Source of the DNA: Ferranicluibacter rubi
GTDB taxonomy: Bacteria; Pseudomonadota; Alphaproteobacteria; Rhizobiales; Rhizobiaceae
Length of the DNA stretch: 64,000 nucleotides
Reading direction: 5' to 3'
Assembly (NCBI RefSeq): GCF_011603255.1
Contig: NZ_JAANCM010000003.1
Coordinates: 62,001 to 126,000, forward strand
In this document: one piece after another, positions 1-64,000 of the stretch
Position numbering within the stretch: position 1 is the stretch's first letter
Layout of the letters: each line of letters starts with the position of its first letter
Position numbers and translations under genes: made by a program
The notes under the pieces: generated by a model
The model's input: only the letters and a program-made list of their open reading frames with translations
Database searches by the model: none
Told to the model about the DNA's origin: nothing

Positions 1-40
1 CGCCGTCGCCTGATCGCGGCGCGATGCAGGGAGGTCCGGA

Positions 41-523
41 ATGAGCGTCGCCTTTACCAAGGAAGAAAGCTTCGAGACGGCATCGGAAACGCTCGTTCCC
101 GACCGTCCGATCTCGGCGCATCCGAACCTCGTGACGCAGGAGGGTTTTGCGGCGCTGGAGGCGCAGTTGGAGCAGGCACGGACCGCCTATACAGCGGCGA
201 ACCTGATCGAAGACGTCAACGAGAAGCGCCGGCAGACGGCAACGCCACTGCGGGACCTGCGCTATCTCTCGGCCCGCATCCGCTCCGCGCAGGTCATGCC
301 GGAACCGACGTCCTCGGCCAGCGTCGCCTTTGGCAGCACCGTAACGTTTTCCCGCGATGACGGCCGCGTTCAGACCTACCGGATCGTCGGCGAGGACGAG
401 GCGGATCCGAAGGGCGGGACGATCTCGCATGTCTCGCCGGTGGCGGCCCTTTTGATCGGCAAGGCCGTGGGCGATGTCGTCAGCGTCAATGGTCAGGAGC
501 TGGAGATCGTCGCCATTGCGTGA
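41..523 (+). CDS. GreA/GreB-family transcription elongation factor
   Basis: A 160-residue protein, close to the 158 residues usual for GreA. Gre factors insert a coiled coil into the RNA polymerase secondary channel and stimulate cleavage of backtracked RNA. The second half (about residues 90-160) fits the FKBP-like GreA/GreB C-terminal domain, with a VAFGSTVTF-type first strand and an SPVAALLIGKAVGDVV stretch. The N-terminal part is helical, but the usual GreA tip sequence (LSENAEY-like) is not recognisable. It may therefore be a secondary Gre paralogue rather than the housekeeping GreA. A GGGAGG ribosome binding site precedes the ATG. It is transcribed toward lacR but separated by about 170 bp. 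Confidence 0.8.
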   Translation: MSVAFTKEESFETASETLVPDRPISAHPNLVTQEGFAALEAQLEQARTAYTAANLIEDVNEKRRQTATPLRDLRYLSARIRSAQVMPEPTSSASVAFGSTVTFSRDDGRVQTYRIVGEDEADPKGGTISHVSPVAALLIGKAVGDVVSVNGQELEIVAIA

Positions 524-607
524 TGTGGCGCGATAATCCTCTTCAAGGATGAGCAGCGTGGCGCAGTGGACCTACGGTAAAAATCTCCGACCCTGGCTCG
601 AAAGCCG

Positions 608-619
608 GTAAATATTTAC
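608..619. promoter_or_regulatory. Candidate LacR operator O1 (upstream of lacR)
   Basis: Perfect palindrome GTAAATATTTAC, 72 bp upstream of the lacR start. The core TAAATATTTACT recurs at 1820-1831 before lacE and was not noticed elsewhere in the window. Palindromes centred on the dyad are typical LacI-family operators, so autoregulation by LacR is inferred. Confidence 0.6.
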
Positions 620-691
620 TGACAGCGAGTGGACAATGGGGCAAGTTGCTTCGTCCCGTCACCGGCTTTCAGCATCGAGCTTCAGCATCTC

Positions 692-1786
692 ATGGTCACC
701 ATCAAGGAAATCGCGAAAGCTGTCGGCGTGTCCTCCGCGACGGTGTCCCGCGTCCTGAACTACGATCCCGCTCTTTCGATTTCCGCCGCCAAGCGGCAGG
801 CGATCATCGAGACGGCGGAGGCGCTGAATTACGCCACCCCCCGCAACCGCGCCCGCCAGAGCGAGGCTTTGCAGCAGGAGGCGGCGCAGAACGGAGCCGG
901 TCACCACGGTGGCGCCGAGCCAAGCATCCTTCCTCGGCTCGCCATCGTCCATTTCCTGGAACCGTCCGACGAGGTGGCCGACCCCTATTATGTCGGCGTT
1001 CGCCTCGGCATCGAGAACCGGTGTCGCGAGTTGCGCACCGATATCGTCAAGGTCTTCCATTCCGATACCCTGCCGGACGCAGCGCTTCTGGCGGACGTCG
1101 CCGGTGTCATCGTCATCGGCAAGCACTCGGACAATGAGATCGCCTGGCTCGACGAGCATTGTCGCCATGTCGTCTTCGCCGATTTCGTGCCATCGTCCGA
1201 CCGCTTCGACTGTGTGCATAGCGATCTCGTTGCCGCGACACACAAGGTATTGGATACGCTTCATCATCTCGACTATGAGCGGATCGCCTTCATCGGCAGC
1301 TACGAGCATCTGAACGGGGAAACCCAGCATTTTGGCGAGCGGCGCTGCAAGGCCTATATCGATTGGCAGACGGCGCGCGGCACCTTCGACACAGAACTTC
1401 TGGTGCTCGGCGAGAGTTGCGATTCCGGGCAGAACCTGCGGCTCGAAACCGGCTACGAACTCGCGCGCCAACTCCTGTCCCGGCGCCCGCTACCCGATAT
1501 CATCCTGACCGCGAACGACAATATGGCGATCGGCACCTACCGCGCCGCGCGCGAGGCTGGCCTGTCGATCCCCGACGACGTGGCGATCGTTTCCTTCAAC
1601 GATATCCCCGTGGCACAATTCCTGACGCCACCGCTGTCGACCGTGAAGATCCACGGGGAGCATATCGGCGAGACCGCGGTCAACCTGCTGCTCGAGCGGC
1701 TAGGCGGTCGCAGCTATGCCAAGATGGTGACGATCCCGACCGAGACGATCTGGCGCGGCAGCTGCCGGGCTCCCGGGGCCCTGTGA
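692..1786 (+). CDS. lacR: LacI-family repressor of the lactose operon
   Basis: LacI/GalR-family regulator. Starting at the ATG at 692, the protein opens with the helix-turn-helix (VTIKEIAKAVGVSSATVSRV) that normally sits at the very N-terminus; the in-frame ATG at 629 would add 21 unrelated residues and is rejected. That gives 364 residues: DNA-binding domain 1-60, then a periplasmic-binding-protein-like effector domain ending in a DDVAIVSFNDIP strand typical of the family. The linker around residues 55-80 is long and polar. It lies directly upstream of lacEFGZK in the same direction, as in S. meliloti, and likely represses that operon until a galactoside binds. Matching palindromes before lacR and lacE support this. 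Confidence 0.85.
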   Translation: MVTIKEIAKAVGVSSATVSRVLNYDPALSISAAKRQAIIETAEALNYATPRNRARQSEALQQEAAQNGAGHHGGAEPSILPRLAIVHFLEPSDEVADPYYVGVRLGIENRCRELRTDIVKVFHSDTLPDAALLADVAGVIVIGKHSDNEIAWLDEHCRHVVFADFVPSSDRFDCVHSDLVAATHKVLDTLHHLDYERIAFIGSYEHLNGETQHFGERRCKAYIDWQTARGTFDTELLVLGESCDSGQNLRLETGYELARQLLSRRPLPDIILTANDNMAIGTYRAAREAGLSIPDDVAIVSFNDIPVAQFLTPPLSTVKIHGEHIGETAVNLLLERLGGRSYAKMVTIPTETIWRGSCRAPGAL

Positions 1787-1819
1787 CCGCAGTCGCAGCA
1801 GACCTCTTTTGCAGCGCGA

Positions 1820-1831
1820 TAAATATTTACT
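1820..1831. promoter_or_regulatory. Candidate LacR operator O2 (upstream of lacE)
   Basis: TAAATATTTACT, identical over 12 bases to the core of the palindrome at 608-619. It sits just upstream of the proposed lacE promoter (-35 at 1841-1846). Two identical AT-rich elements flanking lacR in a GC-rich genome are unlikely by chance. Confidence 0.6.
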
Positions 1832-1840
1832 AAATTTCTG

Positions 1841-1869
1841 TTGCCCTTGCGCAAAGTTTAGGAAATACT
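1841..1869 (+). promoter_or_regulatory. Candidate sigma-70 promoter of lacEFGZK
   Basis: TTGCCC at 1841-1846 and AATACT at 1864-1869 with a 17-bp spacer, placed between operator O2 and the lacE ribosome binding site (CAGGGAGG at 1912-1919). Predicted transcription start near 1876. Confidence 0.45.
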
Positions 1870-1924
1870 CTCTCCCAAGACAGGTGGAGCTGTCTCAGCC
1901 ATCGGGACTTCAGGGAGGAAGACC

Positions 1925-3193
1925 ATGCATTTTCAGCGTATTTCCAAGACCTTCGCAGCCGTTGCTCTGGCGGGCACGAGCTTCTTCGCCACCACCGCGG
2001 CCTTTGCCGGCGAGATCACCGTGTGGTGCTGGGACCCCAATTTCAACGTCGCGATCATGAAGGAAGCGGGTGAGCTCTATACCGCGAAACACCCGGAAAC
2101 CACCTTCAACATCGTCGACTTCGCCAAGGCCGATGTCGAGCAGAAGCTGCAGACGGCGCTGACATCCGGCACCACGGATGCGCTTCCCGATATCGTCCTG
2201 ATCGAGGACTACGGCGCGCAGAAATACCTACAGTCCTTCCCCGGTGCTTTCGCGCCCATGTCCGATACGGTCGATTATTCCGGCTTCGCGCCCTACAAGG
2301 TCAAGCTGATGACGGTGGACGACAAGGTCTACGGTATGCCGTTCGACAGCGGCGTGACGGGCCTCTACTACCGCAAGGATTATCTGGAACAGGCCGGCTT
2401 CAAGCCCGCCGACATGCAGGACATCACCTGGGATCGCTTCATCGAGATCGGCAAGGTCGTCGAGGAGAAGACCGGCAAGAAGATGCTTGGTCTCGATATC
2501 ACCGATGCCGGCTTCACCCGCATCCTCATGCAGTCGGCGGGCCAGTGGTATTTCGATGCCGAAGGCAATCTGAGTATCGAGAACAACACGGCGCTGAAGG
2601 CGGCGCTGGAAACGCAGCAGAAGATCCTCAAGGCCAACATCCACAAGCCGGCCGCTGGCTGGACGGACTGGGTCGGCACCTTCACGTCCGGCGATGTCGC
2701 AACGGTCACGACCGGCGTCTGGATTACCGGAACGATCAAAGCCCAGGCCGACCAGTCCGGCAAGTGGGGCGTCGCGCCTCTGCCGAGCCTCGGTATCGAG
2801 GGGGCGACGCATGCTTCCAACCTCGGCGGCTCCAGCTGGTACGTGGTCGAAAGCTCGTCCGAGAAGAAGGAAGCCATCGACTTCCTCAACGAGGTCTATG
2901 CCAAGGATATCTCGTTCTATCAGGACATCCTGACGACGCGTGGCGCCGTGGGCTCGCTGACAGCCGCCCGCACAGGCGATGCCTACATGCTGGCCGATCC
3001 GTTCTTCGGCGGCGAAAAGGTGTGGCAAAATTTCGCCGACTGGCTCTCCAAGGTGCCGCCGGTCAATTACGGCATCTTCACCAACGAGGTCGACACCGCC
3101 GTGACGGCGCATCTGCCGTCGCTGGCCCAAGGCGCCGACATTCCCACGGTGCTGAAGGAAATTCAGTCGCAGGCCGAAGGCCAGATTCAGTAA
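1925..3193 (+). CDS. lacE: Lactose ABC transporter, periplasmic binding protein
   Basis: A 422-residue CUT1-type extracellular solute-binding protein. Residues 1-29 form a signal peptide (basic start, hydrophobic core, cleavage after TTAAFA), so it acts in the periplasm, delivering sugar to LacFG. The mature protein starts GEITVWCWDPNF and carries the SBP_bac_1 fold signature (YGMPFDSGVTGLYYRKD). It heads the order binding protein, permease, permease, beta-galactosidase, ATPase, identical to lacEFGZK of Agrobacterium radiobacter and S. meliloti; beta-galactosides such as lactose are therefore the likely ligands. A strong GGGAGG precedes the ATG. A hairpin follows the gene, suggesting the binding protein is made in excess of the permeases. 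Confidence 0.9.
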   Translation: MHFQRISKTFAAVALAGTSFFATTAAFAGEITVWCWDPNFNVAIMKEAGELYTAKHPETTFNIVDFAKADVEQKLQTALTSGTTDALPDIVLIEDYGAQKYLQSFPGAFAPMSDTVDYSGFAPYKVKLMTVDDKVYGMPFDSGVTGLYYRKDYLEQAGFKPADMQDITWDRFIEIGKVVEEKTGKKMLGLDITDAGFTRILMQSAGQWYFDAEGNLSIENNTALKAALETQQKILKANIHKPAAGWTDWVGTFTSGDVATVTTGVWITGTIKAQADQSGKWGVAPLPSLGIEGATHASNLGGSSWYVVESSSEKKEAIDFLNEVYAKDISFYQDILTTRGAVGSLTAARTGDAYMLADPFFGGEKVWQNFADWLSKVPPVNYGIFTNEVDTAVTAHLPSLAQGADIPTVLKEIQSQAEGQIQ

Positions 3194-3217
3194 GCGGTTC
3201 CTCCCAGCCGCGCTGCG

Positions 3218-3245
3218 GTGTCGCGCCTCCCTCCGGGCGCGGCAC
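3218..3245 (+). terminator. Intercistronic hairpin after lacE
   Basis: Ten-base-pair stem (GTGTCGCGCC against GGCGCGGCAC, one G-U pair) with an 8-nt loop, between lacE and lacF. There is no U-run, so it is more likely an mRNA-stabilising or attenuating hairpin, as is common behind binding-protein genes, than a full terminator. Confidence 0.5.
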
Positions 3246-3314
3246 CGGCTTATCCCCAGGCCCAGTAGGCCGGGGCTGAAGCGCATTCTTCATCCAACAG
3301 GTCCCGGCGGAAAC

Positions 3315-4226
3315 ATGGCTCACGCGAAAACAGGTGGCGCCCGAACAAGCGGGCTGAAGCGATATTACGACGTCAACGGCTGGCTGTTCATCGCGCCCGC
3401 CATCGGCCTGATCGGCCTGTTCCTCATCTACCCCATCTTCCGCTCGCTCTACCTCTCGTTCTTCTCGGGCAGGGGCATGATGATGAAATTCGCGGGCTTC
3501 GGGAACATCACGCGGCTGAGCGGCGATCCGGTGTTTCTAAAGGCGCTGACCAACACGACGATCTTCTTCGTCGTGCAGGTGCCGATCATGATCGTGCTCG
3601 CGCTGATGCTCGCCTCGCTGCTGAACACGGACCGCCTGAAGTTCGCCGGCGTCTTCCGCACCGCCATCTTCCTGCCCTGCGTCGCCTCGCTGGTCGCCTA
3701 TTCCATCCTGTTCAAGAGCATGTTCTCGATCGACGGCGTCATCAATCAGGCGCTTCTTGCGGTCGGCATCATCGGCTCGCCGATCGGCTGGCTGACCGAG
3801 CCCTTCTGGGCGAAAGTCCTCGTCATCCTCGCCATCACCTGGCGGTGGACCGGCTACAACATGATCTTCTACCTCGCCGCCCTGCAGAACATCGACCGCT
3901 CGATCTACGAGGCCGCCCGCATCGACGGTGTGCCGGCCTGGGCGCGCTTCGTTCACCTCACCATCCCCATGCTGAAGCCGGTGATCCTGTTCACCACCAT
4001 CATTTCCACCATCGGCACGATCCAGCTGTTCGATGAGGTCTATAATCTGACCGAGGGCAAGGGCGGGCCGGCGGATGCGACGATCACGCTGTCGCTCTAC
4101 ATCTACAATCTCACCTTCCGCTACATGCCGAGCTTCGGCTACGCCGCCACGATCTCCTACGTGATCGTCGTCATGGTAGCGGTGCTGTCCTTCCTGCAAT
4201 TCTACGCCGCTAGGGAGCGTTCATGA
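3315..4226 (+). CDS. lacF: Lactose ABC transporter, permease (MalF type)
   Basis: A 303-residue inner-membrane permease with six predicted membrane segments, the first at about residues 22-45 (WLFIAPAIGLIGLFLIYPIF). The EAA loop that contacts the ATPase is present (EAARIDGVPAW). It pairs with LacG to form the channel for sugar delivered by LacE. Its stop overlaps the lacG start by four bases (ATGA), so the two are translationally coupled. Family membership is clear; substrate is inferred from the beta-galactosidase in the operon. Confidence 0.9.
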   Translation: MAHAKTGGARTSGLKRYYDVNGWLFIAPAIGLIGLFLIYPIFRSLYLSFFSGRGMMMKFAGFGNITRLSGDPVFLKALTNTTIFFVVQVPIMIVLALMLASLLNTDRLKFAGVFRTAIFLPCVASLVAYSILFKSMFSIDGVINQALLAVGIIGSPIGWLTEPFWAKVLVILAITWRWTGYNMIFYLAALQNIDRSIYEAARIDGVPAWARFVHLTIPMLKPVILFTTIISTIGTIQLFDEVYNLTEGKGGPADATITLSLYIYNLTFRYMPSFGYAATISYVIVVMVAVLSFLQFYAARERS

Positions 4227-5056
4227 CCGCCGTCTCCGCTTCCCGGGCAAGCCGTGCCCTGCCGCGCGCCGCCACGTATGTCGCCCTCTCGGTCGCCGCC
4301 TTCGTTTCGGTCTTTCCCTTCATCTGGATGATGATCTCCTCGACCAACACGTCGATCGACATCATCAAGGGCAAGGCGACGTTCGGTAGCGCCTTTTCCA
4401 CCAATGTCGCGAATTTCTTCGCGCAGGTCGATGTGCCCCTGGTGTTCTGGAACTCGGCCAAGGTGGCGATCCTCGCGACGCTGTTGACCATCGCCGTGTC
4501 GTCGCTTGCCGGCTACGGCTTCGAGATGTTCCGCTCCAAGATGCGCGATCGCATCTATTCGCTGGTGCTGCTGACGCTGATGGTGCCGTTTGCAGCGCTC
4601 ATGATCCCCCTGTTCATGATGATGGGCAAGGCGGGGCTCATCAACACGCACATCGCCATCCTGCTCCCGACAGTCGCTTCCGCCTTCATCATCTTCTACT
4701 TCCGCCAGGCAACGAAGGCCTTTCCGACGGAACTTCGGGACGCTGCCAAGGTGGACGGGCTGAAGGAGTGGCATATCTTTCTCTACATCTACGTTCCCGT
4801 GATGCGCTCCACCTATGCCGCCGCCTTCGTCATCGTCTTCATGATGAACTGGAACAACTATCTCTGGCCGCTGATCGTTCTCCAGTCGAACGACACGAAG
4901 ACGATCACCCTCGTCGTCTCGTCGCTGGCCTCCGCCTATTACCCCGACTTCGGCGTGGTCATGATCGGCACGATCCTCGCCACACTTCCAACCCTTCTCG
5001 TCTTCTTCGTCATGCAGCGCCAGTTCGTGGCCGGCATGCTCGGTTCTGTGAAATAG
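4223..5056 (+). CDS. lacG: Lactose ABC transporter, permease (MalG type)
   Basis: A 277-residue permease of the MalG class with about six membrane segments. The EAA-type cytoplasmic loop reads DAAKVDGLKEW, and the protein ends in the short C-terminal tail usual for MalG proteins (QFVAGMLGSVK). It overlaps lacF by four bases and is followed almost immediately by lacZ. With LacF it forms the transmembrane pore of the CUT1 importer energised by LacK, encoded after lacZ. Confidence 0.9.
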   Translation: MTAVSASRASRALPRAATYVALSVAAFVSVFPFIWMMISSTNTSIDIIKGKATFGSAFSTNVANFFAQVDVPLVFWNSAKVAILATLLTIAVSSLAGYGFEMFRSKMRDRIYSLVLLTLMVPFAALMIPLFMMMGKAGLINTHIAILLPTVASAFIIFYFRQATKAFPTELRDAAKVDGLKEWHIFLYIYVPVMRSTYAAAFVIVFMMNWNNYLWPLIVLQSNDTKTITLVVSSLASAYYPDFGVVMIGTILATLPTLLVFFVMQRQFVAGMLGSVK

Positions 5057-5066
5057 GATGTCGACA

Positions 5067-7313
5067 ATGCGTAAGTATGAAAGCTTCAACGGCAACTGGA
5101 CCTTCAGCGAAGGCTTCGACGCTGCGAAAGCCGGACAGCCGCTGAATGGGGAAACCGTGCGCCTGCCGCACACCGCCGTGGAGCTGCCCTACAACTACTT
5201 CGACGAAACCAGCTATCAGAAGGCCTTCACCTACCAGAAGGTGATCGCCTGGGAGGCCGGCTTCGAAGGCCGTGAGGTTTCGCTCGTTTTCGACGGTGCC
5301 ATGGCCGACAGCGAGGTCTATCTGAACGGCGAGAAAATCGCCTTCCACCGCGACGGTTACACACCCTTCGAAGCGCGGCTGACCGCCGGGCTGAAGCCGG
5401 GCGACAACATCGTCACCGTCAAGATCGACGGGTCCGAGAACCCCGAGATCCCGCCCTTCGGCGGCATGATCGACTATCTCTGCTATGCCGGCATCTATCG
5501 CGATGTCTGGCTGAAGGTCGCAAGCCCGGTCTCGATCCGCAACATGAAAATCGAAACGCCCGAGGCGTTGTCGGCGAGCACGGTCACGGTTCGCGTCGAC
5601 CTCGCCAACCCGCAGACCCTGCCGACGACGGGCACGCTCCGCGTCTCGATCGCCGACAAGGCGGGCACTGTGGTCGGCACGGTCACGGCGGATGTCGCAG
5701 GCGACAGCACGACGCTCACGATCGACGGCCTCACCGGTCTCGCCCTCTGGGATATCGACAATCCCGTGCTCTACACGCTGACGGCGGAGCTGGAGACCGC
5801 ATCCGGCACGGATGCCCTGTCGAGCAGATTCGGCTTCCGGACCGCCGAATTCACGGCGGACGGCTTCCTGCTCAACGGCAAGCCGCTCAAGCTGCGCGGG
5901 CTCAACCGGCACCAGGCCTGGCCTTATTCCGGCTATGCGATGGGACGGCGGGCGCAGGAGAAGGATGCGGATATCCTGAAATTCGACCTGCGCTGCAACA
6001 TCGTGCGCACCTCGCATTATCCGCAGGCGAAGAGCTTCATCGAGCGCTGCGACGATATCGGCCTTCTCGTGTTCGAGGAGATCCCAGGCTGGCAGCATAT
6101 CGGCGACGAGGCCTGGAAGACGGAATCGATCGAGAACGTCCGCCGCATGATCGAGCGCGACTGGAACCACCCCTCCATCATCATCTGGGGCGTGCGCATC
6201 AACGAGAGCCAGGACGACCACGACTTCTACGCCGAGACGAACCGTCTGGCGCGTGAACTCGACACCACCCGCCAGACCGGCGGCGTGCGCTTCATCACCA
6301 ATTCCGAGCTGCTCGAAGACGTTTACACCATGAACGACTTCATCTTGGGCCTGGAGGAGACGCCCGGCAACAATCGCGGTCGCGTGGTGCTGCGCGACCG
6401 GGTGGAGACGACGGGGATCACAAAGCCGATCCCCTACATGATCACCGAATATAACGGCCACATGTACCCGACCAAACGCTTCGATCAGGAGCAGCGGCAG
6501 GCCGAGCATGTGACGCGGCATCTGTTGATCCTCGACGCGGTCGCCGGTCGCGACGATATCTCCGGCTCCACCGGCTGGTGCATGTTCGACTACAACACGC
6601 ACAAGGATTTCGGCTCGGGCGACCGCGTCTGCTATCACGGCGTGCTCGACACGTTCCGCGAGCCGAAACTCGCGGCCTATGCCTATTCGTCTCAGGGCGA
6701 TCCGGAAGGCGGCGTCGTGCTGCAGCCGGTGACATACTGGGCGCGCGGCGAGCGTAACATCGGCGGCGTCCTGCCGCTGATCATCCTGACGAACTGCGAC
6801 TACCTGGAGATCAAATTCGGCGACTTCGAACCGAAGCGCATCGAGCCGGACCGGGAAACTTATCCGCACCTCGCGCATCCGCCCGTCATTCTCGACATGC
6901 GCAATGTCACGCCTTCGGAGTTCGGCACCTGGGGCCGGATCTGGCGTGACGGCGTGATCACCGGTTATGTGGGTGGCAAGGCGGTGAAGACCGTGGTTCT
7001 GCCGGCCGATCCGCTGCCGACGACGCTGCAGATCGCGCCGGATGACACGCAACTGCGGGCCGGCGAGAAGGACGCCGTCCGCGTCATCGTCCGCGTGCTC
7101 GATCAGGGCGGCAATATCCTGCCCTATTATGAAGAGCCAGTCCGCTTCGCCGTGGACGGTCCCGGCCGCATCATCGGCCCGTCGCTGCAGAGCTTCAAGG
7201 GCGGGGTGACCGGCTTCTGGCTGGAGGCTGGCGACACCGCCGGAACGATCACGCTATCGGCGGAGTGCGGCCTGTTCGCAGCCCAGACCGTCACCTTCAC
7301 CGTCAGCGCATAG
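5067..7313 (+). CDS. lacZ: Beta-galactosidase, glycoside hydrolase family 2
   Basis: Cytoplasmic GH2 enzyme of about 748 residues hydrolysing beta-galactosides brought in by LacEFGK. In order: jelly-roll sugar-binding domain (about 1-170), immunoglobulin-like domain (about 175-265), TIM barrel with the RTSHYP motif (about 310-320), acid/base Glu380 within the NHPSIIIW...INES block, nucleophile Glu461 in MITEYNG, then beta domains at the C-terminus. No signal peptide is seen. The ATG at 5058 abuts its only purine-rich stretch; the one at 5067 has AGGA eight bases upstream and is preferred. At about 750 residues it is much shorter than E. coli LacZ, as in the Agrobacterium lac operon. Exact substrate range is inferred. 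Confidence 0.88.
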   Translation: MRKYESFNGNWTFSEGFDAAKAGQPLNGETVRLPHTAVELPYNYFDETSYQKAFTYQKVIAWEAGFEGREVSLVFDGAMADSEVYLNGEKIAFHRDGYTPFEARLTAGLKPGDNIVTVKIDGSENPEIPPFGGMIDYLCYAGIYRDVWLKVASPVSIRNMKIETPEALSASTVTVRVDLANPQTLPTTGTLRVSIADKAGTVVGTVTADVAGDSTTLTIDGLTGLALWDIDNPVLYTLTAELETASGTDALSSRFGFRTAEFTADGFLLNGKPLKLRGLNRHQAWPYSGYAMGRRAQEKDADILKFDLRCNIVRTSHYPQAKSFIERCDDIGLLVFEEIPGWQHIGDEAWKTESIENVRRMIERDWNHPSIIIWGVRINESQDDHDFYAETNRLARELDTTRQTGGVRFITNSELLEDVYTMNDFILGLEETPGNNRGRVVLRDRVETTGITKPIPYMITEYNGHMYPTKRFDQEQRQAEHVTRHLLILDAVAGRDDISGSTGWCMFDYNTHKDFGSGDRVCYHGVLDTFREPKLAAYAYSSQGDPEGGVVLQPVTYWARGERNIGGVLPLIILTNCDYLEIKFGDFEPKRIEPDRETYPHLAHPPVILDMRNVTPSEFGTWGRIWRDGVITGYVGGKAVKTVVLPADPLPTTLQIAPDDTQLRAGEKDAVRVIVRVLDQGGNILPYYEEPVRFAVDGPGRIIGPSLQSFKGGVTGFWLEAGDTAGTITLSAECGLFAAQTVTFTVSA

Positions 7314-7321
7314 GAGCCGGA

Positions 7322-8404
7322 ATGGCCGACGTCACCCTCAAGGACATCCGCAAGACGTTCGGCGTGCTCGACGTCATCAAGGGTGTCGATCTCGACATCA
7401 AATCGGGCGAGTTCGTCGTCTTCGTCGGCCCGTCCGGCTGCGGCAAGTCCACGCTGCTACGCATGATCGCCGGGCTGGAGGATATCACCTCCGGCACGCT
7501 GGAAATCGGCGGGCAGGTGATGAACGACGTCGATCCCTCCAAGCGTGGGATCGCCATGGTCTTCCAGTCTTACGCACTTTATCCGCATATGACCGTGCGT
7601 GAGAACATGGGCTTTGCACTGCGCTTTGCCGGGCAGGACAAGGCGGAGATCGCGCGCCGGGTCGATGCGGCCGCAAAGATCCTCGAGCTCGGGCCGCTGA
7701 TGGACCGCAAGCCGAAGGCGTTGTCCGGCGGGCAGCGGCAACGCGTCGCCATTGGCCGTGCCATCGTGCGCGAGCCGGACGTGTTCCTCTTCGACGAGCC
7801 GTTGTCGAACCTCGATGCGGAGCTTCGTGTCCACATGCGCGTCGAGATCGCCCGGCTGCACAAGGAACTGAACGCCACCATCGTCTACGTCACGCACGAT
7901 CAGGTGGAGGCGATGACGCTCGCCGACAAGATCGTGGTCTTGCGCGCTGGCATCGTGGAGCAGGTCGGCGCGCCGCTCGATCTCTATGACGATCCCGCAA
8001 ACCTCTTCGTCGCCGGCTTCATCGGCTCACCGCGCATGAACGTCTTTGCCGGGCGGGTGATCGGCGCCAGCGGCACCACCGCCCTCGTCACGCTCGACGG
8101 CTTCGCCGATAAGGAGATTGCAGTGCCCCTGCAGGGTCCGGTGCCCTCGGCCGGCACGCCGATCCGCCTCGGCATTCGCCCGGAGCATTTCACCGATGCG
8201 GGCGAAGATAGCCTGTCGATCACCATCGACATGTTCGAGCATCTGGGCGGCGAGACCTTCGCCTATGGCCGCTCGACCTCCGGCGAAACCATCGTCGTCA
8301 CCACCCGCAACGGCCGCAGCCTGTCGGCCGGCCATGTGCTGAAGGCGGGCTTCGACCCGACGCGAGCCTTGCTGTTTGCGGAAGATGGGAAGCGTATCCG
8401 CTAG
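7322..8404 (+). CDS. lacK: Lactose ABC transporter, ATP-binding protein
   Basis: A 360-residue MalK/UgpC-type ATPase that powers LacFG. Visible motifs: Walker A GPSGCGKST (near residue 40), Q-loop VFQSYALYPH, signature LSGGQRQRVA, Walker B FLFDEPLSNLD, and H-loop THDQVEAMTLAD. The C-terminal third is a TOBE/MalK regulatory domain. The start at 7322 follows GGAGCC and gives the usual MADVTLKDI N-terminus; the longer in-frame start at 7265 lies inside lacZ. Last gene of the operon, eight bases after the lacZ stop. Confidence 0.9.
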   Translation: MADVTLKDIRKTFGVLDVIKGVDLDIKSGEFVVFVGPSGCGKSTLLRMIAGLEDITSGTLEIGGQVMNDVDPSKRGIAMVFQSYALYPHMTVRENMGFALRFAGQDKAEIARRVDAAAKILELGPLMDRKPKALSGGQRQRVAIGRAIVREPDVFLFDEPLSNLDAELRVHMRVEIARLHKELNATIVYVTHDQVEAMTLADKIVVLRAGIVEQVGAPLDLYDDPANLFVAGFIGSPRMNVFAGRVIGASGTTALVTLDGFADKEIAVPLQGPVPSAGTPIRLGIRPEHFTDAGEDSLSITIDMFEHLGGETFAYGRSTSGETIVVTTRNGRSLSAGHVLKAGFDPTRALLFAEDGKRIR

Positions 8405-8503
8405 CGATCACGGACGTCGAATGTTGAAGCGCCGGACCTCTCGCGGGGTTCCAGCGCTTTTCTTTGGGCACGAGGCGGTTTTCAGCGACCTCTCTATGAT
8501 TCA

Positions 8504-8538
8504 ACGGACCGGATGGCCAGGGGTGCCATCCGGTCCGT
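8504..8538. terminator. Long inverted repeat between convergent lacK and agaL2
   Basis: Perfect 14-bp stem (ACGGACCGGATGGC and its complement) with a 7-nt loop, lying between the ends of the convergent lac and agp operons (lacK stop 8404, agaL2 stop 8601). No T-run on either side. Probably a bidirectional transcription barrier or mRNA-end stabiliser. Confidence 0.55.
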
Positions 8539-8600
8539 CAGCGCGGCGGGGACGGTGTCGTCTCGACCCGGGAGGGAGGTCGCGCGCTATCTCTGTCCGG

Positions 8601-9971
8601 TCAGGCGGCGCGAACCTTCTTTTCGATGCGCGCCCATTGCGGGATCCACTCGTCATGCGCGATCAGCAGATCGTCCACGAGAGACCAGATCTGGTCGAGA
8701 TCGAGCTCGGCCGCCGTGTGAGGGTCCATCATTGCGGCATGGTAGAGGTGTTCGCGGTTCTCCGTCATCAGGGCCTGAACCGTGAGTTCCTGCACGTTGA
8801 TGTTGGTGCGCATCAGGGCGGTCAGCTGCGGCGGCAGGGCGCCGACGAAGGTCGGCTGGATGCCGTTTTCATCAACCAGGCACGGCACTTCGGCGGCGCA
8901 ATTGTCGGGCAGCGAGGTGATGCAGCCATTGTTGCGCTGGTTGCCGTAGATGACCGAGGGCTCGCCGGTCCAGACCGAATTGACGATCGAGGACGCGTAT
9001 TCCTTGGATTGCTTCACTTCGATCTTGTCGGCGGAGATGTAGGCTGCGGCCTGACCCTTCCAGCGTTCGATCTGCTCGACGCAGCGCTTGGGATATTCGT
9101 CGAGCGGAATGCCGAACTTTTCGATCAGGTCCTCGCGGCCTTCCTTGATGAAGTAGGGCGTGTATTCGGCAAAGTGCTCCGAGCTTTCGGTGACGAAGTA
9201 GCCGAGACGCGTCAGCATTTCGTAGCGCACCTTGTTCGGGCAGCGCGGGTTCCAGGTCGCCTTCGGCGCACGGCCTTCGCGATAGCCGCGCAGGAGATCC
9301 GGGTAGAGATCCTTATAGGAACCGTCGGGCTGGCGGTGCTCGAACTTCAGGTAGAAGGCCATGTGGTTGATGCCGGCCGACTTGTAGCGGATTTCCTCGT
9401 AGGGGATATCCAGATCCTCGGCGAGTTCCATCGCGGTGCCCTGCACGGAGTGGCAGAGACCGACCTGCTTGATCTTCGGATACTTCTCCGCGATCGCCCA
9501 GGTGTTGATGGCCATCGGGTTGACATATTGCAGCAGGATCGCCTCTGGGCAGACCTGCATCATATCCTCGCAGATCGACCAGAGATGCGGCACGGTGCGT
9601 AAGCCCCGCATGATGCCACCGACGCCGAGCGTATCGGCAATCGTCTGGCGCAGGCCGTATTTCTTCGGCACTTCGAAGTCGGTGACCGTGCAGGGCTCGA
9701 AGCCGCCAATCTGAAAGGCGACGACGACGAAGTTGGCACCATCGAGTGCGCGCTTCTGGCTGGAATGCATCTCGATGGTGGCTTTCGCGCCAAGGGACGA
9801 GATCAGCTTGCGGACGATGACTTCGCTTTCCGCCAAGCGTTCGGCATTGATGTCCATCAGTGCGATCTTGGCACCGGAGAGAGCCGGGCGCTGGAGGATG
9901 TCGCCGATGATGTTCTTCATGAACGTCGTCGATCCCGCTCCGATGAAGGTGATTTTGGGTTGTCTGGTCAT
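8601..9971 (-). CDS. agaL2: Alpha-galactosidase, glycoside hydrolase family 4
   Basis: GH4 enzyme of 456 residues: an NAD- and metal-dependent glycosidase in the cytoplasm. The NAD-binding loop is FIGAGSTTF (residues 9-17); the metal site uses Cys173-His174 in the LCHSVQGT motif and His203 in SAGINH, and the LQYVNPMAINTW block is the sugar-binding segment. The ATG at 9971 is chosen because AGAGG lies just upstream and the NAD motif then starts at residue 9. Last gene of the minus-strand agaL1-agpABCD-agaL2 unit; in S. meliloti the same order serves melibiose, raffinose and related alpha-galactosides. It could instead be an alpha-glucosidase or galacturonidase of the family, but context favours alpha-galactosidase. 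Confidence 0.85.
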   Translation of the reverse strand: MTRQPKITFIGAGSTTFMKNIIGDILQRPALSGAKIALMDINAERLAESEVIVRKLISSLGAKATIEMHSSQKRALDGANFVVVAFQIGGFEPCTVTDFEVPKKYGLRQTIADTLGVGGIMRGLRTVPHLWSICEDMMQVCPEAILLQYVNPMAINTWAIAEKYPKIKQVGLCHSVQGTAMELAEDLDIPYEEIRYKSAGINHMAFYLKFEHRQPDGSYKDLYPDLLRGYREGRAPKATWNPRCPNKVRYEMLTRLGYFVTESSEHFAEYTPYFIKEGREDLIEKFGIPLDEYPKRCVEQIERWKGQAAAYISADKIEVKQSKEYASSIVNSVWTGEPSVIYGNQRNNGCITSLPDNCAAEVPCLVDENGIQPTFVGALPPQLTALMRTNINVQELTVQALMTENREHLYHAAMMDPHTAAELDLDQIWSLVDDLLIAHDEWIPQWARIEKKVRAA

Positions 9972-9987
9972 GGGGGCCTCTTTCTGC

Positions 9988-11658
9988 TCAGGCTGCAACG
10001 TTGAAGGCGGCTCGGACGAGCCGTTCGGTGTATTCGGTCTTGGGGTTGGACAGGACCTCGGCGACGGGGCCTTCCTCGACGATCTTTCCTCGCTGCATCA
10101 CCGCGACCCGGTGGCAGAGCGCGCGCACCACCTTCAGATCGTGGGAGATGAAGAGGTAGGAGAGGCCCCGCTCTTCCTGCAGCTTGCGCAGCAGGTCGAT
10201 GATCTGGGCCTGGACCGAAAGATCGAGCGCCGAGGTCGGCTCGTCGAGAAGAATGAATTCCGGCTCGAGAGCGATGGCACGGGCAATCGCGATGCGCTGG
10301 CGCTGGCCGCCGGAGAACTCGTGCGGAAACCGCCCGAGGATGTTGCCCGGCATACCGGCGCTGGCAAGCGCGTCGTAGATCCGTCCCAGCCGCTCGTCGC
10401 GCGTCGCGCCGAGCTTGTTGACGATCAGGCCCTCCTCGATGATCTGGCCGACCGACATGCGCGGGTTGAGCGAGGAGAACGGGTCTTGGAAGACGATCTG
10501 CATGCGGGCGCGCAGCGGGCGCATCTCGGTCCGGCCGTAGGACTGGATCGCCTCGCCGTCGAACGTGATCTCGCCGCTGCCGGGGTTCAGCAGCCGGATG
10601 AGCGCCTGCCCGAAGGTCGTCTTGCCGGAGCCGCTTTCGCCGACGATGCCCAGAGTCTCGCCGCGCCTCAGCGTGAGGCTCAAATCGTTGACGGCGAGAA
10701 GCTCGCTGAAGACCGGTTTGAAGAAACCGCCCGATTTCAGCGTGAAGGCAACGCGAACATTGCGGCCTTCGAGGATCACGGGCGCCTTTTCGGAGATAGG
10801 CTTCACCGTGCCGCGCGGCTCGGACGCGAGGAGCTTTGCGGTATAAGGATGGCGCGGATTGGCAAACAGCGCCTCGGTGGTGTTGTGCTCGCGCACCTGG
10901 CCGGTGCTCATGACATAGACGTAGTCCGAGAACTGCCGCACGACGGTGAGGTCGTGGGTGATCAGGATCACGGCCATATTCATTTCTCGCTGCAGGGAGC
11001 GGATGAGATTGAGGATCTGCGCCTGCACCGTCACGTCGAGCGCCGTCGTCGGCTCGTCGGCGATTAGCACGTCCGGCTTGTTGGAAAGGGCCATGGCAAT
11101 CATGACGCGCTGGCGCTGGCCGCCTGAAAGCTGGTGCGGATACTGGTTGAGCCGCGCCTCCGGCTCGGGGATCTGGACGTGGCGCAGGAGGTCGAGCGCT
11201 TCCGCCATGGCCGCCTTCCGGCTCATGCGGCGGTGGACGAGGATGGCTTCGGCGATCTGCGCGCCGATCGTATAGACCGGATTGAGCGAACTCATCGGCT
11301 CCTGAAAGATCATGGAGATCCGGTCGCCGCGCAGCTTCCGCCGGCGGTTTTCCGAGAATTTCAGCACGTCCTCGCCCTTGTAGGCGATGGTGGAGCGGGG
11401 GCTTGTCACGGCGCGCTTTGAGAGCAGCCCCATGATGGTACGGGCGGTCACGGACTTGCCGGACCCGCTCTCCCCGACGATGGCGATCGTCTCGCCGCGG
11501 TAGAGCTGGAAGGACACGTCCTTCACGGCGCTGACCATGCCGTGCTCCACCTTGAAATCGACCGCAACGTTGCGGGCATCGATGATCGGCGCGTCCGTGT
11601 GCTGTGCAAGGTCGCAGCGCTCATCTGGGGCCGTGACGGAGATGTCTGATGTCGTCAT
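9988..11658 (-). CDS. agpD: Alpha-galactoside ABC transporter, fused ATP-binding protein
   Basis: About 556 residues with two complete ABC cassettes in tandem, like a fused OppD-OppF. First cassette: Walker A GESGSGKS, signature LSGGQRQRVM, Walker B LIADEPTTALD. Second cassette: GESGSGKT, FSGGQRQRIA, ILLDEPTSALD. Each is followed by an Opp-type C-terminal extension. The ATG at 11658 is preceded by GAGAGGAG and follows the agpC stop by 13 bases; the ATG at 11703 lies inside agpC without a good ribosome binding site. It energises AgpB/AgpC. Although the family is annotated as dipeptide transport, its operon contains alpha-galactosidases, so sugar is the likely cargo. Confidence 0.85.
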   Translation of the reverse strand: MTTSDISVTAPDERCDLAQHTDAPIIDARNVAVDFKVEHGMVSAVKDVSFQLYRGETIAIVGESGSGKSVTARTIMGLLSKRAVTSPRSTIAYKGEDVLKFSENRRRKLRGDRISMIFQEPMSSLNPVYTIGAQIAEAILVHRRMSRKAAMAEALDLLRHVQIPEPEARLNQYPHQLSGGQRQRVMIAMALSNKPDVLIADEPTTALDVTVQAQILNLIRSLQREMNMAVILITHDLTVVRQFSDYVYVMSTGQVREHNTTEALFANPRHPYTAKLLASEPRGTVKPISEKAPVILEGRNVRVAFTLKSGGFFKPVFSELLAVNDLSLTLRRGETLGIVGESGSGKTTFGQALIRLLNPGSGEITFDGEAIQSYGRTEMRPLRARMQIVFQDPFSSLNPRMSVGQIIEEGLIVNKLGATRDERLGRIYDALASAGMPGNILGRFPHEFSGGQRQRIAIARAIALEPEFILLDEPTSALDLSVQAQIIDLLRKLQEERGLSYLFISHDLKVVRALCHRVAVMQRGKIVEEGPVAEVLSNPKTEYTERLVRAAFNVAA

Positions 11659-11671
11659 GGTCTCGCTCCTC

Positions 11672-12829
11672 TCAATAGGGGTCGATGGCATCGCGCAAGC
11701 CATCGCCGAGTGCGTTGAACGCGAAGACGGTGATCAGCACGATGCCGACGGGCGACAGAATCCAGGGATAGGACCCGATGACGGAATAGGTCGAGGTGTC
11801 CTGCAGCATCAGCCCCCAGGAGATCAGCGGCGGCTTGACCGCGAAGCCGAGGAACCCGAGGAAGGATTCAAGGAGCACCACGCTCGGAATGGCCAGCGTC
11901 ACCGCGACGATCACGTGGCTCATGACATTGGGGAAGATGTGCTGGAGGATGATGCGCCGGTCGCTGGCGCCGACCGCGATGGCGGCACGGACATAGTCGA
12001 TCCGGGCGAGCGCCAGCGTCTTGCCGCGCACCTCCCGCGACATCTGCGCCCAGCCGAGCGCCGACATGACACCGACCACGAAGACGAGGAACACATGCGT
12101 AGGCGCCGTGACCGGGATCAGCGAGGTCAGTGCGAGGTAGAGCGGCAGCTGCGGAAAGGCGAGAACGAGCTCCACGAAACGCTGCATCCAGGCATCGAAG
12201 CGGCCGCCGAAATACCCCGAGACCATGCCGACCGTGGTGCCGACGACGGTAACGATGAACACCACGGTCAGGGCAATCGATAACGAGATCCGCGAGCCGT
12301 AGAGCATGCGGGAGAGGACATCCCGCCCGAACTTGTCGGTTCCGAGGAAATGGATCGGCGAACCGTCCTGCGTGCCGATCAGGTGGCGATCGAGCGGAAT
12401 GAGGCCGAGCAGCCGATAGGGCGCGCCCTTGACGAAGAGCCCGATGATCTGCGGGTTGTCGTAATCCGGGCCGATGATCGGCTGGAACGTAACCGGATCG
12501 AGTTCGTCCGTTTCCCGCACCGGGTAAACCCGTGGAGGGAAGACGAAGTTGCCGTCCTTGTCGGTGAAGCTCGGCAGTTGCGGCGGCGAGAAGCCCACAT
12601 TCGTCGCTTTGGGATCGACCGGCGACAGGAAATCCGCAAAAACAGCCGAGAAGAGAAGCAGGCAGACAAGGATCAGGCCGAGCATGCCGGTCCAGGATTT
12701 CCTCAGCCGCCGCCAGACGAGCGACATGTAGCTCTCGTTGCGGTGGCGCTCGCCCGTCTGGGGTGCGGCCTCGTGCTGCTCCGCCTCGGATGTCGCGATC
12801 GGCAGTGTGGCCTGGGTTTCGAAGCTCAT
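11672..12829 (-). CDS. agpC: Alpha-galactoside ABC transporter, permease (OppC type)
   Basis: A 385-residue inner-membrane permease of the DppC/OppC family. An N-terminal cytoplasmic stretch of about 45 residues precedes the first membrane helix (GMLGLILVCLLLFSAVFA). A long periplasmic loop of about 110 residues follows, then the permease core with the EAA-type loop (AAIAVGASDRRIILQHIFPN). It ends in LGDGLRDAIDP, the family's typical tail. It overlaps agpB by four bases (ATGA), consistent with obligate pairing. Opp-type importers for oligosaccharides are known in rhizobia; the sugar role is from context. Confidence 0.87.
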   Translation of the reverse strand: MSFETQATLPIATSEAEQHEAAPQTGERHRNESYMSLVWRRLRKSWTGMLGLILVCLLLFSAVFADFLSPVDPKATNVGFSPPQLPSFTDKDGNFVFPPRVYPVRETDELDPVTFQPIIGPDYDNPQIIGLFVKGAPYRLLGLIPLDRHLIGTQDGSPIHFLGTDKFGRDVLSRMLYGSRISLSIALTVVFIVTVVGTTVGMVSGYFGGRFDAWMQRFVELVLAFPQLPLYLALTSLIPVTAPTHVFLVFVVGVMSALGWAQMSREVRGKTLALARIDYVRAAIAVGASDRRIILQHIFPNVMSHVIVAVTLAIPSVVLLESFLGFLGFAVKPPLISWGLMLQDTSTYSVIGSYPWILSPVGIVLITVFAFNALGDGLRDAIDPY

Positions 12830-13839
12830 GCGGTGGCCCCTCCCATCTGGCGGACGCGGGGGTCGAGGGCTGCGAGCAGCAGATCGGCGATGATGTTGCC
12901 GACGATGAGGGTGGCCGAGAGCACCAGCATGAAGGTGGCGGTGACATAGACATCGCCCACGGCCATGGAGCCGACGATGGCGGGGCCGACGGTCGGCAGG
13001 GCGAAGATGATGGCCGTCTCGATCTCACCGGTCAGCATGTAGGGGAGGACGACGCCTTGGTACATGACCAGCGGATGCAGCGCATTGGGCACCGCATGGC
13101 GCATGATGACCTTGCGCTCGGAGAGACCCTTGGCGCGGGCGGTTTCGACATATTGCGCGTTCAGCGTGTCGAGCAGATTGCCGCGCATGACCCGCATATT
13201 GTAGGCGAGGCCGCCGAAGGTGGCGATGGCGATGACCGGCCAGACGTGTTTCAGGAGGTCCACGAACTTGCCCCAGGACCAGGGGGCGCCGCCGTAGCGG
13301 GCCGACTGGAACGAGCCGATCTCGCTGACATTGAAGTGGAACACCATGATGTAGACGATAATCAGCGCCATCAGGAATCGCGGCACCGTCATGCCGAGGA
13401 ACGAGATGCCCGAAAGCAGCGTATCCACCCAAGTATATTGTCGCGTGGCCGCGAGGATACCGAAGGTGATGCCGATGACGGAGGCAAGGATGTGGCAGAC
13501 GAGTGCCAGCGCCAAGGTCCGGGGCAGGCGTTCGCCGACCACTTCCGAGACCGGCTTGTTGTAGAACAGGCTGTGGCCGAAATCGCCGCGCGTGACGATG
13601 CCCGTGATCCAGTTGACGTATTGGAGGGGCAGCGGCTTATCGAGGCCGTTTGCGATCTTGTAGGCCTGCGCTTGGGCGTCGGCTTCCTCGAAGGACGCGC
13701 CGCCCTGGTTGATCGCCTGCGAGCGGATATAATCGCTATAGTCGCCGGGTGGCGCCTGGATGATGGTGAAGGTGACGACGCTCAGGACAAAGAGCACCGG
13801 CAGCGCGGAGGCGATCCGCACAAGCAAAAACCTGAGCAT
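12826..13839 (-). CDS. agpB: Alpha-galactoside ABC transporter, permease (OppB type)
   Basis: A 337-residue DppB/OppB permease. The start at 13839 (MLRFLLVRIASALPVLFVLS) gives the classic family N-terminus with the first membrane helix at once, and AAAGGA lies upstream; the in-frame ATG at 13899 adds 20 unlikely residues. About six membrane segments, with an EAA loop ARAKGLSERKVIMRHAVPNA. Forms the channel with AgpC. It follows agpA after 139 bp that include a short tandem duplication. Confidence 0.87.
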   Translation of the reverse strand: MLRFLLVRIASALPVLFVLSVVTFTIIQAPPGDYSDYIRSQAINQGGASFEEADAQAQAYKIANGLDKPLPLQYVNWITGIVTRGDFGHSLFYNKPVSEVVGERLPRTLALALVCHILASVIGITFGILAATRQYTWVDTLLSGISFLGMTVPRFLMALIIVYIMVFHFNVSEIGSFQSARYGGAPWSWGKFVDLLKHVWPVIAIATFGGLAYNMRVMRGNLLDTLNAQYVETARAKGLSERKVIMRHAVPNALHPLVMYQGVVLPYMLTGEIETAIIFALPTVGPAIVGSMAVGDVYVTATFMLVLSATLIVGNIIADLLLAALDPRVRQMGGATA

Positions 13840-13951
13840 GTCGTATCCTTTGGGGAACGGGCCGCCGGACGCGACGCTGCCATGCGCCCGTGCGGTCATT
13901 TTTCTCTGCCGCCGGAACGCCCGGCGGCGGTGATGTCAAAGGGCCGTGCTC

Positions 13952-13995
13952 CGATCAGTTGATCGGACCGGACCACGATCAGTTGATCGGGCCGG
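13952..13995. repeat. Tandem 20-bp duplication spanning the agpA stop
   Basis: CGATCAGTTGATCGG(A/G)CCGG occurs at 13952-13971 and again at 13976-13995, a 24-bp period with one mismatch. Each unit holds the dyad GATC-AGTT-GATC. The second unit includes the agpA stop codon (TGA at 13979-13981, complement strand), so the end of the gene has been duplicated downstream. Confidence 0.6.
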
Positions 13996-16066
13996 GATCT
14001 CCGGGCTTGCCGGGAAGCTGCTGCTTGAACAGTTCGTAATCGCCCTGCTTGTCGGCGCTGACGAAGACGCGTTCGCGCAGGATCGTATCTTCAGCCCAGT
14101 TGAACATGTAGATCGGTGCGCCCGGGGGAATGTTGGAGAAGCGCTTGTTGATGATAAGCGCCCCCGGATACTCCGTCAGGCCGACCGTATCGACGTTCTC
14201 GGTCGCGATCTTCTGATACTTCTTCATCAGGTCCTGCCGTTCGGCATTGTCATTGGACGCGATGAAGCTGTTGACGGCCGCGACCATTTCCTTTTCGAAC
14301 GGCATCAGATCAACCGTTCCGTCCGGTCCGGCACGGTGATGCCAGCTGGTGCGCGGGCCGACCGGGGCCAGCTGCGGCGTGTTCTGGACCACGGAGGAGA
14401 TCTCCGAGGTATGGCGCATCAGCGTCCAGTCGAACCGGCCGGCATCGCGCGCCGCATCGCGTTTGACGCCGTCGAGCGAGTTGAGCGTGACCTTGATGCC
14501 CAGCTGCTCCATCTGCCCGATTATGCCTTCAGCCAGATTGCGATCCGTACCGTAGTCGGAGGTCGAGAGAAGCACGATCTGCACGTCATCACCGCCCGCG
14601 GTGCCCGCGGGGAAGTTGACGAAGCCGTTGCCTTCCGTGTCCTTCAGACCGATTTTCTCCAGGAGCGCCTTGGCGCCCTCCAGATCGAAGGGATAGTAGA
14701 CGGTCGACTGTCGGTCGTAGAAGCTGGTGCCGGACGAGATGCCGCCGGGATAAATCGAGGTGAATGGCCCCTTCACGAGGCTGTCGCCGATCTTCTTGCG
14801 ATCGACCGCCATGGTGATCGCCTTGCGGAAATCGGGATTGCGGTTGAGCTCGCGCACGGCCTTGGTCCGCTCGTCCGGGTCGCCCCAGCCATTGGCCGAG
14901 AAGTTCATGTGCAGGTTATAGCCGATAAGGCGCGCGCCGAAGGCGAGACGGGCAGGGGCACTTTCCTGTGCCGCACGCTTCAGGCTCTCGACAAAATTTT
15001 CCGGCTGCTCGAGGTTCGAGAAATCGCCGGAGCCGGCAATCGCCTGCACGTCGCGGTCGGCCCAAGTCGAGAGCTTGTAATGCAGCTCGTTGACGTAAGG
15101 CAGCTGGTGGCCGGCTTCGTCAACCTTCCAGTAATAGGGATTGCGACGCAGCACGATCATGTCGTCCGGCCTGTAGGAGACGGGGACCCAGGCACCCATG
15201 ACCGGGATGTTCATGTACTGGGCGGGGAAGCCGTTCTTGTACTGGTCGTAGGTGAAGTCCTTGTTGTACTTCGGATGCTTGGTTTTCAGGATATGCGCCG
15301 GGCCCGGGCAGAAGGTGCCATAGGCCATGGCGAAAAGGTGCTGGCGAGGGAAGGCTTCCTTGAAGGTCCACTCGACCGTGTAGGCATCGATGGCTTTCAG
15401 TGTCGTGCCTTCGCCGAACGTCTCAGGCGAAGCGCCGTTGAGCGGCGTTACATTGGGATCGACCACATTGTCGTTCCAGTAGAACATGACGTCGTCGGAG
15501 GTGAACTCGACGCCGTCGGACCATTTCGCGCCTTCGACGAGATGCATGGTCAGCTTGTGGCCGTCCTGCGACCACTCCCAGCTTCGCGCGAGGTTCGGCA
15601 GCGGCTCGACGTCGGTCGCTTCGACCTGAAACAGCGGTGCGGTGCGCGTCAGGCACTCCGACATGGCGATGTCGATGCCGCCCCAGCCCTGTGTCTGGCC
15701 CGCCGAATAGTTCCAGCCTTCCGGCCGTCCGCCGATGACATGGCGCAGGGTATCGCCATAGACGCCGATGCCGTCCGGCATATTGCCGGTCTTGTAGACC
15801 AGCGGCTCCTTCGGCAGGCGCTGTTCGACCGGCGGAAGCTTGCCGGTCGCGACGAACTTTTCCGTCACCCAGTCCGGCTCGCTGTATTTCGGCAGCGCCT
15901 TGAACTCGAGAATCGAGTCGCGCGGCACATAGGTGATCTTGCCTTGCCCCGGAAAGGGCGGCGCTTCCGGCGCGACGGTCGGCTCGGAGGCCGAGGCGGT
16001 CATTGCGAAGGCGGATACGCCGAGCATCAGCGCGGCGACGGCCCTCAAATGGCGGTTCGATGTCAT
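13979..16066 (-). CDS. agpA: Alpha-galactoside ABC transporter, periplasmic binding protein
   Basis: A 695-residue SBP_bac_5 (OppA/DppA-like) binding protein. Residues 1-27 are a signal peptide ending at MTASAS-E. The family block appears at about residues 125-200 (LTRTAPLFQVEATDVEPLPNL, then KLTMHLVEGAKWSDGVEFTS). It is longer than most peptide-binding members (about 530 residues), as is typical of the rhizobial alpha-galactoside binding protein AgpA. It captures melibiose- or raffinose-type sugars in the periplasm for AgpBCD. Second gene of the unit after agaL1. A peptide ligand cannot be excluded from sequence alone, but both flanking GH4 genes argue for sugar. Confidence 0.87.
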   Translation of the reverse strand: MTSNRHLRAVAALMLGVSAFAMTASASEPTVAPEAPPFPGQGKITYVPRDSILEFKALPKYSEPDWVTEKFVATGKLPPVEQRLPKEPLVYKTGNMPDGIGVYGDTLRHVIGGRPEGWNYSAGQTQGWGGIDIAMSECLTRTAPLFQVEATDVEPLPNLARSWEWSQDGHKLTMHLVEGAKWSDGVEFTSDDVMFYWNDNVVDPNVTPLNGASPETFGEGTTLKAIDAYTVEWTFKEAFPRQHLFAMAYGTFCPGPAHILKTKHPKYNKDFTYDQYKNGFPAQYMNIPVMGAWVPVSYRPDDMIVLRRNPYYWKVDEAGHQLPYVNELHYKLSTWADRDVQAIAGSGDFSNLEQPENFVESLKRAAQESAPARLAFGARLIGYNLHMNFSANGWGDPDERTKAVRELNRNPDFRKAITMAVDRKKIGDSLVKGPFTSIYPGGISSGTSFYDRQSTVYYPFDLEGAKALLEKIGLKDTEGNGFVNFPAGTAGGDDVQIVLLSTSDYGTDRNLAEGIIGQMEQLGIKVTLNSLDGVKRDAARDAGRFDWTLMRHTSEISSVVQNTPQLAPVGPRTSWHHRAGPDGTVDLMPFEKEMVAAVNSFIASNDNAERQDLMKKYQKIATENVDTVGLTEYPGALIINKRFSNIPPGAPIYMFNWAEDTILRERVFVSADKQGDYELFKQQLPGKPGDPGPIN

Positions 16067-16181
16067 GGTCCTGTCTCTCCCTCAATCTCTGCCGGTCCGG
16101 TTTCCCCGGCTGCGGCACTCCTCCGGAACAAGCCGGTCCGCCTCTCCTCCAGAAGCGGGCCGTCTCATGGTCAAGCCGTTG

Positions 16182-17648
16182 TTAGCTCGCAGCCCGCAGT
16201 TCGGCCTTCTCGGCCCTCAACTCCTCGATGGAGCGGACTTCGCGGCGGGCGACGCCCTTCCAGTCGCGGGTCTTCACCGTAGCATGCTTCAGGCGTTCGC
16301 GGGCTTCCGGAACGGCGTGCGCATATTGCGGCAGCCATTCGGCCTGGGCGACGACCATCTCGTCCACCATCTGCCAGACCTCGTCCGGCGTGCAGATCGC
16401 GCCGACCAGCGGGTCGTGCAGCACGGCAAGCTTCAGGAGATCGATATCGCCGGATATGGCGGCATGGACGGACATGCGCTGCACGTTGATCGAGGCTATG
16501 CAGGTTGCCGCGCAGGCTTCCGGCAGCGTGATGCCGGCGACCATGTTGATGCCGAAGCGATCGACGAAGCCGGGCGACTCGATGATGGCATCGGCCGGAA
16601 GATTGGTGATGACGCCATTGTTCTTGACGTTGAAGTGCCCACGATAGACACGGCCCGTTTCCAGCGCCTCAAGAATATGGCTGGCATGTTCGTTGGAACG
16701 CTTGGCCGGATCGAGCGGCTTGCCGGCGCTTTCCAGAAACTGCGGAAATTCGGTTTCGAACCAGTTGCGCGTTTCCGTGGAGTAGCGCAGATAGCCGCCG
16801 GTCTCGCCGTGGATCCAGTCGGACATGTCGATCCAGCGGGTGATTTCCTCCGGCCGCTTGCGATACCATGGCAGGTACTCGGACAGATGACCGTTGCTCT
16901 CTGTGGAGTAGACGCCGAAGCGCTTGAGGACGTCGATGCGCAGCTTTTCCTGCTGCGAGAACACGGGATGCGCTTCGAAGGCGGCGACCAGCTCGTCCTT
17001 GCCGATCTTGCGGCCCTTCAGGCGAATATCCGTGAACCAGGTCTGGTGGTTGATGCCCGAGCAGATGAAGTCAAGTTCGCCGTCCTCGGCACCGAGGATT
17101 TCGGCGATCTGCTCGCCGCCATGCTGGACGCCGTGGCAGAGGCCGATCGTGTCCACCTTGCCGTATTCGATCGCAGCCCAGGTGTTCATGGCCATGGGGT
17201 TGGCATAGTTCAGGAACTTCGCGCCGGGTTCGGCAAGCTCGCGGATGTCCTTGCAGAAGTCGAGAATGACGGGAATGTTGCGCTGGCCGTAGAGAATGCC
17301 GCCGGCGCAGATCGTGTCGCCGACGCACTGATCGACGCCGTATTTCAGGGGAATGCGGATATCGTCCGCATAAGCGCCGAGACCGCCGACGCGGACGCAG
17401 CTGATCACATAGCGCGCACCTTCGATGGCCTTTCGGCGATCCGTCGTTGCTGTCACCTTGGTTGGCAGGCGGTTGGCTTCGACGATGCGGTCGAGGATCG
17501 TCTTGATCATCGAGAGGTTCTGCTCGCTGATGTCGGTCAGTGCGACCTCGATCTCGGCGAATTCCGGTACGGACAGGATGTCCGTGAAAAGCTTCTTTGT
17601 GAAGCCGACGCTGCCTGCGCCGATGATGGCGATCTTGAAGCTGCTCAT
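16182..17648 (-). CDS. agaL1: Alpha-galactosidase, glycoside hydrolase family 4
   Basis: GH4 enzyme of 488 residues, paralogous to agaL2. NAD loop IIGAGSVGF at residues 8-16; metal ligands Cys171-His172 in LCHGVQHG and His201 in CSGINH; NYANPMAMNTW block at 147-157. It is the first gene of the minus-strand operon and lies divergent from the AraC-type regulator agpT, matching the S. meliloti order agpT / agaL1-agpABCD-agaL2. The C-terminal tail is about 30 residues longer than in agaL2. Two GH4 enzymes flanking one importer probably differ in substrate size or linkage. Confidence 0.87.
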   Translation of the reverse strand: MSSFKIAIIGAGSVGFTKKLFTDILSVPEFAEIEVALTDISEQNLSMIKTILDRIVEANRLPTKVTATTDRRKAIEGARYVISCVRVGGLGAYADDIRIPLKYGVDQCVGDTICAGGILYGQRNIPVILDFCKDIRELAEPGAKFLNYANPMAMNTWAAIEYGKVDTIGLCHGVQHGGEQIAEILGAEDGELDFICSGINHQTWFTDIRLKGRKIGKDELVAAFEAHPVFSQQEKLRIDVLKRFGVYSTESNGHLSEYLPWYRKRPEEITRWIDMSDWIHGETGGYLRYSTETRNWFETEFPQFLESAGKPLDPAKRSNEHASHILEALETGRVYRGHFNVKNNGVITNLPADAIIESPGFVDRFGINMVAGITLPEACAATCIASINVQRMSVHAAISGDIDLLKLAVLHDPLVGAICTPDEVWQMVDEMVVAQAEWLPQYAHAVPEARERLKHATVKTRDWKGVARREVRSIEELRAEKAELRAAS

Positions 17649-17836
17649 GGCGGTCTCTATCCTCCGAATGGGTCTTGTCGTTCAGCCGGGTAAAATCGCG
17701 CGGTGCAGGCCAGGCGTGAAGCCATTCAGGCTTCCCGTTCGGCTGTCATTTGGCGCTCTGTACTCTCCCGGTATTGCTCCCTTGGGCGGCATTATGCGTA
17801 TAATATCGAAGCGTGATAGAGAGGGATTGTGCTTTC

Positions 17837-18751
17837 ATGGGTAATTCTATGCTGCAAAGATTGATGGCCAGCGGGCCTTGCATGAGGACCGTTTCCCTGC
17901 CACGCGGTCGGCATCGGCTGCACACCATGCCGACGAGCACCGGTTACGAGATCCGCGAAAAACCCAACTACGACTGGGACGGGCGCAAGCGCGGACAGAC
18001 GCCGTTCACGGTTTTGCAACACACGATCTCCGGCGCCGGCAACCTGCGTTATGACGGGCGCGCCTACCGCGTGATACCCGGCGAAACCCTGCTGGTCACC
18101 GTGCCGGACAATCATCGCTATTGGCTGGAACCCGGCGGGCGGTGGGAGTTCTTCTGGATTTCCATGAATGGCGAGGAGGCGATGCGCCTGCACCAGGCCA
18201 TTCTCTCCGCCAACGGACCTATCCTGTTGCTCCAGCCGGAAACGATCGAGCACCTTGCCGATTGCAGCTACCGGCTGATCCATGACGGCGGGGAAATGCC
18301 AGGACGGGCCTCGGCCATCGCCTATGAGGCGGCGATGGCGCTTTACGACGATGTCTTCGGGGCGCATCCGGTGTTCGGGCAGGAATATCGCACGATGCAG
18401 CATGTCCTGAACCATATCGCCGACAATCTGGAGAAGCCGCTGCCGGTGGAGGAGCTCGCGCGCGTATCCGGGCTCAGCCGCGCGCATTTCTCCCGCGTCT
18501 TCAGCGCCACAGAGGGCATGCCGCCGGCAGAATTCGTGATGCGCAAGCGGCTGCAACGCGCTGCCAAGCTGTTGACGCAAGCTGCCAACCTTTCGGTCAA
18601 AGAGATCTCGCTGATGTCGGGCTTCGAGGAGCCCAATTACTTCGCCAAGGTCTTCCGCCGGCATTTCGGTGCAAGCCCGACGGAATTTCGCACGACAGGC
18701 ATGTATGCAAGCGTTGTCGAGCCGCGGGGCGTGTCGGAGGAGGGCGCCTGA
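17837..18751 (+). CDS. agpT: AraC-family activator of the alpha-galactoside locus
   Basis: AraC/XylS-type regulator of about 304 residues. N-terminal cupin-like sugar-sensing domain (about 30-160, with GQTPFTVLQHTISGAGNLRY), then two helix-turn-helix units (about 200-295, PVEELARVSGLSRAHFSRVF and VKEISLMSGFEEPNYFAKVF). The ATG at 17837 follows GAGAGGGA and is preferred; a GTG at 17813 in frame is possible, and TATAAT at 17799-17804 would start transcription almost on it. Divergent from agaL1 with 188 bp between, so it probably activates the alpha-galactoside operon when an inducer such as melibiose or raffinose is bound. Confidence 0.82.
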   Translation: MGNSMLQRLMASGPCMRTVSLPRGRHRLHTMPTSTGYEIREKPNYDWDGRKRGQTPFTVLQHTISGAGNLRYDGRAYRVIPGETLLVTVPDNHRYWLEPGGRWEFFWISMNGEEAMRLHQAILSANGPILLLQPETIEHLADCSYRLIHDGGEMPGRASAIAYEAAMALYDDVFGAHPVFGQEYRTMQHVLNHIADNLEKPLPVEELARVSGLSRAHFSRVFSATEGMPPAEFVMRKRLQRAAKLLTQAANLSVKEISLMSGFEEPNYFAKVFRRHFGASPTEFRTTGMYASVVEPRGVSEEGA

Positions 18752-18883
18752 CCCATCAGGGCGAACGCCGAGATCATATAAGTCTTACAGATTTCCTAAC
18801 CTCTGCAAATCCGAGGCATGCGGCTCTTGCATACGTCACCTGAGGCTTTCGCGCTGGTCGATGTTGCGGTGCACGCGTATAAA

Positions 18884-18936
18884 GGTCTCAACACAGCGAA
18901 AGAGACGAAACAAGGGTTTCGCCAACGCTGGAGACC
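18884..18936 (+). ncRNA. Leader stem-loop upstream of the DUF1127 gene
   Basis: Three nested helices form one long hairpin: GGTCTC (18884-18889) with GAGACC (18931-18936), AGCG (18895-18898) with CGCT (18926-18929), and CGAAAC (18906-18911) with GTTTCG (18916-18921) closing an AAGG loop. It ends 17 nt before the ATG, just upstream of the AAAGGGG ribosome binding site, so it may set translation or mRNA stability. TATAAA at 18878-18883 could place the transcription start inside the outer helix, so which helices are transcribed is unsure. Confidence 0.45.
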
Positions 18937-18953
18937 TTGGAAAGGGGATCATC

Positions 18954-19097
18954 ATGAACGTAGCACGCTCCTTCAATAACTGGCGCAAGTATCGTCAGAC
19001 GGTGACCGAACTCGGCCGCATGTCGACGCGCGAACTCAACGACCTCGGCATCTCCCGCTCCGAGATCACCAGCGTCGCCCGCGCTGCCATCCGCTAA
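18954..19097 (+). CDS. DUF1127 (YjiS-like) small protein
   Basis: A 47-residue basic protein starting at the ATG with AAAGGGGATC upstream. The whole length matches DUF1127: an N-terminal amphipathic part with an arginine/lysine cluster (NNWRKYRQT) and the signature LGRMSTRELNDLGISRSEI. Such peptides are abundant in rhizobia; members in other alphaproteobacteria have been linked to RNA turnover and phosphate or stress responses, but the role of this one is unknown. The gene stands alone with its own leader hairpin and terminator. A longer open frame to 18669 exists but overlaps agpT and is not likely translated. Confidence 0.85.
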   Translation: MNVARSFNNWRKYRQTVTELGRMSTRELNDLGISRSEITSVARAAIR

Positions 19098-19151
19098 GTC
19101 CGGGACTGGGGTTTCCGCTTAAGTGGAAGCTGCACGGATCATCTTGCTTCA

Positions 19152-19176
19152 CGCCCGCGATTGCCGCGGGCGTTTT
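19152..19176 (+). terminator. Intrinsic terminator of the DUF1127 gene
   Basis: Eight-bp GC stem (CGCCCGCG / CGCGGGCG) with a 5-nt loop, followed by TTTTGCGTTTT; 55 bp after the stop codon. Confidence 0.8.
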
Positions 19177-19217
19177 GCGTTTTGGGCATCGTCAGGGGTC
19201 AAAAATGAATTCTGGCC

Positions 19218-20072
19218 TTACGCATGGTGTGGCGCGATCTGCGCAACGATGAGGTTCGACAATGCATCGACCAGCGCTGCGTCGGCGCCACGTCTCTGCA
19301 CCAACACGAATTCCACATCCGCAAGCGGCGGAAGACGATCTGCCGAGACCTCGCGCAGGCCGCTTGGCGCCATGCTGCGGGGCTGGACCAGAAACCCCAT
19401 GCCCGCCCGCGCTGCGGCCGTCAGCCCGCTCAGACTGCCGCAGGTGCAGACGATCCGCCAAGGCATGCGTGCCGCGTCAAGCGCCTCCTGCGCGATGCGC
19501 CGCGTGATCGAGGGTGGGGGGAAGGCGATGAGCGGCAAGGCGTTTCCGCGGGACAGCAGGAGATCAGGGTCCTGTGCAAGCCAGACGAGCGGCTCGCGAT
19601 AGAGTAGCCGCCCATGCGTTTCGCCGATGTGACGCTTGGCGAGCACCAGATCGAGATCGCCGGCATCCTGCATCTGATTGAGCACGGCACTGAGGGCAAC
19701 TGTCATTTCGAGATCCACCAGCGGATAGAGGCGGATGAAGTCCGCAAGGATCGCCGTCAGGCGGCTGGCCACGACATCCTCCGAAACGCCGAGCCGCAAC
19801 CGCCCGCGCAACCGGTTCTCACCAAAGAGCGCCGCGACCTTGCCATTCAGATCGAGCATGCCGCGGGCGTGGCCGAGAAGCGCTTCTCCCTCCGCCGTCA
19901 GCCGCACCTGGTGCGTATCGCGGAACACCAGTTGTCGCCCAAGCGCTTTTTCCAGTCTCTGGATATGCTGTGTGACCGTAGACTGACCGATGCCGAGACG
20001 CAGAGCCGTCTCCGTGAAGCTCCCGGTTTGCTCAAGCATGACGAAGCTGGCGAGATGGGTGAGGTTGAGCAC
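19218..20072 (-). CDS. LysR-family transcriptional regulator
   Basis: A 284-residue LysR-type regulator. Winged helix-turn-helix at residues 1-60 (TETALRLGIGQSTVTQHIQR, then LEKALGRQLVFRD), followed by a type-2 periplasmic-binding-like effector domain. It lies divergent from a bile-acid/sodium-symporter-family transporter with about 115 bp between, the usual arrangement for a LysR protein that controls its neighbour and itself. The effector is not predictable from sequence. The C-terminal effector subdomain looks complete. Confidence 0.85.
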   Translation of the reverse strand: MLNLTHLASFVMLEQTGSFTETALRLGIGQSTVTQHIQRLEKALGRQLVFRDTHQVRLTAEGEALLGHARGMLDLNGKVAALFGENRLRGRLRLGVSEDVVASRLTAILADFIRLYPLVDLEMTVALSAVLNQMQDAGDLDLVLAKRHIGETHGRLLYREPLVWLAQDPDLLLSRGNALPLIAFPPPSITRRIAQEALDAARMPWRIVCTCGSLSGLTAAARAGMGFLVQPRSMAPSGLREVSADRLPPLADVEFVLVQRRGADAALVDALSNLIVAQIAPHHA

Positions 20073-20186
20073 GGTTATCGGACTTTATAATGACTGTTAG
20101 TGTTTGCATCTTGAAACATGATAAGCGATGACGCGACGCAACTTCAAGGCAAGACCTGTCCCCAGAGCCATCAAGGGATCACCACC

Positions 20187-21182
20187 ATGCGCCGCTACCT
20201 GCCCGATACCTTCACCGTCCTCCTCGTCTGCACCGTCATTCTTGCGTCGCTCCTGCCGATCCATGGCCGATATGCTGACGTGTTCGATATCGCGACGGAC
20301 ATTGCGATCGGGCTCCTGTTCTTCCTCCATGGCGCGCGCCTGTCGCGCGATACCGTGGTGGCGGGCGCGCTGCACTGGCGGCTGCACCTGACGATCCTTC
20401 TGACGACGTTCTGCATATTCCCGCTTCTGGGCCTTGCCATCGGCCTCATCCCCACGTCGGTTCTCGCCGCCCCGCTCTATACCGGCATTCTCTTCCTCTG
20501 CGTCCTGCCCTCGACGGTCCAGTCCTCGATCGCATTCACTTCGATGGCCGGCGGCAATGTGCCCGCAGCCATCGTCGCGGCCTCCGGCTCCAATATCTTC
20601 GGCATGTTCCTGACGCCGCTGCTGACGGGCCTCGTCCTGTCCACCACGGGCGGCGGCGGGTTTTCCTGGGAGGCGCTGCAGAGCATTCTTCTGCAGCTGA
20701 TGCTGCCCTTCGTCGTCGGGCAGATCCTGCAGCCCTGGATCGGCAACTGGATCCGCTCGCGCAAGAAACTCCTGATGCCCGTCGATCGCGGCTCCATCCT
20801 GATGGTCGTCTACCTCGCGTTCTCCGAGGCTGTCATGGAAGGGCTGTGGCACACGTTCTCGCTCGGCGATATCGCCGCCGTCATTCTCGTTGATATGGCG
20901 CTCCTGGCCACTGTCCTCTGCATCACCATGTTCGGCAGCCGCCTTCTCGGCTTCTCAAAGGAAGACGAGATCACCATCACCTTCTGTGGATCGAAGAAGT
21001 CGCTGGCCAGCGGCGTGCCCATGGCCAATGCCATCTTCGGCAACGCTTCTTCCTCCGTCGGTGCCATCGTGCTGCCGCTGATGCTGTTCCATCAGATCCA
21101 GCTCATGGCTTGCGCCGTGATCGCCCAGAAATATGCAGCGCGACTGAAGGACAAGGCGGAGGTAAAGCCGCTCGCCGCCTGA
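20187..21182 (+). CDS. Bile acid:sodium symporter (BASS) family transporter
   Basis: A 331-residue inner-membrane protein with nine to ten predicted helices, of the SBF-like branch of the BASS family (YfeH type). The start at 20187 follows AAGGGAT and leaves a short N-terminus before the first helix (TFTVLLVCTVILASLLP). The GLLFFLHGARLSRDTV block and the FCGSKKSLASGVPMAN motif near residue 275 are typical. BASS proteins couple organic anion transport to sodium. Substrate unknown; the divergent LysR gene probably regulates it in response to that substrate or a precursor. Confidence 0.85.
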   Translation: MRRYLPDTFTVLLVCTVILASLLPIHGRYADVFDIATDIAIGLLFFLHGARLSRDTVVAGALHWRLHLTILLTTFCIFPLLGLAIGLIPTSVLAAPLYTGILFLCVLPSTVQSSIAFTSMAGGNVPAAIVAASGSNIFGMFLTPLLTGLVLSTTGGGGFSWEALQSILLQLMLPFVVGQILQPWIGNWIRSRKKLLMPVDRGSILMVVYLAFSEAVMEGLWHTFSLGDIAAVILVDMALLATVLCITMFGSRLLGFSKEDEITITFCGSKKSLASGVPMANAIFGNASSSVGAIVLPLMLFHQIQLMACAVIAQKYAARLKDKAEVKPLAA

Positions 21183-21334
21183 AGTGGTTTTGAGGAGGCT
21201 ATCTGTAAGCGGGTATGCACGATGAGGCGAAGAAACTGTTCGCATGTGCGAATGCTGGTGCGCACGTAAACCATCGTTTAAAATTCACGCCGTATGGTGC
21301 CGTCATTCGTTGTTCGTATGGCTTGAGGCATTTT

Positions 21335-23338
21335 GTGAAACACATTCCGATCATTGGCAAATTTTTGAGCCTGATGGGCGTCTTCGCGCTCTTCTCCCTG
21401 GGGGTTGCGTTCTACTCGGGCGATCGGATCATGAGAACCGATGACGCCTATTCCGCGCTGCTGGCCCAACAGTCGAAGGCCGCCACGGAACTCGCTCTTG
21501 CCAACCAGGCATTCCAGACCGCACGGGCTGCGGCCGGCACGCTGATGATCGTCACCACCGAGGCGGCGAAGGCAGCGGCAACGGCCGAGCTTCAGGCTGC
21601 CAAAACGCAGTTCGGCACAGAAATGGACGCGGCACTGGCTGCAACGCCCGAGAACGCACGAATCTCCGAACTGAAGACCAAAGGCCTGTCCATCCTCAAT
21701 GAGGCCTGCGGCAATGCCTTTACGCGCGCGGCGGGTGCACGGGGCTCGCAGGATCGCCTGAGCGCGCAGGGCGCCTTCCTGCGGGAATGCGAGACGCAGT
21801 TCGCCCCCATGAGCCAAGCCATGGCGGAGGAAACCAACGAGCTCCTCGTCATTGCCAATACGGAGAGCGACGTGCTGACGACCGGATCGATCCACACCTA
21901 CTGGGTGACGATCGCCTTGGTTGTCGTGGGAACGCTGACCGTCATCCTCGCGGCATTCTTCGCTATCCGGGCCTGGCTTGTGCAGCCAATCGATGCGCTG
22001 GGTAGCGTCATGCAGCGGCTGGCAACAGGCGACCTCGACGCCGATGTCATCGGAACCGATCGCCGCGACGAAGTGGGCGGCATGGCGCGCGCCGTGGAAG
22101 TGTTCAAGGAAAACGGCTTGAAGGCGCGTGCGCTGGAAACGGAAGCCGTGCAGCAGCGATCGCTGAGCGAAGGCGAGCGGCGGCGCCAGGTCGAACTGGA
22201 GCGGGAGCGTGCCGAAGCCATGGCGCAGGCAACCAGCGGGCTCGCCAAGGGTCTGACGCATCTTGCTTCCGGCGATCTCAGTTTCCAGCTCACCGAGCGC
22301 TTCGCCGACGACTTCGAGACGTTGCGTACGGACTTCAACCGGGCCGTCGAGCAGCTTCGCGACACGCTGAGCGCGGTTGCGGACGCCACCGGCTCGATCG
22401 ACAGCGGTTCGCGTGAGATCAGTCAGAGCGCCGACGACCTGTCGCGCCGGACCGAACAGCAGGCAGCCTCGCTCGAGGAAACCGCAGCGGCTCTCGATGA
22501 AATCACCGCCAACGTCGCCAACTCCTCCAAGCGCGCGGACGAAGCCCGGACGATTGCCGTGCAGGCCAACGACAGCGCTCGCCAGTCCGGCGCCGTGGTC
22601 ACCAGCGCGGTCGATGCGATGAGCAAGATCGAACAGTCTTCCAACCAGATTTCCTCGATCATCGGCGTCATCGACGAAATCGCCTTCCAGACGAACCTGC
22701 TGGCCCTGAACGCCGGTGTGGAAGCCGCCCGTGCCGGGGAAGCCGGCAAGGGCTTCGCGGTGGTCGCGCAGGAAGTGCGTGAACTCGCCCAACGCTCGGC
22801 CAAAGCTGCCAAGGAAATCAAGGACCTGATCCGCAATTCTTCAGGCGAAGTGCAAAGCGGCGTCCAGCTGGTCAGCCAGACAGGCGAAGCGTTGAAGACG
22901 ATCGAGACCTACATCGTCACGATCAACCAGCACATGGATGCGATCGCGACCTCATCGCGCGAACAGTCGGTCGGCCTCGCCGAGGTCAACACGGCCGTCA
23001 ACCAGATGGATCAGGTGACGCAGCAGAACGCGGCGATGGTGGAAGAGGCCAATGCGGCCGGTGCCACGCTCGCCACCGAAGCTGCACGGCTGAAGGATCT
23101 GGTCGCGCGCTTCCAGTTCGGCGGCGCATCGGCATCCTATGCGTCGGCAGCGCCGTCGCAGCCGGCACCCCGCGTCAAGACACCGAGCCGGCCCGCGCTC
23201 GCGACAGCCACACGCGCCGTTCCCGTCGCGTCTCCGGCCCGCAAGATGGCGAACACGCTCGCACGTGCGTTCTCCGGCGGTTCCGCCAGTGCCGCACCGG
23301 CCGCAGCCGCGGCACAGGACAATTGGGAAGAGTTCTGA
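21335..23338 (+). CDS. Methyl-accepting chemotaxis protein with CheR-docking tail
   Basis: Chemoreceptor of about 667 residues. The GTG at 21335, with GAGG seven bases upstream, gives [15 protein letters not shown] running straight into membrane helix 1 (about 5-27); the ATG at 21215 would add 40 unlikely residues. A periplasmic four-helix sensor (about 35-185) follows, then helix 2 (about 188-210), two HAMP-like segments (about 212-265 and 300-350), and the signalling hairpin around residue 450 ([16 protein letters not shown]). The protein ends with an Ala/Pro-rich linker and NWEEF, resembling the NWETF pentapeptide that docks CheR/CheB in E. coli Tar and Tsr. Ligand unknown. A clear terminator follows. 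Confidence 0.85.
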
Positions 23339-23371
23339 TTAACGCGGCTATCCTGCCCCGTCATGAAGAGA

Positions 23372-23399
23372 GGCCCTCGGCGAAACCGGGGGCCTTTTT
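23372..23399 (+). terminator. Intrinsic terminator of the chemoreceptor gene
   Basis: Nine-bp stem GGCCCTCGG / CCGGGGGCC (one G-U pair) with a CGAAA loop, followed directly by TTTTT. It lies between the chemoreceptor stop and the convergent flavin oxidoreductase. Confidence 0.85.
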
Positions 23400-24785
23400 C
23401 TATGGGGAGGCATCCACCGGCTTCATGCCGAGAACGAGGGTCGGCCAGAATTCCGATATGGTGGGATGGATCGGTACGGCCCAGCGCAGGTCGTCGTAGT
23501 GTGCGCCGACATTCATCATGTCGAGTACGCCATGAATGGCCTCGTCGCCACCCGTGCCGAGAATGGCAGCGCCCAGGATCTCGCGCGTGTCCGCATCGGC
23601 GATGATCTTCATCAGCCCTTGCGTCTCCCCTTTCTCGACGGCCCGTCCGACGCGCGCCATCGGCAGACGTCCGACGAGGATCCGCCTGCCGGAGGCGCTG
23701 GCCTCCCGTTCGCTCATTCCGACACGGCCGAGTGGCGGGTCGATGTAAAGCGCATAGCCTGGCAGGCGGTCGGAAACCTTGCGGGTCTCGCCATCCAGCA
23801 GGTTCGCCGCGATGATTTCAAAATCATTGTACGCCGTATGGGTGAAGGCGCCGCGGCCGTTGCAGTCGCCCATTGCCCAGATGCCGGGCGCGCTGGTGGC
23901 GAGCGCGTCATCGACGATGATGTAGCCGCGTTCATCCAGAGCAACACCGGCGGCGTCGAGCCCGAGATCATCCGTGTTGGGTTTACGCCCCGTGGCGAGC
24001 AAGATGTCGGAGCCGCGAATGTCTGGCTCGCCCTTCGTGCAGTTCACACCAACGATGACGTCTTCGCCGTCGCGGGAAAAGCGGATGCACTCTGCTGCGG
24101 TTCGAACCGCGATGCCTTCGCCCTCCAGCACCGCTTGGATCGCGTCCGATATTTCCTCGTCTTCTCGCGCGACGAGTCGAGGCCCTTTTTCGACAATGGT
24201 CACCTCGGCTCCAAAGCGATGGTACATCTGGGCGAATTCCAGACCGATATAGCTGCCACCGACGATAATGAGGTGTTTCGGCACACGCTCTAGCATGACG
24301 ATGTCGCTGTTGGTCATAAAGGGAACGTCATGGATTCCGGGGAAATCCGGGATGGCGGCCCGGCCGCCGACATTGATGAAGATCTGCGGCGCGAACAGGC
24401 GCTCGTCGCCGACACGTACCGTCGTGCGATCCTCGAACCGCGCATGGCCGCGGATCAGGGTGCAGTTTTCAAGCCCCTCCAGCCATCGCTCGTTGCTCAT
24501 GCGGCTGTCGAGCGTGATCTTGTGCGACCGGCGGAATACGGAGGGCATGTCGATCGTCACGTCTCCGCCGATGACGACGCCAAAATCCGCGGCGCGCCGG
24601 GCGATATGGGCGGCGTGAGCACTGGCGACGAGCGCCTTGGTCGGCTTGCACCCGGTGTTGACGCAGGTTCCGCCGACATGCTTGCGCTCGATGATGGCGA
24701 CGGAGCGCCCGGCGGCGGACAGGCGAGCGGCGAGCGACGGGCCGGCCTGTCCGGCACCGATGATGATCGCGTCGAACGTTCTCAT
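23400..24785 (-). CDS. FAD-dependent pyridine nucleotide-disulfide oxidoreductase (mercuric-reductase-like)
   Basis: A 461-residue class I flavoprotein disulfide reductase. Order: FAD-binding GAGQAGPSLAARL near the N-terminus, redox-active GGTCVNTGCKPTK, NAD(P) site IIVGGSYIGLEFAQ, second FAD motif APGIWAMGDCNG, and a dimerisation domain. Closest in style to the mercuric-reductase/soluble-reductase branch, but no HMA domain and no C-terminal Cys pair are present, so mercury reduction is unlikely. A possible base is the His in the C-terminal VPIHPTISE. The ATG at 24785 overlaps the DUF4126 stop by four bases, so the two are one operon. Substrate unknown. Confidence 0.82.
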   Translation of the reverse strand: MRTFDAIIIGAGQAGPSLAARLSAAGRSVAIIERKHVGGTCVNTGCKPTKALVASAHAAHIARRAADFGVVIGGDVTIDMPSVFRRSHKITLDSRMSNERWLEGLENCTLIRGHARFEDRTTVRVGDERLFAPQIFINVGGRAAIPDFPGIHDVPFMTNSDIVMLERVPKHLIIVGGSYIGLEFAQMYHRFGAEVTIVEKGPRLVAREDEEISDAIQAVLEGEGIAVRTAAECIRFSRDGEDVIVGVNCTKGEPDIRGSDILLATGRKPNTDDLGLDAAGVALDERGYIIVDDALATSAPGIWAMGDCNGRGAFTHTAYNDFEIIAANLLDGETRKVSDRLPGYALYIDPPLGRVGMSEREASASGRRILVGRLPMARVGRAVEKGETQGLMKIIADADTREILGAAILGTGGDEAIHGVLDMMNVGAHYDDLRWAVPIHPTISEFWPTLVLGMKPVDASP

Positions 24786-25270
24786 GCAGGGATCGGCATG
24801 GACGCCGAGACGGGCAGGGCGCTCATGATGAGAAACGCTCCGATGATGGCGATAGCGTCCTCGACAAAGGCTGCCGGCCGATCGCGGCCGAAACTTGCTG
24901 CGAGGCGGGCCCGCAGAGCGGCTCCACCGAGGGTGCCGGCGATGGCGCCGAGGAGACCGGCAACGAGGCAGATCAACCAGCCGCCGGAGGGCGTTCCGAT
25001 GATCGCACCGCAGAGCGCGCCGACCACGACGCGGGTGGCGAACTGTACCGGCACCTTGCGGCTTGGCGTTGTCGGCAACTGGTCGGTGACGTATTCGCCG
25101 ATTGCCAGGACGGTGAGGAGTCCGGCCGCCCAGATCGAGCTCATGAAGGATGCCCAGGAGCCGGAGAGATCGATCCATCCGAGCGTAGCGGCCCAGGCAA
25201 TGGCTGCCGGCGCGGTCATGGCGCGCAGGCCGGCGATGACGCCGATCAGGAATGCAAGAAACAAGAGCAT
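24782..25270 (-). CDS. DUF4126 family membrane protein
   Basis: A 162-residue protein with four or five hydrophobic helices and Gly/Ala-rich interiors, matching the DUF4126 family (LLFLAFLIGVIAGLRAMTAP N-terminus; LLGAIAGTLGGAALRARL motif). The ATG at 25270 has GGAGG upstream and starts directly with a helix. Its stop overlaps the start of the flavin oxidoreductase, and they likely share one transcript. Family function is unknown; membrane location is clear. Confidence 0.75.
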   Translation of the reverse strand: MLLFLAFLIGVIAGLRAMTAPAAIAWAATLGWIDLSGSWASFMSSIWAAGLLTVLAIGEYVTDQLPTTPSRKVPVQFATRVVVGALCGAIIGTPSGGWLICLVAGLLGAIAGTLGGAALRARLAASFGRDRPAAFVEDAIAIIGAFLIMSALPVSASMPIPA

Positions 25271-25392
25271 GAAACCTCCAAGGCCGGATCGGCATTCGCA
25301 ATGCAATCACAGACTGACATTGTGGACAAGGGCCATGCGTAGCTGCGCTGTTCTACTGATGAAGCGCCACACGGTCGTGCCCTTCGATTTCT

Positions 25393-25451
25393 GCATAGCT
25401 GCACTGCAACATTGCCTCTCGTAAGGGCAGGCGTCTCGGCGTAAATATTAT
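25393..25451 (+). promoter_or_regulatory. Promoter region of sRNA copy 1 with conserved 17-bp element
   Basis: GCATAGCTGCACTGCAA at 25393-25409 differs in one base from the element before sRNA copy 2 (40155-40171). It ends 47 bp before the first hairpin here and 46 bp there, i.e. centred near -55. A -10-like TATTAT lies at 25446-25451, immediately before the first helix. No convincing -35 was found, which fits activator dependence. Confidence 0.55.
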
Positions 25452-25455
25452 CTCA

Positions 25456-25616
25456 ACGAAGCGATGCACCTCCTCCCGCGTCCCTTCGTAGTTCGAACGC
25501 TCCCCTCCTCCTCCCAGGATCGTTCGAAGGAATGGCGACATCCTCCTCCCAGTCGCTGTTCGGTTCTTATCGAAAAGCCTGCCGCACCTCCTCCCGCGGC
25601 AGGCTTTTTCGTTTTG
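25456..25616 (+). ncRNA. Anti-Shine-Dalgarno sRNA, four CCUCCUCCC hairpins (alpha-r14/NfeR1/'cuckoo'-like), copy 1
   Basis: Four consecutive hairpins each present CCUCCUCCC in the loop, at 25469-25477, 25507-25515, 25542-25550 and 25587-25595. Stems: ACGAAG/CTTCGT (25456-25461 with 25484-25489), TTCGAACG/CGTTCGAA (25492-25499 with 25521-25528), GCGAC/GTCGC extended by wobble pairs (25535-25539 with 25552-25556), and GCCTGCCGC/GCGGCAGGC plus AAAA/TTTT (25577-25585 with 25596-25604), which ends in T-rich sequence as an intrinsic terminator. The loop sequence is complementary to ribosome binding sites (GGGAGGAGG). This is the hallmark of the rhizobial alpha-r14 sRNAs (NfeR1) and the related 'cuckoo' family; assignment is by motif and architecture, not by database search. 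A paralogue lies at 40217. The terminator is T-rich on both strands and may also end dinB. Confidence 0.8.
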
Positions 25617-25652
25617 AGCCTATTGCTTGCTGCTCCCCAAGTGCCGAGAGAC

Positions 25653-26867
25653 CTACAGACCGAGATCGAGCTGCGGTTCCTCGCTCGTGTCGGGACTCGC
25701 GCCGTTCGTCGTCAGCGATGACAGCGTTACGCCGAGAAGCCGCACAGGCCGGCGAAAGGGATGGACCGTCGCCAGCAACTGGTCGGCGACCTCAAGAACA
25801 TCATCGATACGAGCAAAGTTCGCCGCCAGCGTTCGCGCGCGCGTCGCCTGCGTGAAATCCGCGTATTTGATCTTCACCGTCACCGTTTTGCCGGTGATGT
25901 CATGCGCCTCGCAGTACCGCCAGACCTTCTCCGCCAGCGGGCGCAGTTCGGCCTCGGCGAGGACGAGGTCGGATATGTCCTCGCTAAAGGTGTCCTCGGC
26001 GCCGACCGACTTGCGAATACGGTCCGGCCGCACGCGCCGCTCGTCGATGCCGCGCGCGATCCCGTGGAAATACGCGCCGGATTTGCCGAAATGCTGCTGG
26101 AGATAGGCGAGCGGCTTCGTTTTGAGATCAAGGCCCGTCTCGATGCCGTGCTTCTTCATCCGCTCGGCCGTGGCCGGGCCCACGCCGTGGAATTTCTTGA
26201 CCGGCAGGGCCTCCACGAAGGCCGGGCCGTTCTTCGGCGTGATGACGAATTGACCATTGGGCTTGCGCTGGTCCGACGCCATCTTGGCGAGGAACTTGTT
26301 ATAGCTGATGCCCGCCGAGGCCGTGAGACCGGTGGCGGCGAAGATCCGGGCGCGGATCTCGGCGGCGATCTCGGTTGCGATCTCCATGCCTTTCAGGTTT
26401 TCCGTTACATCGAGATAGGCCTCGTCCAGCGATAGAGGCTCGATCAGAGGCGTGTATTCCGCAAAGATCTCCCGGATCTGCTGCGACACGGCGCGGTAGA
26501 CCTCGAAACGCGGTTTGACGAAGATCAAGTCCGGGCATTTGCGCTTGGCGGTGACGGACGCCATGGCGGAATGCACGCCGAACACTCGGGCTTCGTAGCT
26601 CGCTGCCGCCACCACGCCCCGTGCAGCCGATCCGCCGACGGCAAGGGGCTTGCCGCGAAGCTCCGGGTTGTCCCGCTGCTCGACCGAGGCATAGAAGGCG
26701 TCCATATCGACATGGATGATTTTGCGCACCGGGGCATCCCGTGGCTCCACGCTTTCCCCCGGTACAGCATCGGGAACGGGTGCGGCCAGCGCTTCTGCCA
26801 GATCCTGAGCCTCGCGGGCCGCCGCTCTTGCTGCCGTTTCCGGCCTATCGGAAGCGCCCGTCTGCAC
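25653..26867 (-). CDS. dinB: DNA polymerase IV (Y-family, translesion)
   Basis: Y-family polymerase of 404 residues that bypasses damaged template bases. Palm motif HVDMDAFYASVEQRD near residues 52-66, catalytic SLDEAYLD, a HhH/thumb segment (VKKFHGVGPATAERMKKHG), and a little-finger domain. The C-terminus QLDLGL is a beta-clamp-binding peptide. Read from the GTG at 26867, four bases after the helicase stop and preceded by GGAG, the protein has an about 47-residue Ala/Glu-rich extension before the usual start; a GTG at the VRKIIHVD position would give the family's normal N-terminus. Cotranscribed with the helicase gene behind a LexA-type box, so SOS induction is likely. Confidence 0.9.
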   Translation of the reverse strand: MQTGASDRPETAARAAAREAQDLAEALAAPVPDAVPGESVEPRDAPVRKIIHVDMDAFYASVEQRDNPELRGKPLAVGGSAARGVVAAASYEARVFGVHSAMASVTAKRKCPDLIFVKPRFEVYRAVSQQIREIFAEYTPLIEPLSLDEAYLDVTENLKGMEIATEIAAEIRARIFAATGLTASAGISYNKFLAKMASDQRKPNGQFVITPKNGPAFVEALPVKKFHGVGPATAERMKKHGIETGLDLKTKPLAYLQQHFGKSGAYFHGIARGIDERRVRPDRIRKSVGAEDTFSEDISDLVLAEAELRPLAEKVWRYCEAHDITGKTVTVKIKYADFTQATRARTLAANFARIDDVLEVADQLLATVHPFRRPVRLLGVTLSSLTTNGASPDTSEEPQLDLGL

Positions 26868-26870
26868 GGC

Positions 26871-28949
26871 CTAGCTCCACATGCCGCGCATGCGGGCGGC
26901 GACGTCGATGCGGATTTCCCGCGCGCTGCGTTCCGAGGCGGAGGCTGATACCAGCGGCCAGGTCGCGCTCTCGAAGAACTGGAGCAGCGTCGCTGGAATG
27001 AAGCGGGTTCGCGCGGCATAGACATGCCGATCGCCCTGCGGGTTCTGCCCGTGGGTGAAAAAGCGCTGCGGCGTGATCAGCGCCAGACTGTCTTTCGCGC
27101 GCGTCATGCCGACATAGAGAAGGCGGCGCTCCTCCTCGATTTCCTGCGTCGTCCCGGTTCCCAAATCGGACGGGATGCAGCCATCGACCACGTTCAGCAT
27201 GAAGACGGACCGCCATTCCTGCCCCTTGGCGGAGTGGATGGTCGAGAGGATGAGATAATCCTCGTCCAACAGCGGCACGCCGGCCTGGTCGCTTGTGGCA
27301 TCCGGAGGATCGAGCGTCAGTTCGGTCAGGAAGCGCTCACGCGAGGCATAGCCGGTGGCGATCTGCTCCAGTTGCAGGAGGTCCGCCTTGCGCGTTTCGG
27401 CGTCCTCGTGGATGCGGTCGAGATGCGGCTCGTACCACATCCGTGCGAGACCGATCTCCGCCGGCCAGCCCGGGCCGGACTTTCGCAGGCTTTCTAGCAT
27501 GGTGACGAAGCGGCTCCAGTCGTCACCGGCACGGGGCGGAGCGGGGATTTCGGCCAGGGCTGCGAGCGGCTCGGGATCGGCCGCGATCGCATCGAGGATC
27601 TTGCCCGCCGTCTGCGGGCCGACGCCCGGCAGCATCTGCAGCAGCCGGAAGCCCGCCACCCGGTCGCGCGGGTTCTGCGCGAACCGCAGCACGGCCAGCA
27701 TGTCCTTCACATGCGCGCTATCGAGAAATTTCAAACCGCCGAACTTCACGAAGGGAATATTGCGCCGCGTCAGTTCGACTTCAAGCGGCCCGCTGTGGTT
27801 CGACGAGCGGAACAGCACGGCCTGCTGCTTCAGCGTCATGCCGGTTTCGCGGTTCGCCAAAACCTGTTCGACGATGAAGGCGGCCTGATCCGTCTCATCT
27901 TTCACCGTCACCAGCTTCGGCCGCTCGGCCGACTGGCGCTCCGTCCAGAGATTCTTGGTGAACCGTTCCCGCGCGAGATCGATGACGCCATTGGCGGCGG
28001 CGAGAATGGTCTGGGTCGAACGATAATTGCGGTCGAGCGTGATCACATCCGCCGCCGGGCTGAAGGAGGCGGGGAAATCGAGGATGTTGCGAACGGTGGC
28101 GGCGCGAAAGGCGTAGATGGATTGTGCGTCGTCGCCGACCACGGTCAGGCCGCGACCGCCGGGCTTCAGCGCCATCAGCACCGAGGCCTGCAGCCGGTTC
28201 GTATCCTGATACTCGTCCACCATCACATGGTCGAAACGATCCCCGATATCCTGCGCAAGGCCGGGATCGGACACCATCTGCGCCCAGTAGAGCAGGAGAT
28301 CGTCGTAATCGAGCACGTTCTGGGCCTGCTTGGCGGCGACATAGGCAGCAAACAGTGTCTTCAGCTGCGCTTCCCACCCGGCGACCCAGGAAAAATGCAG
28401 GCGCAGCACGTCGGTCAGCGGTGTCTGCGAATTCACCACCCGGGAATAGATGGACAGGCAGGTGCCCTTGGTGGGAAACCGGCTTTCCATCTTGGAGAAG
28501 CCGAGTTCGTGACGCACGAGGTTCATCAGGTCGGCACTATCTTCACGGTCGTGGATGGTGAAATCGATATCGAGGCCGATCTGCTCGGCGTACATCCGCA
28601 GCAGGCGCGCGCCGATGCCATGAAACGTGCCGGACCAGGAAAGGGCGTCGGTCAGAACGCCCGCGTTAGCGCCGAGCACCTTCCGGCAGATCCGCTCGAC
28701 CCGCCGCGCCATCTCGGACGCGGCGCGGCGCGAAAAGGTCAGCAGAAGGATACGCCGGGGATCGGCACCGTGAACGATGAGATGGGCGACGCGGTGCGCG
28801 AGCGTATTGGTCTTGCCCGATCCGGCGCCCGCGATGATCAGCAGCGGACCTGCGACCGTGTCGGATGTTGTCCCGTTGGAGACGATGCCGTGCTCGACGG
28901 CTTGGCGCTGCCGCTCGTTCAACGTCTCCAGATAGGCTACTGCCGCCAT
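26871..28949 (-). CDS. UvrD/Rep-type superfamily 1 DNA helicase
   Basis: A 692-residue 3'-5' ATP-dependent DNA helicase. Motifs in order: Q-motif LNERQRQAV (10-18), Walker A GAGSGKT (41-47), Walker B VDEYQDTN, motif III GDDAQSIYAFR, motif IV DRNYRST, motif V STIHSAKGQEW, motif VI YVGMTRAKD. Slightly shorter than UvrD (about 720) and without a long C-terminal tail, so it is probably an additional helicase rather than the housekeeping UvrD. The ATG at 28949 has GGGGAAG upstream and gives the normal N-terminus; the longer in-frame start at 29021 overlaps the LexA-type box. It forms an operon with dinB, which starts four bases after its stop. Confidence 0.88.
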   Translation of the reverse strand: MAAVAYLETLNERQRQAVEHGIVSNGTTSDTVAGPLLIIAGAGSGKTNTLAHRVAHLIVHGADPRRILLLTFSRRAASEMARRVERICRKVLGANAGVLTDALSWSGTFHGIGARLLRMYAEQIGLDIDFTIHDREDSADLMNLVRHELGFSKMESRFPTKGTCLSIYSRVVNSQTPLTDVLRLHFSWVAGWEAQLKTLFAAYVAAKQAQNVLDYDDLLLYWAQMVSDPGLAQDIGDRFDHVMVDEYQDTNRLQASVLMALKPGGRGLTVVGDDAQSIYAFRAATVRNILDFPASFSPAADVITLDRNYRSTQTILAAANGVIDLARERFTKNLWTERQSAERPKLVTVKDETDQAAFIVEQVLANRETGMTLKQQAVLFRSSNHSGPLEVELTRRNIPFVKFGGLKFLDSAHVKDMLAVLRFAQNPRDRVAGFRLLQMLPGVGPQTAGKILDAIAADPEPLAALAEIPAPPRAGDDWSRFVTMLESLRKSGPGWPAEIGLARMWYEPHLDRIHEDAETRKADLLQLEQIATGYASRERFLTELTLDPPDATSDQAGVPLLDEDYLILSTIHSAKGQEWRSVFMLNVVDGCIPSDLGTGTTQEIEEERRLLYVGMTRAKDSLALITPQRFFTHGQNPQGDRHVYAARTRFIPATLLQFFESATWPLVSASASERSAREIRIDVAARMRGMWS

Positions 28950-29015
28950 GCCGTCTTCCCCGTCCTGCCTGCATGTTCCGGAACAAGACGCAGAATCGTC
29001 GCGCCGAGGACTTGG

Positions 29016-29030
29016 GAACAAATAACGAAC
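29016..29030 (-). promoter_or_regulatory. LexA (SOS) box of the helicase-dinB operon
   Basis: GAAC-AAATAAC-GAAC on the plus strand, GTTC-N7-GTTC on the minus strand: an exact match to the direct-repeat LexA site of alphaproteobacteria. It lies 67-81 bp upstream of the helicase start codon, a normal promoter distance, in front of a helicase and a Y-family polymerase. Confidence 0.8.
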
Positions 29031-29167
29031 ATATCAGCCAGGGAAAAGCTTGAACAGGGCTGTCGCGAGCCAAACGGGATCGCAGCGCGTTAACGGGTGG
29101 TCGATGACCGCTATCATGCCTTTGGTGCTGGCCGGAATCTTCCTGGAGCGTTACATCGTCAAAGGCC

Positions 29168-29219
29168 TCACGGCGGGAGCCGTGACGTGGGCATTCAGAG
29201 ATCGCGGCGGGAGCCGCGA
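29168..29219 (+). ncRNA. Two tandem GGGA-tetraloop hairpins upstream of the RbsD/FucU-like gene
   Basis: TCACGGC-GGGA-GCCGTGA (29168-29185) and TCGCGGC-GGGA-GCCGCGA (29202-29219). Both stems are perfect 7-mers, both loops are GGGA (GNRA class), both are followed by CG, and compensating changes keep pairing (A-T in the first, G-C in the second). They sit 24 nt before the TTG start. Probably a structured 5' leader; no known riboswitch class was recognised. Confidence 0.5.
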
Positions 29220-29242
29220 CGAAGACGTAATGGGAGGTTTTC

Positions 29243-29698
29243 TTGCTGAAGAATATTCATCCGGCGCTCGGCGCCGACGTGCTGCATGCACTCCGCTCCA
29301 TGGGGCATGGCGATACGCTCGTCATATCGGACACCAATTTTCCGACCGATAGCGTCGGGCGACAGACGGTCATCGGGCGGCCGCTGACGATGGCCAATCT
29401 GAGCGCACCCCAGGCGATCGCCGCGATCCTCTCGGTGCTGCCGCTGGATACGCCGCTGCAGAATTCGGCGGGCCGCATGGAAGTGATGGGCGCACCGGAC
29501 GAGGTGCCGGATGTGCAGCGCGAGGTTCAGGCGGAGATCGACCGTGCCGAGGGCAAGCCTTGCCCCATGTACGGGATCGAGCGCTTCGCCTTCTACGATC
29601 TGGCGAAGAAGGCCTATTGCGTCATCTCGACGGGGGAAACGCGGTTCTACGGCTGCTTCCTGTTCACCAAGGGCGTCATTCCCCCGGCCGGCGCGTAA
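29243..29698 (+). CDS. RbsD/FucU family sugar mutarotase
   Basis: A 151-residue RbsD/FucU protein: cytosolic enzymes that interconvert ring anomers of ribose, fucose or similar sugars. The catalytic His lies in MGHGDTLVISDTNFP (about residues 20-34), and the family's C-terminal FYDLAKKAYCVISTGE segment is present. Length agrees with FucU (about 140). It starts with TTG, preceded by TGGGAGG; no ATG in frame would keep the conserved N-terminus MLKNIHPAL. It stands alone behind a leader with two tandem hairpins; the next genes, 300 bp on, form a separate GntR-led operon. The actual sugar is not known. Confidence 0.82.
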   Translation: MLKNIHPALGADVLHALRSMGHGDTLVISDTNFPTDSVGRQTVIGRPLTMANLSAPQAIAAILSVLPLDTPLQNSAGRMEVMGAPDEVPDVQREVQAEIDRAEGKPCPMYGIERFAFYDLAKKAYCVISTGETRFYGCFLFTKGVIPPAGA

Positions 29699-29753
29699 AT
29701 CCCTCTCCTTTCTGATCGCGATGACGCCAGCAGGCAGGCAACAGCATGGCCGC

Positions 29754-29789
29754 CCGGGTATTGCCGAGCCCGTCCTCGGCAATACCCGG
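29754..29789. terminator. Perfect 15-bp inverted repeat after the RbsD/FucU-like gene
   Basis: CCGGGTATTGCCGAG at 29754-29768 pairs exactly with 29775-29789 across a 6-nt loop, 55 bp after the stop. No T-run follows. The remainder of the 296-bp gap to the next gene (29699-29994) shows only the AATTGG repeat listed next. Confidence 0.5.
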
Positions 29790-29949
29790 AAGCTCGACGC
29801 GATTGCGGCGGCGGCTATCGGTGGGCCTCGCTGATGGGTTACACAACAGTCAGCCTACGGCGGGCATCCATGGGGCATGAGATGTCCATGAGCAAAAAAG
29901 CATAAAGCTTCCGACTGCAGCGTCTTGACAAACCATCACAGCCATCCTC

Positions 29950-29973
29950 AATTGGCAGGATGTCAGACCAATT
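29950..29973. promoter_or_regulatory. Candidate operator for the adjacent GntR regulator
   Basis: Inverted repeat AATTGG-N12-CCAATT, 22 bp upstream of the GTG start of the GntR gene. FadR-subfamily proteins often bind TTGG...CCAA dyads, though usually with shorter spacing. Autoregulation is inferred. Confidence 0.35.
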
Positions 29974-29994
29974 CTCTTTAAACGAGTCCTTGTC

Positions 29995-30717
29995 GTGAGT
30001 GCGTCGCCCCGTGCACCGACGCGCATCGAGCCGTTGCCGCCGATGAACCGGGCGCAGCAAGTCGAGACGGCGCTGGCGCAGTATGTGGAGCATGCCGGCC
30101 TCAAGGCTGGGGACAGATTGCCGGCCGAGCGCGAATTGATGCTGGCGCTCAGCGTCGGCCGATCGACCATCCGTGAGGCGATCGGCAAGTTTCAGGCTCT
30201 GGGAGTGGTCGAAAGCCGCAAGGGTAGCGGCAATTACCTGCTGAAGCCGATTTCCGCCGGCACGGTCCATATGCCGCTCTCGTTCGAATCCGTCGGCCTT
30301 CGCGACGCCCTGTTGATGACGCTCGAGGTTCGCCGCGGTATCGAGGTCGAGGCCTCCATGGCCGCCGCCCGCCGCCGGACGGAAACGGACCTCAAGACCA
30401 TCGAAGCCCGCCTCGATGAAATGGAGACCGTGCATCTTGCCGAGGGCACATCAGGCAAGGCCGATCTCGCGTTCCACCTCTCGATCTACGACGCCACCCA
30501 CAACCCGCTGTTTCGGCAACTGCTGGAGCAGATGCGTGGCGGTTTCGAGCGCTTCTGGTCGAAGCCCTTCGATCGGCCGGATTTTGCGGCGCGCTCCTTT
30601 CCCTTCCACCGGACGCTCTTCGATGCGATCGCCGCAGGCAACGCTGAAGCTGCGCGAACGGAAACGCTGAAGATCCTCGCCATCGTCGAGGAAGATATCA
30701 AGGACATGTCGAAATGA
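29995..30717 (+). CDS. GntR-family (FadR subfamily) transcriptional regulator
   Basis: A 240-residue regulator: N-terminal winged helix at about residues 18-85 (GDRLPAERELMLALSVGRST then IREAIGKFQALGVVE) and an all-helical FCD effector domain at about 100-230 with the Asp/His ligand pattern (DLAFHLSIYDATHN, FPFHRTLFDAI). GTG start. Its stop overlaps the start of the PLP enzyme gene by four bases, so regulator, enzyme and ABC importer appear to be one operon. FCD domains usually bind small carboxylic acids through a metal, which hints that the inducer is an organic acid or a sugar-acid derivative. Confidence 0.85.
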   Translation: MSASPRAPTRIEPLPPMNRAQQVETALAQYVEHAGLKAGDRLPAERELMLALSVGRSTIREAIGKFQALGVVESRKGSGNYLLKPISAGTVHMPLSFESVGLRDALLMTLEVRRGIEVEASMAAARRRTETDLKTIEARLDEMETVHLAEGTSGKADLAFHLSIYDATHNPLFRQLLEQMRGGFERFWSKPFDRPDFAARSFPFHRTLFDAIAAGNAEAARTETLKILAIVEEDIKDMSK

Positions 30718-31895
30718 CCCCAGGCCACGATCTCTTCGATCCCGCCTCGCTGATCGTCGCCCATGACGAGACCCATGCCTTCGAGGCCGTCGTGCCGCCG
30801 ATCGTGCAGACCTCGCTCTTCACCTTTTCGAGCTATGACGAGATGGTCGCGACCTATCGCGGCGAACGCAACCGGCCGGTCTATACGCGCGGCCTGAACC
30901 CGACCGTCCGTCTGTTCGAGGAAATGCTGGCAAAGCTCGAAGGCGCGGAGGATGCGCTCGCCTTTGCGAGCGGCATGGCGGCGATTTCCTCGACGGTCCT
31001 GTCCTTTGTCGAGCCCGGCGATCGGATCGTCGCTGTCCGCCATCTCTATCCCGACGCTTTTCGTCTGTTCGGCACCTTCTTCAAGCGCATGAACATCGCG
31101 GTCACCTATGTCGACGGTCGCGACGAGGCGGCGGTCGAAGCGGCCATGCCGGGCGCCAAGCTCTTCTACATGGAAAGCCCGACGAGCTGGGTGATGGAGG
31201 CGCATGATGTCGGCGCGCTCGGCGCCATCGCGCGCCGTCACGGCGCGATTTCGGTCATCGACAATTCCTGGGCAAGCCCGATCTTCCAGCAGCCATTGTC
31301 GCTCGGCTGCGATCTCGTGCTGCATTCCGCCTCCAAATATCTTGGCGGCCATAGCGATGTCGTCGCCGGCGTCGTGGCTGGCCCGAAGGCGCTGATCGAC
31401 CGCATCCGGGGCGAGGCCTATCCCTATCTCGGCGGCAAGCTCTCGCCGTTCGACGCCTGGCTCATTGTGCGGGGCCTGCGCACCCTGCCGATCCGCATGA
31501 AGCAGCATCAGGCGTCCGCGCTGGAGATCGCGACGCGTCTTCAGGCGATGGATGTGGTGGAGACCGTGTGCCATCCAGGGCTTGCCAACCGCCTGCCGCC
31601 AGGGCTGAACGGCACGTCCGGCCTCTTCTCTTTCATCTTCCGCGAGGGTGTCGATGTCAGGGCCTTTGCCGATCGGCTTCGGCTCTTCAAGCTCGGCGTA
31701 TCCTGGGGCGGGCATGAAAGCCTGATCGTTCCCGGCGAGGTCGTTCTGGAGCAGAAGGCGCAGCCGAACTCCGCACACACCTTCGGCATCAGCGCTCGCT
31801 CCGTCCGCCTGCACGTGGGGCTGGAGGGAACCGAAGCGCTCTGGGCCGATCTGGAGCCCGCCATCCACGCCGCGACATCCGCCGCCGCGTCCTAA
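30714..31895 (+). CDS. PLP-dependent C-S lyase of the Cys/Met metabolism family (cystathionine beta-lyase-like)
   Basis: A 393-residue gamma-family PLP enzyme. Visible: cofactor phosphate motif VYTRGLNPT (Tyr57, Arg59), SGMAAISS at 86-93, Asp183 in VIDNSWASP, Schiff-base Lys208 in HSASKYLGGHSD, and SWGGHESLI near the C-terminus, whose Trp resembles cystathionine beta-lyase MetC more than gamma-synthases. The expected reaction is cleavage of a C-S bond in a cysteine or homocysteine conjugate. It sits between a GntR regulator (ATGA overlap) and a complete CUT1 sugar-type ABC importer rather than among methionine genes, so its substrate may be an imported sulfur-containing glycoside or conjugate. 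That substrate is inference only. Confidence 0.82.
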   Translation: MTPGHDLFDPASLIVAHDETHAFEAVVPPIVQTSLFTFSSYDEMVATYRGERNRPVYTRGLNPTVRLFEEMLAKLEGAEDALAFASGMAAISSTVLSFVEPGDRIVAVRHLYPDAFRLFGTFFKRMNIAVTYVDGRDEAAVEAAMPGAKLFYMESPTSWVMEAHDVGALGAIARRHGAISVIDNSWASPIFQQPLSLGCDLVLHSASKYLGGHSDVVAGVVAGPKALIDRIRGEAYPYLGGKLSPFDAWLIVRGLRTLPIRMKQHQASALEIATRLQAMDVVETVCHPGLANRLPPGLNGTSGLFSFIFREGVDVRAFADRLRLFKLGVSWGGHESLIVPGEVVLEQKAQPNSAHTFGISARSVRLHVGLEGTEALWADLEPAIHAATSAAAS

Positions 31896-31929
31896 AACTG
31901 ACATTCAAATCAAAAAAAGGGAGAACAGC

Positions 31930-33189
31930 ATGAAACGTCTGATCGCAGCCACACTCTTCACCGCCCTGATGGCTGGAACGGCTTTTGCCGATACCACCCT
32001 GAAGCTCGTCGAAGTCATCACCAGCCCGGAGCGTACCGAGACGCTGAAAAGCATCGTCTCCAAATTCGAAAGCGCCAATCCGGGCACGAAGGTCGAGATC
32101 GTTTCTCTGCCCTGGAGCGATGCCTTCCAGAAGTTCGCGACCATGGTCTCGGCCGGCGATGTGCCGGACGTCATCGAAATGCCGGACACCTGGCTCTCGC
32201 TCTACGCCAATAACGGCATGCTGGAGAGCCTGGAGCCCTATCTGAAAGAGTGGGAATACACCAAGGACCTCAGCGCCCGCACGCTGGAGCTCGGCCGCGA
32301 CGTCAAGGACACGGCCTATATGCTGCCCTACGGTTTCTATCTCCGGGCGATGTTCTACAACAAGAAGCTGCTCGAACAGGCCGGCGTCACCGAACCGCCG
32401 AAGACGCTGGAAGCGTTCGCCGAGGCCTCCAAGAAGGTTTCCGCCATCCCCGGCAAGTATGGCTACTGCCTGCGCGGCGGCCCGGGAGGTTTGAATGGCT
32501 GGGTCATGTTCGGCGCCAGCATGGCCGGGTCCAACAGCTTCTTCAACGAAGACGGCACCTCGACCTTCGACAGCCCCGGTTGGATCAAGGGCCTGACCTA
32601 TGTGGTCGATCTCTACAAGAATGGCTATGCTCCGAAGGACAGCGTCAACTGGGGCTTCAACGAGATCGTCGCCGGCTTCTACTCCGGCACCTGCGCCTTC
32701 CTCGATCAGGACCCGGACGCCCTGATCGCGATTGCGCAGCGTATGAAGGCCGAGGACTTCGGCGTCATGACCATGCCGAAGGGCCCGGACGGCAAGACCT
32801 TCCCGACCATCGGCTTTGCCGGCTGGTCGATGATGGCCTCGTCTGCCAACAAGGATCTCTCCTGGAAGCTCATCTCCACGCTCGAAGGGCCGGAAGGCAA
32901 TATCGAGTGGAACAAGAAGACCGGCGCCCTGCCGGCTCTGACGACCGCCGAGAAGGACCCGTTCTATCAGAGCGAACAGTTCAAGGGCTGGTTTGCGGAG
33001 CTTGCCGACACGAACGCCGTGCCGACGACCATGCCGACCTATCTTGAGGAATTCGCTTTCTTCAAGGACTCGCTGGTCATCAAGACCTCGCAGGAAGCGC
33101 TGCTCGGCGACATCACGCCGGAAGAGCTTGGCAAGCAGTGGGCGGACTACATGACGAAGGCGCAGAAGAAGTTCCTCGCGTCGAAATAA
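31930..33189 (+). CDS. CUT1 ABC transporter, periplasmic binding protein
   Basis: A 419-residue SBP_bac_1 protein with a signal peptide (1-20, cleavage after GTAFA). Typical blocks: LVEVITSPERTETLKSIVSK at the mature N-terminus, PDVIEMPDTWLSLYA around residue 80, LPYGFYLRAMFYNKKLLEQAG around 135-155. It follows the PLP enzyme by 34 bp with an AAAGGGAG ribosome binding site. A strong hairpin separates it from the permease genes, as expected for an overproduced binding protein. CUT1 members usually bind di- or oligosaccharides or glycerol phosphates; here the ligand is unknown. Confidence 0.88.
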   Translation: MKRLIAATLFTALMAGTAFADTTLKLVEVITSPERTETLKSIVSKFESANPGTKVEIVSLPWSDAFQKFATMVSAGDVPDVIEMPDTWLSLYANNGMLESLEPYLKEWEYTKDLSARTLELGRDVKDTAYMLPYGFYLRAMFYNKKLLEQAGVTEPPKTLEAFAEASKKVSAIPGKYGYCLRGGPGGLNGWVMFGASMAGSNSFFNEDGTSTFDSPGWIKGLTYVVDLYKNGYAPKDSVNWGFNEIVAGFYSGTCAFLDQDPDALIAIAQRMKAEDFGVMTMPKGPDGKTFPTIGFAGWSMMASSANKDLSWKLISTLEGPEGNIEWNKKTGALPALTTAEKDPFYQSEQFKGWFAELADTNAVPTTMPTYLEEFAFFKDSLVIKTSQEALLGDITPEELGKQWADYMTKAQKKFLASK

Positions 33190-33201
33190 TCCCTCGTCGA
33201 G

Positions 33202-33237
33202 AGCCCGGCGCGCGGTCCTTCCGCTGCGCGCCGGGCT
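33202..33237 (+). terminator. Intercistronic hairpin after the binding-protein gene
   Basis: Perfect 12-bp GC stem AGCCCGGCGCGC / GCGCGCCGGGCT with a 12-nt loop, 12 bp after the stop; no real U-run. Probably attenuates or stabilises so that the binding protein exceeds the permeases. The rest of the 189-bp gap shows no further signal. Confidence 0.55.
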
Positions 33238-33378
33238 TCGCCTTCACGCTACAGTCTTTCAGGCTCAATCTGAGCCAGCCAGACTCTCGCTTTTATTGTT
33301 TTCGTTTGTCTTTTCAGGATAACCGGCTTCCACTTATCCCTGACAAACATGAGCGCCGGACCTTCAGGTGACGACTCC

Positions 33379-34311
33379 ATGACCCTTTCCACGACCGGCA
33401 GCCGCCCGCGCCCGCGCAAGCCTTTCGCACGCCGGCTTGCCGATGCCGCCGAGCCATGGCTCTACACGGCACCCGTGCTCGTGCTTATCATCGCCGTCAT
33501 GCTGGTGCCGCTTATACTCGGCCTGTCCTACGCGTTCCGCGATATCCAGCTGCTCAATCCGTTCTCCGGGGGATTCGTCGGGCTCGATCATTTTCGCGAG
33601 CTTTCGCAGGATACGGCCTTCTATCGCGCACTGCGCAATACGCTCTGGTGGACCGGAGCCTCCGTCTTTCTCCAGTTCTTCTTTGGCCTCATTCTGGCGC
33701 TTCTCCTCGACAAGCCGTTTGCCGGACGCGGCCTCGCACAGGCGCTGGTCTTTCTGCCCTGGGCCGTGCCCACTTTCCTTGCTGGGCTCAACTGGGCGTG
33801 GATGTTCAATCCGGTCATCGGCCCGCTGCCGCACTGGATGGTCTCGCTCGGCATCATGTCGGCGCCGAACAACATCCTTGCCGATCCGCATCTCGCCATG
33901 TGGGGGCCGATCATTGCCAATGTCTGGTGGGGCATTCCGTTCTTCGCGATCACCTTGCTCGCCGCCCTTCAAGCCATCCCGCGCGATCTCTATGAAGCCG
34001 CCGCGATCGACGGCGCCAATCCGTTGCAGCGCTTCACCTCGATCACGCTGCCCTTCCTCGCGCCGACCATCGCCATCACGGTCCTCCTGCGCACGGTCTG
34101 GATCGCCAACTTCGCCGATCTCATCATCGTCATGACCAATGGCGGCCCGGCCGACCGCACCCAGATCGTCGCGAGCTACATCTTCACGCAGGCGTTCAAG
34201 CGGCTCGATTTCGGCTATGCCTCGGCCATCGCGCTTGTCCTCCTCGTCCTGCTTCTCGCCTACTCCATGGTGATCGTCGTCATTCGCCAGCGCCTGATCG
34301 AGAAGGATTGA
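33379..34311 (+). CDS. CUT1 ABC transporter, permease (MalF type)
   Basis: A 310-residue permease with six predicted helices, the first at about 27-50 (WLYTAPVLVLIIAVMLVPLI), and an EAA loop EAAAIDGANPLQRF. The ATG at 33379 has AGGTGA upstream; the ATG at 33349 has none. Ends three bases before the next permease start. Partner of the two following genes and the preceding binding protein. Confidence 0.87.
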   Translation: MTLSTTGSRPRPRKPFARRLADAAEPWLYTAPVLVLIIAVMLVPLILGLSYAFRDIQLLNPFSGGFVGLDHFRELSQDTAFYRALRNTLWWTGASVFLQFFFGLILALLLDKPFAGRGLAQALVFLPWAVPTFLAGLNWAWMFNPVIGPLPHWMVSLGIMSAPNNILADPHLAMWGPIIANVWWGIPFFAITLLAALQAIPRDLYEAAAIDGANPLQRFTSITLPFLAPTIAITVLLRTVWIANFADLIIVMTNGGPADRTQIVASYIFTQAFKRLDFGYASAIALVLLVLLLAYSMVIVVIRQRLIEKD

Positions 34312-34313
34312 CC

Positions 34314-35138
34314 ATGAGCATCCTCCTCACCATCGCGCATCGCCTGGCCATTCTCGCCTATGTCGTCTTCGCGCTGTTCCCGCTCTACTGGCTGCTCAAG
34401 GTCTCGGTGACGCCGAACGACCTGCTCTATAGCGAAGGCGTGCGCATGTGGCCGTCGCATGCGACGCTCGAGCATTACCGCTACGTCCTCGAAAACAGCG
34501 CTTTCCCGATCTTCTTCCGCAACAGCCTGATCGTCGCCGGTTCGACGGCGCTGGCCGTCACGCTGATCTCGTCGCTCTCGGGCTATGCGCTCTCCCGCTT
34601 CGTCTTCCGGGGCAAATATGCCGTCGTGGCGCTGATGCTGATTACACAGATGTTTCCGCTGGTCATGCTGGTCGCGCCGATCTTCAAGATGCTCTCGCCG
34701 CTTGGGCTTACCAACAGCCTCACGGGCCTCATCATCGTCTACACCGCCTTTAACGTGCCGTTTGCGACCTTCCTCATGCAATCCTTCTTCGATGGCATTC
34801 CGAGGGATCTGGAGGATGCGGCGATGATCGACGGGGCAAGCCGGTTCACCGCCTTCCGCCAGATCATCCTGCCGCTGACACTGCCCGGCATTGCCGCCAC
34901 ACTCGGCTTCGTCTTCACGGCCGCATGGAGCGAGCTGCTGTTCGCGCTCATGCTGATCTCGGGCAACGACAGCGCGACATTCCCGGTCGGGCTTCTCACC
35001 TTCGTGTCGAAATTCTCCGTCGATTTCGGGCAGATGATGGCCGCGGGCGTCATGGCGCTGGTGCCGGCCTGCCTCTTCTTCCTCCTGATCCAGCGGTATC
35101 TCGTGCAGGGCCTGACGGCCGGCGCGGTGAAAGGGTAA
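34314..35138 (+). CDS. CUT1 ABC transporter, permease (MalG type)
   Basis: A 274-residue permease. First helix at about 8-30 (LAILAYVVFALFPLYWLL), EAA loop EDAAMIDGASRFTAF, and MalG-like tail (YLVQGLTAGAVKG). The ATG at 34314 follows GAAGGA. Tight spacing to both neighbours indicates cotranscription with the ATPase that follows. Confidence 0.87.
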   Translation: MSILLTIAHRLAILAYVVFALFPLYWLLKVSVTPNDLLYSEGVRMWPSHATLEHYRYVLENSAFPIFFRNSLIVAGSTALAVTLISSLSGYALSRFVFRGKYAVVALMLITQMFPLVMLVAPIFKMLSPLGLTNSLTGLIIVYTAFNVPFATFLMQSFFDGIPRDLEDAAMIDGASRFTAFRQIILPLTLPGIAATLGFVFTAAWSELLFALMLISGNDSATFPVGLLTFVSKFSVDFGQMMAAGVMALVPACLFFLLIQRYLVQGLTAGAVKG

Positions 35139-35141
35139 TCC

Positions 35142-36257
35142 ATGGCCTCTATCGAAATGCGCGATATCGTCAAGACCTATGGAGACCACCCGGTGCTCCA
35201 CGGCGTCGATCTGTCGATACAGGATGGCGAGTTCATCGTTCTCGTCGGCCCTTCCGGCTGCGGCAAGTCCACTCTGCTGCGGATGATCGCGGGGCTGGAA
35301 TCGATCTCGTCCGGAACGATGTCGATCGACGGGCGCGAGGTCAACGATCTCAAACCCAAGGACCGCGACATCGCCATGGTGTTTCAGTCCTATGCGCTCT
35401 ATCCGCACATGACGGTCGCCGACAATATGAGCTACAGCCTGCGCCTGCGCCGCACGCCGAAGGAGAAGATCGCCGCCGCCGTTGCCGCCGCGTCGGCCAA
35501 GCTCGGCCTCGATCCCTTCCTCGGCCGGCGCCCCAAGGCCCTCTCCGGTGGACAGCGGCAGCGCGTCGCCATGGGCCGCGCCATCGTCCGCCAGCCGAAG
35601 GCCTTCCTGTTCGACGAGCCGCTCTCCAATCTCGATGCACGCCTGCGCGAGCAGATGCGGGCCGAGATCAAGCGCATGCACGCCGAATTCGGCGCGACCT
35701 CCGTCTACGTTACCCACGACCAGATCGAGGCAATGACGCTCGCATCGCGCATCGTCGCGATGAATGCCGGTTCGGTGCAGCAGATCGGGGCGCCGCTCGA
35801 GCTCTACGACCGGCCTGCCAATCTCTTCGTCGCCGGCTTCATCGGCTCGCCGGGCATGAACATGCTGGAAGGCACGATGATTTCCGACAACGGGACGAGC
35901 CTTGTACAGCTCACCAACGGAACGACGATCTTGCTGGGGCAGGCGGTGGATCTGGCCGAGGGAACATCCGTCACGCTCGGCATCCGTCCCGAGCATGTCG
36001 CCATTCGTCCAGTGACCGGTGGCGTTGCGGCGTCCGTCGAACTGATCGAGCCGACCGGGCTCGGTATCATTCTGCACCTTACGGTGCATGGGCTGCCGTT
36101 CAAAATCTTCACCAGCGACCGGGCGCTTCTGGCACCGGGCACCGACCTGACGGTCGGCTTTCCCGCGGAGCGCTTGCATCTGTTCGGCCCGGATGGTCAG
36201 CGGATTGCGCTCGGCACGCTGGAAGGCAGCGGGGTCTCGTCGCTGACAGCGTCGTGA
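35142..36257 (+). CDS. CUT1 ABC transporter, ATP-binding protein (UgpC/MalK type)
   Basis: A 371-residue ATPase with Walker A GPSGCGKST, VFQSYALYPHM Q-loop, LSGGQRQRVA signature, FLFDEPLSNLD Walker B, THDQIEAMTLA H-loop, and a C-terminal TOBE regulatory domain (GIRPEHVAI). Completes the importer begun at 31930. It is paralogous to lacK; ATPases of this type can sometimes serve more than one importer, so cross-talk is possible. Confidence 0.88.
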   Translation: MASIEMRDIVKTYGDHPVLHGVDLSIQDGEFIVLVGPSGCGKSTLLRMIAGLESISSGTMSIDGREVNDLKPKDRDIAMVFQSYALYPHMTVADNMSYSLRLRRTPKEKIAAAVAAASAKLGLDPFLGRRPKALSGGQRQRVAMGRAIVRQPKAFLFDEPLSNLDARLREQMRAEIKRMHAEFGATSVYVTHDQIEAMTLASRIVAMNAGSVQQIGAPLELYDRPANLFVAGFIGSPGMNMLEGTMISDNGTSLVQLTNGTTILLGQAVDLAEGTSVTLGIRPEHVAIRPVTGGVAASVELIEPTGLGIILHLTVHGLPFKIFTSDRALLAPGTDLTVGFPAERLHLFGPDGQRIALGTLEGSGVSSLTAS

Positions 36258-36365
36258 TCGTCGAGCGACATCTTTAGGGGAACCTATCGAGTGGTTTGCG
36301 CCTTCTCCGGGCTGCAGGCTGCGCCGATCGTGGTCTGCGTCATCATCCTATAAGACGGAGTCACC

Positions 36366-36746
36366 ATGACAAAGCGCAATACCCGCATCGCAACCATGAC
36401 CCTTGTTCTTCTCGCTGGCGCTGGAGCGTCCTTCGCGCAGGCCCCGGCCACGGCATTGGTCGACGTGTCGGGAAAGACGATGGTTCCGGGCTTCAACGTT
36501 ACGGCAGACGATCTGGAAAGCATGAACGTCTACAATGCGGCCGGCCAGAAGATTGGCGAGATCGAGGACGTCGTGGGCAGCGACAAGATGACCCCGACCG
36601 GCGTGGCCATCGATTTCGAACGCAGCGCCAATCTTGGCCGCGAGCATCGTGTGGTCGCGCTCGACAAGGTCAAGCAGAATGGTCTGCGTCTGGTCGTCGA
36701 TATCGATTCCGCCGCTGCGGCACAGCTGCCAGTATACAACGATTGA
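36366..36746 (+). CDS. Exported PRC-barrel domain protein
   Basis: A 126-residue protein with a signal peptide (1-24, MTLVLLAGAGASFAQA) and one PRC-barrel domain (about 48-120: DLESMNVYNAAGQKIGEIED, then HRVVALDKVKQNGLRL). PRC barrels are small beta barrels found in photosynthetic reaction centres, RimM and many exported stress proteins of rhizobia. Function here unknown; the protein should be periplasmic. Monocistronic, with its own terminator. Confidence 0.8.
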   Translation: MTKRNTRIATMTLVLLAGAGASFAQAPATALVDVSGKTMVPGFNVTADDLESMNVYNAAGQKIGEIEDVVGSDKMTPTGVAIDFERSANLGREHRVVALDKVKQNGLRLVVDIDSAAAAQLPVYND

Positions 36747-36791
36747 TCCGAACGAACGCCGGCGACCGTCGGCTTGCGCTTTGGAGATCGG

Positions 36792-36819
36792 AAACCGGCC
36801 CCTTCTCAGGGCCGGTTTT
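36792..36819 (+). terminator. Intrinsic terminator of the PRC-barrel gene
   Basis: Ten-bp stem AAACCGGCCC / GGGCCGGTTT with a 7-nt loop and a T-run that overlaps the stem end (TTTT at 36816-36819). Confidence 0.8.
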
Positions 36820-36889
36820 GCTTTGAGCAGGGCTCGACATCGTCGTGCACTCCCTATCGTCCAAGGCGCCGCACGTAACACGATGTCTT

Positions 36890-37588
36890 TCAGCTACGCT
36901 CGATGGCTTTCGCGGCCGCATCGAGCGCCGAGGCGATCGCCTCGATGGTCTCGGCATCGACCGTTTCCTGCTTCAGTCGGAGGCGCAGCGCGAATTTGAC
37001 ATTCTCCATGGCGCGCAGAACAGGCGGTGGAATGTGTCCACGGGCCGAGGGCGAGAGCCGGGCGAGCAGAATATCCGCCATCTCACGGTTTTCCATCAGG
37101 AACGTCTGTCCTTCCGCAGTGATGCGATAGAGCTTCCGGCCTTTTTCTTCCGGCTCGATCACCGCATAGCCCATGTCGTCGAGCCAGGCGAGGGTGGGGT
37201 AAGCGACGCCCGGGCTGGGGACGTAGTTGCCGCCCGACCTCTCCTCGACGGCCTTGATCAGCTCGTAGCCATGGCTCGGACGGTCCGCGATCATTGCAAG
37301 AAGAAGCAGGCGAAATTCACCGTAGTCAAACAGGCGATGCCGCCCGCCGCGCCGCTCTCCCTCATGTCCACCATGCCGGCCGTGCCGTTCGCCGTGGTCA
37401 CCATGCTCCCCGCGGGGTCCGCCACGGTGTCCATGGCCGTGTCGCTCGTGCTTTCCGTGATGGGCATGCTTTCCCTCATGGGAATGCTCGGCGGGAGATT
37501 CGGCTGCGGGGTCGCGAATTTCCGTCCGAGGCTCCGGGGAAAGTATGCCGGCTGTTTCAGGTGAGGATGTCTGTTGATTATTTGTCAT
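36890..37588 (-). CDS. yqjI: PadR-family metal-responsive repressor, His-rich (YqjI/NfeR-like)
   Basis: A 232-residue regulator. Residues about 35-86 hold some 15 histidines interspersed with Gly, Glu and Arg, a metal-binding tail. The PadR winged helix follows (about 86-165: FRLLLLAMIADRPSHGYELI, then GVAYPTLAWLDDMGYAV), then a C-terminal dimerisation helix. E. coli YqjI (NfeR) has the same His-rich N-terminus, senses nickel, and represses the divergent yqjH ferric reductase gene; the neighbour here is exactly such a gene. A palindrome overlaps this gene's own start codon, so autorepression is likely. No Shine-Dalgarno sequence precedes the ATG, because the operator occupies that space. Confidence 0.85.
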   Translation of the reverse strand: MTNNQQTSSPETAGILSPEPRTEIRDPAAESPAEHSHEGKHAHHGKHERHGHGHRGGPRGEHGDHGERHGRHGGHEGERRGGRHRLFDYGEFRLLLLAMIADRPSHGYELIKAVEERSGGNYVPSPGVAYPTLAWLDDMGYAVIEPEEKGRKLYRITAEGQTFLMENREMADILLARLSPSARGHIPPPVLRAMENVKFALRLRLKQETVDAETIEAIASALDAAAKAIERS

Positions 37589-37609
37589 ATCGTGGATATA
37601 TCACGATAT
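37587..37609. promoter_or_regulatory. Candidate PadR operator between yqjI and yqjH
   Basis: ATATCGTG-N7-CACGATAT, perfect 8-bp arms around an AT-rich centre, overlapping the yqjI start codon and lying 87 bp upstream of the divergent yqjH start. AT-rich dyads of this kind are bound by PadR/YqjI proteins. Confidence 0.65.
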
Positions 37610-37695
37610 ATCGGAATGTCAAACAGGTGCCCAACGGGTGGGTGCTCCGACAGACCGAACCCTCGTCTCCGTGTCTTCTGAAAGGACGCCCGACC

Positions 37696-38463
37696 ATGAC
37701 ATATTCAACGGTCACATCTGCCGAGCCGCCGCCGCACATCGAGCGCGTCCGCCACGTGCTCACCCGCCGAAAGCTCACGGTTTCCGCCATCGAATACGTG
37801 ACGCCCGCCATGTTGCGGATCACCCTTGGTGGTGAAGACCTTGCCGGCTTCACGAGCCTGTCTCCCGACGACCATGTGAAGATCCTGCTGCCATCGACCG
37901 CCGGCGAGGAGGAGCGTCGCGACTACACGCCGCGTCATTATGATGCCGAAACCGGCAGCCTCGTCATCGACTTCGCTGTCCATGACGCAGGCCCGGCAAC
38001 GCAGTGGGCTGTGAACGCGAAGATCGGTGACGAACTGCAGATTGGCGGCCCCCGCGGTTCGGCCGTTGTCTCTCCGGAGGTGAAGCGGTGGTTGCTTATC
38101 GGCGACGAGACGGCCCTGCCGGCGATCGGCCGCCGGATCGAGGAAGCTGGGTCTGAGCATGTCATGACGAGTCTCGTGGCGGTTGCCGGTCCTGAGGAAA
38201 GGCAGCTGTTCGAAACGAAAGCATCGCTGAATGCGCTCTGGGCCTATCGCTCCCTGGCGTCGGCGAACGACGCAACTCCACTTCTCGACCTTCTGAAGAC
38301 CGTCACGATCGAACCGGGAACCTTCGTCTGGATCGCGGCGGAAGCCTCCGTCACCCGCGCCCTGCGCGCCGAGGTCGAACGGCGCGGCCTGCCGCAGGGC
38401 TGGCTGAAAGCGGCCGGCTACTGGGTCATGGGGAAGGCGGATGCCCATGAGAAGTTCGAATAA
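37696..38463 (+). CDS. yqjH: Siderophore-interacting ferric reductase (YqjH/NfeF-like)
   Basis: A 255-residue SIP-type flavoprotein that reduces ferric chelates so iron is released in the cytoplasm. FAD-binding barrel (about 20-135) with the RxYTxR-type motif DYTPRHYD (Tyr77-Arg80) and the HDAGPATQWA segment; C-terminal NAD(P)H-binding SIP domain (about 140-250) with WLLIGDETALPAIGR and a closing GYWVMGK. The ATG at 37696 follows AAAGGA. In E. coli the homologue is repressed by the nickel sensor YqjI, linking nickel excess with iron release; the same pair is divergent here. Confidence 0.86.
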   Translation: MTYSTVTSAEPPPHIERVRHVLTRRKLTVSAIEYVTPAMLRITLGGEDLAGFTSLSPDDHVKILLPSTAGEEERRDYTPRHYDAETGSLVIDFAVHDAGPATQWAVNAKIGDELQIGGPRGSAVVSPEVKRWLLIGDETALPAIGRRIEEAGSEHVMTSLVAVAGPEERQLFETKASLNALWAYRSLASANDATPLLDLLKTVTIEPGTFVWIAAEASVTRALRAEVERRGLPQGWLKAAGYWVMGKADAHEKFE

Positions 38464-38486
38464 AAAAGCTTGAGTAACATAAATGA

Positions 38487-38517
38487 AAACAGGCCCGACG
38501 GAAGGCCGGACCTGTTT
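38487..38517. terminator. Bidirectional hairpin between yqjH and the small membrane gene
   Basis: AAACAGG (38487-38493) pairs with CCTGTTT (38511-38517) and extends inward through CCG/CGG after a one-base mismatch. Lies between the convergent yqjH and the 55-residue membrane protein gene. Confidence 0.6.
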
Positions 38518-38539
38518 AGTCTCATCGATCACACGTCGC

Positions 38540-38707
38540 CTAGAAAACGGCGAGATACTTCAGCAGCGAGATAATGCCGATGATGATAACGATGATCTGG
38601 ACGATCTGCTTCGCACGGCCATCGATCGGCAGACGTGCGACAAGATAGAGAACCAGAACAACGACGAGAAACGTGATCAGGATGCTGATCAGTGCAGAAC
38701 TTCCCAT
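38540..38707 (-). CDS. Small hydrophobic membrane protein (Thivi_2564-like)
   Basis: A 55-residue protein. It begins MGSSALISILITFLVVVLV, giving one membrane helix (about 5-24), a short positively charged loop (ARLPIDGRAKQ), and a second helix (about 35-48, VQIIVIIIGIISLL), ending KYLAVF. TAAGGAG lies nine bases before the ATG, and codon use is normal for the region, so translation is well supported despite its size. Such two-helix peptides are widespread in proteobacteria and unassigned. It is monocistronic, convergent with yqjH. Confidence 0.75.
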   Translation of the reverse strand: MGSSALISILITFLVVVLVLYLVARLPIDGRAKQIVQIIVIIIGIISLLKYLAVF

Positions 38708-38846
38708 AACCCCAACTCCTTACATTCAAGGCCTCCGGAAATGCCTCCAGGACGCTAGAAAGTGAGATATGGCGGTTCCCTGTGAAGGGAAGGGCGTATC
38801 CGTCTGAAATTGATGGAAACTTGACGATGGCCATCGACAGGCTTGC

Positions 38847-39053
38847 TCAGTCGCCGATCAGCCCGTCGAAGACTTCGAGCATCGCCTCGGAAATCGCAGT
38901 GCCCAGCGCTGCGGCGGTGGCGGCCAGAGCATCGTCGTTCATGTCGCGCGCGGCGATCGCGAAGGCGGCGCCCTCGCTGGTGACGATCTCCTGTGCGCGC
39001 TGGATCGCCCAGAGCGCAAAGTCGCTGCGGCTGCCGATTTCAGTGGTTTCCAC
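38847..39053 (-). CDS. Small hypothetical protein
   Basis: A 68-residue Ala-rich acidic protein that I do not recognise as a named family. It starts with GTG, preceded by CAGGAG at a good distance. Largely helical (FALWAIQRAQEIVTSEGAA, then ALAATAAALGTAISEAMLEV), with no membrane segment, Cys or obvious motif. It lies between the small membrane gene and the divergent exonuclease gene. Codon use and the ribosome binding site support it being real; function is unknown. Confidence 0.55.
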   Translation of the reverse strand: METTEIGSRSDFALWAIQRAQEIVTSEGAAFAIAARDMNDDALAATAAALGTAISEAMLEVFDGLIGD

Positions 39054-39147
39054 GGGCTTGCTCCTGACGTTGACCTGTCATCGGGTTATACTGATCTGAG
39101 CGAGTCCCGATAGACTCAAAGGACGAGACGGGCATAAGAGGCGGCCA

Positions 39148-40119
39148 ATGGCAGTGCAGTTCGATATGTTTGCGCATGAGGCGCGCGAGATGGCACGACC
39201 GGCGACACGACGCGCGCGGCCGGCGCTATTGCCGTCCGGCCCGGCAGCGGAAGCGAGCCTTGTCGAGCAATTGACCCGTACCGGACGCTACCGAATCCTG
39301 CGCAAGCTGGAGCCACGCGCGGTCACCACGAAGCCGCGGCCGGGCTTCCCGCTGCGCGGCGTCATTCTGGATACGGAAACGACCGGCCTTGATCATCGCC
39401 GCAACGAGATCATCGAGATCGGCGCCATTGCGTTCACGTATAATGCGAGCGGCGACATCGGGGACATCACCGGCGTCTTCGGTGGCTTGCGGCAGCCTCT
39501 GGCGCCTATTCCCTTGGAGATTACGCGTCTGACGGGGATCACGGACGAGATGGTCGAGGGGCAGCAGATCGACGTGGCGGCTCTGGAAGCCATGATGGCG
39601 CCCGCCGACCTTATCATCGCCCATAACGCAGCCTTCGACCGGCCTTTCTGCGAGACCTTCCACCCTGTTTTTGAACGCAAGGCATGGGCCTGCTCGAATG
39701 CGGAGATCGACTGGTCGGCACGCGGCTATGAGGGCACCAAGCTCGGTTATCTCATCGGTCAGGCCGGGTTCTTTCATGAGGGGCACCGGGCGGTGGACGA
39801 TTGCTTCGCGCTTCTCGAAGTGCTGAACCGTGCAGTCGATGGCGTTCCCACGGCCTTTGCCGAACTGCATGAGGCAAGCCAGGCCAGCCGCGTGCGCATC
39901 TATGCCGAGCACAGCCCTTTCGATATGAAGGACCACCTGAAGGCACGGGGCTATCGCTGGGCGGACGGCAGTGACGGTCGACCGAAATCCTGGTGGATCG
40001 AGATCGCCGAGGAGGCCGTGGACGAGGAACTGCGGTTCCTGCGCAGCGAGATCTACCGCTATCCCGAAGCCGATCCGCCCATGCGGCGGCTGACGGCCTT
40101 CGACCGTTTTCGCACCTGA
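39148..40119 (+). CDS. DnaQ-like DEDDh 3'-5' exonuclease
   Basis: A 323-residue exonuclease of the DNA polymerase III epsilon-like family. Exo I ILDTETTGLD (catalytic Asp75, Glu77), Exo II IIAHNAAFDRPF, Exo III GHRAVDDCFALLE; the His in Exo III places it in the DEDDh group. An Arg-rich N-terminal region of about 65 residues and a C-terminal extension of about 95 residues (with KARGYRWADGSDGRPKSWW) are seen in rhizobial stand-alone exonucleases rather than in the replicative DnaQ. Likely a repair or RNA/DNA trimming enzyme. Monocistronic; sRNA copy 2 follows it. Confidence 0.85.
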   Translation: MAVQFDMFAHEAREMARPATRRARPALLPSGPAAEASLVEQLTRTGRYRILRKLEPRAVTTKPRPGFPLRGVILDTETTGLDHRRNEIIEIGAIAFTYNASGDIGDITGVFGGLRQPLAPIPLEITRLTGITDEMVEGQQIDVAALEAMMAPADLIIAHNAAFDRPFCETFHPVFERKAWACSNAEIDWSARGYEGTKLGYLIGQAGFFHEGHRAVDDCFALLEVLNRAVDGVPTAFAELHEASQASRVRIYAEHSPFDMKDHLKARGYRWADGSDGRPKSWWIEIAEEAVDEELRFLRSEIYRYPEADPPMRRLTAFDRFRT

Positions 40120-40154
40120 TCTTGAGGATCCTCTTTGCGAGTCCTGCTTCTACC

Positions 40155-40208
40155 GCATGGCTGCACTGCAAAGACGTCTCTGGGAGATGTCGCCAAAATC
40201 CGTATACT
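40155..40208 (+). promoter_or_regulatory. Promoter region of sRNA copy 2 with conserved 17-bp element
   Basis: GCATGGCTGCACTGCAA at 40155-40171, one mismatch to the element at 25393-25409, again about 46 bp before the first helix. The -10-like TATACT is at 40203-40208. Confidence 0.55.
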
Positions 40209-40216
40209 CAGATCCG

Positions 40217-40373
40217 ACGAAGCGATGCACCTCCTCCCGCAAAGCTTCGTTCCGCAGACGCTCCACTCCTCCTCCCAGGGACGTCTGTTCGAACATCGGC
40301 ACTCCTCCTCCCAGCCCATGTTCGGTTTTTTCGGAAAGCCTGCCGCACCTCCTCCCGCGGCAGGCTTTTCCGT
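40217..40373 (+). ncRNA. Anti-Shine-Dalgarno sRNA, four CCUCCUCCC hairpins (alpha-r14/NfeR1/'cuckoo'-like), copy 2
   Basis: Paralogue of the RNA at 25456. CCUCCUCCC loops at 40230-40238, 40268-40276, 40304-40312 and 40348-40356. Stems: ACGAAGC/GCTTCGT, CAGACG/CGTCTG (40255-40260 with 40282-40287), GAACAT/ATGTTC (40291-40296 with 40318-40323), and the terminator GCCTGCCGC/GCGGCAGGC with a T-run (40338-40346 with 40357-40365). The first loop region and the terminal hairpin are essentially identical to copy 1, while the two middle stems differ in sequence but keep pairing, so structure is under selection. Probably binds ribosome binding sites of many mRNAs. The region from here to dctM (40374-40521) contains only the dctM terminator. 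Confidence 0.8.
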
Positions 40374-40463
40374 TTCTGGAGGTTTTCGCCTTTGTTGCTT
40401 GAGTATGGTCGTTTCGGTCACCGGTTCTGGCGTCCATCACCTTTCCGCGCGTTCGGCGCATGC

Positions 40464-40493
40464 GAAAATGCCCTGCATCGCGAAATGCAGGGC
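40464..40493 (-). terminator. Intrinsic terminator of the TRAP/uronate operon
   Basis: Nine-bp stem GCCCTGCAT / ATGCAGGGC (40470-40478 with 40485-40493), followed on the minus strand by TTTTCG; 29 bp after the dctM stop. Confidence 0.75.
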
Positions 40494-40521
40494 GCGGGAA
40501 TAGGTGGCGATACGTGCGCCC

Positions 40522-41802
40522 CTATCGGAACACAGCCGGGAGCCAGAGGGAGAGCGCGGGAATGTAAGTGACAAGCAACAACACCGCGATGCTTGCACCG
40601 AAGAATGGCCAGATCGTCTTCATGGCCTCCCGGATGGAAATGCCGCCCACCGCGCAACCGACGAAGAGGACCGTGCCCACCGGCGGCGTGTTCAGCCCGA
40701 TGCCGGCATTGAGGATCATCACCACGCCGAAATGGACGGGATCGACGCCGAATGCCTTGACGACGGGCAGGAGAACCGGTGTCGCGATGATCACCATCGG
40801 CGCCATGTCCATGAAGGTACCGAGCAGCAGCAGGATGATGTTGATGACCAGGAGAACGATAATCGGATTGTCGGAGATGGCGCTGATCGCCGCGATCATC
40901 AGGGTCTGGACCTGCAGGAAGGCCATCAGCCAGCCGAACGCGGCCGCCGTGCCGATGACGAGCAGCACCATGGATGTGGTGCGGGCCGCCCCGAGCACCG
41001 CCTCGACGAAACCGGACCAGTCGAGTTCGCGATAGACGAGGGTGGCGACGAGGAAGGCATAGAGCACGGCGATGCAGGAGCTTTCCGTAGCCGTGAAGAT
41101 ACCCGAGCGCACGCCGCCGAAGATGATGCCGATCAGGAGCAGGCCGGGGAACGACGCCAGCAGGTAATAGCCGACCTTTGCGAAACCGGGGAAGGGTTCC
41201 GCGGGGTAGCCGCGCCTGCGGGCGACGATATAGGCCGTGATCATCAGGGCGCCGGCCAGCATGAAGCCGGGAACGATGCCGGCTGTGAAGAGATCGGCGA
41301 CCGAGACGTTGCCGCCCGCAGCGATCGAATAGAGGATCATGTTGTGCGATGGCGGGATCAGCAGCGCGATGATCGCGGCATTGACCGTGACGTTGACCGC
41401 ATAGCCGCGATCATAGCCGCGTGCCGCCATCTGCGGGATCATCAGTCCGCCGACGGCGGAGGCATCGGCAACGGCCGAGCCGGAAATGCCGCCGAAGAGG
41501 GTCGAGGCTACGATGTTGACCTGTCCGAGCCCGCCTTTGAGGTGACCGACGAGGCCCGCGGCAAAGCGGATCAGACGCGTAGCAATGCCGCCGCGCACCA
41601 TGAGGTCTCCCGCGAAAATGAAGAACGGGATCGCCATCATGGCAAAGACGTTCATGCCGGAATTCATCTGCTGGAACACGACGATCGGCGGCAGGCCCAT
41701 ATAGAGCACGGTGGCGACCGACGCGATGCCGAGGCAGAAGGCGATGGGCATGCCGATGAACATCAGCGTGGTGAACGTGCCGAAAAGGATGGTGTAAGCC
41801 AT
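40522..41802 (-). CDS. TRAP transporter, large permease subunit (DctM)
   Basis: A 426-residue DctM/SiaM large subunit with about 12 membrane segments, the transport pore of a TRAP system. Typical blocks: GMPIAFCLGIASV near the N-terminus, FGGISGSAVADASAVGGLMIP around residue 100, LLIPPSHNMILYS around 150, GLNTPPVGTVLFVGCAVGG near 365-385. Its start overlaps the dctQ stop (TAATG). Last gene of the operon headed by kdgD; the importer probably brings in galacturonate, glucuronate or aldaric acids, as in the Agrobacterium uronate cluster. Confidence 0.88.
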   Translation of the reverse strand: MAYTILFGTFTTLMFIGMPIAFCLGIASVATVLYMGLPPIVVFQQMNSGMNVFAMMAIPFFIFAGDLMVRGGIATRLIRFAAGLVGHLKGGLGQVNIVASTLFGGISGSAVADASAVGGLMIPQMAARGYDRGYAVNVTVNAAIIALLIPPSHNMILYSIAAGGNVSVADLFTAGIVPGFMLAGALMITAYIVARRRGYPAEPFPGFAKVGYYLLASFPGLLLIGIIFGGVRSGIFTATESSCIAVLYAFLVATLVYRELDWSGFVEAVLGAARTTSMVLLVIGTAAAFGWLMAFLQVQTLMIAAISAISDNPIIVLLVINIILLLLGTFMDMAPMVIIATPVLLPVVKAFGVDPVHFGVVMILNAGIGLNTPPVGTVLFVGCAVGGISIREAMKTIWPFFGASIAVLLLVTYIPALSLWLPAVFR

Positions 41803-42323
41803 TACGCAATCTCCGTCAGCACGACGACGTCGGTGACTTCCTGGCCGAGGGACACATCGACGAAGCGTTCTGCTGCAAACAGCGAGATCAGCACGCCACC
41901 GACGATCATGGGAATGAAATCCACCCCGCCCGGCCATCCGAGAACCGGAATGCGGGCGCTCCACGTGCCGGCAGCCAAGAGGACCGCATAATAGGCCATG
42001 GCGATGCCGAAGAGGGTGATGAGGCCAAGGCTGATCTGGTCCATCAGCTTCTGGACGGCGGGCGAGACCATGTGGTGCACCAGATCGAGGCCGAGATGCA
42101 CGCTCTCGCGAACGCCGACGGCGGCGCCCAAAAGAATGAACCAGGACATGAGATGCAGCGATAGCGGCTCCGACCAGCTGGGCGTGTCGTTCAGCACATA
42201 GCGGCCGAACACCTGCCAGCCGATGATCAGCGTCATCGCGACGATCCCAAGGCCGGCGAGGTAGAGCGCCGTCCGGTTGAGCGCGGCCAGAATCGGCCGC
42301 ACAGACGACATGAAATGCCGCAT
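41802..42323 (-). CDS. TRAP transporter, small permease subunit (DctQ)
   Basis: A 173-residue DctQ subunit with four membrane helices (first about 17-38, LYLAGLGIVAMTLIIGWQVF) and the family motif GRYVLNDTPSWSEPLSLHLM. The ATG at 42323 follows TGGGAGGA. Scaffolds the large DctM subunit, whose start codon it overlaps by one base. The intrinsic hairpin before it may lower its expression relative to dctP. Confidence 0.86.
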   Translation of the reverse strand: MRHFMSSVRPILAALNRTALYLAGLGIVAMTLIIGWQVFGRYVLNDTPSWSEPLSLHLMSWFILLGAAVGVRESVHLGLDLVHHMVSPAVQKLMDQISLGLITLFGIAMAYYAVLLAAGTWSARIPVLGWPGGVDFIPMIVGGVLISLFAAERFVDVSLGQEVTDVVVLTEIA

Positions 42324-42370
42324 TGCAGAGTCCTCCCAAAGAGCCGGTGGAATGCCCGCGCCGGCATATG

Positions 42371-42398
42371 CAAAAACAGGCCCCATCACGGGGCCTGT
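42371..42398 (-). terminator. Intrinsic attenuator between dctP and dctQM
   Basis: Perfect 9-bp stem ACAGGCCCC / GGGGCCTGT (42376-42384 with 42390-42398), followed on the minus strand by TTTTTG. A partial terminator here would let dctP be transcribed more than the membrane subunits. Confidence 0.75.
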
Positions 42399-42409
42399 CG
42401 ACGCTGATA

Positions 42410-43384
42410 TTATTGAACGGCCTGGACGCGCTCGAGCAGGTCCTTCATGGCGGGATCGGTGACGAAGCGGTCGTAGACGGGCTTCATCGCGTCGGCGAAG
42501 GGCTTCTTGTCGACCTTGATGACGTTGTTGCCGGCCGCGCGAACCTTTTCCTCGGAGGCCTTTTCGCGCGCCGTCCACAGCTCCCGCATCTTGCCAACCG
42601 AATCCTTGGCGGCCTGGCGCAGCAGAGTCTGGTCTTCGGGCGTCAGTTTGTCCCAGGAGATCTTGGAAATGACGAGGATCTCAGGGTTCAGGGAATGTTC
42701 GGTCAGCGTGTAGTTCTTCGCGACCTCGAAGTGGCGGGCGGACTCGTAGGAAGGCCAGTTGTTCTCGGCACCATCCACGACGCCGGTCTCCAACGACGAG
42801 TAGACCTCGCCCATCGGCATGGGCGTCGGGTTGGCGCCGAAGGCCTGCATCATGGCGATCCAGAGGTCGGACTGCTGGACGCGGATCTTCATACCCTTGA
42901 GATCGTCCAGCTTCTCGATCGGCTTTTTGGTGGTGTAGAAGGACCGGGCGCCGCTGTCGTAGAAGGCAAGACCGACGAGGCCATGCGGCTCGAATGCCTT
43001 CAGCACCTCATCGCCGATCGGTCCATCCACCGTATGGTGCATATGATCGGTGGAGCGGAACAGGAAAGGCAGTCCGAGAACCGTGGTTTCCGGCACGAGA
43101 TTATTGAACGGCGCAGCGTTGACGCGGTTCATGTCGATGACGCCGAAGCGCGTCTGCTCGATCGTGTCCTTCTCGTTGCCGAGAACGGCATTGTTGGACA
43201 CGTCGATCTTGATCCGGCCGTTCGACCGTTCCGAGAGCAACTGCCCCATATATTTGACCGCCTCGACGGTCGGATAGCCATCGGGATGGATGTCCGCGGA
43301 ACGCAGGGTGATCTCCTGCGCCTGTGCGGTCGATGCGGCGAGGGCGATGCCCAGCGCCATGATCAGTTTGCCTGCGATGTTCAT
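42410..43384 (-). CDS. TRAP transporter, periplasmic binding protein (DctP)
   Basis: A 324-residue DctP protein with a signal peptide (1-22, cleavage at AQA-QE). Arg168 in GMKIRVQQS is the conserved residue that salt-bridges a substrate carboxylate, and Arg147 (SGARSFY) and Asn208 ([11 protein letters not shown]) lie at further contact positions. Good GGAGG before the ATG at 43384. It is 50 bp downstream of gli, inside the uronate cluster, so a hexuronate is the probable ligand. Confidence 0.88.
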
Positions 43385-43434
43385 GTGTTTCCTCCACCGT
43401 TTCAAAAAATCCGGCTCTCCTCTGCCGGACCGCG

Positions 43435-44322
43435 TCAAATTCTCTTTTCGACCGCCTGCCATGCGGGAAGGCCGAACAGTTCTACCGGATTATCGACCAG
43501 CGCCTGACGAATGGCCGCTTCGTCGCCGATCCAGCCGAGAACCGTATCGGCCAGAGCGATGTCGTCGGGATAGGCGTCCTGCGTCTTCGCCAGATTGTGC
43601 GGCCAGTTGCTGCCCCAGACGATGCGCTCCGGCGCATGCACTGCCAGAACCCGCGAGAAGGCTGCGACATCGGGATAGTCAGGTCCGCCGGAACGGGAGG
43701 ACTCGTAGACGCCGGCGAATTTGAACCAGCACCGACCGCCATCCATCAGCCCTCGCAGCGCCGTGATCTCGGCGCCATCCGGTGCGGCGCCTGCAAAGAA
43801 CTTGCCGTGATGATCGAACACCCAGCGCGATTTCAGCGCCTTCAGCCGATCGACATGGTCGAGAATTCGGTTGCCGTCGAACTGGACGGCGACCATCCAG
43901 CCACGGCTTGCAGCCTTGGCATCGACCGCTTCCAGAGCATCGAGGCCGACGGCACCGCCCGGGAGATCCATGATGCGCACACCGACGACGCCGGCGGCCG
44001 AGAGACGATCGAGTTCGCCTTCGCTCGTCTCGGCATCGATGACGGCAACGCCGCGGGCGACGTCGCCCATCTCCGTCAGGCAGGCGATGAGGTTGCCGTT
44101 GTCGCGCTGATGGGCATTGCCCTGTGTGATCATGACACGGTCGATACCGAGCCATTTCATGAAGGCGCGGTATTGATCGGCGTCGGGCAGGCTGCCCGCC
44201 GGAAGGTCAGGACCGCCCGGCTGCGCCGGATATCCCGGCAGATACATATGCATTTGCGAATCGACGGAGCCTGCGGGGAAGGCGATCCTCGGTGCTGGTC
44301 CGGAAAGAGGTCTGACGAGCAT
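43435..44322 (-). CDS. gli: Amidohydrolase-family lactonase/isomerase (D-galactarolactone isomerase-like)
   Basis: A 295-residue amidohydrolase_2 protein. In the Agrobacterium cluster the homologue, galactarolactone isomerase, converts the 1,5-lactone made by uronate dehydrogenase into the 1,4-lactone used by Gci. The N-terminal metal site is reduced to SQMHMYLPG (one His, no HxH), the C-terminal part has [11 protein letters not shown], and YESSRSGG lies in between; loss of the usual metal ligands fits the metal-free isomerase group. Its ATG at 44322 overlaps the gci stop (TAATG). It might be a lactonase instead; position and order favour Gli. Confidence 0.78.
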
Positions 44323-45470
44323 TAGATGTCCTTTCCTGCGTCGGGCATGCGGTATTCGGCCAGCGCATCGCGATCGATCTCGATGCCGAGACCGGGGCCA
44401 TTCGGGATCGTGACGACACCATCGACATGGTCGATCGGCGTCTTCACCACCGCCTGCCGGAACGGGTTTTCCGTGCGGTCGAATTCGAGGATTGGCTCCA
44501 CCGGATTGACGCGCATCGGGCTCGGCACCATCGCTGCCATGAACTGGAGGGCGGCGGCGATATGCACTGCCGTTCCCCAGACATGCGGCACGACGCGCAC
44601 GCCGTGAAGGGCTGCAAAATCCGTGATCCGTCGCGCCTCCGTGAAACCACCGGTGCCCGCAAGATCGGGCTGGAGGATATCGACGGCGCGGGTCTCGATG
44701 GGTTCGCGCATTCCCCAGCGGCTGTGCCACGTCTCGCCGCCTGCAACCGGGATCGGCTGGCGATCGCGAACCTCACGATAGGCGGCAAGCTGCTCGGGCA
44801 CGACAGGTTCCTCGAACCAGTCGATATCGAGTTCGGCCGCGGCGTTGCCGAAGCGGATGGCGTCCAGTGCATCGTAGCCATGATTGGCATCGACCATGAT
44901 GCGGAATTCCGGGCCGACGGCATCGCGCACAGCCCGCACGATCGCAAGGTCCTCGGCAACGCCGAAGCCGATCTTGATCTTGCTCGCGTGAAAACCTTCG
45001 CGCTGATAGCGGGTAATGTCGGCGACATTGTCATCCAGCCGATTGACGCCGTCCCGCTTAAAACTGCCGGTGGCATAGGCCTTGACGCTCTCGCGGAAGC
45101 GGCCGCCGAGGAGGGTCGAGACGGGCACACCGAAATGCTTGCCCTTGATGTCCCAGAGCGCAATGTCGATGCCGGACAGCGCCGTGATGGCAAGGCCGCG
45201 CTGGCCCTGGTCGCGCAGAGCATTGTAGAGCACGGCCCAGATCTTTTCGGTTTCCAGCGGGTCGGCGCCGATCAGCCACTGGGTATAGGCCTTGACCACG
45301 GCGGCATTCGGCCGGGCAGGGCCGAGGCATTCGCCCCAGCCGACGAGACCGTTGTCGCAGACCACCTCGACCAGGATATGCGCCCGCCGGTCGAACCGCA
45401 TGGACGCACTCTCGAACGGCGTCGGCAGCCGGTATTCCAGCAGATGGGTGTGGACCGCCGCGATCTTCAT
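44322..45470 (-). CDS. gci: Enolase-superfamily D-galactarolactone cycloisomerase
   Basis: A 382-residue mandelate-racemase-type enzyme. Catalytic KIK (Lys164, Lys166), metal ligands Asp194 (VDANHG), Glu220 (WFEEP) and Glu246 (GGETW), and His296 (VPHVWG) as the second base. It opens galactaro-1,4-lactone to a 2-keto-3-deoxy sugar acid. Placed directly between kdgD and gli, exactly as in Agrobacterium tumefaciens. A galactarate or glucarate dehydratase of the same superfamily is the alternative, but the neighbouring gli and udh genes argue for the cycloisomerase. Confidence 0.83.
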   Translation of the reverse strand: MKIAAVHTHLLEYRLPTPFESASMRFDRRAHILVEVVCDNGLVGWGECLGPARPNAAVVKAYTQWLIGADPLETEKIWAVLYNALRDQGQRGLAITALSGIDIALWDIKGKHFGVPVSTLLGGRFRESVKAYATGSFKRDGVNRLDDNVADITRYQREGFHASKIKIGFGVAEDLAIVRAVRDAVGPEFRIMVDANHGYDALDAIRFGNAAAELDIDWFEEPVVPEQLAAYREVRDRQPIPVAGGETWHSRWGMREPIETRAVDILQPDLAGTGGFTEARRITDFAALHGVRVVPHVWGTAVHIAAALQFMAAMVPSPMRVNPVEPILEFDRTENPFRQAVVKTPIDHVDGVVTIPNGPGLGIEIDRDALAEYRMPDAGKDI

Positions 45471-45471
45471 C

Positions 45472-46425
<954 letters not shown>

Positions 46426-46441
46426 TCAGACGGGTGTCAAT

Positions 46442-46455
46442 AACCTGTCATACAG
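46442..46455 (-). promoter_or_regulatory. Candidate GntR site upstream of kdgD
   Basis: On the minus strand CTGTATGACAGGTT, matching 12 of 14 bases of the site before udh (47270-47283). It overlaps the gntR stop codon, 65 bp before kdgD. Confidence 0.45.
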
Positions 46456-47182
46456 CTTTTCTGTTCTCGCGCAGGAGCGAACGATAGCGCGTCTGGCTGC
46501 CGCGCAGGTGGCGGCGCATGGCCTCGCGCGCGCCGTCGTCGTCGCCGTTGGAGATGGCGAACACGATGGCGCGATGCTCCTCGTCGATCAGCTTGAGATA
46601 GGCCGTCTGGTCGGTCTCCTCGTCACCGGTGCGCAAGGCCGCCCGCGGGATGACGTTGGAGCCAATCATCGAGAGGAAATCGCGAAAACGCGGATTGTTC
46701 GTGGCCTCTGCAATGGCGAGATGGAGCGCAAAATCTGCTTCTGAACTTGAGGTGCCCGCTTCGAGGCAGGCGCGAACGGCATAGTGCCGCTCCAGAATCA
46801 CTTCCTCCTGCAGCGGAGAGCGCCGAAGGGCTGCCAGACCTGCGGATTCGACCTCGACGGCCGTCCGCAGCTCCAGAACCTCGATCATGGAGGAGACGCG
46901 CGCCGGGTCGATCGTCTGCAGAGAAAGGGCAGCCGGCACCAAGAGCTGCGGCGGCTCCAGAACGAAGACGCCGGCGCCCTGGCGCGTATCGACCAGCCGG
47001 TCGGCGCGCAGGCTGGCGATCGCCTCGCGCACCACTGTACGGCTGACGCCATGCGATTTGCCCAGTTGCGCCTCACTCGGAAGCTTGGTGCCGGGCGGAA
47101 AGCGACCGTCCACGATTGCGGTGCGCAGGCTTTCTCCGAGCCTTGCCGTCAGGGTGCCTCCCGTGGCGCGGGCCTTGTTCAT
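46448..47182 (-). CDS. GntR-family (FadR subfamily) regulator of the uronate cluster
   Basis: A 244-residue regulator. Winged helix (about 10-80: GTKLPSEAQLGKSHGVSRTV, then VREAIASLRADRLVDTRQG) and FCD domain (about 95-230; DFALHLAIAEATNN, DEEHRAIVFAI, REAMRRHL) with the metal-binding Asp/His pattern. The ATG at 47182 gives the usual short N-terminus; an upstream in-frame extension is possible but unlikely. It lies between kdgD (same strand) and udh (divergent), and near-identical 14-bp elements occur before both, so it probably represses both arms until a uronate or aldarate binds. Confidence 0.83.
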   Translation of the reverse strand: MNKARATGGTLTARLGESLRTAIVDGRFPPGTKLPSEAQLGKSHGVSRTVVREAIASLRADRLVDTRQGAGVFVLEPPQLLVPAALSLQTIDPARVSSMIEVLELRTAVEVESAGLAALRRSPLQEEVILERHYAVRACLEAGTSSSEADFALHLAIAEATNNPRFRDFLSMIGSNVIPRAALRTGDEETDQTAYLKLIDEEHRAIVFAISNGDDDGAREAMRRHLRGSQTRYRSLLRENRKAV

Positions 47183-47269
47183 TCTTCGCGTCTCCGACTG
47201 ATATTCGATGCAGTATACGTGCATCCGCTGCCACTGATATAGCCGATCTGTTGACGCGATTCCAGCAGC

Positions 47270-47283
47270 CTGTATGATAAGTT
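47270..47283 (+). promoter_or_regulatory. Candidate GntR site upstream of udh
   Basis: CTGTATGATAAGTT, 23 bp before the udh start and 12/14 identical to the minus-strand element at 46442-46455 before kdgD. Confidence 0.45.
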
Positions 47284-47306
47284 CGATAACACAGGAGGAA
47301 TGACCG

Positions 47307-48104
47307 TTGAAACGAATGCTGGTAACCGGCGCTGCGGGCGGGCTGGGCCGCGCGATGCGCGAGCGACTAGGCAAGATGGCCGACATCGTCAGACTGTCCG
47401 ATATCGCTGACCTTGGAGACGCCGCGCCGAACGAAGAGCTGATGCCGTGCGACCTGGGCGATGCCGACGCGGTGATGGCGCTGGTCGAAGGGTGCGATGG
47501 CATTCTGCACCTTGGCGGCATCTCGGTCGAGGACACGTTCTCGAAAATTCTCAACGCCAACATCGCCGGCCTCTACAACCTATACGAGGCGGCACAGGCA
47601 CACGGCCAGCCACGCATTCTCTTTGCAAGCTCCAATCATACGATCGGCTTCTACCGCCAGGATGAGCATATCGACACGACATCGCCGATGCGTCCTGATG
47701 GTCTTTATGGCGTCTCAAAATGCTTCGGCGAGGCGCTGGCGCGGATGTACTACGAGAAATTCGGGCAGGAGACGGCACTGGTCCGCATCGGCAGCTGCTT
47801 CGAAAAGCCGCGGAACCACCGCATGCTCGCAACCTGGATGTCGTTCGACGATTTCGAAGCGCTGATCGGGCGGGTCTTTCACGCGCCCTTGCTCGGCTGC
47901 CCGATCATCTGGGGCGTCTCGGATAATGACTGCTCGTGGTGGGACAACAGCGCGGCCGCCTATCTCGGATGGCGCCCGAAAGATAATGCGGAGATATTCC
48001 GGGCCGAACTCGACGCCGCCATACCCACGCCGCCGAAAGACGATCCTGCTTCGCTTTACCAGGGCGGGCCTTTCGTGGCAGAGCCGATCCACAGGGACCG
48101 ATAG
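47307..48104 (+). CDS. udh: Uronate dehydrogenase (NAD-dependent SDR)
   Basis: A 265-residue extended SDR, the same length as Agrobacterium Udh. It oxidises galacturonate and glucuronate to aldaro-1,5-lactones, the first step of the pathway. NAD motif VTGAAGGLGRAM at about 6-17, catalytic Tyr134-Lys138 in LYGVSKCFGE, Ser/Asn substrate loop FASSNHTIGFY (106-116), and the GSCFEKPRNHRM substrate block. It starts with TTG, preceded by CAGGAGGA; the conserved N-terminus MKR(M/L)LVTGAAG needs this start, and the ATG three codons later would shorten it. Divergent from the GntR gene; followed by a hydratase-like gene. Confidence 0.9.
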   Translation: MKRMLVTGAAGGLGRAMRERLGKMADIVRLSDIADLGDAAPNEELMPCDLGDADAVMALVEGCDGILHLGGISVEDTFSKILNANIAGLYNLYEAAQAHGQPRILFASSNHTIGFYRQDEHIDTTSPMRPDGLYGVSKCFGEALARMYYEKFGQETALVRIGSCFEKPRNHRMLATWMSFDDFEALIGRVFHAPLLGCPIIWGVSDNDCSWWDNSAAAYLGWRPKDNAEIFRAELDAAIPTPPKDDPASLYQGGPFVAEPIHRDR

Positions 48105-48140
48105 GTCGGTCGGACGCGGGCAAGCGAGAGGGAGATGAGC

Positions 48141-48857
48141 ATGAATTTGGCGGATATCCTGGCAGAGGCCATTCGAAACGGCGGAAGCGTTGACATCGAC
48201 GCCGTGCCGCAACCGGATCTGGCTGAGGCCTATGCGATCCAGTCGGCGATACTTGGTCGGCTGAGCATCGACCCCAAGGGGTACAAGCTTTCCCTGCGAA
48301 GCGACGGTGTGCTGAGCGCGCCGTTGCTATCCGTAACCGAGGCGGCAAGCTTTCCGTATCAGCCCGGGCTGAAGCTGGAGGTCGAAATCGCGCTCGTTCT
48401 CGGTCGAGATCTTCCGGTCCGCGCCGAGCCCTACGCCCGGCAGGAGATCCGGGACACCATCGCTGCCGTCCATATCGGAATCGAGTTGGTTCGCAGTCGC
48501 TATGCCGGCGGCCCTCAGGGGCGCACGGCACTTCTGGTTGCAGACCTCATGAGCAATGCAGGCTATCGTCTCGGGCCTGCGCTCGACGCCGATGTCCTTG
48601 ATGAAGGCCGGGCGGACGACCTTCGCATCATCGCAGGCGACCAACCTCTCTTCGACGCCCCGGGCGCGCACCCGGACAGCGATCCCCTGGCAGCGCTCGT
48701 CGCCTATGCCAACGAGGCCGGGCGCGCCACCAGGACATTGCGGCAGGGCATGGTCGTCACCACGGGCTCCCTTTGCGGAGGCCTTACCCTTCCATCACCG
48801 GCGACCGTTTCCATCTCGCTCGGGCGGACAACGTGGCGCATGGATATCGTCGAATAG
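48141..48857 (+). CDS. 2-keto-4-pentenoate hydratase/FAH-superfamily protein
   Basis: A 238-residue protein of the MhpD/HpcG-type FAH superfamily, which add water to or decarboxylate 2-keto-enoic acids with a divalent metal. Typical segments: YKLSLRSDGVLSAPLL, the metal-site strand LKLEVEIALVLGRDLP (the E-x-E), AAVHIGIELVRSRYAG, and VTTGSLCGGLTLPSPATV at the end. The ATG at 48141 has GGGAG at the right distance; the ATG at 48135 abuts it. It follows udh by 36 bp in the same direction, so it may act on a side product of uronate breakdown, but no such step is established. Confidence 0.72.
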   Translation: MNLADILAEAIRNGGSVDIDAVPQPDLAEAYAIQSAILGRLSIDPKGYKLSLRSDGVLSAPLLSVTEAASFPYQPGLKLEVEIALVLGRDLPVRAEPYARQEIRDTIAAVHIGIELVRSRYAGGPQGRTALLVADLMSNAGYRLGPALDADVLDEGRADDLRIIAGDQPLFDAPGAHPDSDPLAALVAYANEAGRATRTLRQGMVVTTGSLCGGLTLPSPATVSISLGRTTWRMDIVE

Positions 48858-48959
48858 GTCTTCCGGAATCTGACGAATCCGACGTCAACGCACTCTTCCA
48901 GCAGTTGTTTTTTCTGCAAGTATTCGATACCCCTTCCATAAGTCGAGGGTTGTTGAGAT

Positions 48960-50552
48960 ATGATGTATATTGTTTTGCAGATAAAGCGCGCCTGTTTCGT
49001 TCTGGGGCTTCTTCTGATGTTCGGAAGCGCTCAGGCTGCGGCCGCTGGTTGCCAGCGCGCCGATGTCGTCGTTTACGGGGGAACACCGGGGGGCATCACC
49101 GCGGCGATACAGGCCGCGCGCCTGAAGAAATCTGTCATTCTGCTCGAGCCGACGGCCCATATCGGCGGCTTGATGTCCAATGGCCTGACCAAGACCGACG
49201 CGTCGCCGCGCAAGAACGTCTATGGCGGCATTACCGCCGAGTTTCTGGCCAAAGCGAAGGCCTATTATGGTACGCCGGACCCGATCCGTATCTATTTCGA
49301 GTCAAAATGGGCGGAATCCACGTTTAATGACATGCTCGCCACGGCGAAGGTCAATGTCGAGTTCGGCCAACGGATTCTGAAGGTCACGAAGGTCAAAGCG
49401 GCTCTCACCGAGATTGCGATGGTGTCGGGCAACGCCTATTGCGCGACGGTGTTCATCGACGCCAGCTACGAAGGCGACCTGATGTTCAAGGCCGCAGTCG
49501 ATACGGTGATCGGGCGTGAAAGTCGCAAAAAATATGGTGAGACGGCTGCAGGCGTGCAGAAGCTTGCACGTCCGCTGGTTGCCAACAAGCAGATCCTCGT
49601 CGACCCCTACGTCATCCCCGGCAACTCTCAGAGTGGACTTCTGCCCGGTGTCATCGGCGTTGGGCAAAAGCCGCTCGGCTCGGCTGACACTAGCATGATG
49701 GCGTTCAATTATCGTCTTTGCGTCACCGACACCGCCGACAATCGCATCCCGTTCTCCAAGCCTGACGGCTACGATCCGGTCCAGTATGAAACGACAGCGC
49801 GTTTTTTCGCCGCCATGCAAAAGGCCGGGTTGGGTATCGACGAGGCTTACTTCGTTGGTCGAACTCTGACAGTTCGCAACAAGCTGGATGTCAACTCGTT
49901 GCGCTATTTCTCCACCAATGTCTGGCATATCGGTTACGACTACACGGTGGGGACGGAGGCCGTGCGCGAGCAAATCCGCGCCAAGGTTCGCAACCATATC
50001 GCAGGGTTGATGTGGTTCGGCCAAACAGATCCTCGCGTCCCGGAAAGTGTCAGACAGTACATGACGAAGTTTGGGTACTGCGCCGACGAGTTTACCGATA
50101 ATGGCGGTTTGCCTTACCAGATGTACGTTCGGCAGGCGCGACGTCTGATCGGACAATTCGTTCTGACACAAAAGGAACTCGTCAAGAAGACGAAGTATAA
50201 GGACACGATCGGTCTCGGCTTCTATCCGATGGATGAGCATGGTATGATCCGCACCGTGCTGAACGATTACGTTGCGGATGAATCGCGCGAAAGCATCGGC
50301 GTCGGCCCCTACGAAATCCCGTATCGCGCCATGCTGCCGAAGGCCGCGCAGGTGACGAACCTCATCGTCCCCGTCGCCATTTCCTCGAGCCATGCCGCCT
50401 TCACCTCCGTACGCGTGGAACCGACATTCATGGTGCTGGGACAGGCGGCCGGAGCTGCGGCGGCGTTGGCGCCGTCGGGCAATGTGAACAAGGTCAATGT
50501 CAACGATCTGCGCAAGAAGTTGTCGGCTGCCGGGCAGATCCTGAAGTTCTGA
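48960..50552 (+). CDS. Exported FAD-dependent oxidoreductase (FAD_oxidored family)
   Basis: A 530-residue protein with an N-terminal signal sequence (about 1-29; hydrophobic LGLLLMFGSAQAAAAG) followed at once by an FAD-binding Rossmann motif, VVVYGGTPGGITAAIQAARL (36-55), and TAHIGGLMSNGLTKTD. The domain matches the FAD_oxidored family, often labelled xanthan-lyase-like, whose substrates are unknown. The C-terminal VEPTFMVLGQAAGAAAAL block closes the FAD site. Export of a flavoprotein with non-covalent FAD would suggest the Tat pathway, but no twin-arginine is seen. Base composition appears a little less GC-rich than its neighbours. Monocistronic, with its own terminator. Confidence 0.72.
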   Translation: MMYIVLQIKRACFVLGLLLMFGSAQAAAAGCQRADVVVYGGTPGGITAAIQAARLKKSVILLEPTAHIGGLMSNGLTKTDASPRKNVYGGITAEFLAKAKAYYGTPDPIRIYFESKWAESTFNDMLATAKVNVEFGQRILKVTKVKAALTEIAMVSGNAYCATVFIDASYEGDLMFKAAVDTVIGRESRKKYGETAAGVQKLARPLVANKQILVDPYVIPGNSQSGLLPGVIGVGQKPLGSADTSMMAFNYRLCVTDTADNRIPFSKPDGYDPVQYETTARFFAAMQKAGLGIDEAYFVGRTLTVRNKLDVNSLRYFSTNVWHIGYDYTVGTEAVREQIRAKVRNHIAGLMWFGQTDPRVPESVRQYMTKFGYCADEFTDNGGLPYQMYVRQARRLIGQFVLTQKELVKKTKYKDTIGLGFYPMDEHGMIRTVLNDYVADESRESIGVGPYEIPYRAMLPKAAQVTNLIVPVAISSSHAAFTSVRVEPTFMVLGQAAGAAAALAPSGNVNKVNVNDLRKKLSAAGQILKF

Positions 50553-50565
50553 TCGTCTCACGCAG

Positions 50566-50595
50566 AAACCGGCTCCGTGCGCGGAGCCGGTTTAT
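50566..50595 (+). terminator. Intrinsic terminator after the FAD oxidoreductase gene
   Basis: Eleven-bp stem AAACCGGCTCC / GGAGCCGGTTT (50566-50576 with 50583-50593), 6-nt loop, ending TTTAT. Confidence 0.75.
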
Positions 50596-50823
50596 CGGCG
50601 GTCAAACCAAGCTGCGGAGGCCCCCATGTGTGCCGCGCTGGGCACACAGGCTGATTTTCTGACCGCATTTCTGCCATCGACACGGCAGCGAGCTTGTTTC
50701 CGTCAGAGCCTGCTTGAAATACCGGCGTTCGGTCGTATGTCTGAGCCGAACATCGCAGCCACCGGATTGTCCCTTTGGCGCGGGTCCGGGAAGATTGGCC
50801 GTATCAAGGTCGACAAGGTCACG

Positions 50824-53049
50824 ATGAACGCCGAAGAACTTGCCGCCCAGCGCATCGCCGCGATTCGTCGCAGTGGTCTTCTCGACAAGGCCGGAAACGA
50901 ACAGTTCGGGCACCTGACGGAGCATGTCCGCGCGGCCCTCGATGTCCCCGTGGCGATCATCTCCATCGTAGATGAGAACCGGCAGGTTTTTGCCGGTCAT
51001 TGCGGCCTGCCGGAACCATGGGCCGCACGCGGCGAAACCCCCATCACCCATTCGTTCTGCCAGCATGTCGTGGCCACGGACGACGTCCTCACGATCGAGG
51101 ACGCCCGCCTGCACGACTTGGTACGCGACAACATGGCCATCGACGATATAGGCGTCGTTGCCTATCTCGGCGTGCCCATTCGCCTGCCGGACGGGCAACT
51201 CATCGGTGCGCTCGCCGCCATTGATACGAAGCCTCGAATTTGGATAGCGCGCGACCGGCTTACGTTGGAAACGCTCGCGAAGGTCGTCGAGAAGCAGATC
51301 GAGGTCGGTGTCTCCGAACTCATGTATCGTTCGCTCTTCCATGACATGCAGGAAGGTTACTATGTTGCGAGCGCTGTGCGTGATGCGACAGGTGACATCG
51401 TCGATATCCGCTTCGAGGATATCAATCCGGCTTTCCAGCGTTTGACGGGCATGAAACCCGACACGGTGGTGGGCGCCACCTTGTCGCAGATCGCGCCTGG
51501 CGTGCTCGGTGACATGATGCCTGCTTACCGGTCGGTCTTCGATCTCGGCGAGCCGATCGTGCATCTGAACCAGGCAAATGAAATCGGCGGAAAGTGGTTC
51601 GAGAACCGCATTCGCCGGATCGGGGCGGATCGCATCGCGTCCGTCTTCTCCGACGTGACGGCGCGCAAGCTGGCGGAGGAGCGCCTGCAGAAGAGCGAGG
51701 CGCACTGGCGTGGCTTGTTCGAGCAACTCGAGGAGGGTTTCATCCTCGGAGAGCTCATCCGCGATGCGGACGGTCAGGTGATCGACTGGCGCTACATCGA
51801 GGTCAACCGGGCTTGGGGAGAGCTGGTCGGCATTGCCCCTTCCTCCGCCGTCGGGCGAACGGTTCACGAGGTTTTCGGTGGCAGCGAAGACGCGTGGATC
51901 CCCGCATTTGCGGCTGTCGTCAGCTCCAACGAACCGCTCGTCTTCGTGCGGGAGGTCGGGACGACAGGCCGCTGGTACGAAGGCCATGCCCAGCCGCTCG
52001 ACGCGGAGCGTTTCGTCGTTCTGTTCGTGGAGGTCACCGCGCGCCTGAAGCTGGAAGCGGAACTGCGCGACCAGCAGCGGCAACTCTCGACCATCATCGA
52101 CACCATGCCGGTCGGCGTGCTTCTTGCGGAAGCGCCGACGGGTCGGATCATCCTCCAGAACGAGCGATCGCAGCAGTTGCTGGGCCGTGACGCGACGGCC
52201 GCACAGTCGGTGGATGAATATGATATCTTCGTCGCGACCCATCACGATGGCTCGCCGTTCGATCCGCATCATTATCCTTTGGCCCGCATCATGGCCCGCG
52301 AATGCGACAGCGCAACGGTCGAGGTGCTCTATCACCGGCCGGACGGCAGCAAGACCTGGATCTCGATCGTAGGCGAGGCCATCAAGGACCTTTCCGGAGA
52401 TCTCTCGGGCGCGGTCGTCGCGGTCACCGACATCTCCGACCGCAAGATGGTCGAGGCGGAAAAGGAACTCATCAACCGGGAAATAGCGCACCGGCTGAAG
52501 AATATGCTGGCGATGGTCCAGGCCATCGCCACCCAGACGCTGCGTCCGGTAACCGAGCAGGCCCATGTGCGCACTTTCGAGAAGAGGCTCCATGCGCTCA
52601 GCCGGGCCCACGACGTCCTGCTGCACGACAATCACGATTCCGCACCGATCCAGGCGATCATGGCAACGACGCTCGAGAGTCTGGCACCTGCGGATCGCGT
52701 CGATCTGCGCGGCCCCCGGACGATCGTCGGCCCGAAGGGCGCCCTGTCGCTTGCCTTGTTGCTGCACGAGCTTGGCACCAACGCGGTGAAGTACGGCGCC
52801 CTGTCGAACGAGCATGGTCGCGTTGCGATCGACTGGTTCATCGAGGGGAAGGGCGTGGAGCGTGCGCTGCACATGACGTGGCAGGAGACCAATGGTCCGA
52901 TCGTTACGCCGCCGGAGCGCAAGGGTTTCGGCACGAAGCTGCTGCGCATGGGTCTGGCCGGCGCAGGCGGCGTCGATGTCGATTACGCGCCAACCGGTCT
53001 CGTTGTGAAGATGGTGGCTTTGCTGACACAGCTTCAGCAGACGGAGTGA
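50824..53049 (+). CDS. GAF-PAS sensor histidine kinase, HWE family
   Basis: A 741-residue soluble sensor kinase. GAF domain (about 10-160, AIISIVDENRQVFAGHCGLP), three PAS domains (about 175-290, 295-405, 420-545), then an HWE kinase core: phospho-acceptor His556 in IAHRLKNMLAMVQAIA, N-box HELGTNAVKYGALS, and the WQETNGP signature that defines HWE kinases, with GFGTKLL after it. The start at 50824 (MNAEELAAQRIAAIRRSGLL) is chosen because the GAF linker helix begins there; the frame stays open to 50626. No transmembrane segment. Partner response regulator unknown; HWE kinases often feed the general stress response. Confidence 0.85.
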   Translation: MNAEELAAQRIAAIRRSGLLDKAGNEQFGHLTEHVRAALDVPVAIISIVDENRQVFAGHCGLPEPWAARGETPITHSFCQHVVATDDVLTIEDARLHDLVRDNMAIDDIGVVAYLGVPIRLPDGQLIGALAAIDTKPRIWIARDRLTLETLAKVVEKQIEVGVSELMYRSLFHDMQEGYYVASAVRDATGDIVDIRFEDINPAFQRLTGMKPDTVVGATLSQIAPGVLGDMMPAYRSVFDLGEPIVHLNQANEIGGKWFENRIRRIGADRIASVFSDVTARKLAEERLQKSEAHWRGLFEQLEEGFILGELIRDADGQVIDWRYIEVNRAWGELVGIAPSSAVGRTVHEVFGGSEDAWIPAFAAVVSSNEPLVFVREVGTTGRWYEGHAQPLDAERFVVLFVEVTARLKLEAELRDQQRQLSTIIDTMPVGVLLAEAPTGRIILQNERSQQLLGRDATAAQSVDEYDIFVATHHDGSPFDPHHYPLARIMARECDSATVEVLYHRPDGSKTWISIVGEAIKDLSGDLSGAVVAVTDISDRKMVEAEKELINREIAHRLKNMLAMVQAIATQTLRPVTEQAHVRTFEKRLHALSRAHDVLLHDNHDSAPIQAIMATTLESLAPADRVDLRGPRTIVGPKGALSLALLLHELGTNAVKYGALSNEHGRVAIDWFIEGKGVERALHMTWQETNGPIVTPPERKGFGTKLLRMGLAGAGGVDVDYAPTGLVVKMVALLTQLQQTE

Positions 53050-53271
53050 GGCACCGCACCTGCTGCGGCGGTCCATGTCGCGGGAAAAAACGCTAACGGC
53101 GGAGATCGGGAGCGGTCAGCTGGTTGCAGCTACATATTATGAATGCGCTCAGGCATGTTGCTGATTTGAACGTCTGCGATCGCGTCCGCTACGCTATTAC
53201 AAAATCGCTGAAGATTCACTTGGAATACAGGTCAACAACGTCGCCTCGACCCACCAAGCCCGACCCATCAC

Positions 53272-53751
53272 CTATCGATCCATCTGCGACCGCACCGACC
53301 AGATTTCGCGAACCGCGGGCGCAGCCACGAAGCTGGAGGGCTGGCTCGATGCTGGAGGCGGGTCTGCAATGCCTTCGCCGAGATAGTTCAGCGCCGATAG
53401 AAAGCCGCTCCGCGAGAAGGGCTTGGCGATGACGCCGTGGGCGCCGGAGAAGTCGTCGGGAATCTTCTTCGGGTTTGCAGTGACGAAGACGATGACAGCG
53501 GAAGGCCACCTGTCCTGGATCAGCTTCGACACGTCTAGGCCGTTCGTGCCCCGAGCAAGCTGCATATCGACCAGCGCGAGATCCGGCGCCGGCTCGGTTT
53601 CCATGGCCTCGACCTCGTAGAGGGAAGCAGCTTCGCCGACGACGCTGTGCCCGGCTTCTTCAACCATCATTTCCACATCCATGGCCAGCAGAGGTTCGTC
53701 CTCCACGATGAGAACCTGCAGGGCCTTGAAGGCTGGGGGGGAGGGGGTCAT
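53272..53751 (-). CDS. Single-domain response regulator
   Basis: A 159-residue receiver protein. Acidic pair Glu17-Asp18 (VEDEP), phospho-acceptor Asp62 (LALVDMQLA), Thr/Ser in VFVTANPKK, and Lys in VIAKPFS. No output domain: about 35 loosely conserved residues follow the receiver. It overlaps the LOV kinase stop by four bases (ATGA), so it is the obvious partner of that kinase. The 222 bp between this gene and the GAF-PAS kinase (53050-53271) contain no recognisable feature. Confidence 0.85.
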   Translation of the reverse strand: MTPSPPAFKALQVLIVEDEPLLAMDVEMMVEEAGHSVVGEAASLYEVEAMETEPAPDLALVDMQLARGTNGLDVSKLIQDRWPSAVIVFVTANPKKIPDDFSGAHGVIAKPFSRSGFLSALNYLGEGIADPPPASSQPSSFVAAPAVREIWSVRSQMDR

Positions 53752-54854
53752 GATGTCTGCTCCATTTCCGGTATGCGCAACGTCACGCGGGTGCCCGTCG
53801 GCAAACGGTCCCACGCGACAGTCGTGCCGCTTTGCGGCGACAGGCGTTTGATCAGGGCGTGACCGAGGCCACTGGACGCGGGGTCCATGATCAGCCCGAC
53901 CCCGTCGTCTTCGATCGAGAGTGTTGCTTCCTCGCCATCGCGGGTCGCGATGATCGAGACGGATCCCGCACGGTTTTCGCGCAGCCCATGCTTGATGGCG
54001 TTGGTCAGGACCTCGTTCAGGATCAGTCCGAGCGCCGATGCATGCTCGGAGCGCACCTCGATCGGCTCGATATCGCATTTCAGCCGGATATTGCTGCGTC
54101 CGCTGGCGCCGATCACATCCGAGGCAAGGTTCGCGGCGAAGGCCGCAACGTCGAAGCGCGTCACGTCGTCGGCCTGATAGAGCCGGCGGTGAACCGTCGC
54201 GAGCGCGTCGATCCGCTCCATCATCGTTTCGAGCTTTACCCGGATATCGGCATCGTCGATCGCGCGGACTTGCAGCCGCAAGAGGGCACCGATCATGGTG
54301 AGGTTGTTCTTGACCCGATGATCGACCTCGTGAAGCAGCAGTGTCTTGGCTTCCAGCGCTTTTTCCAGGTCTGCCGTGCGGCGCTTGACCTCGCTGTCGA
54401 CGGCGGCCTTCTGTGCGGCAATCGTCTCCTGCGCCATCACGCGATCCGTCACGTCGAGCTGCGACGCGAAGAAGAATTGAACGTCTCCGCTCTCGCCGCG
54501 AACCGGGCTGAGGAACAGAGCGTTCCAGAAGGTCGAGCCATCCTTGCGGTAGTTCAGCAGGTCGATGTGAATGCTTTCTTCGGCCCGGATGGCAGCACGG
54601 ATTTTCGCAATGCTGGCTTCATCCGTGTCAACGCCTTGCAGAAACCTGCAGTTACGGCCGACGATGTCTTCGCGATCGTAGCCGGTAAGGTGCTGGAATG
54701 CTTCGTTGCAGAACACGATCGGGTTGTCTGGCTGTGCAGGATCCGTGATGACCATCGCCATGCGAGTGGCACGCACGGCAGCAGCAAAGGGATCACCCCG
54801 GCCATGCTCGTAATCGAGAATTTCCGTCAGGTGCCAATCATCTTTCTGGCTCAT
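53748..54854 (-). CDS. Blue-light LOV-domain sensor histidine kinase
   Basis: A 368-residue soluble kinase. LOV domain about 20-135 with the flavin-adduct Cys69 in GRNCRFLQG (66-74) and the FMN-contacting LLNYRKDGSTFWN; a linker helix (about 140-170); then a HisKA_2 core with phospho-acceptor His179 in HEVDHRVKNNLTMIGAL, N-box NEVLTNAIKHGLR, and ATP lid EDDGVGL/GLGHALIKRL. The intact Cys and the FLQG motif predict blue-light photochemistry, as in Brucella and Rhizobium LOV kinases that control attachment, virulence or general stress. The ATG at 54854 follows CTGGAG. In an operon with the single-domain regulator. Confidence 0.9.
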   Translation of the reverse strand: MSQKDDWHLTEILDYEHGRGDPFAAAVRATRMAMVITDPAQPDNPIVFCNEAFQHLTGYDREDIVGRNCRFLQGVDTDEASIAKIRAAIRAEESIHIDLLNYRKDGSTFWNALFLSPVRGESGDVQFFFASQLDVTDRVMAQETIAAQKAAVDSEVKRRTADLEKALEAKTLLLHEVDHRVKNNLTMIGALLRLQVRAIDDADIRVKLETMMERIDALATVHRRLYQADDVTRFDVAAFAANLASDVIGASGRSNIRLKCDIEPIEVRSEHASALGLILNEVLTNAIKHGLRENRAGSVSIIATRDGEEATLSIEDDGVGLIMDPASSGLGHALIKRLSPQSGTTVAWDRLPTGTRVTLRIPEMEQTS

Positions 54855-54967
54855 GCGTACTCCAGGCGCCGAAAAGGATGCAATTACAACGGCCACTCAT
54901 AATGCCACATAGCGCCGTTTGTTCCGGCCACCTGAGACTCTGCGGAAATCCGAGCGAACGTGACCGA

Positions 54968-55252
54968 CTATGACAGACGATACGCGGCAGGCACCCGGCT
55001 GGATGTGGTGGGTCTCGGACGATAGCCTCTCTGCCGCTTCTGCCGTGCGACCTCCAGGAAGAGCATAACGGCCGCCGCCTCGTCCTCGAACAGATGTATC
55101 TTCTCGCGCCCCGTCGTCCCGATCCGCCCCCAGCGGCGGACGAGGGAGGTCTTGCCGAACAAGGAGGGCTCGATCGACAGGGCGTAGAACCGGGCCATGT
55201 TTTTCGCCGGCTGGGTGCGCTCGATGTAGAGGTAATAAGGGTGCTGGTTCAT
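54968..55252 (-). CDS. WGR-domain protein
   Basis: A 94-residue protein made almost entirely of a WGR domain (YLYIERTQPAKNMARFYALS, RRWGRIGTTGREKIHLFEDE). WGR domains are nucleic-acid-binding modules found in PARPs and, in bacteria, in MolR-like and stand-alone small proteins common in rhizobia. Start at 55252 chosen for the normal MNQHPYYLY N-terminus; the ribosome binding site is weak. No clear link to its neighbours. Function unknown. Confidence 0.8.
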   Translation of the reverse strand: MNQHPYYLYIERTQPAKNMARFYALSIEPSLFGKTSLVRRWGRIGTTGREKIHLFEDEAAAVMLFLEVARQKRQRGYRPRPTTSSRVPAAYRLS

Positions 55253-55320
55253 GGGGCGAGAATCGCCCGTGGCTGAGAAAGCGTCCAACCAAACTTATGA
55301 ATCGATCAGCGCCGTCCGAT

Positions 55321-56247
55321 TCACGCGGGTGATGCATCCGGAGCCGAAGGTACCTTCATGCGCAGTTCGATCGAGCGCAACAGGTTGGAACGTGCCGTCT
55401 TCAGGTGCTGGCGGCAGGCGCGGTCGATGGCCTTGAGGTCGCGGCGCAGCAGCGCCTCGATATAAGCAAGGTGCTCGGTCAACGCGGTGAAGGTGCGCTG
55501 TTTCTCGTCTTCCGCATCCCACTGGGCATTGTAGTGGAAGAGCATCGAGATGATGTCGTAGAAATCCTTGATGAACCGGTTATCGGCGGTCTCGTGGACG
55601 GTGCGGTGCAGGCGTTCGTCCAGATCCGGAAACAGACCGTAATCCGTGTCGATGCTTGCCAGCAGGGACCGGTGCTCCGCCTCGATCGTCCGCATGCGCC
55701 GCCACGATCCGGAATCGTCTGGCAGATCGATGAAGCTGCGCGCGGCACGCAGCTCGAACATTTCGCGGACCTCGTAGATCTCGTTTGCAAAGGCCGGCGT
55801 GACGCCCTTGAAGAGCCAGGCACTGTTTGGACGCCGCTCGATAAGGCCGAAATGCTGGAAATGCGGCAGGTGTTCGCGGATGATCGTGGTCGACGTGCCG
55901 AACTGTCGCGCAAGTTCCGTAGCCGTCAGCAGATGACCCGGCCCGATATGGCCGTCCAATATCCATTCCAAGAAGCGACGCTCGACGGTGGCGCTGGTCG
56001 ACAGGGTCTGCGTGTCGGGAAAGGCATCGTCTGGCGCGGGGCGGCGAGACAGCCGGCGGGCGCCGCTTTCGCGACGGAGGATGCCAGCAGCTTCAAGCCC
56101 GGTCATGACCGTGCGGATGGTGGTGCGGCTGACGGCCAGCGACTGCGAAAGCTCGTTCTCGGAGGGCATTTCGGCGCCGAGCGGCAGGCTCCCGCAGATT
56201 GCGAGGCAGCCGTTGTAACTCCGCTTGTAGACCGCATTTCCCTTCAT
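55321..56247 (-). CDS. GntR-family regulator with two winged-helix segments and an FCD domain
   Basis: A 308-residue regulator, about 65 residues longer than normal FCD proteins. Residues about 1-60 form a GntR winged helix (GAEMPSENELSQSLAVSRTT, IRTVMTGLEAAGILRRES). A second winged-helix-like segment follows (about 85-155: VERRFLEWILDGHIGPGHLL, TATELARQFGTSTTIIREHL, FGLIERRP), then the FCD effector domain (about 160-295; EVREMFELRAARSF, LDERLHRTVHE). Good GGGGAGG before the ATG. Divergent from the tagaturonate-reductase-like operon, which it probably controls; the spacer (56248-56381) is strikingly AT-rich. Confidence 0.8.
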   Translation of the reverse strand: MKGNAVYKRSYNGCLAICGSLPLGAEMPSENELSQSLAVSRTTIRTVMTGLEAAGILRRESGARRLSRRPAPDDAFPDTQTLSTSATVERRFLEWILDGHIGPGHLLTATELARQFGTSTTIIREHLPHFQHFGLIERRPNSAWLFKGVTPAFANEIYEVREMFELRAARSFIDLPDDSGSWRRMRTIEAEHRSLLASIDTDYGLFPDLDERLHRTVHETADNRFIKDFYDIISMLFHYNAQWDAEDEKQRTFTALTEHLAYIEALLRRDLKAIDRACRQHLKTARSNLLRSIELRMKVPSAPDASPA

Positions 56248-56381
56248 TCCAAACGCCTCCCCGCCGGTCCCGATGTCGGCAGCCTCCTGTTTATTGCATA
56301 AAATAAACAAAATAAAGCATTGCGTGGCAGTTTGTCTTTTGTATATAAAACGCAAGGGAGAACCTGAGGAGGATCTAACGC

Positions 56382-56477
56382 ATGGGCAGATCGAACATCA
56401 GCAGAACAGCGTGCAGCGCCATGTTTGCCGTCTGTTACATGCCTTCAGGCTCTGCCACGTCAGAGCTTTGCGTATGA
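56382..56477 (+). CDS. Possible leader peptide translationally coupled to the reductase gene
   Basis: A 31-codon frame beginning at an ATG with a strong GAGGAGG nine bases upstream, the best ribosome binding site of the operon. The peptide (MGRSNISRTACSAMFAVCYM then PSGSATSELCV) resembles nothing I know and has three Cys. Its TGA overlaps the ATG of the reductase gene (ATGA), which has no good site of its own, so ribosomes finishing here would feed it. It could be a regulatory leader or a chance frame. Confidence 0.4.
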   Translation: MGRSNISRTACSAMFAVCYMPSGSATSELCV

Positions 56478-57628
56478 GCACGCGCATCATTCAGTTCGGA
56501 ACCAGCCGCTTTCTTCAGGCGCATGTCGATCTCTTCGTTCACGAGGCGCGCGAAGCCGGTCAGGCGATCGGTCCGATCACCATCGTCCAGGTCTCGGGCT
56601 CCGCAGAACGCGCCGGCCGTGTGGCCGCCTTCGGACATCCGCAAGGCTATCCGATCATCATCCGCGGTATCGAGGCAGGCCGGCAGGTCGAGCGCCGGAT
56701 CTCCGTCACATCGGTCGACGGCGGCATCTCCGCGCTGGCCGATTGGGCAAAGCTGAAGGCGCTGTTTGCAAACGACGCCGCTTTCATCGTCTCCAACACC
56801 GGCGATCGCGGTTACGAATTGTCTGCGGATGATCGCAGCGACACGCTTTTCTCAGGACGCATCCCCACATCGTTCGTGGGCAAGCTTGCGGTTCTGCTTT
56901 TCCACCGCTGGCAGGCGCAGGGCGGTCCGCTCACCGTGCTGCCGTGCGAGCTTTTGAACCGCAATGGCGACATTCTGCAGCAAGCCGTTCTATCGCTTGC
57001 TGCCGAGGCCGGTGCAGACGAGGCGTTCCTCCACTACGTGGAGACCGAGGTCATCTTCGCCAACACGCTCGTGGACCGCATCGTCTCCGAGCCGATCGAG
57101 CCGGTTGGTGCTGTCGCCGAGCCCTACGCGCTCTGGGCGATCGAGGCGAAGCCCGGACTGGCGCTCCCGTTCGACCATCCGTCCGTCGTTCTGACCGACG
57201 ATCTCGAGCCCTATGAGCGGCTGAAGCTGCATATCCTCAATCTCGGCCACACGGTCCTCGCCGACATCTGGCTGCGCGAAGGTCGCGCACAGGACGAGAC
57301 GGTTCGGGCGCTGTTGCAGGACGCGGCGATCCGCGAGCAGTTGCTTGCCGTCTACCGGCAGGAGGTCGTTCCGGGCTTTGCCGCGCATGGCATGGCCGAC
57401 GCCGCGAAAGCCTATGTGGAGGTGACGCTGGAGCGGTTCGACAACCCGTTCCTCGATCACCGCGTCGCAGACATCGCCCAGAACCACGGCGTCAAGATCG
57501 AGCGGCGGATCGGCGCCTTCCTCGACTGGGTGGCGGAGACCGGGACGACGCCGGCAGCGCCGGTCCTTCGCGGCCTCATCGCCGGGCAGGCCGTGGCGAC
57601 GCATGAAACGGAGAGGGCAAAGGCATGA
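56474..57628 (+). CDS. uxaB: Tagaturonate/fructuronate reductase family (mannitol dehydrogenase superfamily)
   Basis: A 384-residue polyol-dehydrogenase-family enzyme. N-terminal Rossmann part begins RIIQFGTSRFLQAHVDLF; SNTGDRGYEL and LPCELLNRNGDIL lie in the middle; the catalytic K-x4-N-x2-H motif reads KLHILNLGHTVLADI (about residue 250), followed by a helical C-terminal domain. UxaB reduces D-tagaturonate to D-altronate with NADH. With the altronate dehydratase at the end of the operon this fits a hexuronate/hexonate route, though mannonate- or arabinitol-type substrates are possible in the family. Overlaps a short upstream frame and, by ATGA, the first permease gene. Confidence 0.75.
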   Translation: MSTRIIQFGTSRFLQAHVDLFVHEAREAGQAIGPITIVQVSGSAERAGRVAAFGHPQGYPIIIRGIEAGRQVERRISVTSVDGGISALADWAKLKALFANDAAFIVSNTGDRGYELSADDRSDTLFSGRIPTSFVGKLAVLLFHRWQAQGGPLTVLPCELLNRNGDILQQAVLSLAAEAGADEAFLHYVETEVIFANTLVDRIVSEPIEPVGAVAEPYALWAIEAKPGLALPFDHPSVVLTDDLEPYERLKLHILNLGHTVLADIWLREGRAQDETVRALLQDAAIREQLLAVYRQEVVPGFAAHGMADAAKAYVEVTLERFDNPFLDHRVADIAQNHGVKIERRIGAFLDWVAETGTTPAAPVLRGLIAGQAVATHETERAKA

Positions 57629-58308
57629 CCTATACGTTCGATTTCTCCGCGCTTCTGCCGTACTGGCCGGATTTCCTCTGGGGTGCGGTTCTGACCCTGC
57701 AGCTTTCTGCCGTCGCGACGGTCGCCGGCTTCATCGTGGGCACGCTCTGTGCCATCGGGCGGGCCGACGGATCGCCGGTCGTCAAGGCGATCGTGGCGGC
57801 CTATGTCGAGGTGATCCGCAACACGCCGCTGCTGGTGCAGGTGTTCATCATCTATTTTGGCATCGCCACACTCGGCATCCGCGTCTCCGCCAATCTCGCG
57901 GCCATGATCGCGCTCACCGTGAATGTCGGTGCCTATACCTGCGAGATCGTGCGGGCGGGCCTCCAGTCCATTCACCGCTCGCAGGTCGAAGCGGCGGAGT
58001 GTCTCGGGCTTTCGAAACCGCAGATCTACTGGCATGTCATCGTGCGCCCGGCGATCGAGCGGGTCTATCCCTCCCTGACCAGCCAATACGTGCTGCTGAT
58101 GCTGGCGTCCTCCATCACCTCGCAGATTTCCGCCGAAGAGCTGACCGCCGTCGCCAACCGCATCCAGTCTGGCACCTTCCGCGCGTTCGAGACCTACATC
58201 GTCGTCGGCCTCATCTATCTCGTCCTGTCCTTCGTGATGCGCGGTGCCTTCACCGCCTTCGCCCAGGCAGCCTTTACCCGCCGGCGCAAGCTCGGCACGA
58301 CATTGTGA
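57625..58308 (+). CDS. PAAT-type ABC transporter, permease 1
   Basis: A 227-residue HisM/GlnP-type permease with about five helices. The family signature AYVEVIRNTPLLVQVFIIYFG is at about 58-79 and the EAA-type loop (QVEAAECLGLSKPQ) at about 120-135. Overlaps the uxaB-like gene by four bases. Forms the membrane channel with the next permease. The PAAT family normally imports amino acids or opines, but here it is embedded among sugar-acid enzymes. Confidence 0.86.
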   Translation: MTYTFDFSALLPYWPDFLWGAVLTLQLSAVATVAGFIVGTLCAIGRADGSPVVKAIVAAYVEVIRNTPLLVQVFIIYFGIATLGIRVSANLAAMIALTVNVGAYTCEIVRAGLQSIHRSQVEAAECLGLSKPQIYWHVIVRPAIERVYPSLTSQYVLLMLASSITSQISAEELTAVANRIQSGTFRAFETYIVVGLIYLVLSFVMRGAFTAFAQAAFTRRRKLGTTL

Positions 58309-58321
58309 GGCGGCCCCTGTG

Positions 58322-58981
58322 ATGACGACCCCCACATTCAGCCTGCTCCACGTCGAATTTTTGGCATGGGCCGCTCTCTGGACGCTCGGCCTCTCAGCCA
58401 TCGCCTTCATCGGCGGCGGTCTCCTCGGCTTCGGCGTCATGCTCGCCCGCATCGGACCGTCGAAACTTCTACGGCGGGCGGCCAGCACTTACATCCAGAT
58501 CGTGCAGGGCACGCCCCTGCTGATCCTCCTGTTTCTCATCTATTACGGCATCGCCATCTTTGCCGGCCCCGGCTTTCCCGCCATCCTCGCAGCGGGTGCG
58601 GGTCTGACCATCTACGCCTCCGGCTTCCTCGCCGAAATCTGGCGCGGCTGTATCGAGGCCGTTCCGAAGACCCAGTGGGAGGCTGCCGAATGTCTGGCGC
58701 TGACACGCTGGCAGCGCATGATGCGGGTGATCCTGCCGCAGGCCCTGCGCATTGCGACGCCACCCACGGTCGGCTTTCTCGTGCAGATCGTGAAGAACAC
58801 GTCGCTCGCGTCGGTCATAGGCTTCATCGAGCTGGCCCAGGCCGGCAAGCTCATCAACAACTCCATCTTCGAACCGTTCACCGTCTTCATGGTGGTGGCA
58901 GCGTTCTACTTTGCGATCTGCTTCCCGTTGTCCATGTGGAGCCGGACGCTTGAAAGGAAGCTCAATGTCGCCGGTCGTTAA
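58322..58981 (+). CDS. PAAT-type ABC transporter, permease 2
   Basis: A 219-residue permease paralogous to the preceding one. YIQIVQGTPLLILLFLIYYG at about 60-79 and EAA loop QWEAAECLALTRWQRM are clear. It ends inside the ATPase gene (17-bp overlap), indicating tight coupling. The upstream GTG next to the ATG at 58322 could also serve as start. Confidence 0.86.
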   Translation: MTTPTFSLLHVEFLAWAALWTLGLSAIAFIGGGLLGFGVMLARIGPSKLLRRAASTYIQIVQGTPLLILLFLIYYGIAIFAGPGFPAILAAGAGLTIYASGFLAEIWRGCIEAVPKTQWEAAECLALTRWQRMMRVILPQALRIATPPTVGFLVQIVKNTSLASVIGFIELAQAGKLINNSIFEPFTVFMVVAAFYFAICFPLSMWSRTLERKLNVAGR

Positions 58982-59693
58982 GCTCAGAAACGTTCACAAG
59001 TATTTCGGGGCTCTCAAGGTTCTGGAAGGCGTATCCTTCGAGGTCGAGCGCGGCGGTGTGGCTGCGGTCATCGGCCAGTCCGGCTCGGGCAAGTCCACGG
59101 CGCTTCGCTGCATCAATGCGCTGGAGACCATTCAGGACGGCACGATCGAGGTCTGCGGCCATGCCGTCGGCGACCCGAAACTCGACCGCCGTGCGCTTCG
59201 CCAAGATGTCGGCATCGTGTTTCAAAGCTACAATCTCTTCCCTCACCTGACGGTGGAGCAGAACATCATGCTGGCGCCGACCTGCGTGAAATCGATCGGC
59301 AAGAGCGAAGCGCGCGACCTTGCGCGGGATGTGCTGGCACAGGTCGGATTGTCGGAAAAGGCACAGCAATATCCCGAGCAGCTCTCCGGCGGGCAGCAGC
59401 AACGCGTGGCGATCGCACGGTCGCTGGCCATGCAGCCGAAGCTGATGCTGTTCGACGAGGTTACGTCGGCCCTCGACCCGCAGCTGACGGGCGAGGTTCT
59501 GAAGGTCATGGAGGATCTGGCACGCGGCGGCATGACCATGATCCTCGTCACTCATGAAATGGCGTTCGCCCGCAAGGTCGCAAGCCAGGTCATCTACATG
59601 CACAAGGGCCAGGTCTGGGAGACCGGCCCCGGGTCCATGCTCGACGCCCCGAAGACGCCGGAACTGGCGAACTTCGTGGGCAGCGGCCTCTAA
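58965..59693 (+). CDS. PAAT-type ABC transporter, ATP-binding protein
   Basis: A 242-residue GlnQ/HisP-type ATPase: Walker A GQSGSGKST, VFQSYNLFPHLTV, signature LSGGQQQRVA, Walker B LMLFDEVTSALDP, H-loop VTHEMAFAR. The ATG at 58965 follows GAAAGGAAG. The Walker B region reads DEVTSALDP, as in many HisP/GlnQ proteins. Energises the two permeases encoded before it. Confidence 0.88.
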   Translation: MSPVVKLRNVHKYFGALKVLEGVSFEVERGGVAAVIGQSGSGKSTALRCINALETIQDGTIEVCGHAVGDPKLDRRALRQDVGIVFQSYNLFPHLTVEQNIMLAPTCVKSIGKSEARDLARDVLAQVGLSEKAQQYPEQLSGGQQQRVAIARSLAMQPKLMLFDEVTSALDPQLTGEVLKVMEDLARGGMTMILVTHEMAFARKVASQVIYMHKGQVWETGPGSMLDAPKTPELANFVGSGL

Positions 59694-59761
59694 AGCGAAC
59701 GACTTGCGTCAAAGCAAGAGGCCCGCAAACGCTTACAGTCATTCAACCGGGAGGAACGACC

Positions 59762-60574
59762 ATGAACAGACGTAACCTGCTTTCCACCATCTCCGCGGCG
59801 GCCTTCGCCCTCGTCATCGGCCTGCCGGTGCTCGGCGGCTCGAACGCCATGGCCGATACGCTGGCCGACATCCAGCAGCGCGGCAAGATCCGCATCGCGG
59901 TCGATCTGGGCTCGCCACCCTTTGGCATGACGGACGCGCAGATGCAGCCCACGGGCTCGGACATCGAGAGCGCACGTCTGGTTGCCGAAGCGCTCGGCGT
60001 CGAACTGGAACTGGTGCAGGTCACCGGCCCGAACCGCGTTCCCGCCCTCCTCACCGGCCAGGCCGACATCGTCATGGCCTCGTTCAGCGTCAATGCCGAG
60101 CGCAAGAAGGTGATCGATTTCACCGATGCCTATGGCGTTATCCAGATCGTGGTTGCGGCCGGTTCGGCTGGCGCAAATGTGACCAAGCCGGAAGATCTCA
60201 ACGGCGTACAGGTCGGCACGACGCGCGGCTCGACGAACGATCTCGAAGCGACGGCCAAGCTGCCGGGCGCGCAGCTGACGCGCTACGATGACGATGCGAC
60301 GCTCGTCACGGCCCTGGTCTCCGGCCAGGTCGACGTCATGGCATCCTCGCTGCAGATCATGTCGGCGGTCAACCAGCGCCGCACGGCCGATCCGCTGACG
60401 CTCAAGATCGTGCTGAAGACCAACCCCTACGCGATCGGCCTGCGCAAGGGCGATGACACGCTGAAGGCCAAGCTGAACGAGGTCATCGCCGAAAACCTGA
60501 AGAACGGGAAGCTCAGCGAGATCTACAACCGCTACACGGGCGTGCCGCTGCCGGCGACCCTACCCAAGACCTGA
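59762..60574 (+). CDS. PAAT-type ABC transporter, periplasmic binding protein with altered ligand site
   Basis: A 270-residue SBP_bac_3 protein with a signal peptide (1-31, cleavage after SNAMA) and good GGGAGGA upstream. The carboxylate-binding Arg of the family is kept (Arg114 in AERKKVIDF, equivalent to Arg77 of HisJ/LAO). The Asp that holds the ligand alpha-ammonium (Asp161 of HisJ/LAO, in GRIDAAFQD) aligns with Ser196 in GQVDVMASS. This suggests a ligand with a carboxylate but no alpha-amino group, such as an aldonate or uronate. The alignment is by eye. Confidence 0.85.
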   Translation: MNRRNLLSTISAAAFALVIGLPVLGGSNAMADTLADIQQRGKIRIAVDLGSPPFGMTDAQMQPTGSDIESARLVAEALGVELELVQVTGPNRVPALLTGQADIVMASFSVNAERKKVIDFTDAYGVIQIVVAAGSAGANVTKPEDLNGVQVGTTRGSTNDLEATAKLPGAQLTRYDDDATLVTALVSGQVDVMASSLQIMSAVNQRRTADPLTLKIVLKTNPYAIGLRKGDDTLKAKLNEVIAENLKNGKLSEIYNRYTGVPLPATLPKT

Positions 60575-60661
60575 TCGCGCCGCTGACGGCGATACCGCGG
60601 GAGCCGGTCGCTCGGCTTCCGCACCATGACGAGACTGCGAACGATCTGCGAAGGTGATGCT

Positions 60662-61672
60662 ATGAAAGCCCTGATCTGCAACGAGCCCGGCCGTCTTTCG
60701 GTCATCGACCGCCCCGTCCCCGTGCCGGCGCCGGGCGAGGTTCTGGTCCGCATCCGCCGCGTCGGCATCTGCGGCACGGATTACCATATCTTTCAGGGCA
60801 AGCACCCGTTCCTCGAATATCCCCGGGTCATGGGGCATGAACTGTCGGGCACGGTCGAGAGCGTGCCGCAAGGCAGCAAACTGAAGGCGGGGGAAGCGGT
60901 CTATATCGTGCCCTATCTCTCCTGTGGCACCTGCCACGCCTGCCGGAAGGGCGTGTCGAATGCCTGCCAGAGCATCGCCGTGCTCGGCGTGCACCGCGAT
61001 GGCGGCATGGCGGAATATCTCTGCGTGCCGGAAGGCAACGTCGTGTCGGCCGGTAGCGCCTCGCTTGACGCCGCAGCCACGATCGAATTCCTGGCCATCG
61101 GCGCGCATGGCGTGAAGCGCGGCAGCGTGTCTGCTGCAGACCGCGTTCTCGTCGTCGGCTCCGGCCCCATCGGCATGTCGGCGATCATCTTCGCCAAGGC
61201 GCGCGGCGCGCATGTCACGGTCATGGATGTCCGCGAGGATCGTCTGGGCTTCACGCTCGACCGGCTGGGCGCCGATGCCATGATCATGGCGGACGCGTCG
61301 GCGGAAGCCGAGGCATCGCGGATGACCGGCGGAGACTTCTTCGACGTCGTCATCGACGCGACCGGCAATGCCGGAGCCATGCAGCGCGGCTTCGGTTTCA
61401 TCGCCCATGCCGGGCGCTACGTGCTGGTCAGCGTCGTGCGTACCGACATCACCTTCTCCGACCCGGAGTTTCACAAGCGCGAGGCGACGCTGTTCGGCAG
61501 CCGCAACGCGCAGGCCGACGACTTTGCCGAAGTGGTGCGCCAGATGGCGGCCGGCCGCGTGCCCGTCGATGCGCTCATCACGCATCGCGGCGCGCTTGAG
61601 GATGGTCCTGAACTTTTCCCGCAGTGGCTGCGCCCGGAAACTGGTACCATCAAAGCCATTCTGGAGATTTGA
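60662..61672 (+). CDS. Zinc-dependent alcohol dehydrogenase (L-galactonate/L-gulonate 5-dehydrogenase-like)
   Basis: A 336-residue MDR-family dehydrogenase. Catalytic zinc site GICGTDYH and GHELSG; structural zinc loop SCGTCHACRKGVSNAC with all four Cys; Rossmann motif VVGSGPIGMSAIIFAKARGA. The ATG at 60662 follows GAAGGTG and gives the usual MKALICNEPG start. Close in pattern to E. coli LgoD (YjjN), which oxidises L-galactonate to D-tagaturonate; with UxaB-like and UxaA-like enzymes in the same operon this makes a path L-galactonate, tagaturonate, altronate, 2-keto-3-deoxygluconate. Substrate is inferred from context. Confidence 0.78.
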   Translation: MKALICNEPGRLSVIDRPVPVPAPGEVLVRIRRVGICGTDYHIFQGKHPFLEYPRVMGHELSGTVESVPQGSKLKAGEAVYIVPYLSCGTCHACRKGVSNACQSIAVLGVHRDGGMAEYLCVPEGNVVSAGSASLDAAATIEFLAIGAHGVKRGSVSAADRVLVVGSGPIGMSAIIFAKARGAHVTVMDVREDRLGFTLDRLGADAMIMADASAEAEASRMTGGDFFDVVIDATGNAGAMQRGFGFIAHAGRYVLVSVVRTDITFSDPEFHKREATLFGSRNAQADDFAEVVRQMAAGRVPVDALITHRGALEDGPELFPQWLRPETGTIKAILEI

Positions 61673-61674
61673 CC

Positions 61675-63198
61675 ATGGCGACGCCCCGCATTCTGCGCCT
61701 CAACGATTCCGACAACGTGGTCATCGCCATCGACCGCGTTTCGAACGGCGACATTCTGCAGAACGGCGTGGCGGCGCGCAGTGCGGTGGGCAAGGGGCAC
61801 AAGATCGCGCTCGTGCCGATCTCCGAGGGCGAACCGATCCGCAAGTTCGGCCAGATCATCGGCTTCGCATCCGTTCCGATCGCGCCAGGAGACTGGGTGC
61901 ACGAGCACAATGTCGCGATCCACGACTTTTCCCGCGACTATGCCTTCGCCACGGAAGCGCGCCCGGACGGCGGGCTTCTGGCGGGCGAAGTGCCGGAGAC
62001 CTTCCAGGGTTTCCGCCGCCCGGACGGGCGTGTCGGCACGCGCAACTATATCGGCATTCTGTCGTCGGTGAACTGTTCCGCCACCGTCGCCGGCTTCATT
62101 GCCGAGGCGGTCGAGCGGTCCGGCATTCTCAAGGATTACCCCGATATCGACGGCGTCATTCCCTTCACCCACGGCACCGGCTGCGGCATGGCGTCGAAAG
62201 GGGAGGGGTACGATATTCTGGCCCGCACCCAATGGGGTTACGCGACCCATCCCAACCTTGCCGCCGTGGTTCTCGTCGGCCTCGGCTGCGAGGTCTTCCA
62301 GATCCCGCGCCTGAAGCAGCAATATGGCATCGTCGAAGGCGATCATTTTCAGAGCCTGACGATCCAGGAAACCGGAGGAACACGCCGCTCGATCGAGGCC
62401 GGCGTCGAACGCATTCGCGATCTCCTGCCAATGGCCGCAAAGGCGCGCCGGGAAACGGTTTCCGCTTCCGAAATCACGCTGGCCCTGCAATGTGGCGGTT
62501 CCGACGGCTATTCCGGGCTCACGGCCAATCCTGCGCTCGGGGCGGCGGTGGACCAGCTCGTGCGGCAGGGCGGCACGGCCATCCTGTCGGAGACGCCCGA
62601 GATTTTCGGCGCCGAACACCTGTTGACCCGCCGGGCCGAGAGCGAAGCAGTCGGGCAGAAGATCGTCGATCTGATCGACTGGTGGACCGACTATGCCGCG
62701 CGCGCCGGCGGCGAGCTGAACAACAATCCGTCGCCCGGCAACAAGGCCGGCGGACTGACGACGATCCTCGAAAAATCGCTTGGCGCTGTCGCCAAGGGCG
62801 GCACCTCGACCCTGCGCGGGGTCTATGCCTATGCCGAGCGCATCGATCGCAAGGGCTTCGTCTATATGGACACGCCAGGCTACGATCCGGTTGCCGCAAC
62901 GGGGCAGGTGGCCGGCGGCGCCAATGTGATCGCGTTTACCACAGGGCGTGGCTCGGCCTACGGCTGCAAGCCGACGCCGTCGATCAAGCTCGCCACCAAT
63001 TCCGATCTCTATCGCCGCATGGAAGAGGATATGGACATCAATTGCGGCGACGTCCTCGAAGGCGTGAGCATCGAGGAGAAGGGCCGCGAGATCTTCCAGA
63101 CGGTGCTGCGCGTCGCCTCCGGCGAGCGCTCGAAGTCGGAGGAGCTCGGCTATGGTGCGAACGAGTTCGTTCCGTGGCAGATCGGGGCGACGATGTGA
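61675..63198 (+). CDS. uxaA: Altronate dehydratase (UxaA, full length)
   Basis: A 507-residue UxaA-type dehydratase. N-terminal SAF domain (about 1-95) and a large C-terminal domain with the iron-site motifs HGTGCGM (about 180) and LQCGGSDGYSG (about 276), plus GLGCE and GRGSAYGCKPTPSIKL. UxaA dehydrates D-altronate to 2-keto-3-deoxygluconate. E. coli UxaA has the same fused layout; the related galactarate dehydratase GarD is the main alternative. The ATG at 61675 lies two bases after the dehydrogenase stop, so both are cotranslated. Confidence 0.85.
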   Translation: MATPRILRLNDSDNVVIAIDRVSNGDILQNGVAARSAVGKGHKIALVPISEGEPIRKFGQIIGFASVPIAPGDWVHEHNVAIHDFSRDYAFATEARPDGGLLAGEVPETFQGFRRPDGRVGTRNYIGILSSVNCSATVAGFIAEAVERSGILKDYPDIDGVIPFTHGTGCGMASKGEGYDILARTQWGYATHPNLAAVVLVGLGCEVFQIPRLKQQYGIVEGDHFQSLTIQETGGTRRSIEAGVERIRDLLPMAAKARRETVSASEITLALQCGGSDGYSGLTANPALGAAVDQLVRQGGTAILSETPEIFGAEHLLTRRAESEAVGQKIVDLIDWWTDYAARAGGELNNNPSPGNKAGGLTTILEKSLGAVAKGGTSTLRGVYAYAERIDRKGFVYMDTPGYDPVAATGQVAGGANVIAFTTGRGSAYGCKPTPSIKLATNSDLYRRMEEDMDINCGDVLEGVSIEEKGREIFQTVLRVASGERSKSEELGYGANEFVPWQIGATM

Positions 63199-63241
63199 TG
63201 CCGGATGGCTGACATCAAGCCATGCCGCGACGGGTGAGAGG

Positions 63242-64000
63242 CTATCTCCCGACACCAGCCTGCAACGCGGGCGGCAGCACATGGGCATGATTGCCGTCGT
63301 TGCGAAGCTGCTCCGGAATGTCGTCCGCGTGCAGAATGAGGTTTCGGCCCGAGGCCTTGGCGATGTAGAGAGCCTTGTCCGCGGCGGCAAATAGCTGCGC
63401 GAAGCCTTGATAGTGGGCAAACTCGGCGACACCAGCGGAGACGGTCACCGCAGTTTGGACGCCACCGAGGTTGATGGGGTTGCGCGAAATACGCACGACG
63501 GCCTCGCCGGCAAGCACCATCCGCTCTGCCGCTTCCATGCCGACGATGAGAACCGCAAACTCCTCGCCGCCGATGCGCGCAAGAACATGCGGCGGCTGGA
63601 AATTGTCATTGAGGACGGAGGCGACAGAGACGATGGCGCGGTCGCCTGCCTCATGTCCGAAACTGTCGTTCAGTGCCTTGAAACGGTCGATGTCGAAAAC
63701 GACGAGGGAGGCTTCGCCCTTGTGTTCGGCATAGGCTGCGAGAAAGGCACGGCGATTGAGAAGACCCGATAGCTGATCGGTGCGGCTCAACGCCTCGAAG
63801 CGAGCCCGCGAGATCGACAGATCGTGGATCGCAAGACCAATGATATACAGGATGGTGAAGATCAGCGGCGTGCCGAGCAGCGTCGTGATGAGCACGCCGA
63901 CCGTCGCCGCCGGTACCAGCCGGTAGGGCAGCAGCCCGAACGCGTCCAGCACCAGATGGCCGATCACATTGAGGATATCGCCGACGAAGACGACGCCGAG
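63242..64000 (-). CDS. Membrane diguanylate cyclase (GGDEF), 5' end outside window
   Basis: Open at the window edge: the frame continues through 64000 with more hydrophobic sequence (LGVVFVGDILNV before the GTG at 63965-63967), so the N-terminal membrane part is incomplete. At least two helices are seen, the last LIFTILYIIGLAIHDLSI, then a GGDEF domain of about 160 residues with the active-site motif RIGGEEF and the LSRTDQLSGLLNRR entry. The inhibitory I-site RxxD is absent (QPPH instead), so feedback by c-di-GMP is unlikely. Makes c-di-GMP at the inner membrane. Convergent with uxaA, 43 bp away. Confidence 0.85.
   Translation of the reverse strand, partial: LGVVFVGDILNVIGHLVLDAFGLLPYRLVPAATVGVLITTLLGTPLIFTILYIIGLAIHDLSISRARFEALSRTDQLSGLLNRRAFLAAYAEHKGEASLVVFDIDRFKALNDSFGHEAGDRAIVSVASVLNDNFQPPHVLARIGGEEFAVLIVGMEAAERMVLAGEAVVRISRNPINLGGVQTAVTVSAGVAEFAHYQGFAQLFAAADKALYIAKASGRNLILHADDIPEQLRNDGNHAHVLPPALQAGVGR

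Follow-up and report, generated by a model that had tools for sequence, protein, structure and literature searches.

Three- and four-hairpin RNAs whose loops carry CCUCCUCCC have been described and proposed to form one family with a varying number of modules (PMC3927594), and the cuckoo family is given as comprising 2 to 4 hairpins (PMC4504443). The four-loop form was already published in 2011, as SmelA099 of S. meliloti (PMC3927594, section 2.7), whose entry among tabulated deep-sequencing candidates gives a length of 160 nt and positions 1328175-1328334 (-) of pSymA (PMC2873474). For the three-loop NfeR1, the passages of PMC10746234 that deal with its action report repression of ntrB and refer to previous work in which two ABC-transporter mRNAs had been proven as targets and the loops as redundant, and those on its control describe LsrB as its activator and NtrC as its repressor.

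The locus studied here, part of a 64-kb window (the whole stretch of DNA analysed), is a conserved small RNA gene of this known family and form, of which it represents a clear new copy, and its product is very probably a small regulatory RNA that displays one ribosome-site-blocking motif on four hairpins. The minimum free energy fold of positions 25440-25630 consisted of four hairpins, each with the motif entirely inside its loop, and all four loops of copy 1 carry CCUCCUCCC (Table 1). Its energy was -74.1 kcal/mol, compared to -43.5 kcal/mol (SD 4.08) in 200 shuffles (z = -7.5). The string CCTCCTCCC occurred 8 times in the window, four times in copy 1 and four times in a second copy (40230-40356), while shuffled windows contained a mean of 0.79 and a maximum of 3 occurrences (100 shuffles). 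Hairpin 4 was absent from the output of a simple terminator scan, since its loop of 10 nt exceeds the limit of 8 set in that scan. On the basis of the published ends of SmelA099 at the pSymA coordinates given above, the transcript is expected to span approximately 25454 to 25612, and the predicted length of 159 nt falls within the 155 to 165 nt that an earlier, sequence-only reading had expected. That reading had described four consecutive stem-loops with the motif in every loop and a T tail after the last, in agreement with the fold, the motif count, and the compensatory changes found in relatives, and the neighbors it had named are both present, namely, a DUF4126 gene (24782-25273, -) and an ImpB/MucB/SamB-family (DinB-type) polymerase gene (25653-26867, -).

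Table 1. Coordinates of the predicted features at the two window copies
Feature	Position	Strand	Basis or remark
Upstream box GCATAGCTGCACTGCAA, candidate regulator site	25393..25409	+	about -61 to -45 of the predicted start
A/T-rich candidate -10 region	25442..25451	+	placed from position only
Predicted four-hairpin sRNA copy 1, 159 nt	25454..25612	+	ends by SmelA099 alignment; fold
Hairpin 1, loop motif 25469-25477	25456..25489	+	motif count, fold, double changes
Hairpin 2, loop motif 25507-25515	25492..25528	+	motif count, fold, covariation
Hairpin 3, loop motif 25542-25550	25530..25561	+	motif count, fold, covariation
Hairpin 4, probable Rho-independent terminator with T run, loop motif 25587-25595	about 25572..25610	+	sequence, fold, covariation
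Upstream box of second copy	40155..40171	+	window and genome motif search
Second copy of four-hairpin sRNA	40215..40374 (about)	+	Rfam 96.9 bits; fold z = -6.3; alignment

The Rfam model RF02344 (ar14) matched copy 1 at 25488-25611 (+) with 100.7 bits and the second copy at 40249-40372 with 96.9 bits, both above the gathering score of 58.8. As in alpha-r14 RNAs, CCUCCUCCC is unpaired in every loop and the stems are variable, with one hairpin beyond the three of the model; because the model has three hairpins, the match takes in hairpins 2 to 4 only and leaves hairpin 1 almost entirely outside its bounds. The features of the SmelA099 form were also found, namely, four consecutive CCUCCUCCC hairpins, a T run after the last one, and several copies per genome, and the 160-nt SmelA099 DNA, which harbors the same four motifs, aligned end to end with both window copies. 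Together with the literature, the Rfam match and the SmelA099 alignment bear out both the kinship with alpha-r14/NfeR1 and cuckoo RNAs and the anti-Shine-Dalgarno reading of the loops that had been proposed from the sequence, and the covariance-model search suggested as a check thus recovered ar14 at both copies. The four-loop form had further been singled out as worth describing, and its novelty is ruled out by section 2.7 of PMC3927594.

Five ar14 loci scored above the cut-off in the whole genome (5.47 Mb, 42 contigs), four with four exact motifs and one with three; the same search, at E values up to 1, gave matches in 3 of 14 control genomes, none of them above the cut-off. The two window copies lie on the same strand, about 14.8 kb apart, and same-strand ar14 pairs separated by 13 to 27 kb were also present in congeners G001 to G005, not in G006, a pattern suggestive of an ancient duplication that the genus has retained.

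We then surveyed 61 genomes (our own and 60 relatives) and found an ar14 match in 45 of them, above the cut-off in 37, and in none of the 14 control genomes of this survey. The loci yielded 100 distinct chains of at least two exact motifs, of which 26 had four motifs, 43 had three, 31 had two, and none had more than four, figures that are lowered by decayed loops and by the splitting of chains at gaps of more than 62 bases. Chain lengths of 4, 4, 4, 4, and 3, as in our genome, were seen in three of six congeners (G001, G004, and G005); G002 had one additional two-motif chain, and fewer chains were present in G003 (4, 4, 4, 3) and G006 (4, 3). Beyond the survey, a pattern related to the hairpin 1 string, TCGAAGYNNTGCACCTCCTCCCGC, was found in at least 23 of 247 genomes and at least 11 of 109 genera of the family, which are lower bounds since the pattern misses both window copies. 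In relatives L133, L142, L178, and L187, the third loop has decayed (CCTCCTCTT) and the other loops are kept, as would be expected if the loops are redundant.

Pairing was assessed in an alignment of 26 four-loop sequences, composed of 25 distinct survey sequences and SmelA099, with the odd chain of G029 excluded. Standard pairs occupied 95.8% of 925 cells, compared to 86.1% in shuffles, double changes affected 19 of 36 pairs (13.7 in shuffles), and the covariation score of 0.378 was equaled by none of 500 shuffles, in a test that is inflated by the kinship of the rows and that uses a structure derived from the same alignment. The weakest covariation measure, further pair types, was matched by 6 of 500 shuffles, and sliding the partners broke the pairing. 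Pairing is thus kept through double changes in these homologues, the stem conservation check that the sequence-only reading had put forward, and the comparison supports all four stems through compensatory changes.

These data bear on whether transcription could start downstream of hairpin 1, in which case the working RNA would be a usual three-hairpin alpha-r14 and hairpin 1 would be promoter-proximal DNA or a processed-off leader. Such a start would fit the Rfam match, confined to hairpins 2 to 4, and the processed forms without stem-loops listed for SmelA075 in PMC2873474. However, the published SmelA099 starts some 2 nt ahead of hairpin 1, and pairing in this hairpin is kept through double changes, with 3 of the 8 consensus pairs affected. 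At its base, A-U occurs in 10 rows and U-A in 9, and 6 of the 26 rows are unpaired, including four with a one-base shift introduced there by the aligner. In addition, the 23-base hairpin 1 string CGAAGCGATGCACCTCCTCCCGC, present in at least 117 stretches of named genomes, was the first motif of its chain in 117 of 117 matches listed, and 102 of these 117 stretches contained four intact motifs, with 15 exceptions among the matches listed. As this set was picked by the hairpin 1 string and is therefore biased, flank identity was dropped as a measure of the most conserved hairpin. We regard a start downstream of hairpin 1 as very unlikely and retain the four-hairpin RNA.

Turning to the targets, the start region of ntrB in this genome contained only an AAAGGA-like site and no good loop-complementary site. 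The strongest loop duplexes of this region (-10.0 to -11.3 kcal/mol), located far upstream of the start, are similar in strength to the duplex with the 16S tail (-10.6), and we rejected ntrB as a conserved target. Perfect 9-nt loop complements before ATG were also rejected, since the genome contained 3 and the reversed control 3, one of the genomic matches being the antisense of copy 2 itself. The shorter site GGGAGGA-N4-10-ATG, on the other hand, occurred 142 times versus 13 times for its reversed control. The control sites AAGGAGA and AAGGAGG occurred before ATG 148 times (15 reversed) and 80 times (26 reversed), respectively, and the latter group, with its weaker excess, may consist in good part of chance sites, given the high reversed control.

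We took the first-listed places of each group, a nonrandom sample: 90 of 142 for GGGAGGA (63 ORFs of at least 100 aa retained and 27 shorter ones excluded), 70 of 148 for AAGGAGA (33 retained, 36 short, and 1 without a match), and 50 of 80 for AAGGAGG (23 retained, 26 short, and 1 without a match). Solute-binding proteins were encoded by 21 of 63 ORFs behind GGGAGGA, by 1 of 33 behind AAGGAGA, and by 1 of 23 behind AAGGAGG. Pooling the controls gave 21 of 63 versus 2 of 56 (one-sided Fisher P = 2e-5, nonrandom sample), and restriction to ORFs of at least 250 aa gave 21 of 52 versus 2 of 26 (P = 0.002, same test and sampling). The 21 proteins came from 60 of the 63 GGGAGGA ORFs scanned singly, with one LacI-type regulator excluded from the count; all 63 were also scanned as a group, with 25 of 73 families listed. 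For the second half of the AAGGAGA sample, 25 of 27 families were listed, and a weak solute-binding match could be hidden there. In the AAGGAGG group, four solute-binding families had one member each and were taken as one protein, L431, because of its secreted start and because no other candidate was apparent by eye. When the 21 solute-binding proteins were used as phmmer queries, a single relative was recovered from the AAGGAGA group, and the AAGGAGG group gave none. Other transport parts were not clearly biased to GGGAGGA, with 6 of 63 behind this site and four permease/ATPase family matches among 23 ORFs behind AAGGAGG. As a correlation within a nonrandom sample, the GGGAGGA bias fits a transporter regulon; solute-binding-protein genes may favor GGGAGGA for reasons unrelated to the sRNA, and these sites might also serve other anti-Shine-Dalgarno RNAs. 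Near the second copy, in a gene group convergent with it, the TRAP-transporter DctQ gene has GGGAGGA before its ATG (42321-42337, -) and is, on account of this site, a candidate target.

The loops could also be read as copies of the 16S anti-Shine-Dalgarno sequence that bind Shine-Dalgarno sites generally and tune global translation, with no regulon. Loops of the form CACCUCCUCCCG resemble the anti-Shine-Dalgarno sequence ACCUCCU of the 16S tail, and they are present in hairpin 1 of 22 and in hairpin 4 of 25 of the 26 four-loop survey sequences. Nevertheless, the genes behind GGGAGGA, the site that matches the loops in full, differ in kind from those behind AAGGAGG or AAGGAGA, and specific targets are reported for NfeR1 in the passages on its action (PMC10746234), so that a purely global role appears highly improbable. 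A repeated mobile or protein-coding element, which the several copies per genome and an ATG inside hairpin 1 might evoke, has next to no probability, since 50,697 phage records contained no match and a phage origin was rejected, frames from the hairpin 1 ATG vary so widely in length across 105 four-loop sequences (66 without a stop in the segment examined) that a coding hairpin 1 was rejected, and conservation lies in the stems and not in codons.

Regarding control of the gene, GCATRGCTGCACTGCAA was found 60 to 61 bases ahead of the predicted start in both copies, and GCATAGCTGCACTGCAA at up to two mismatches had only two matches in the window, one per copy. The wider form GCATRGCTGCAMTGCAA gave four genome matches at up to one mismatch, each upstream of a four-loop copy, and three more at two mismatches, elsewhere in the genome, compared to 3 + 3 matches at up to two mismatches for its reversed control; it had no match at the three-loop locus. 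A sigma-70 scan found no promoter at copy 1. The sigma-70 promoter CTTAGAC-N17-CTATAT, given for NfeR1 homologues in PMC10746234, had no match near either copy at up to three mismatches. As this signature was reported for NfeR1 homologues and lies outside the Rfam model, its absence does not decide alpha-r14 membership either way. The LsrB motif TGCA-N6-GCAT occurred with one mismatch at 40145-40158 (+) and 40157-40170 (-), both at copy 2, among 60 such matches in the window versus 65 expected by chance; the former lies at about -70 to -57 of copy 2, which is the published place, and copy 1 had none even with one mismatch. The conserved 29-nt upstream stretch described for alpha-r14 promoters (PMC10746234) may be the box found here.

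The four-loop genes might constitute a co-controlled set of their own, in which a dedicated regulator would read GCATRGCTGCAMTGCAA at all four four-loop copies and not at the three-loop copy, the set acting as a high-capacity brake on solute-binding-protein mRNAs with GGGAGGA sites under a control unlike that of NfeR1. The second LsrB-like match at copy 2 and the 29-nt stretch lower the odds of such a set, and we consider it rather unlikely. The regulatory role of the box is presumed, and we make no claim of novelty for the box or the four-copy set, the literature searched here being limited to open-licence papers.

Overall, it is highly probable that the locus is a trans-acting sRNA gene of the alpha-r14/cuckoo family, in the four-hairpin SmelA099 form, that blocks Shine-Dalgarno sites mainly of solute-uptake mRNAs. 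A promoter just upstream would give a transcript of about 159 nt ending at the fourth hairpin, and the unpaired CCUCCUCCC on each hairpin would pair with G-rich Shine-Dalgarno sites, blocking translation chiefly where an mRNA encodes a periplasmic solute-binding protein of an uptake system. Loop-mediated repression is reported for the three-loop NfeR1 (PMC10746234, passages on its action). The four identical loops would provide redundancy and probably greater avidity or capacity, and several paralogues under one common upstream box would add dose. We infer transcription in this organism and repression of solute-binding mRNAs, and a benefit of four loops over three is presumed. That one RNA might pair with up to four mRNAs at once, as suggested from the sequence, is possible; the passages on NfeR1 present its three loops as redundant and do not mention joint binding of several mRNAs (PMC10746234).

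The locus opens no new RNA class, and its interest is modest. It adds a clean, well-supported set of four co-boxed paralogous four-loop anti-Shine-Dalgarno RNAs, and it makes plain that hairpin 1 of this form is cut off in the Rfam match. Because the ar14 match starts where hairpin 1 ends, four-loop members will probably be listed as three-loop RNAs by automatic annotation. The solute-binding-protein bias offers a testable regulon, namely, solute-binding proteins with GGGAGGA sites, along with the common upstream box.

Among known systems, AbcR1 and AbcR2 are likewise anti-Shine-Dalgarno RNAs acting on transporter mRNAs, but they belong to the alpha-r15 family, partly resemble RF00519, have two motifs in three stem-loops, and bind Hfq; alpha-r14 transcripts are characterized as Hfq-independent. 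RS0680a of Rhodobacter sphaeroides, which we take to be the CcsR RNAs, represents the two-hairpin cuckoo type. The CcsR type has two hairpins, unlike our locus, and a DUF1127 gene on the same transcript; no such gene was identified here, and no same-strand gene was identified directly upstream among the ORFs listed, with the small ORFs of the sRNA's own intergenic region left aside in the Pfam scan. Each of the two stem-loops of RS0680a carries an anti-Shine-Dalgarno motif (PMC3927594). NfeR1/alpha-r14 of S. meliloti shares the CCUCCUCCC loops, multiple copies per genome, and an Rfam score above the cut-off but has three hairpins and 123 nt according to the description in PMC10746234, and neither its published promoter signature nor its ntrB target is evident at the loci studied here. 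SmelA099/smrA6, which sits on the symbiotic megaplasmid, unlike our locus, differs in the stems of hairpins 2 and 3 and has an only partly similar upstream box, but it shares the four CCUCCUCCC hairpins, the same hairpin 1 core string, the same terminator hairpin, and a similar length.
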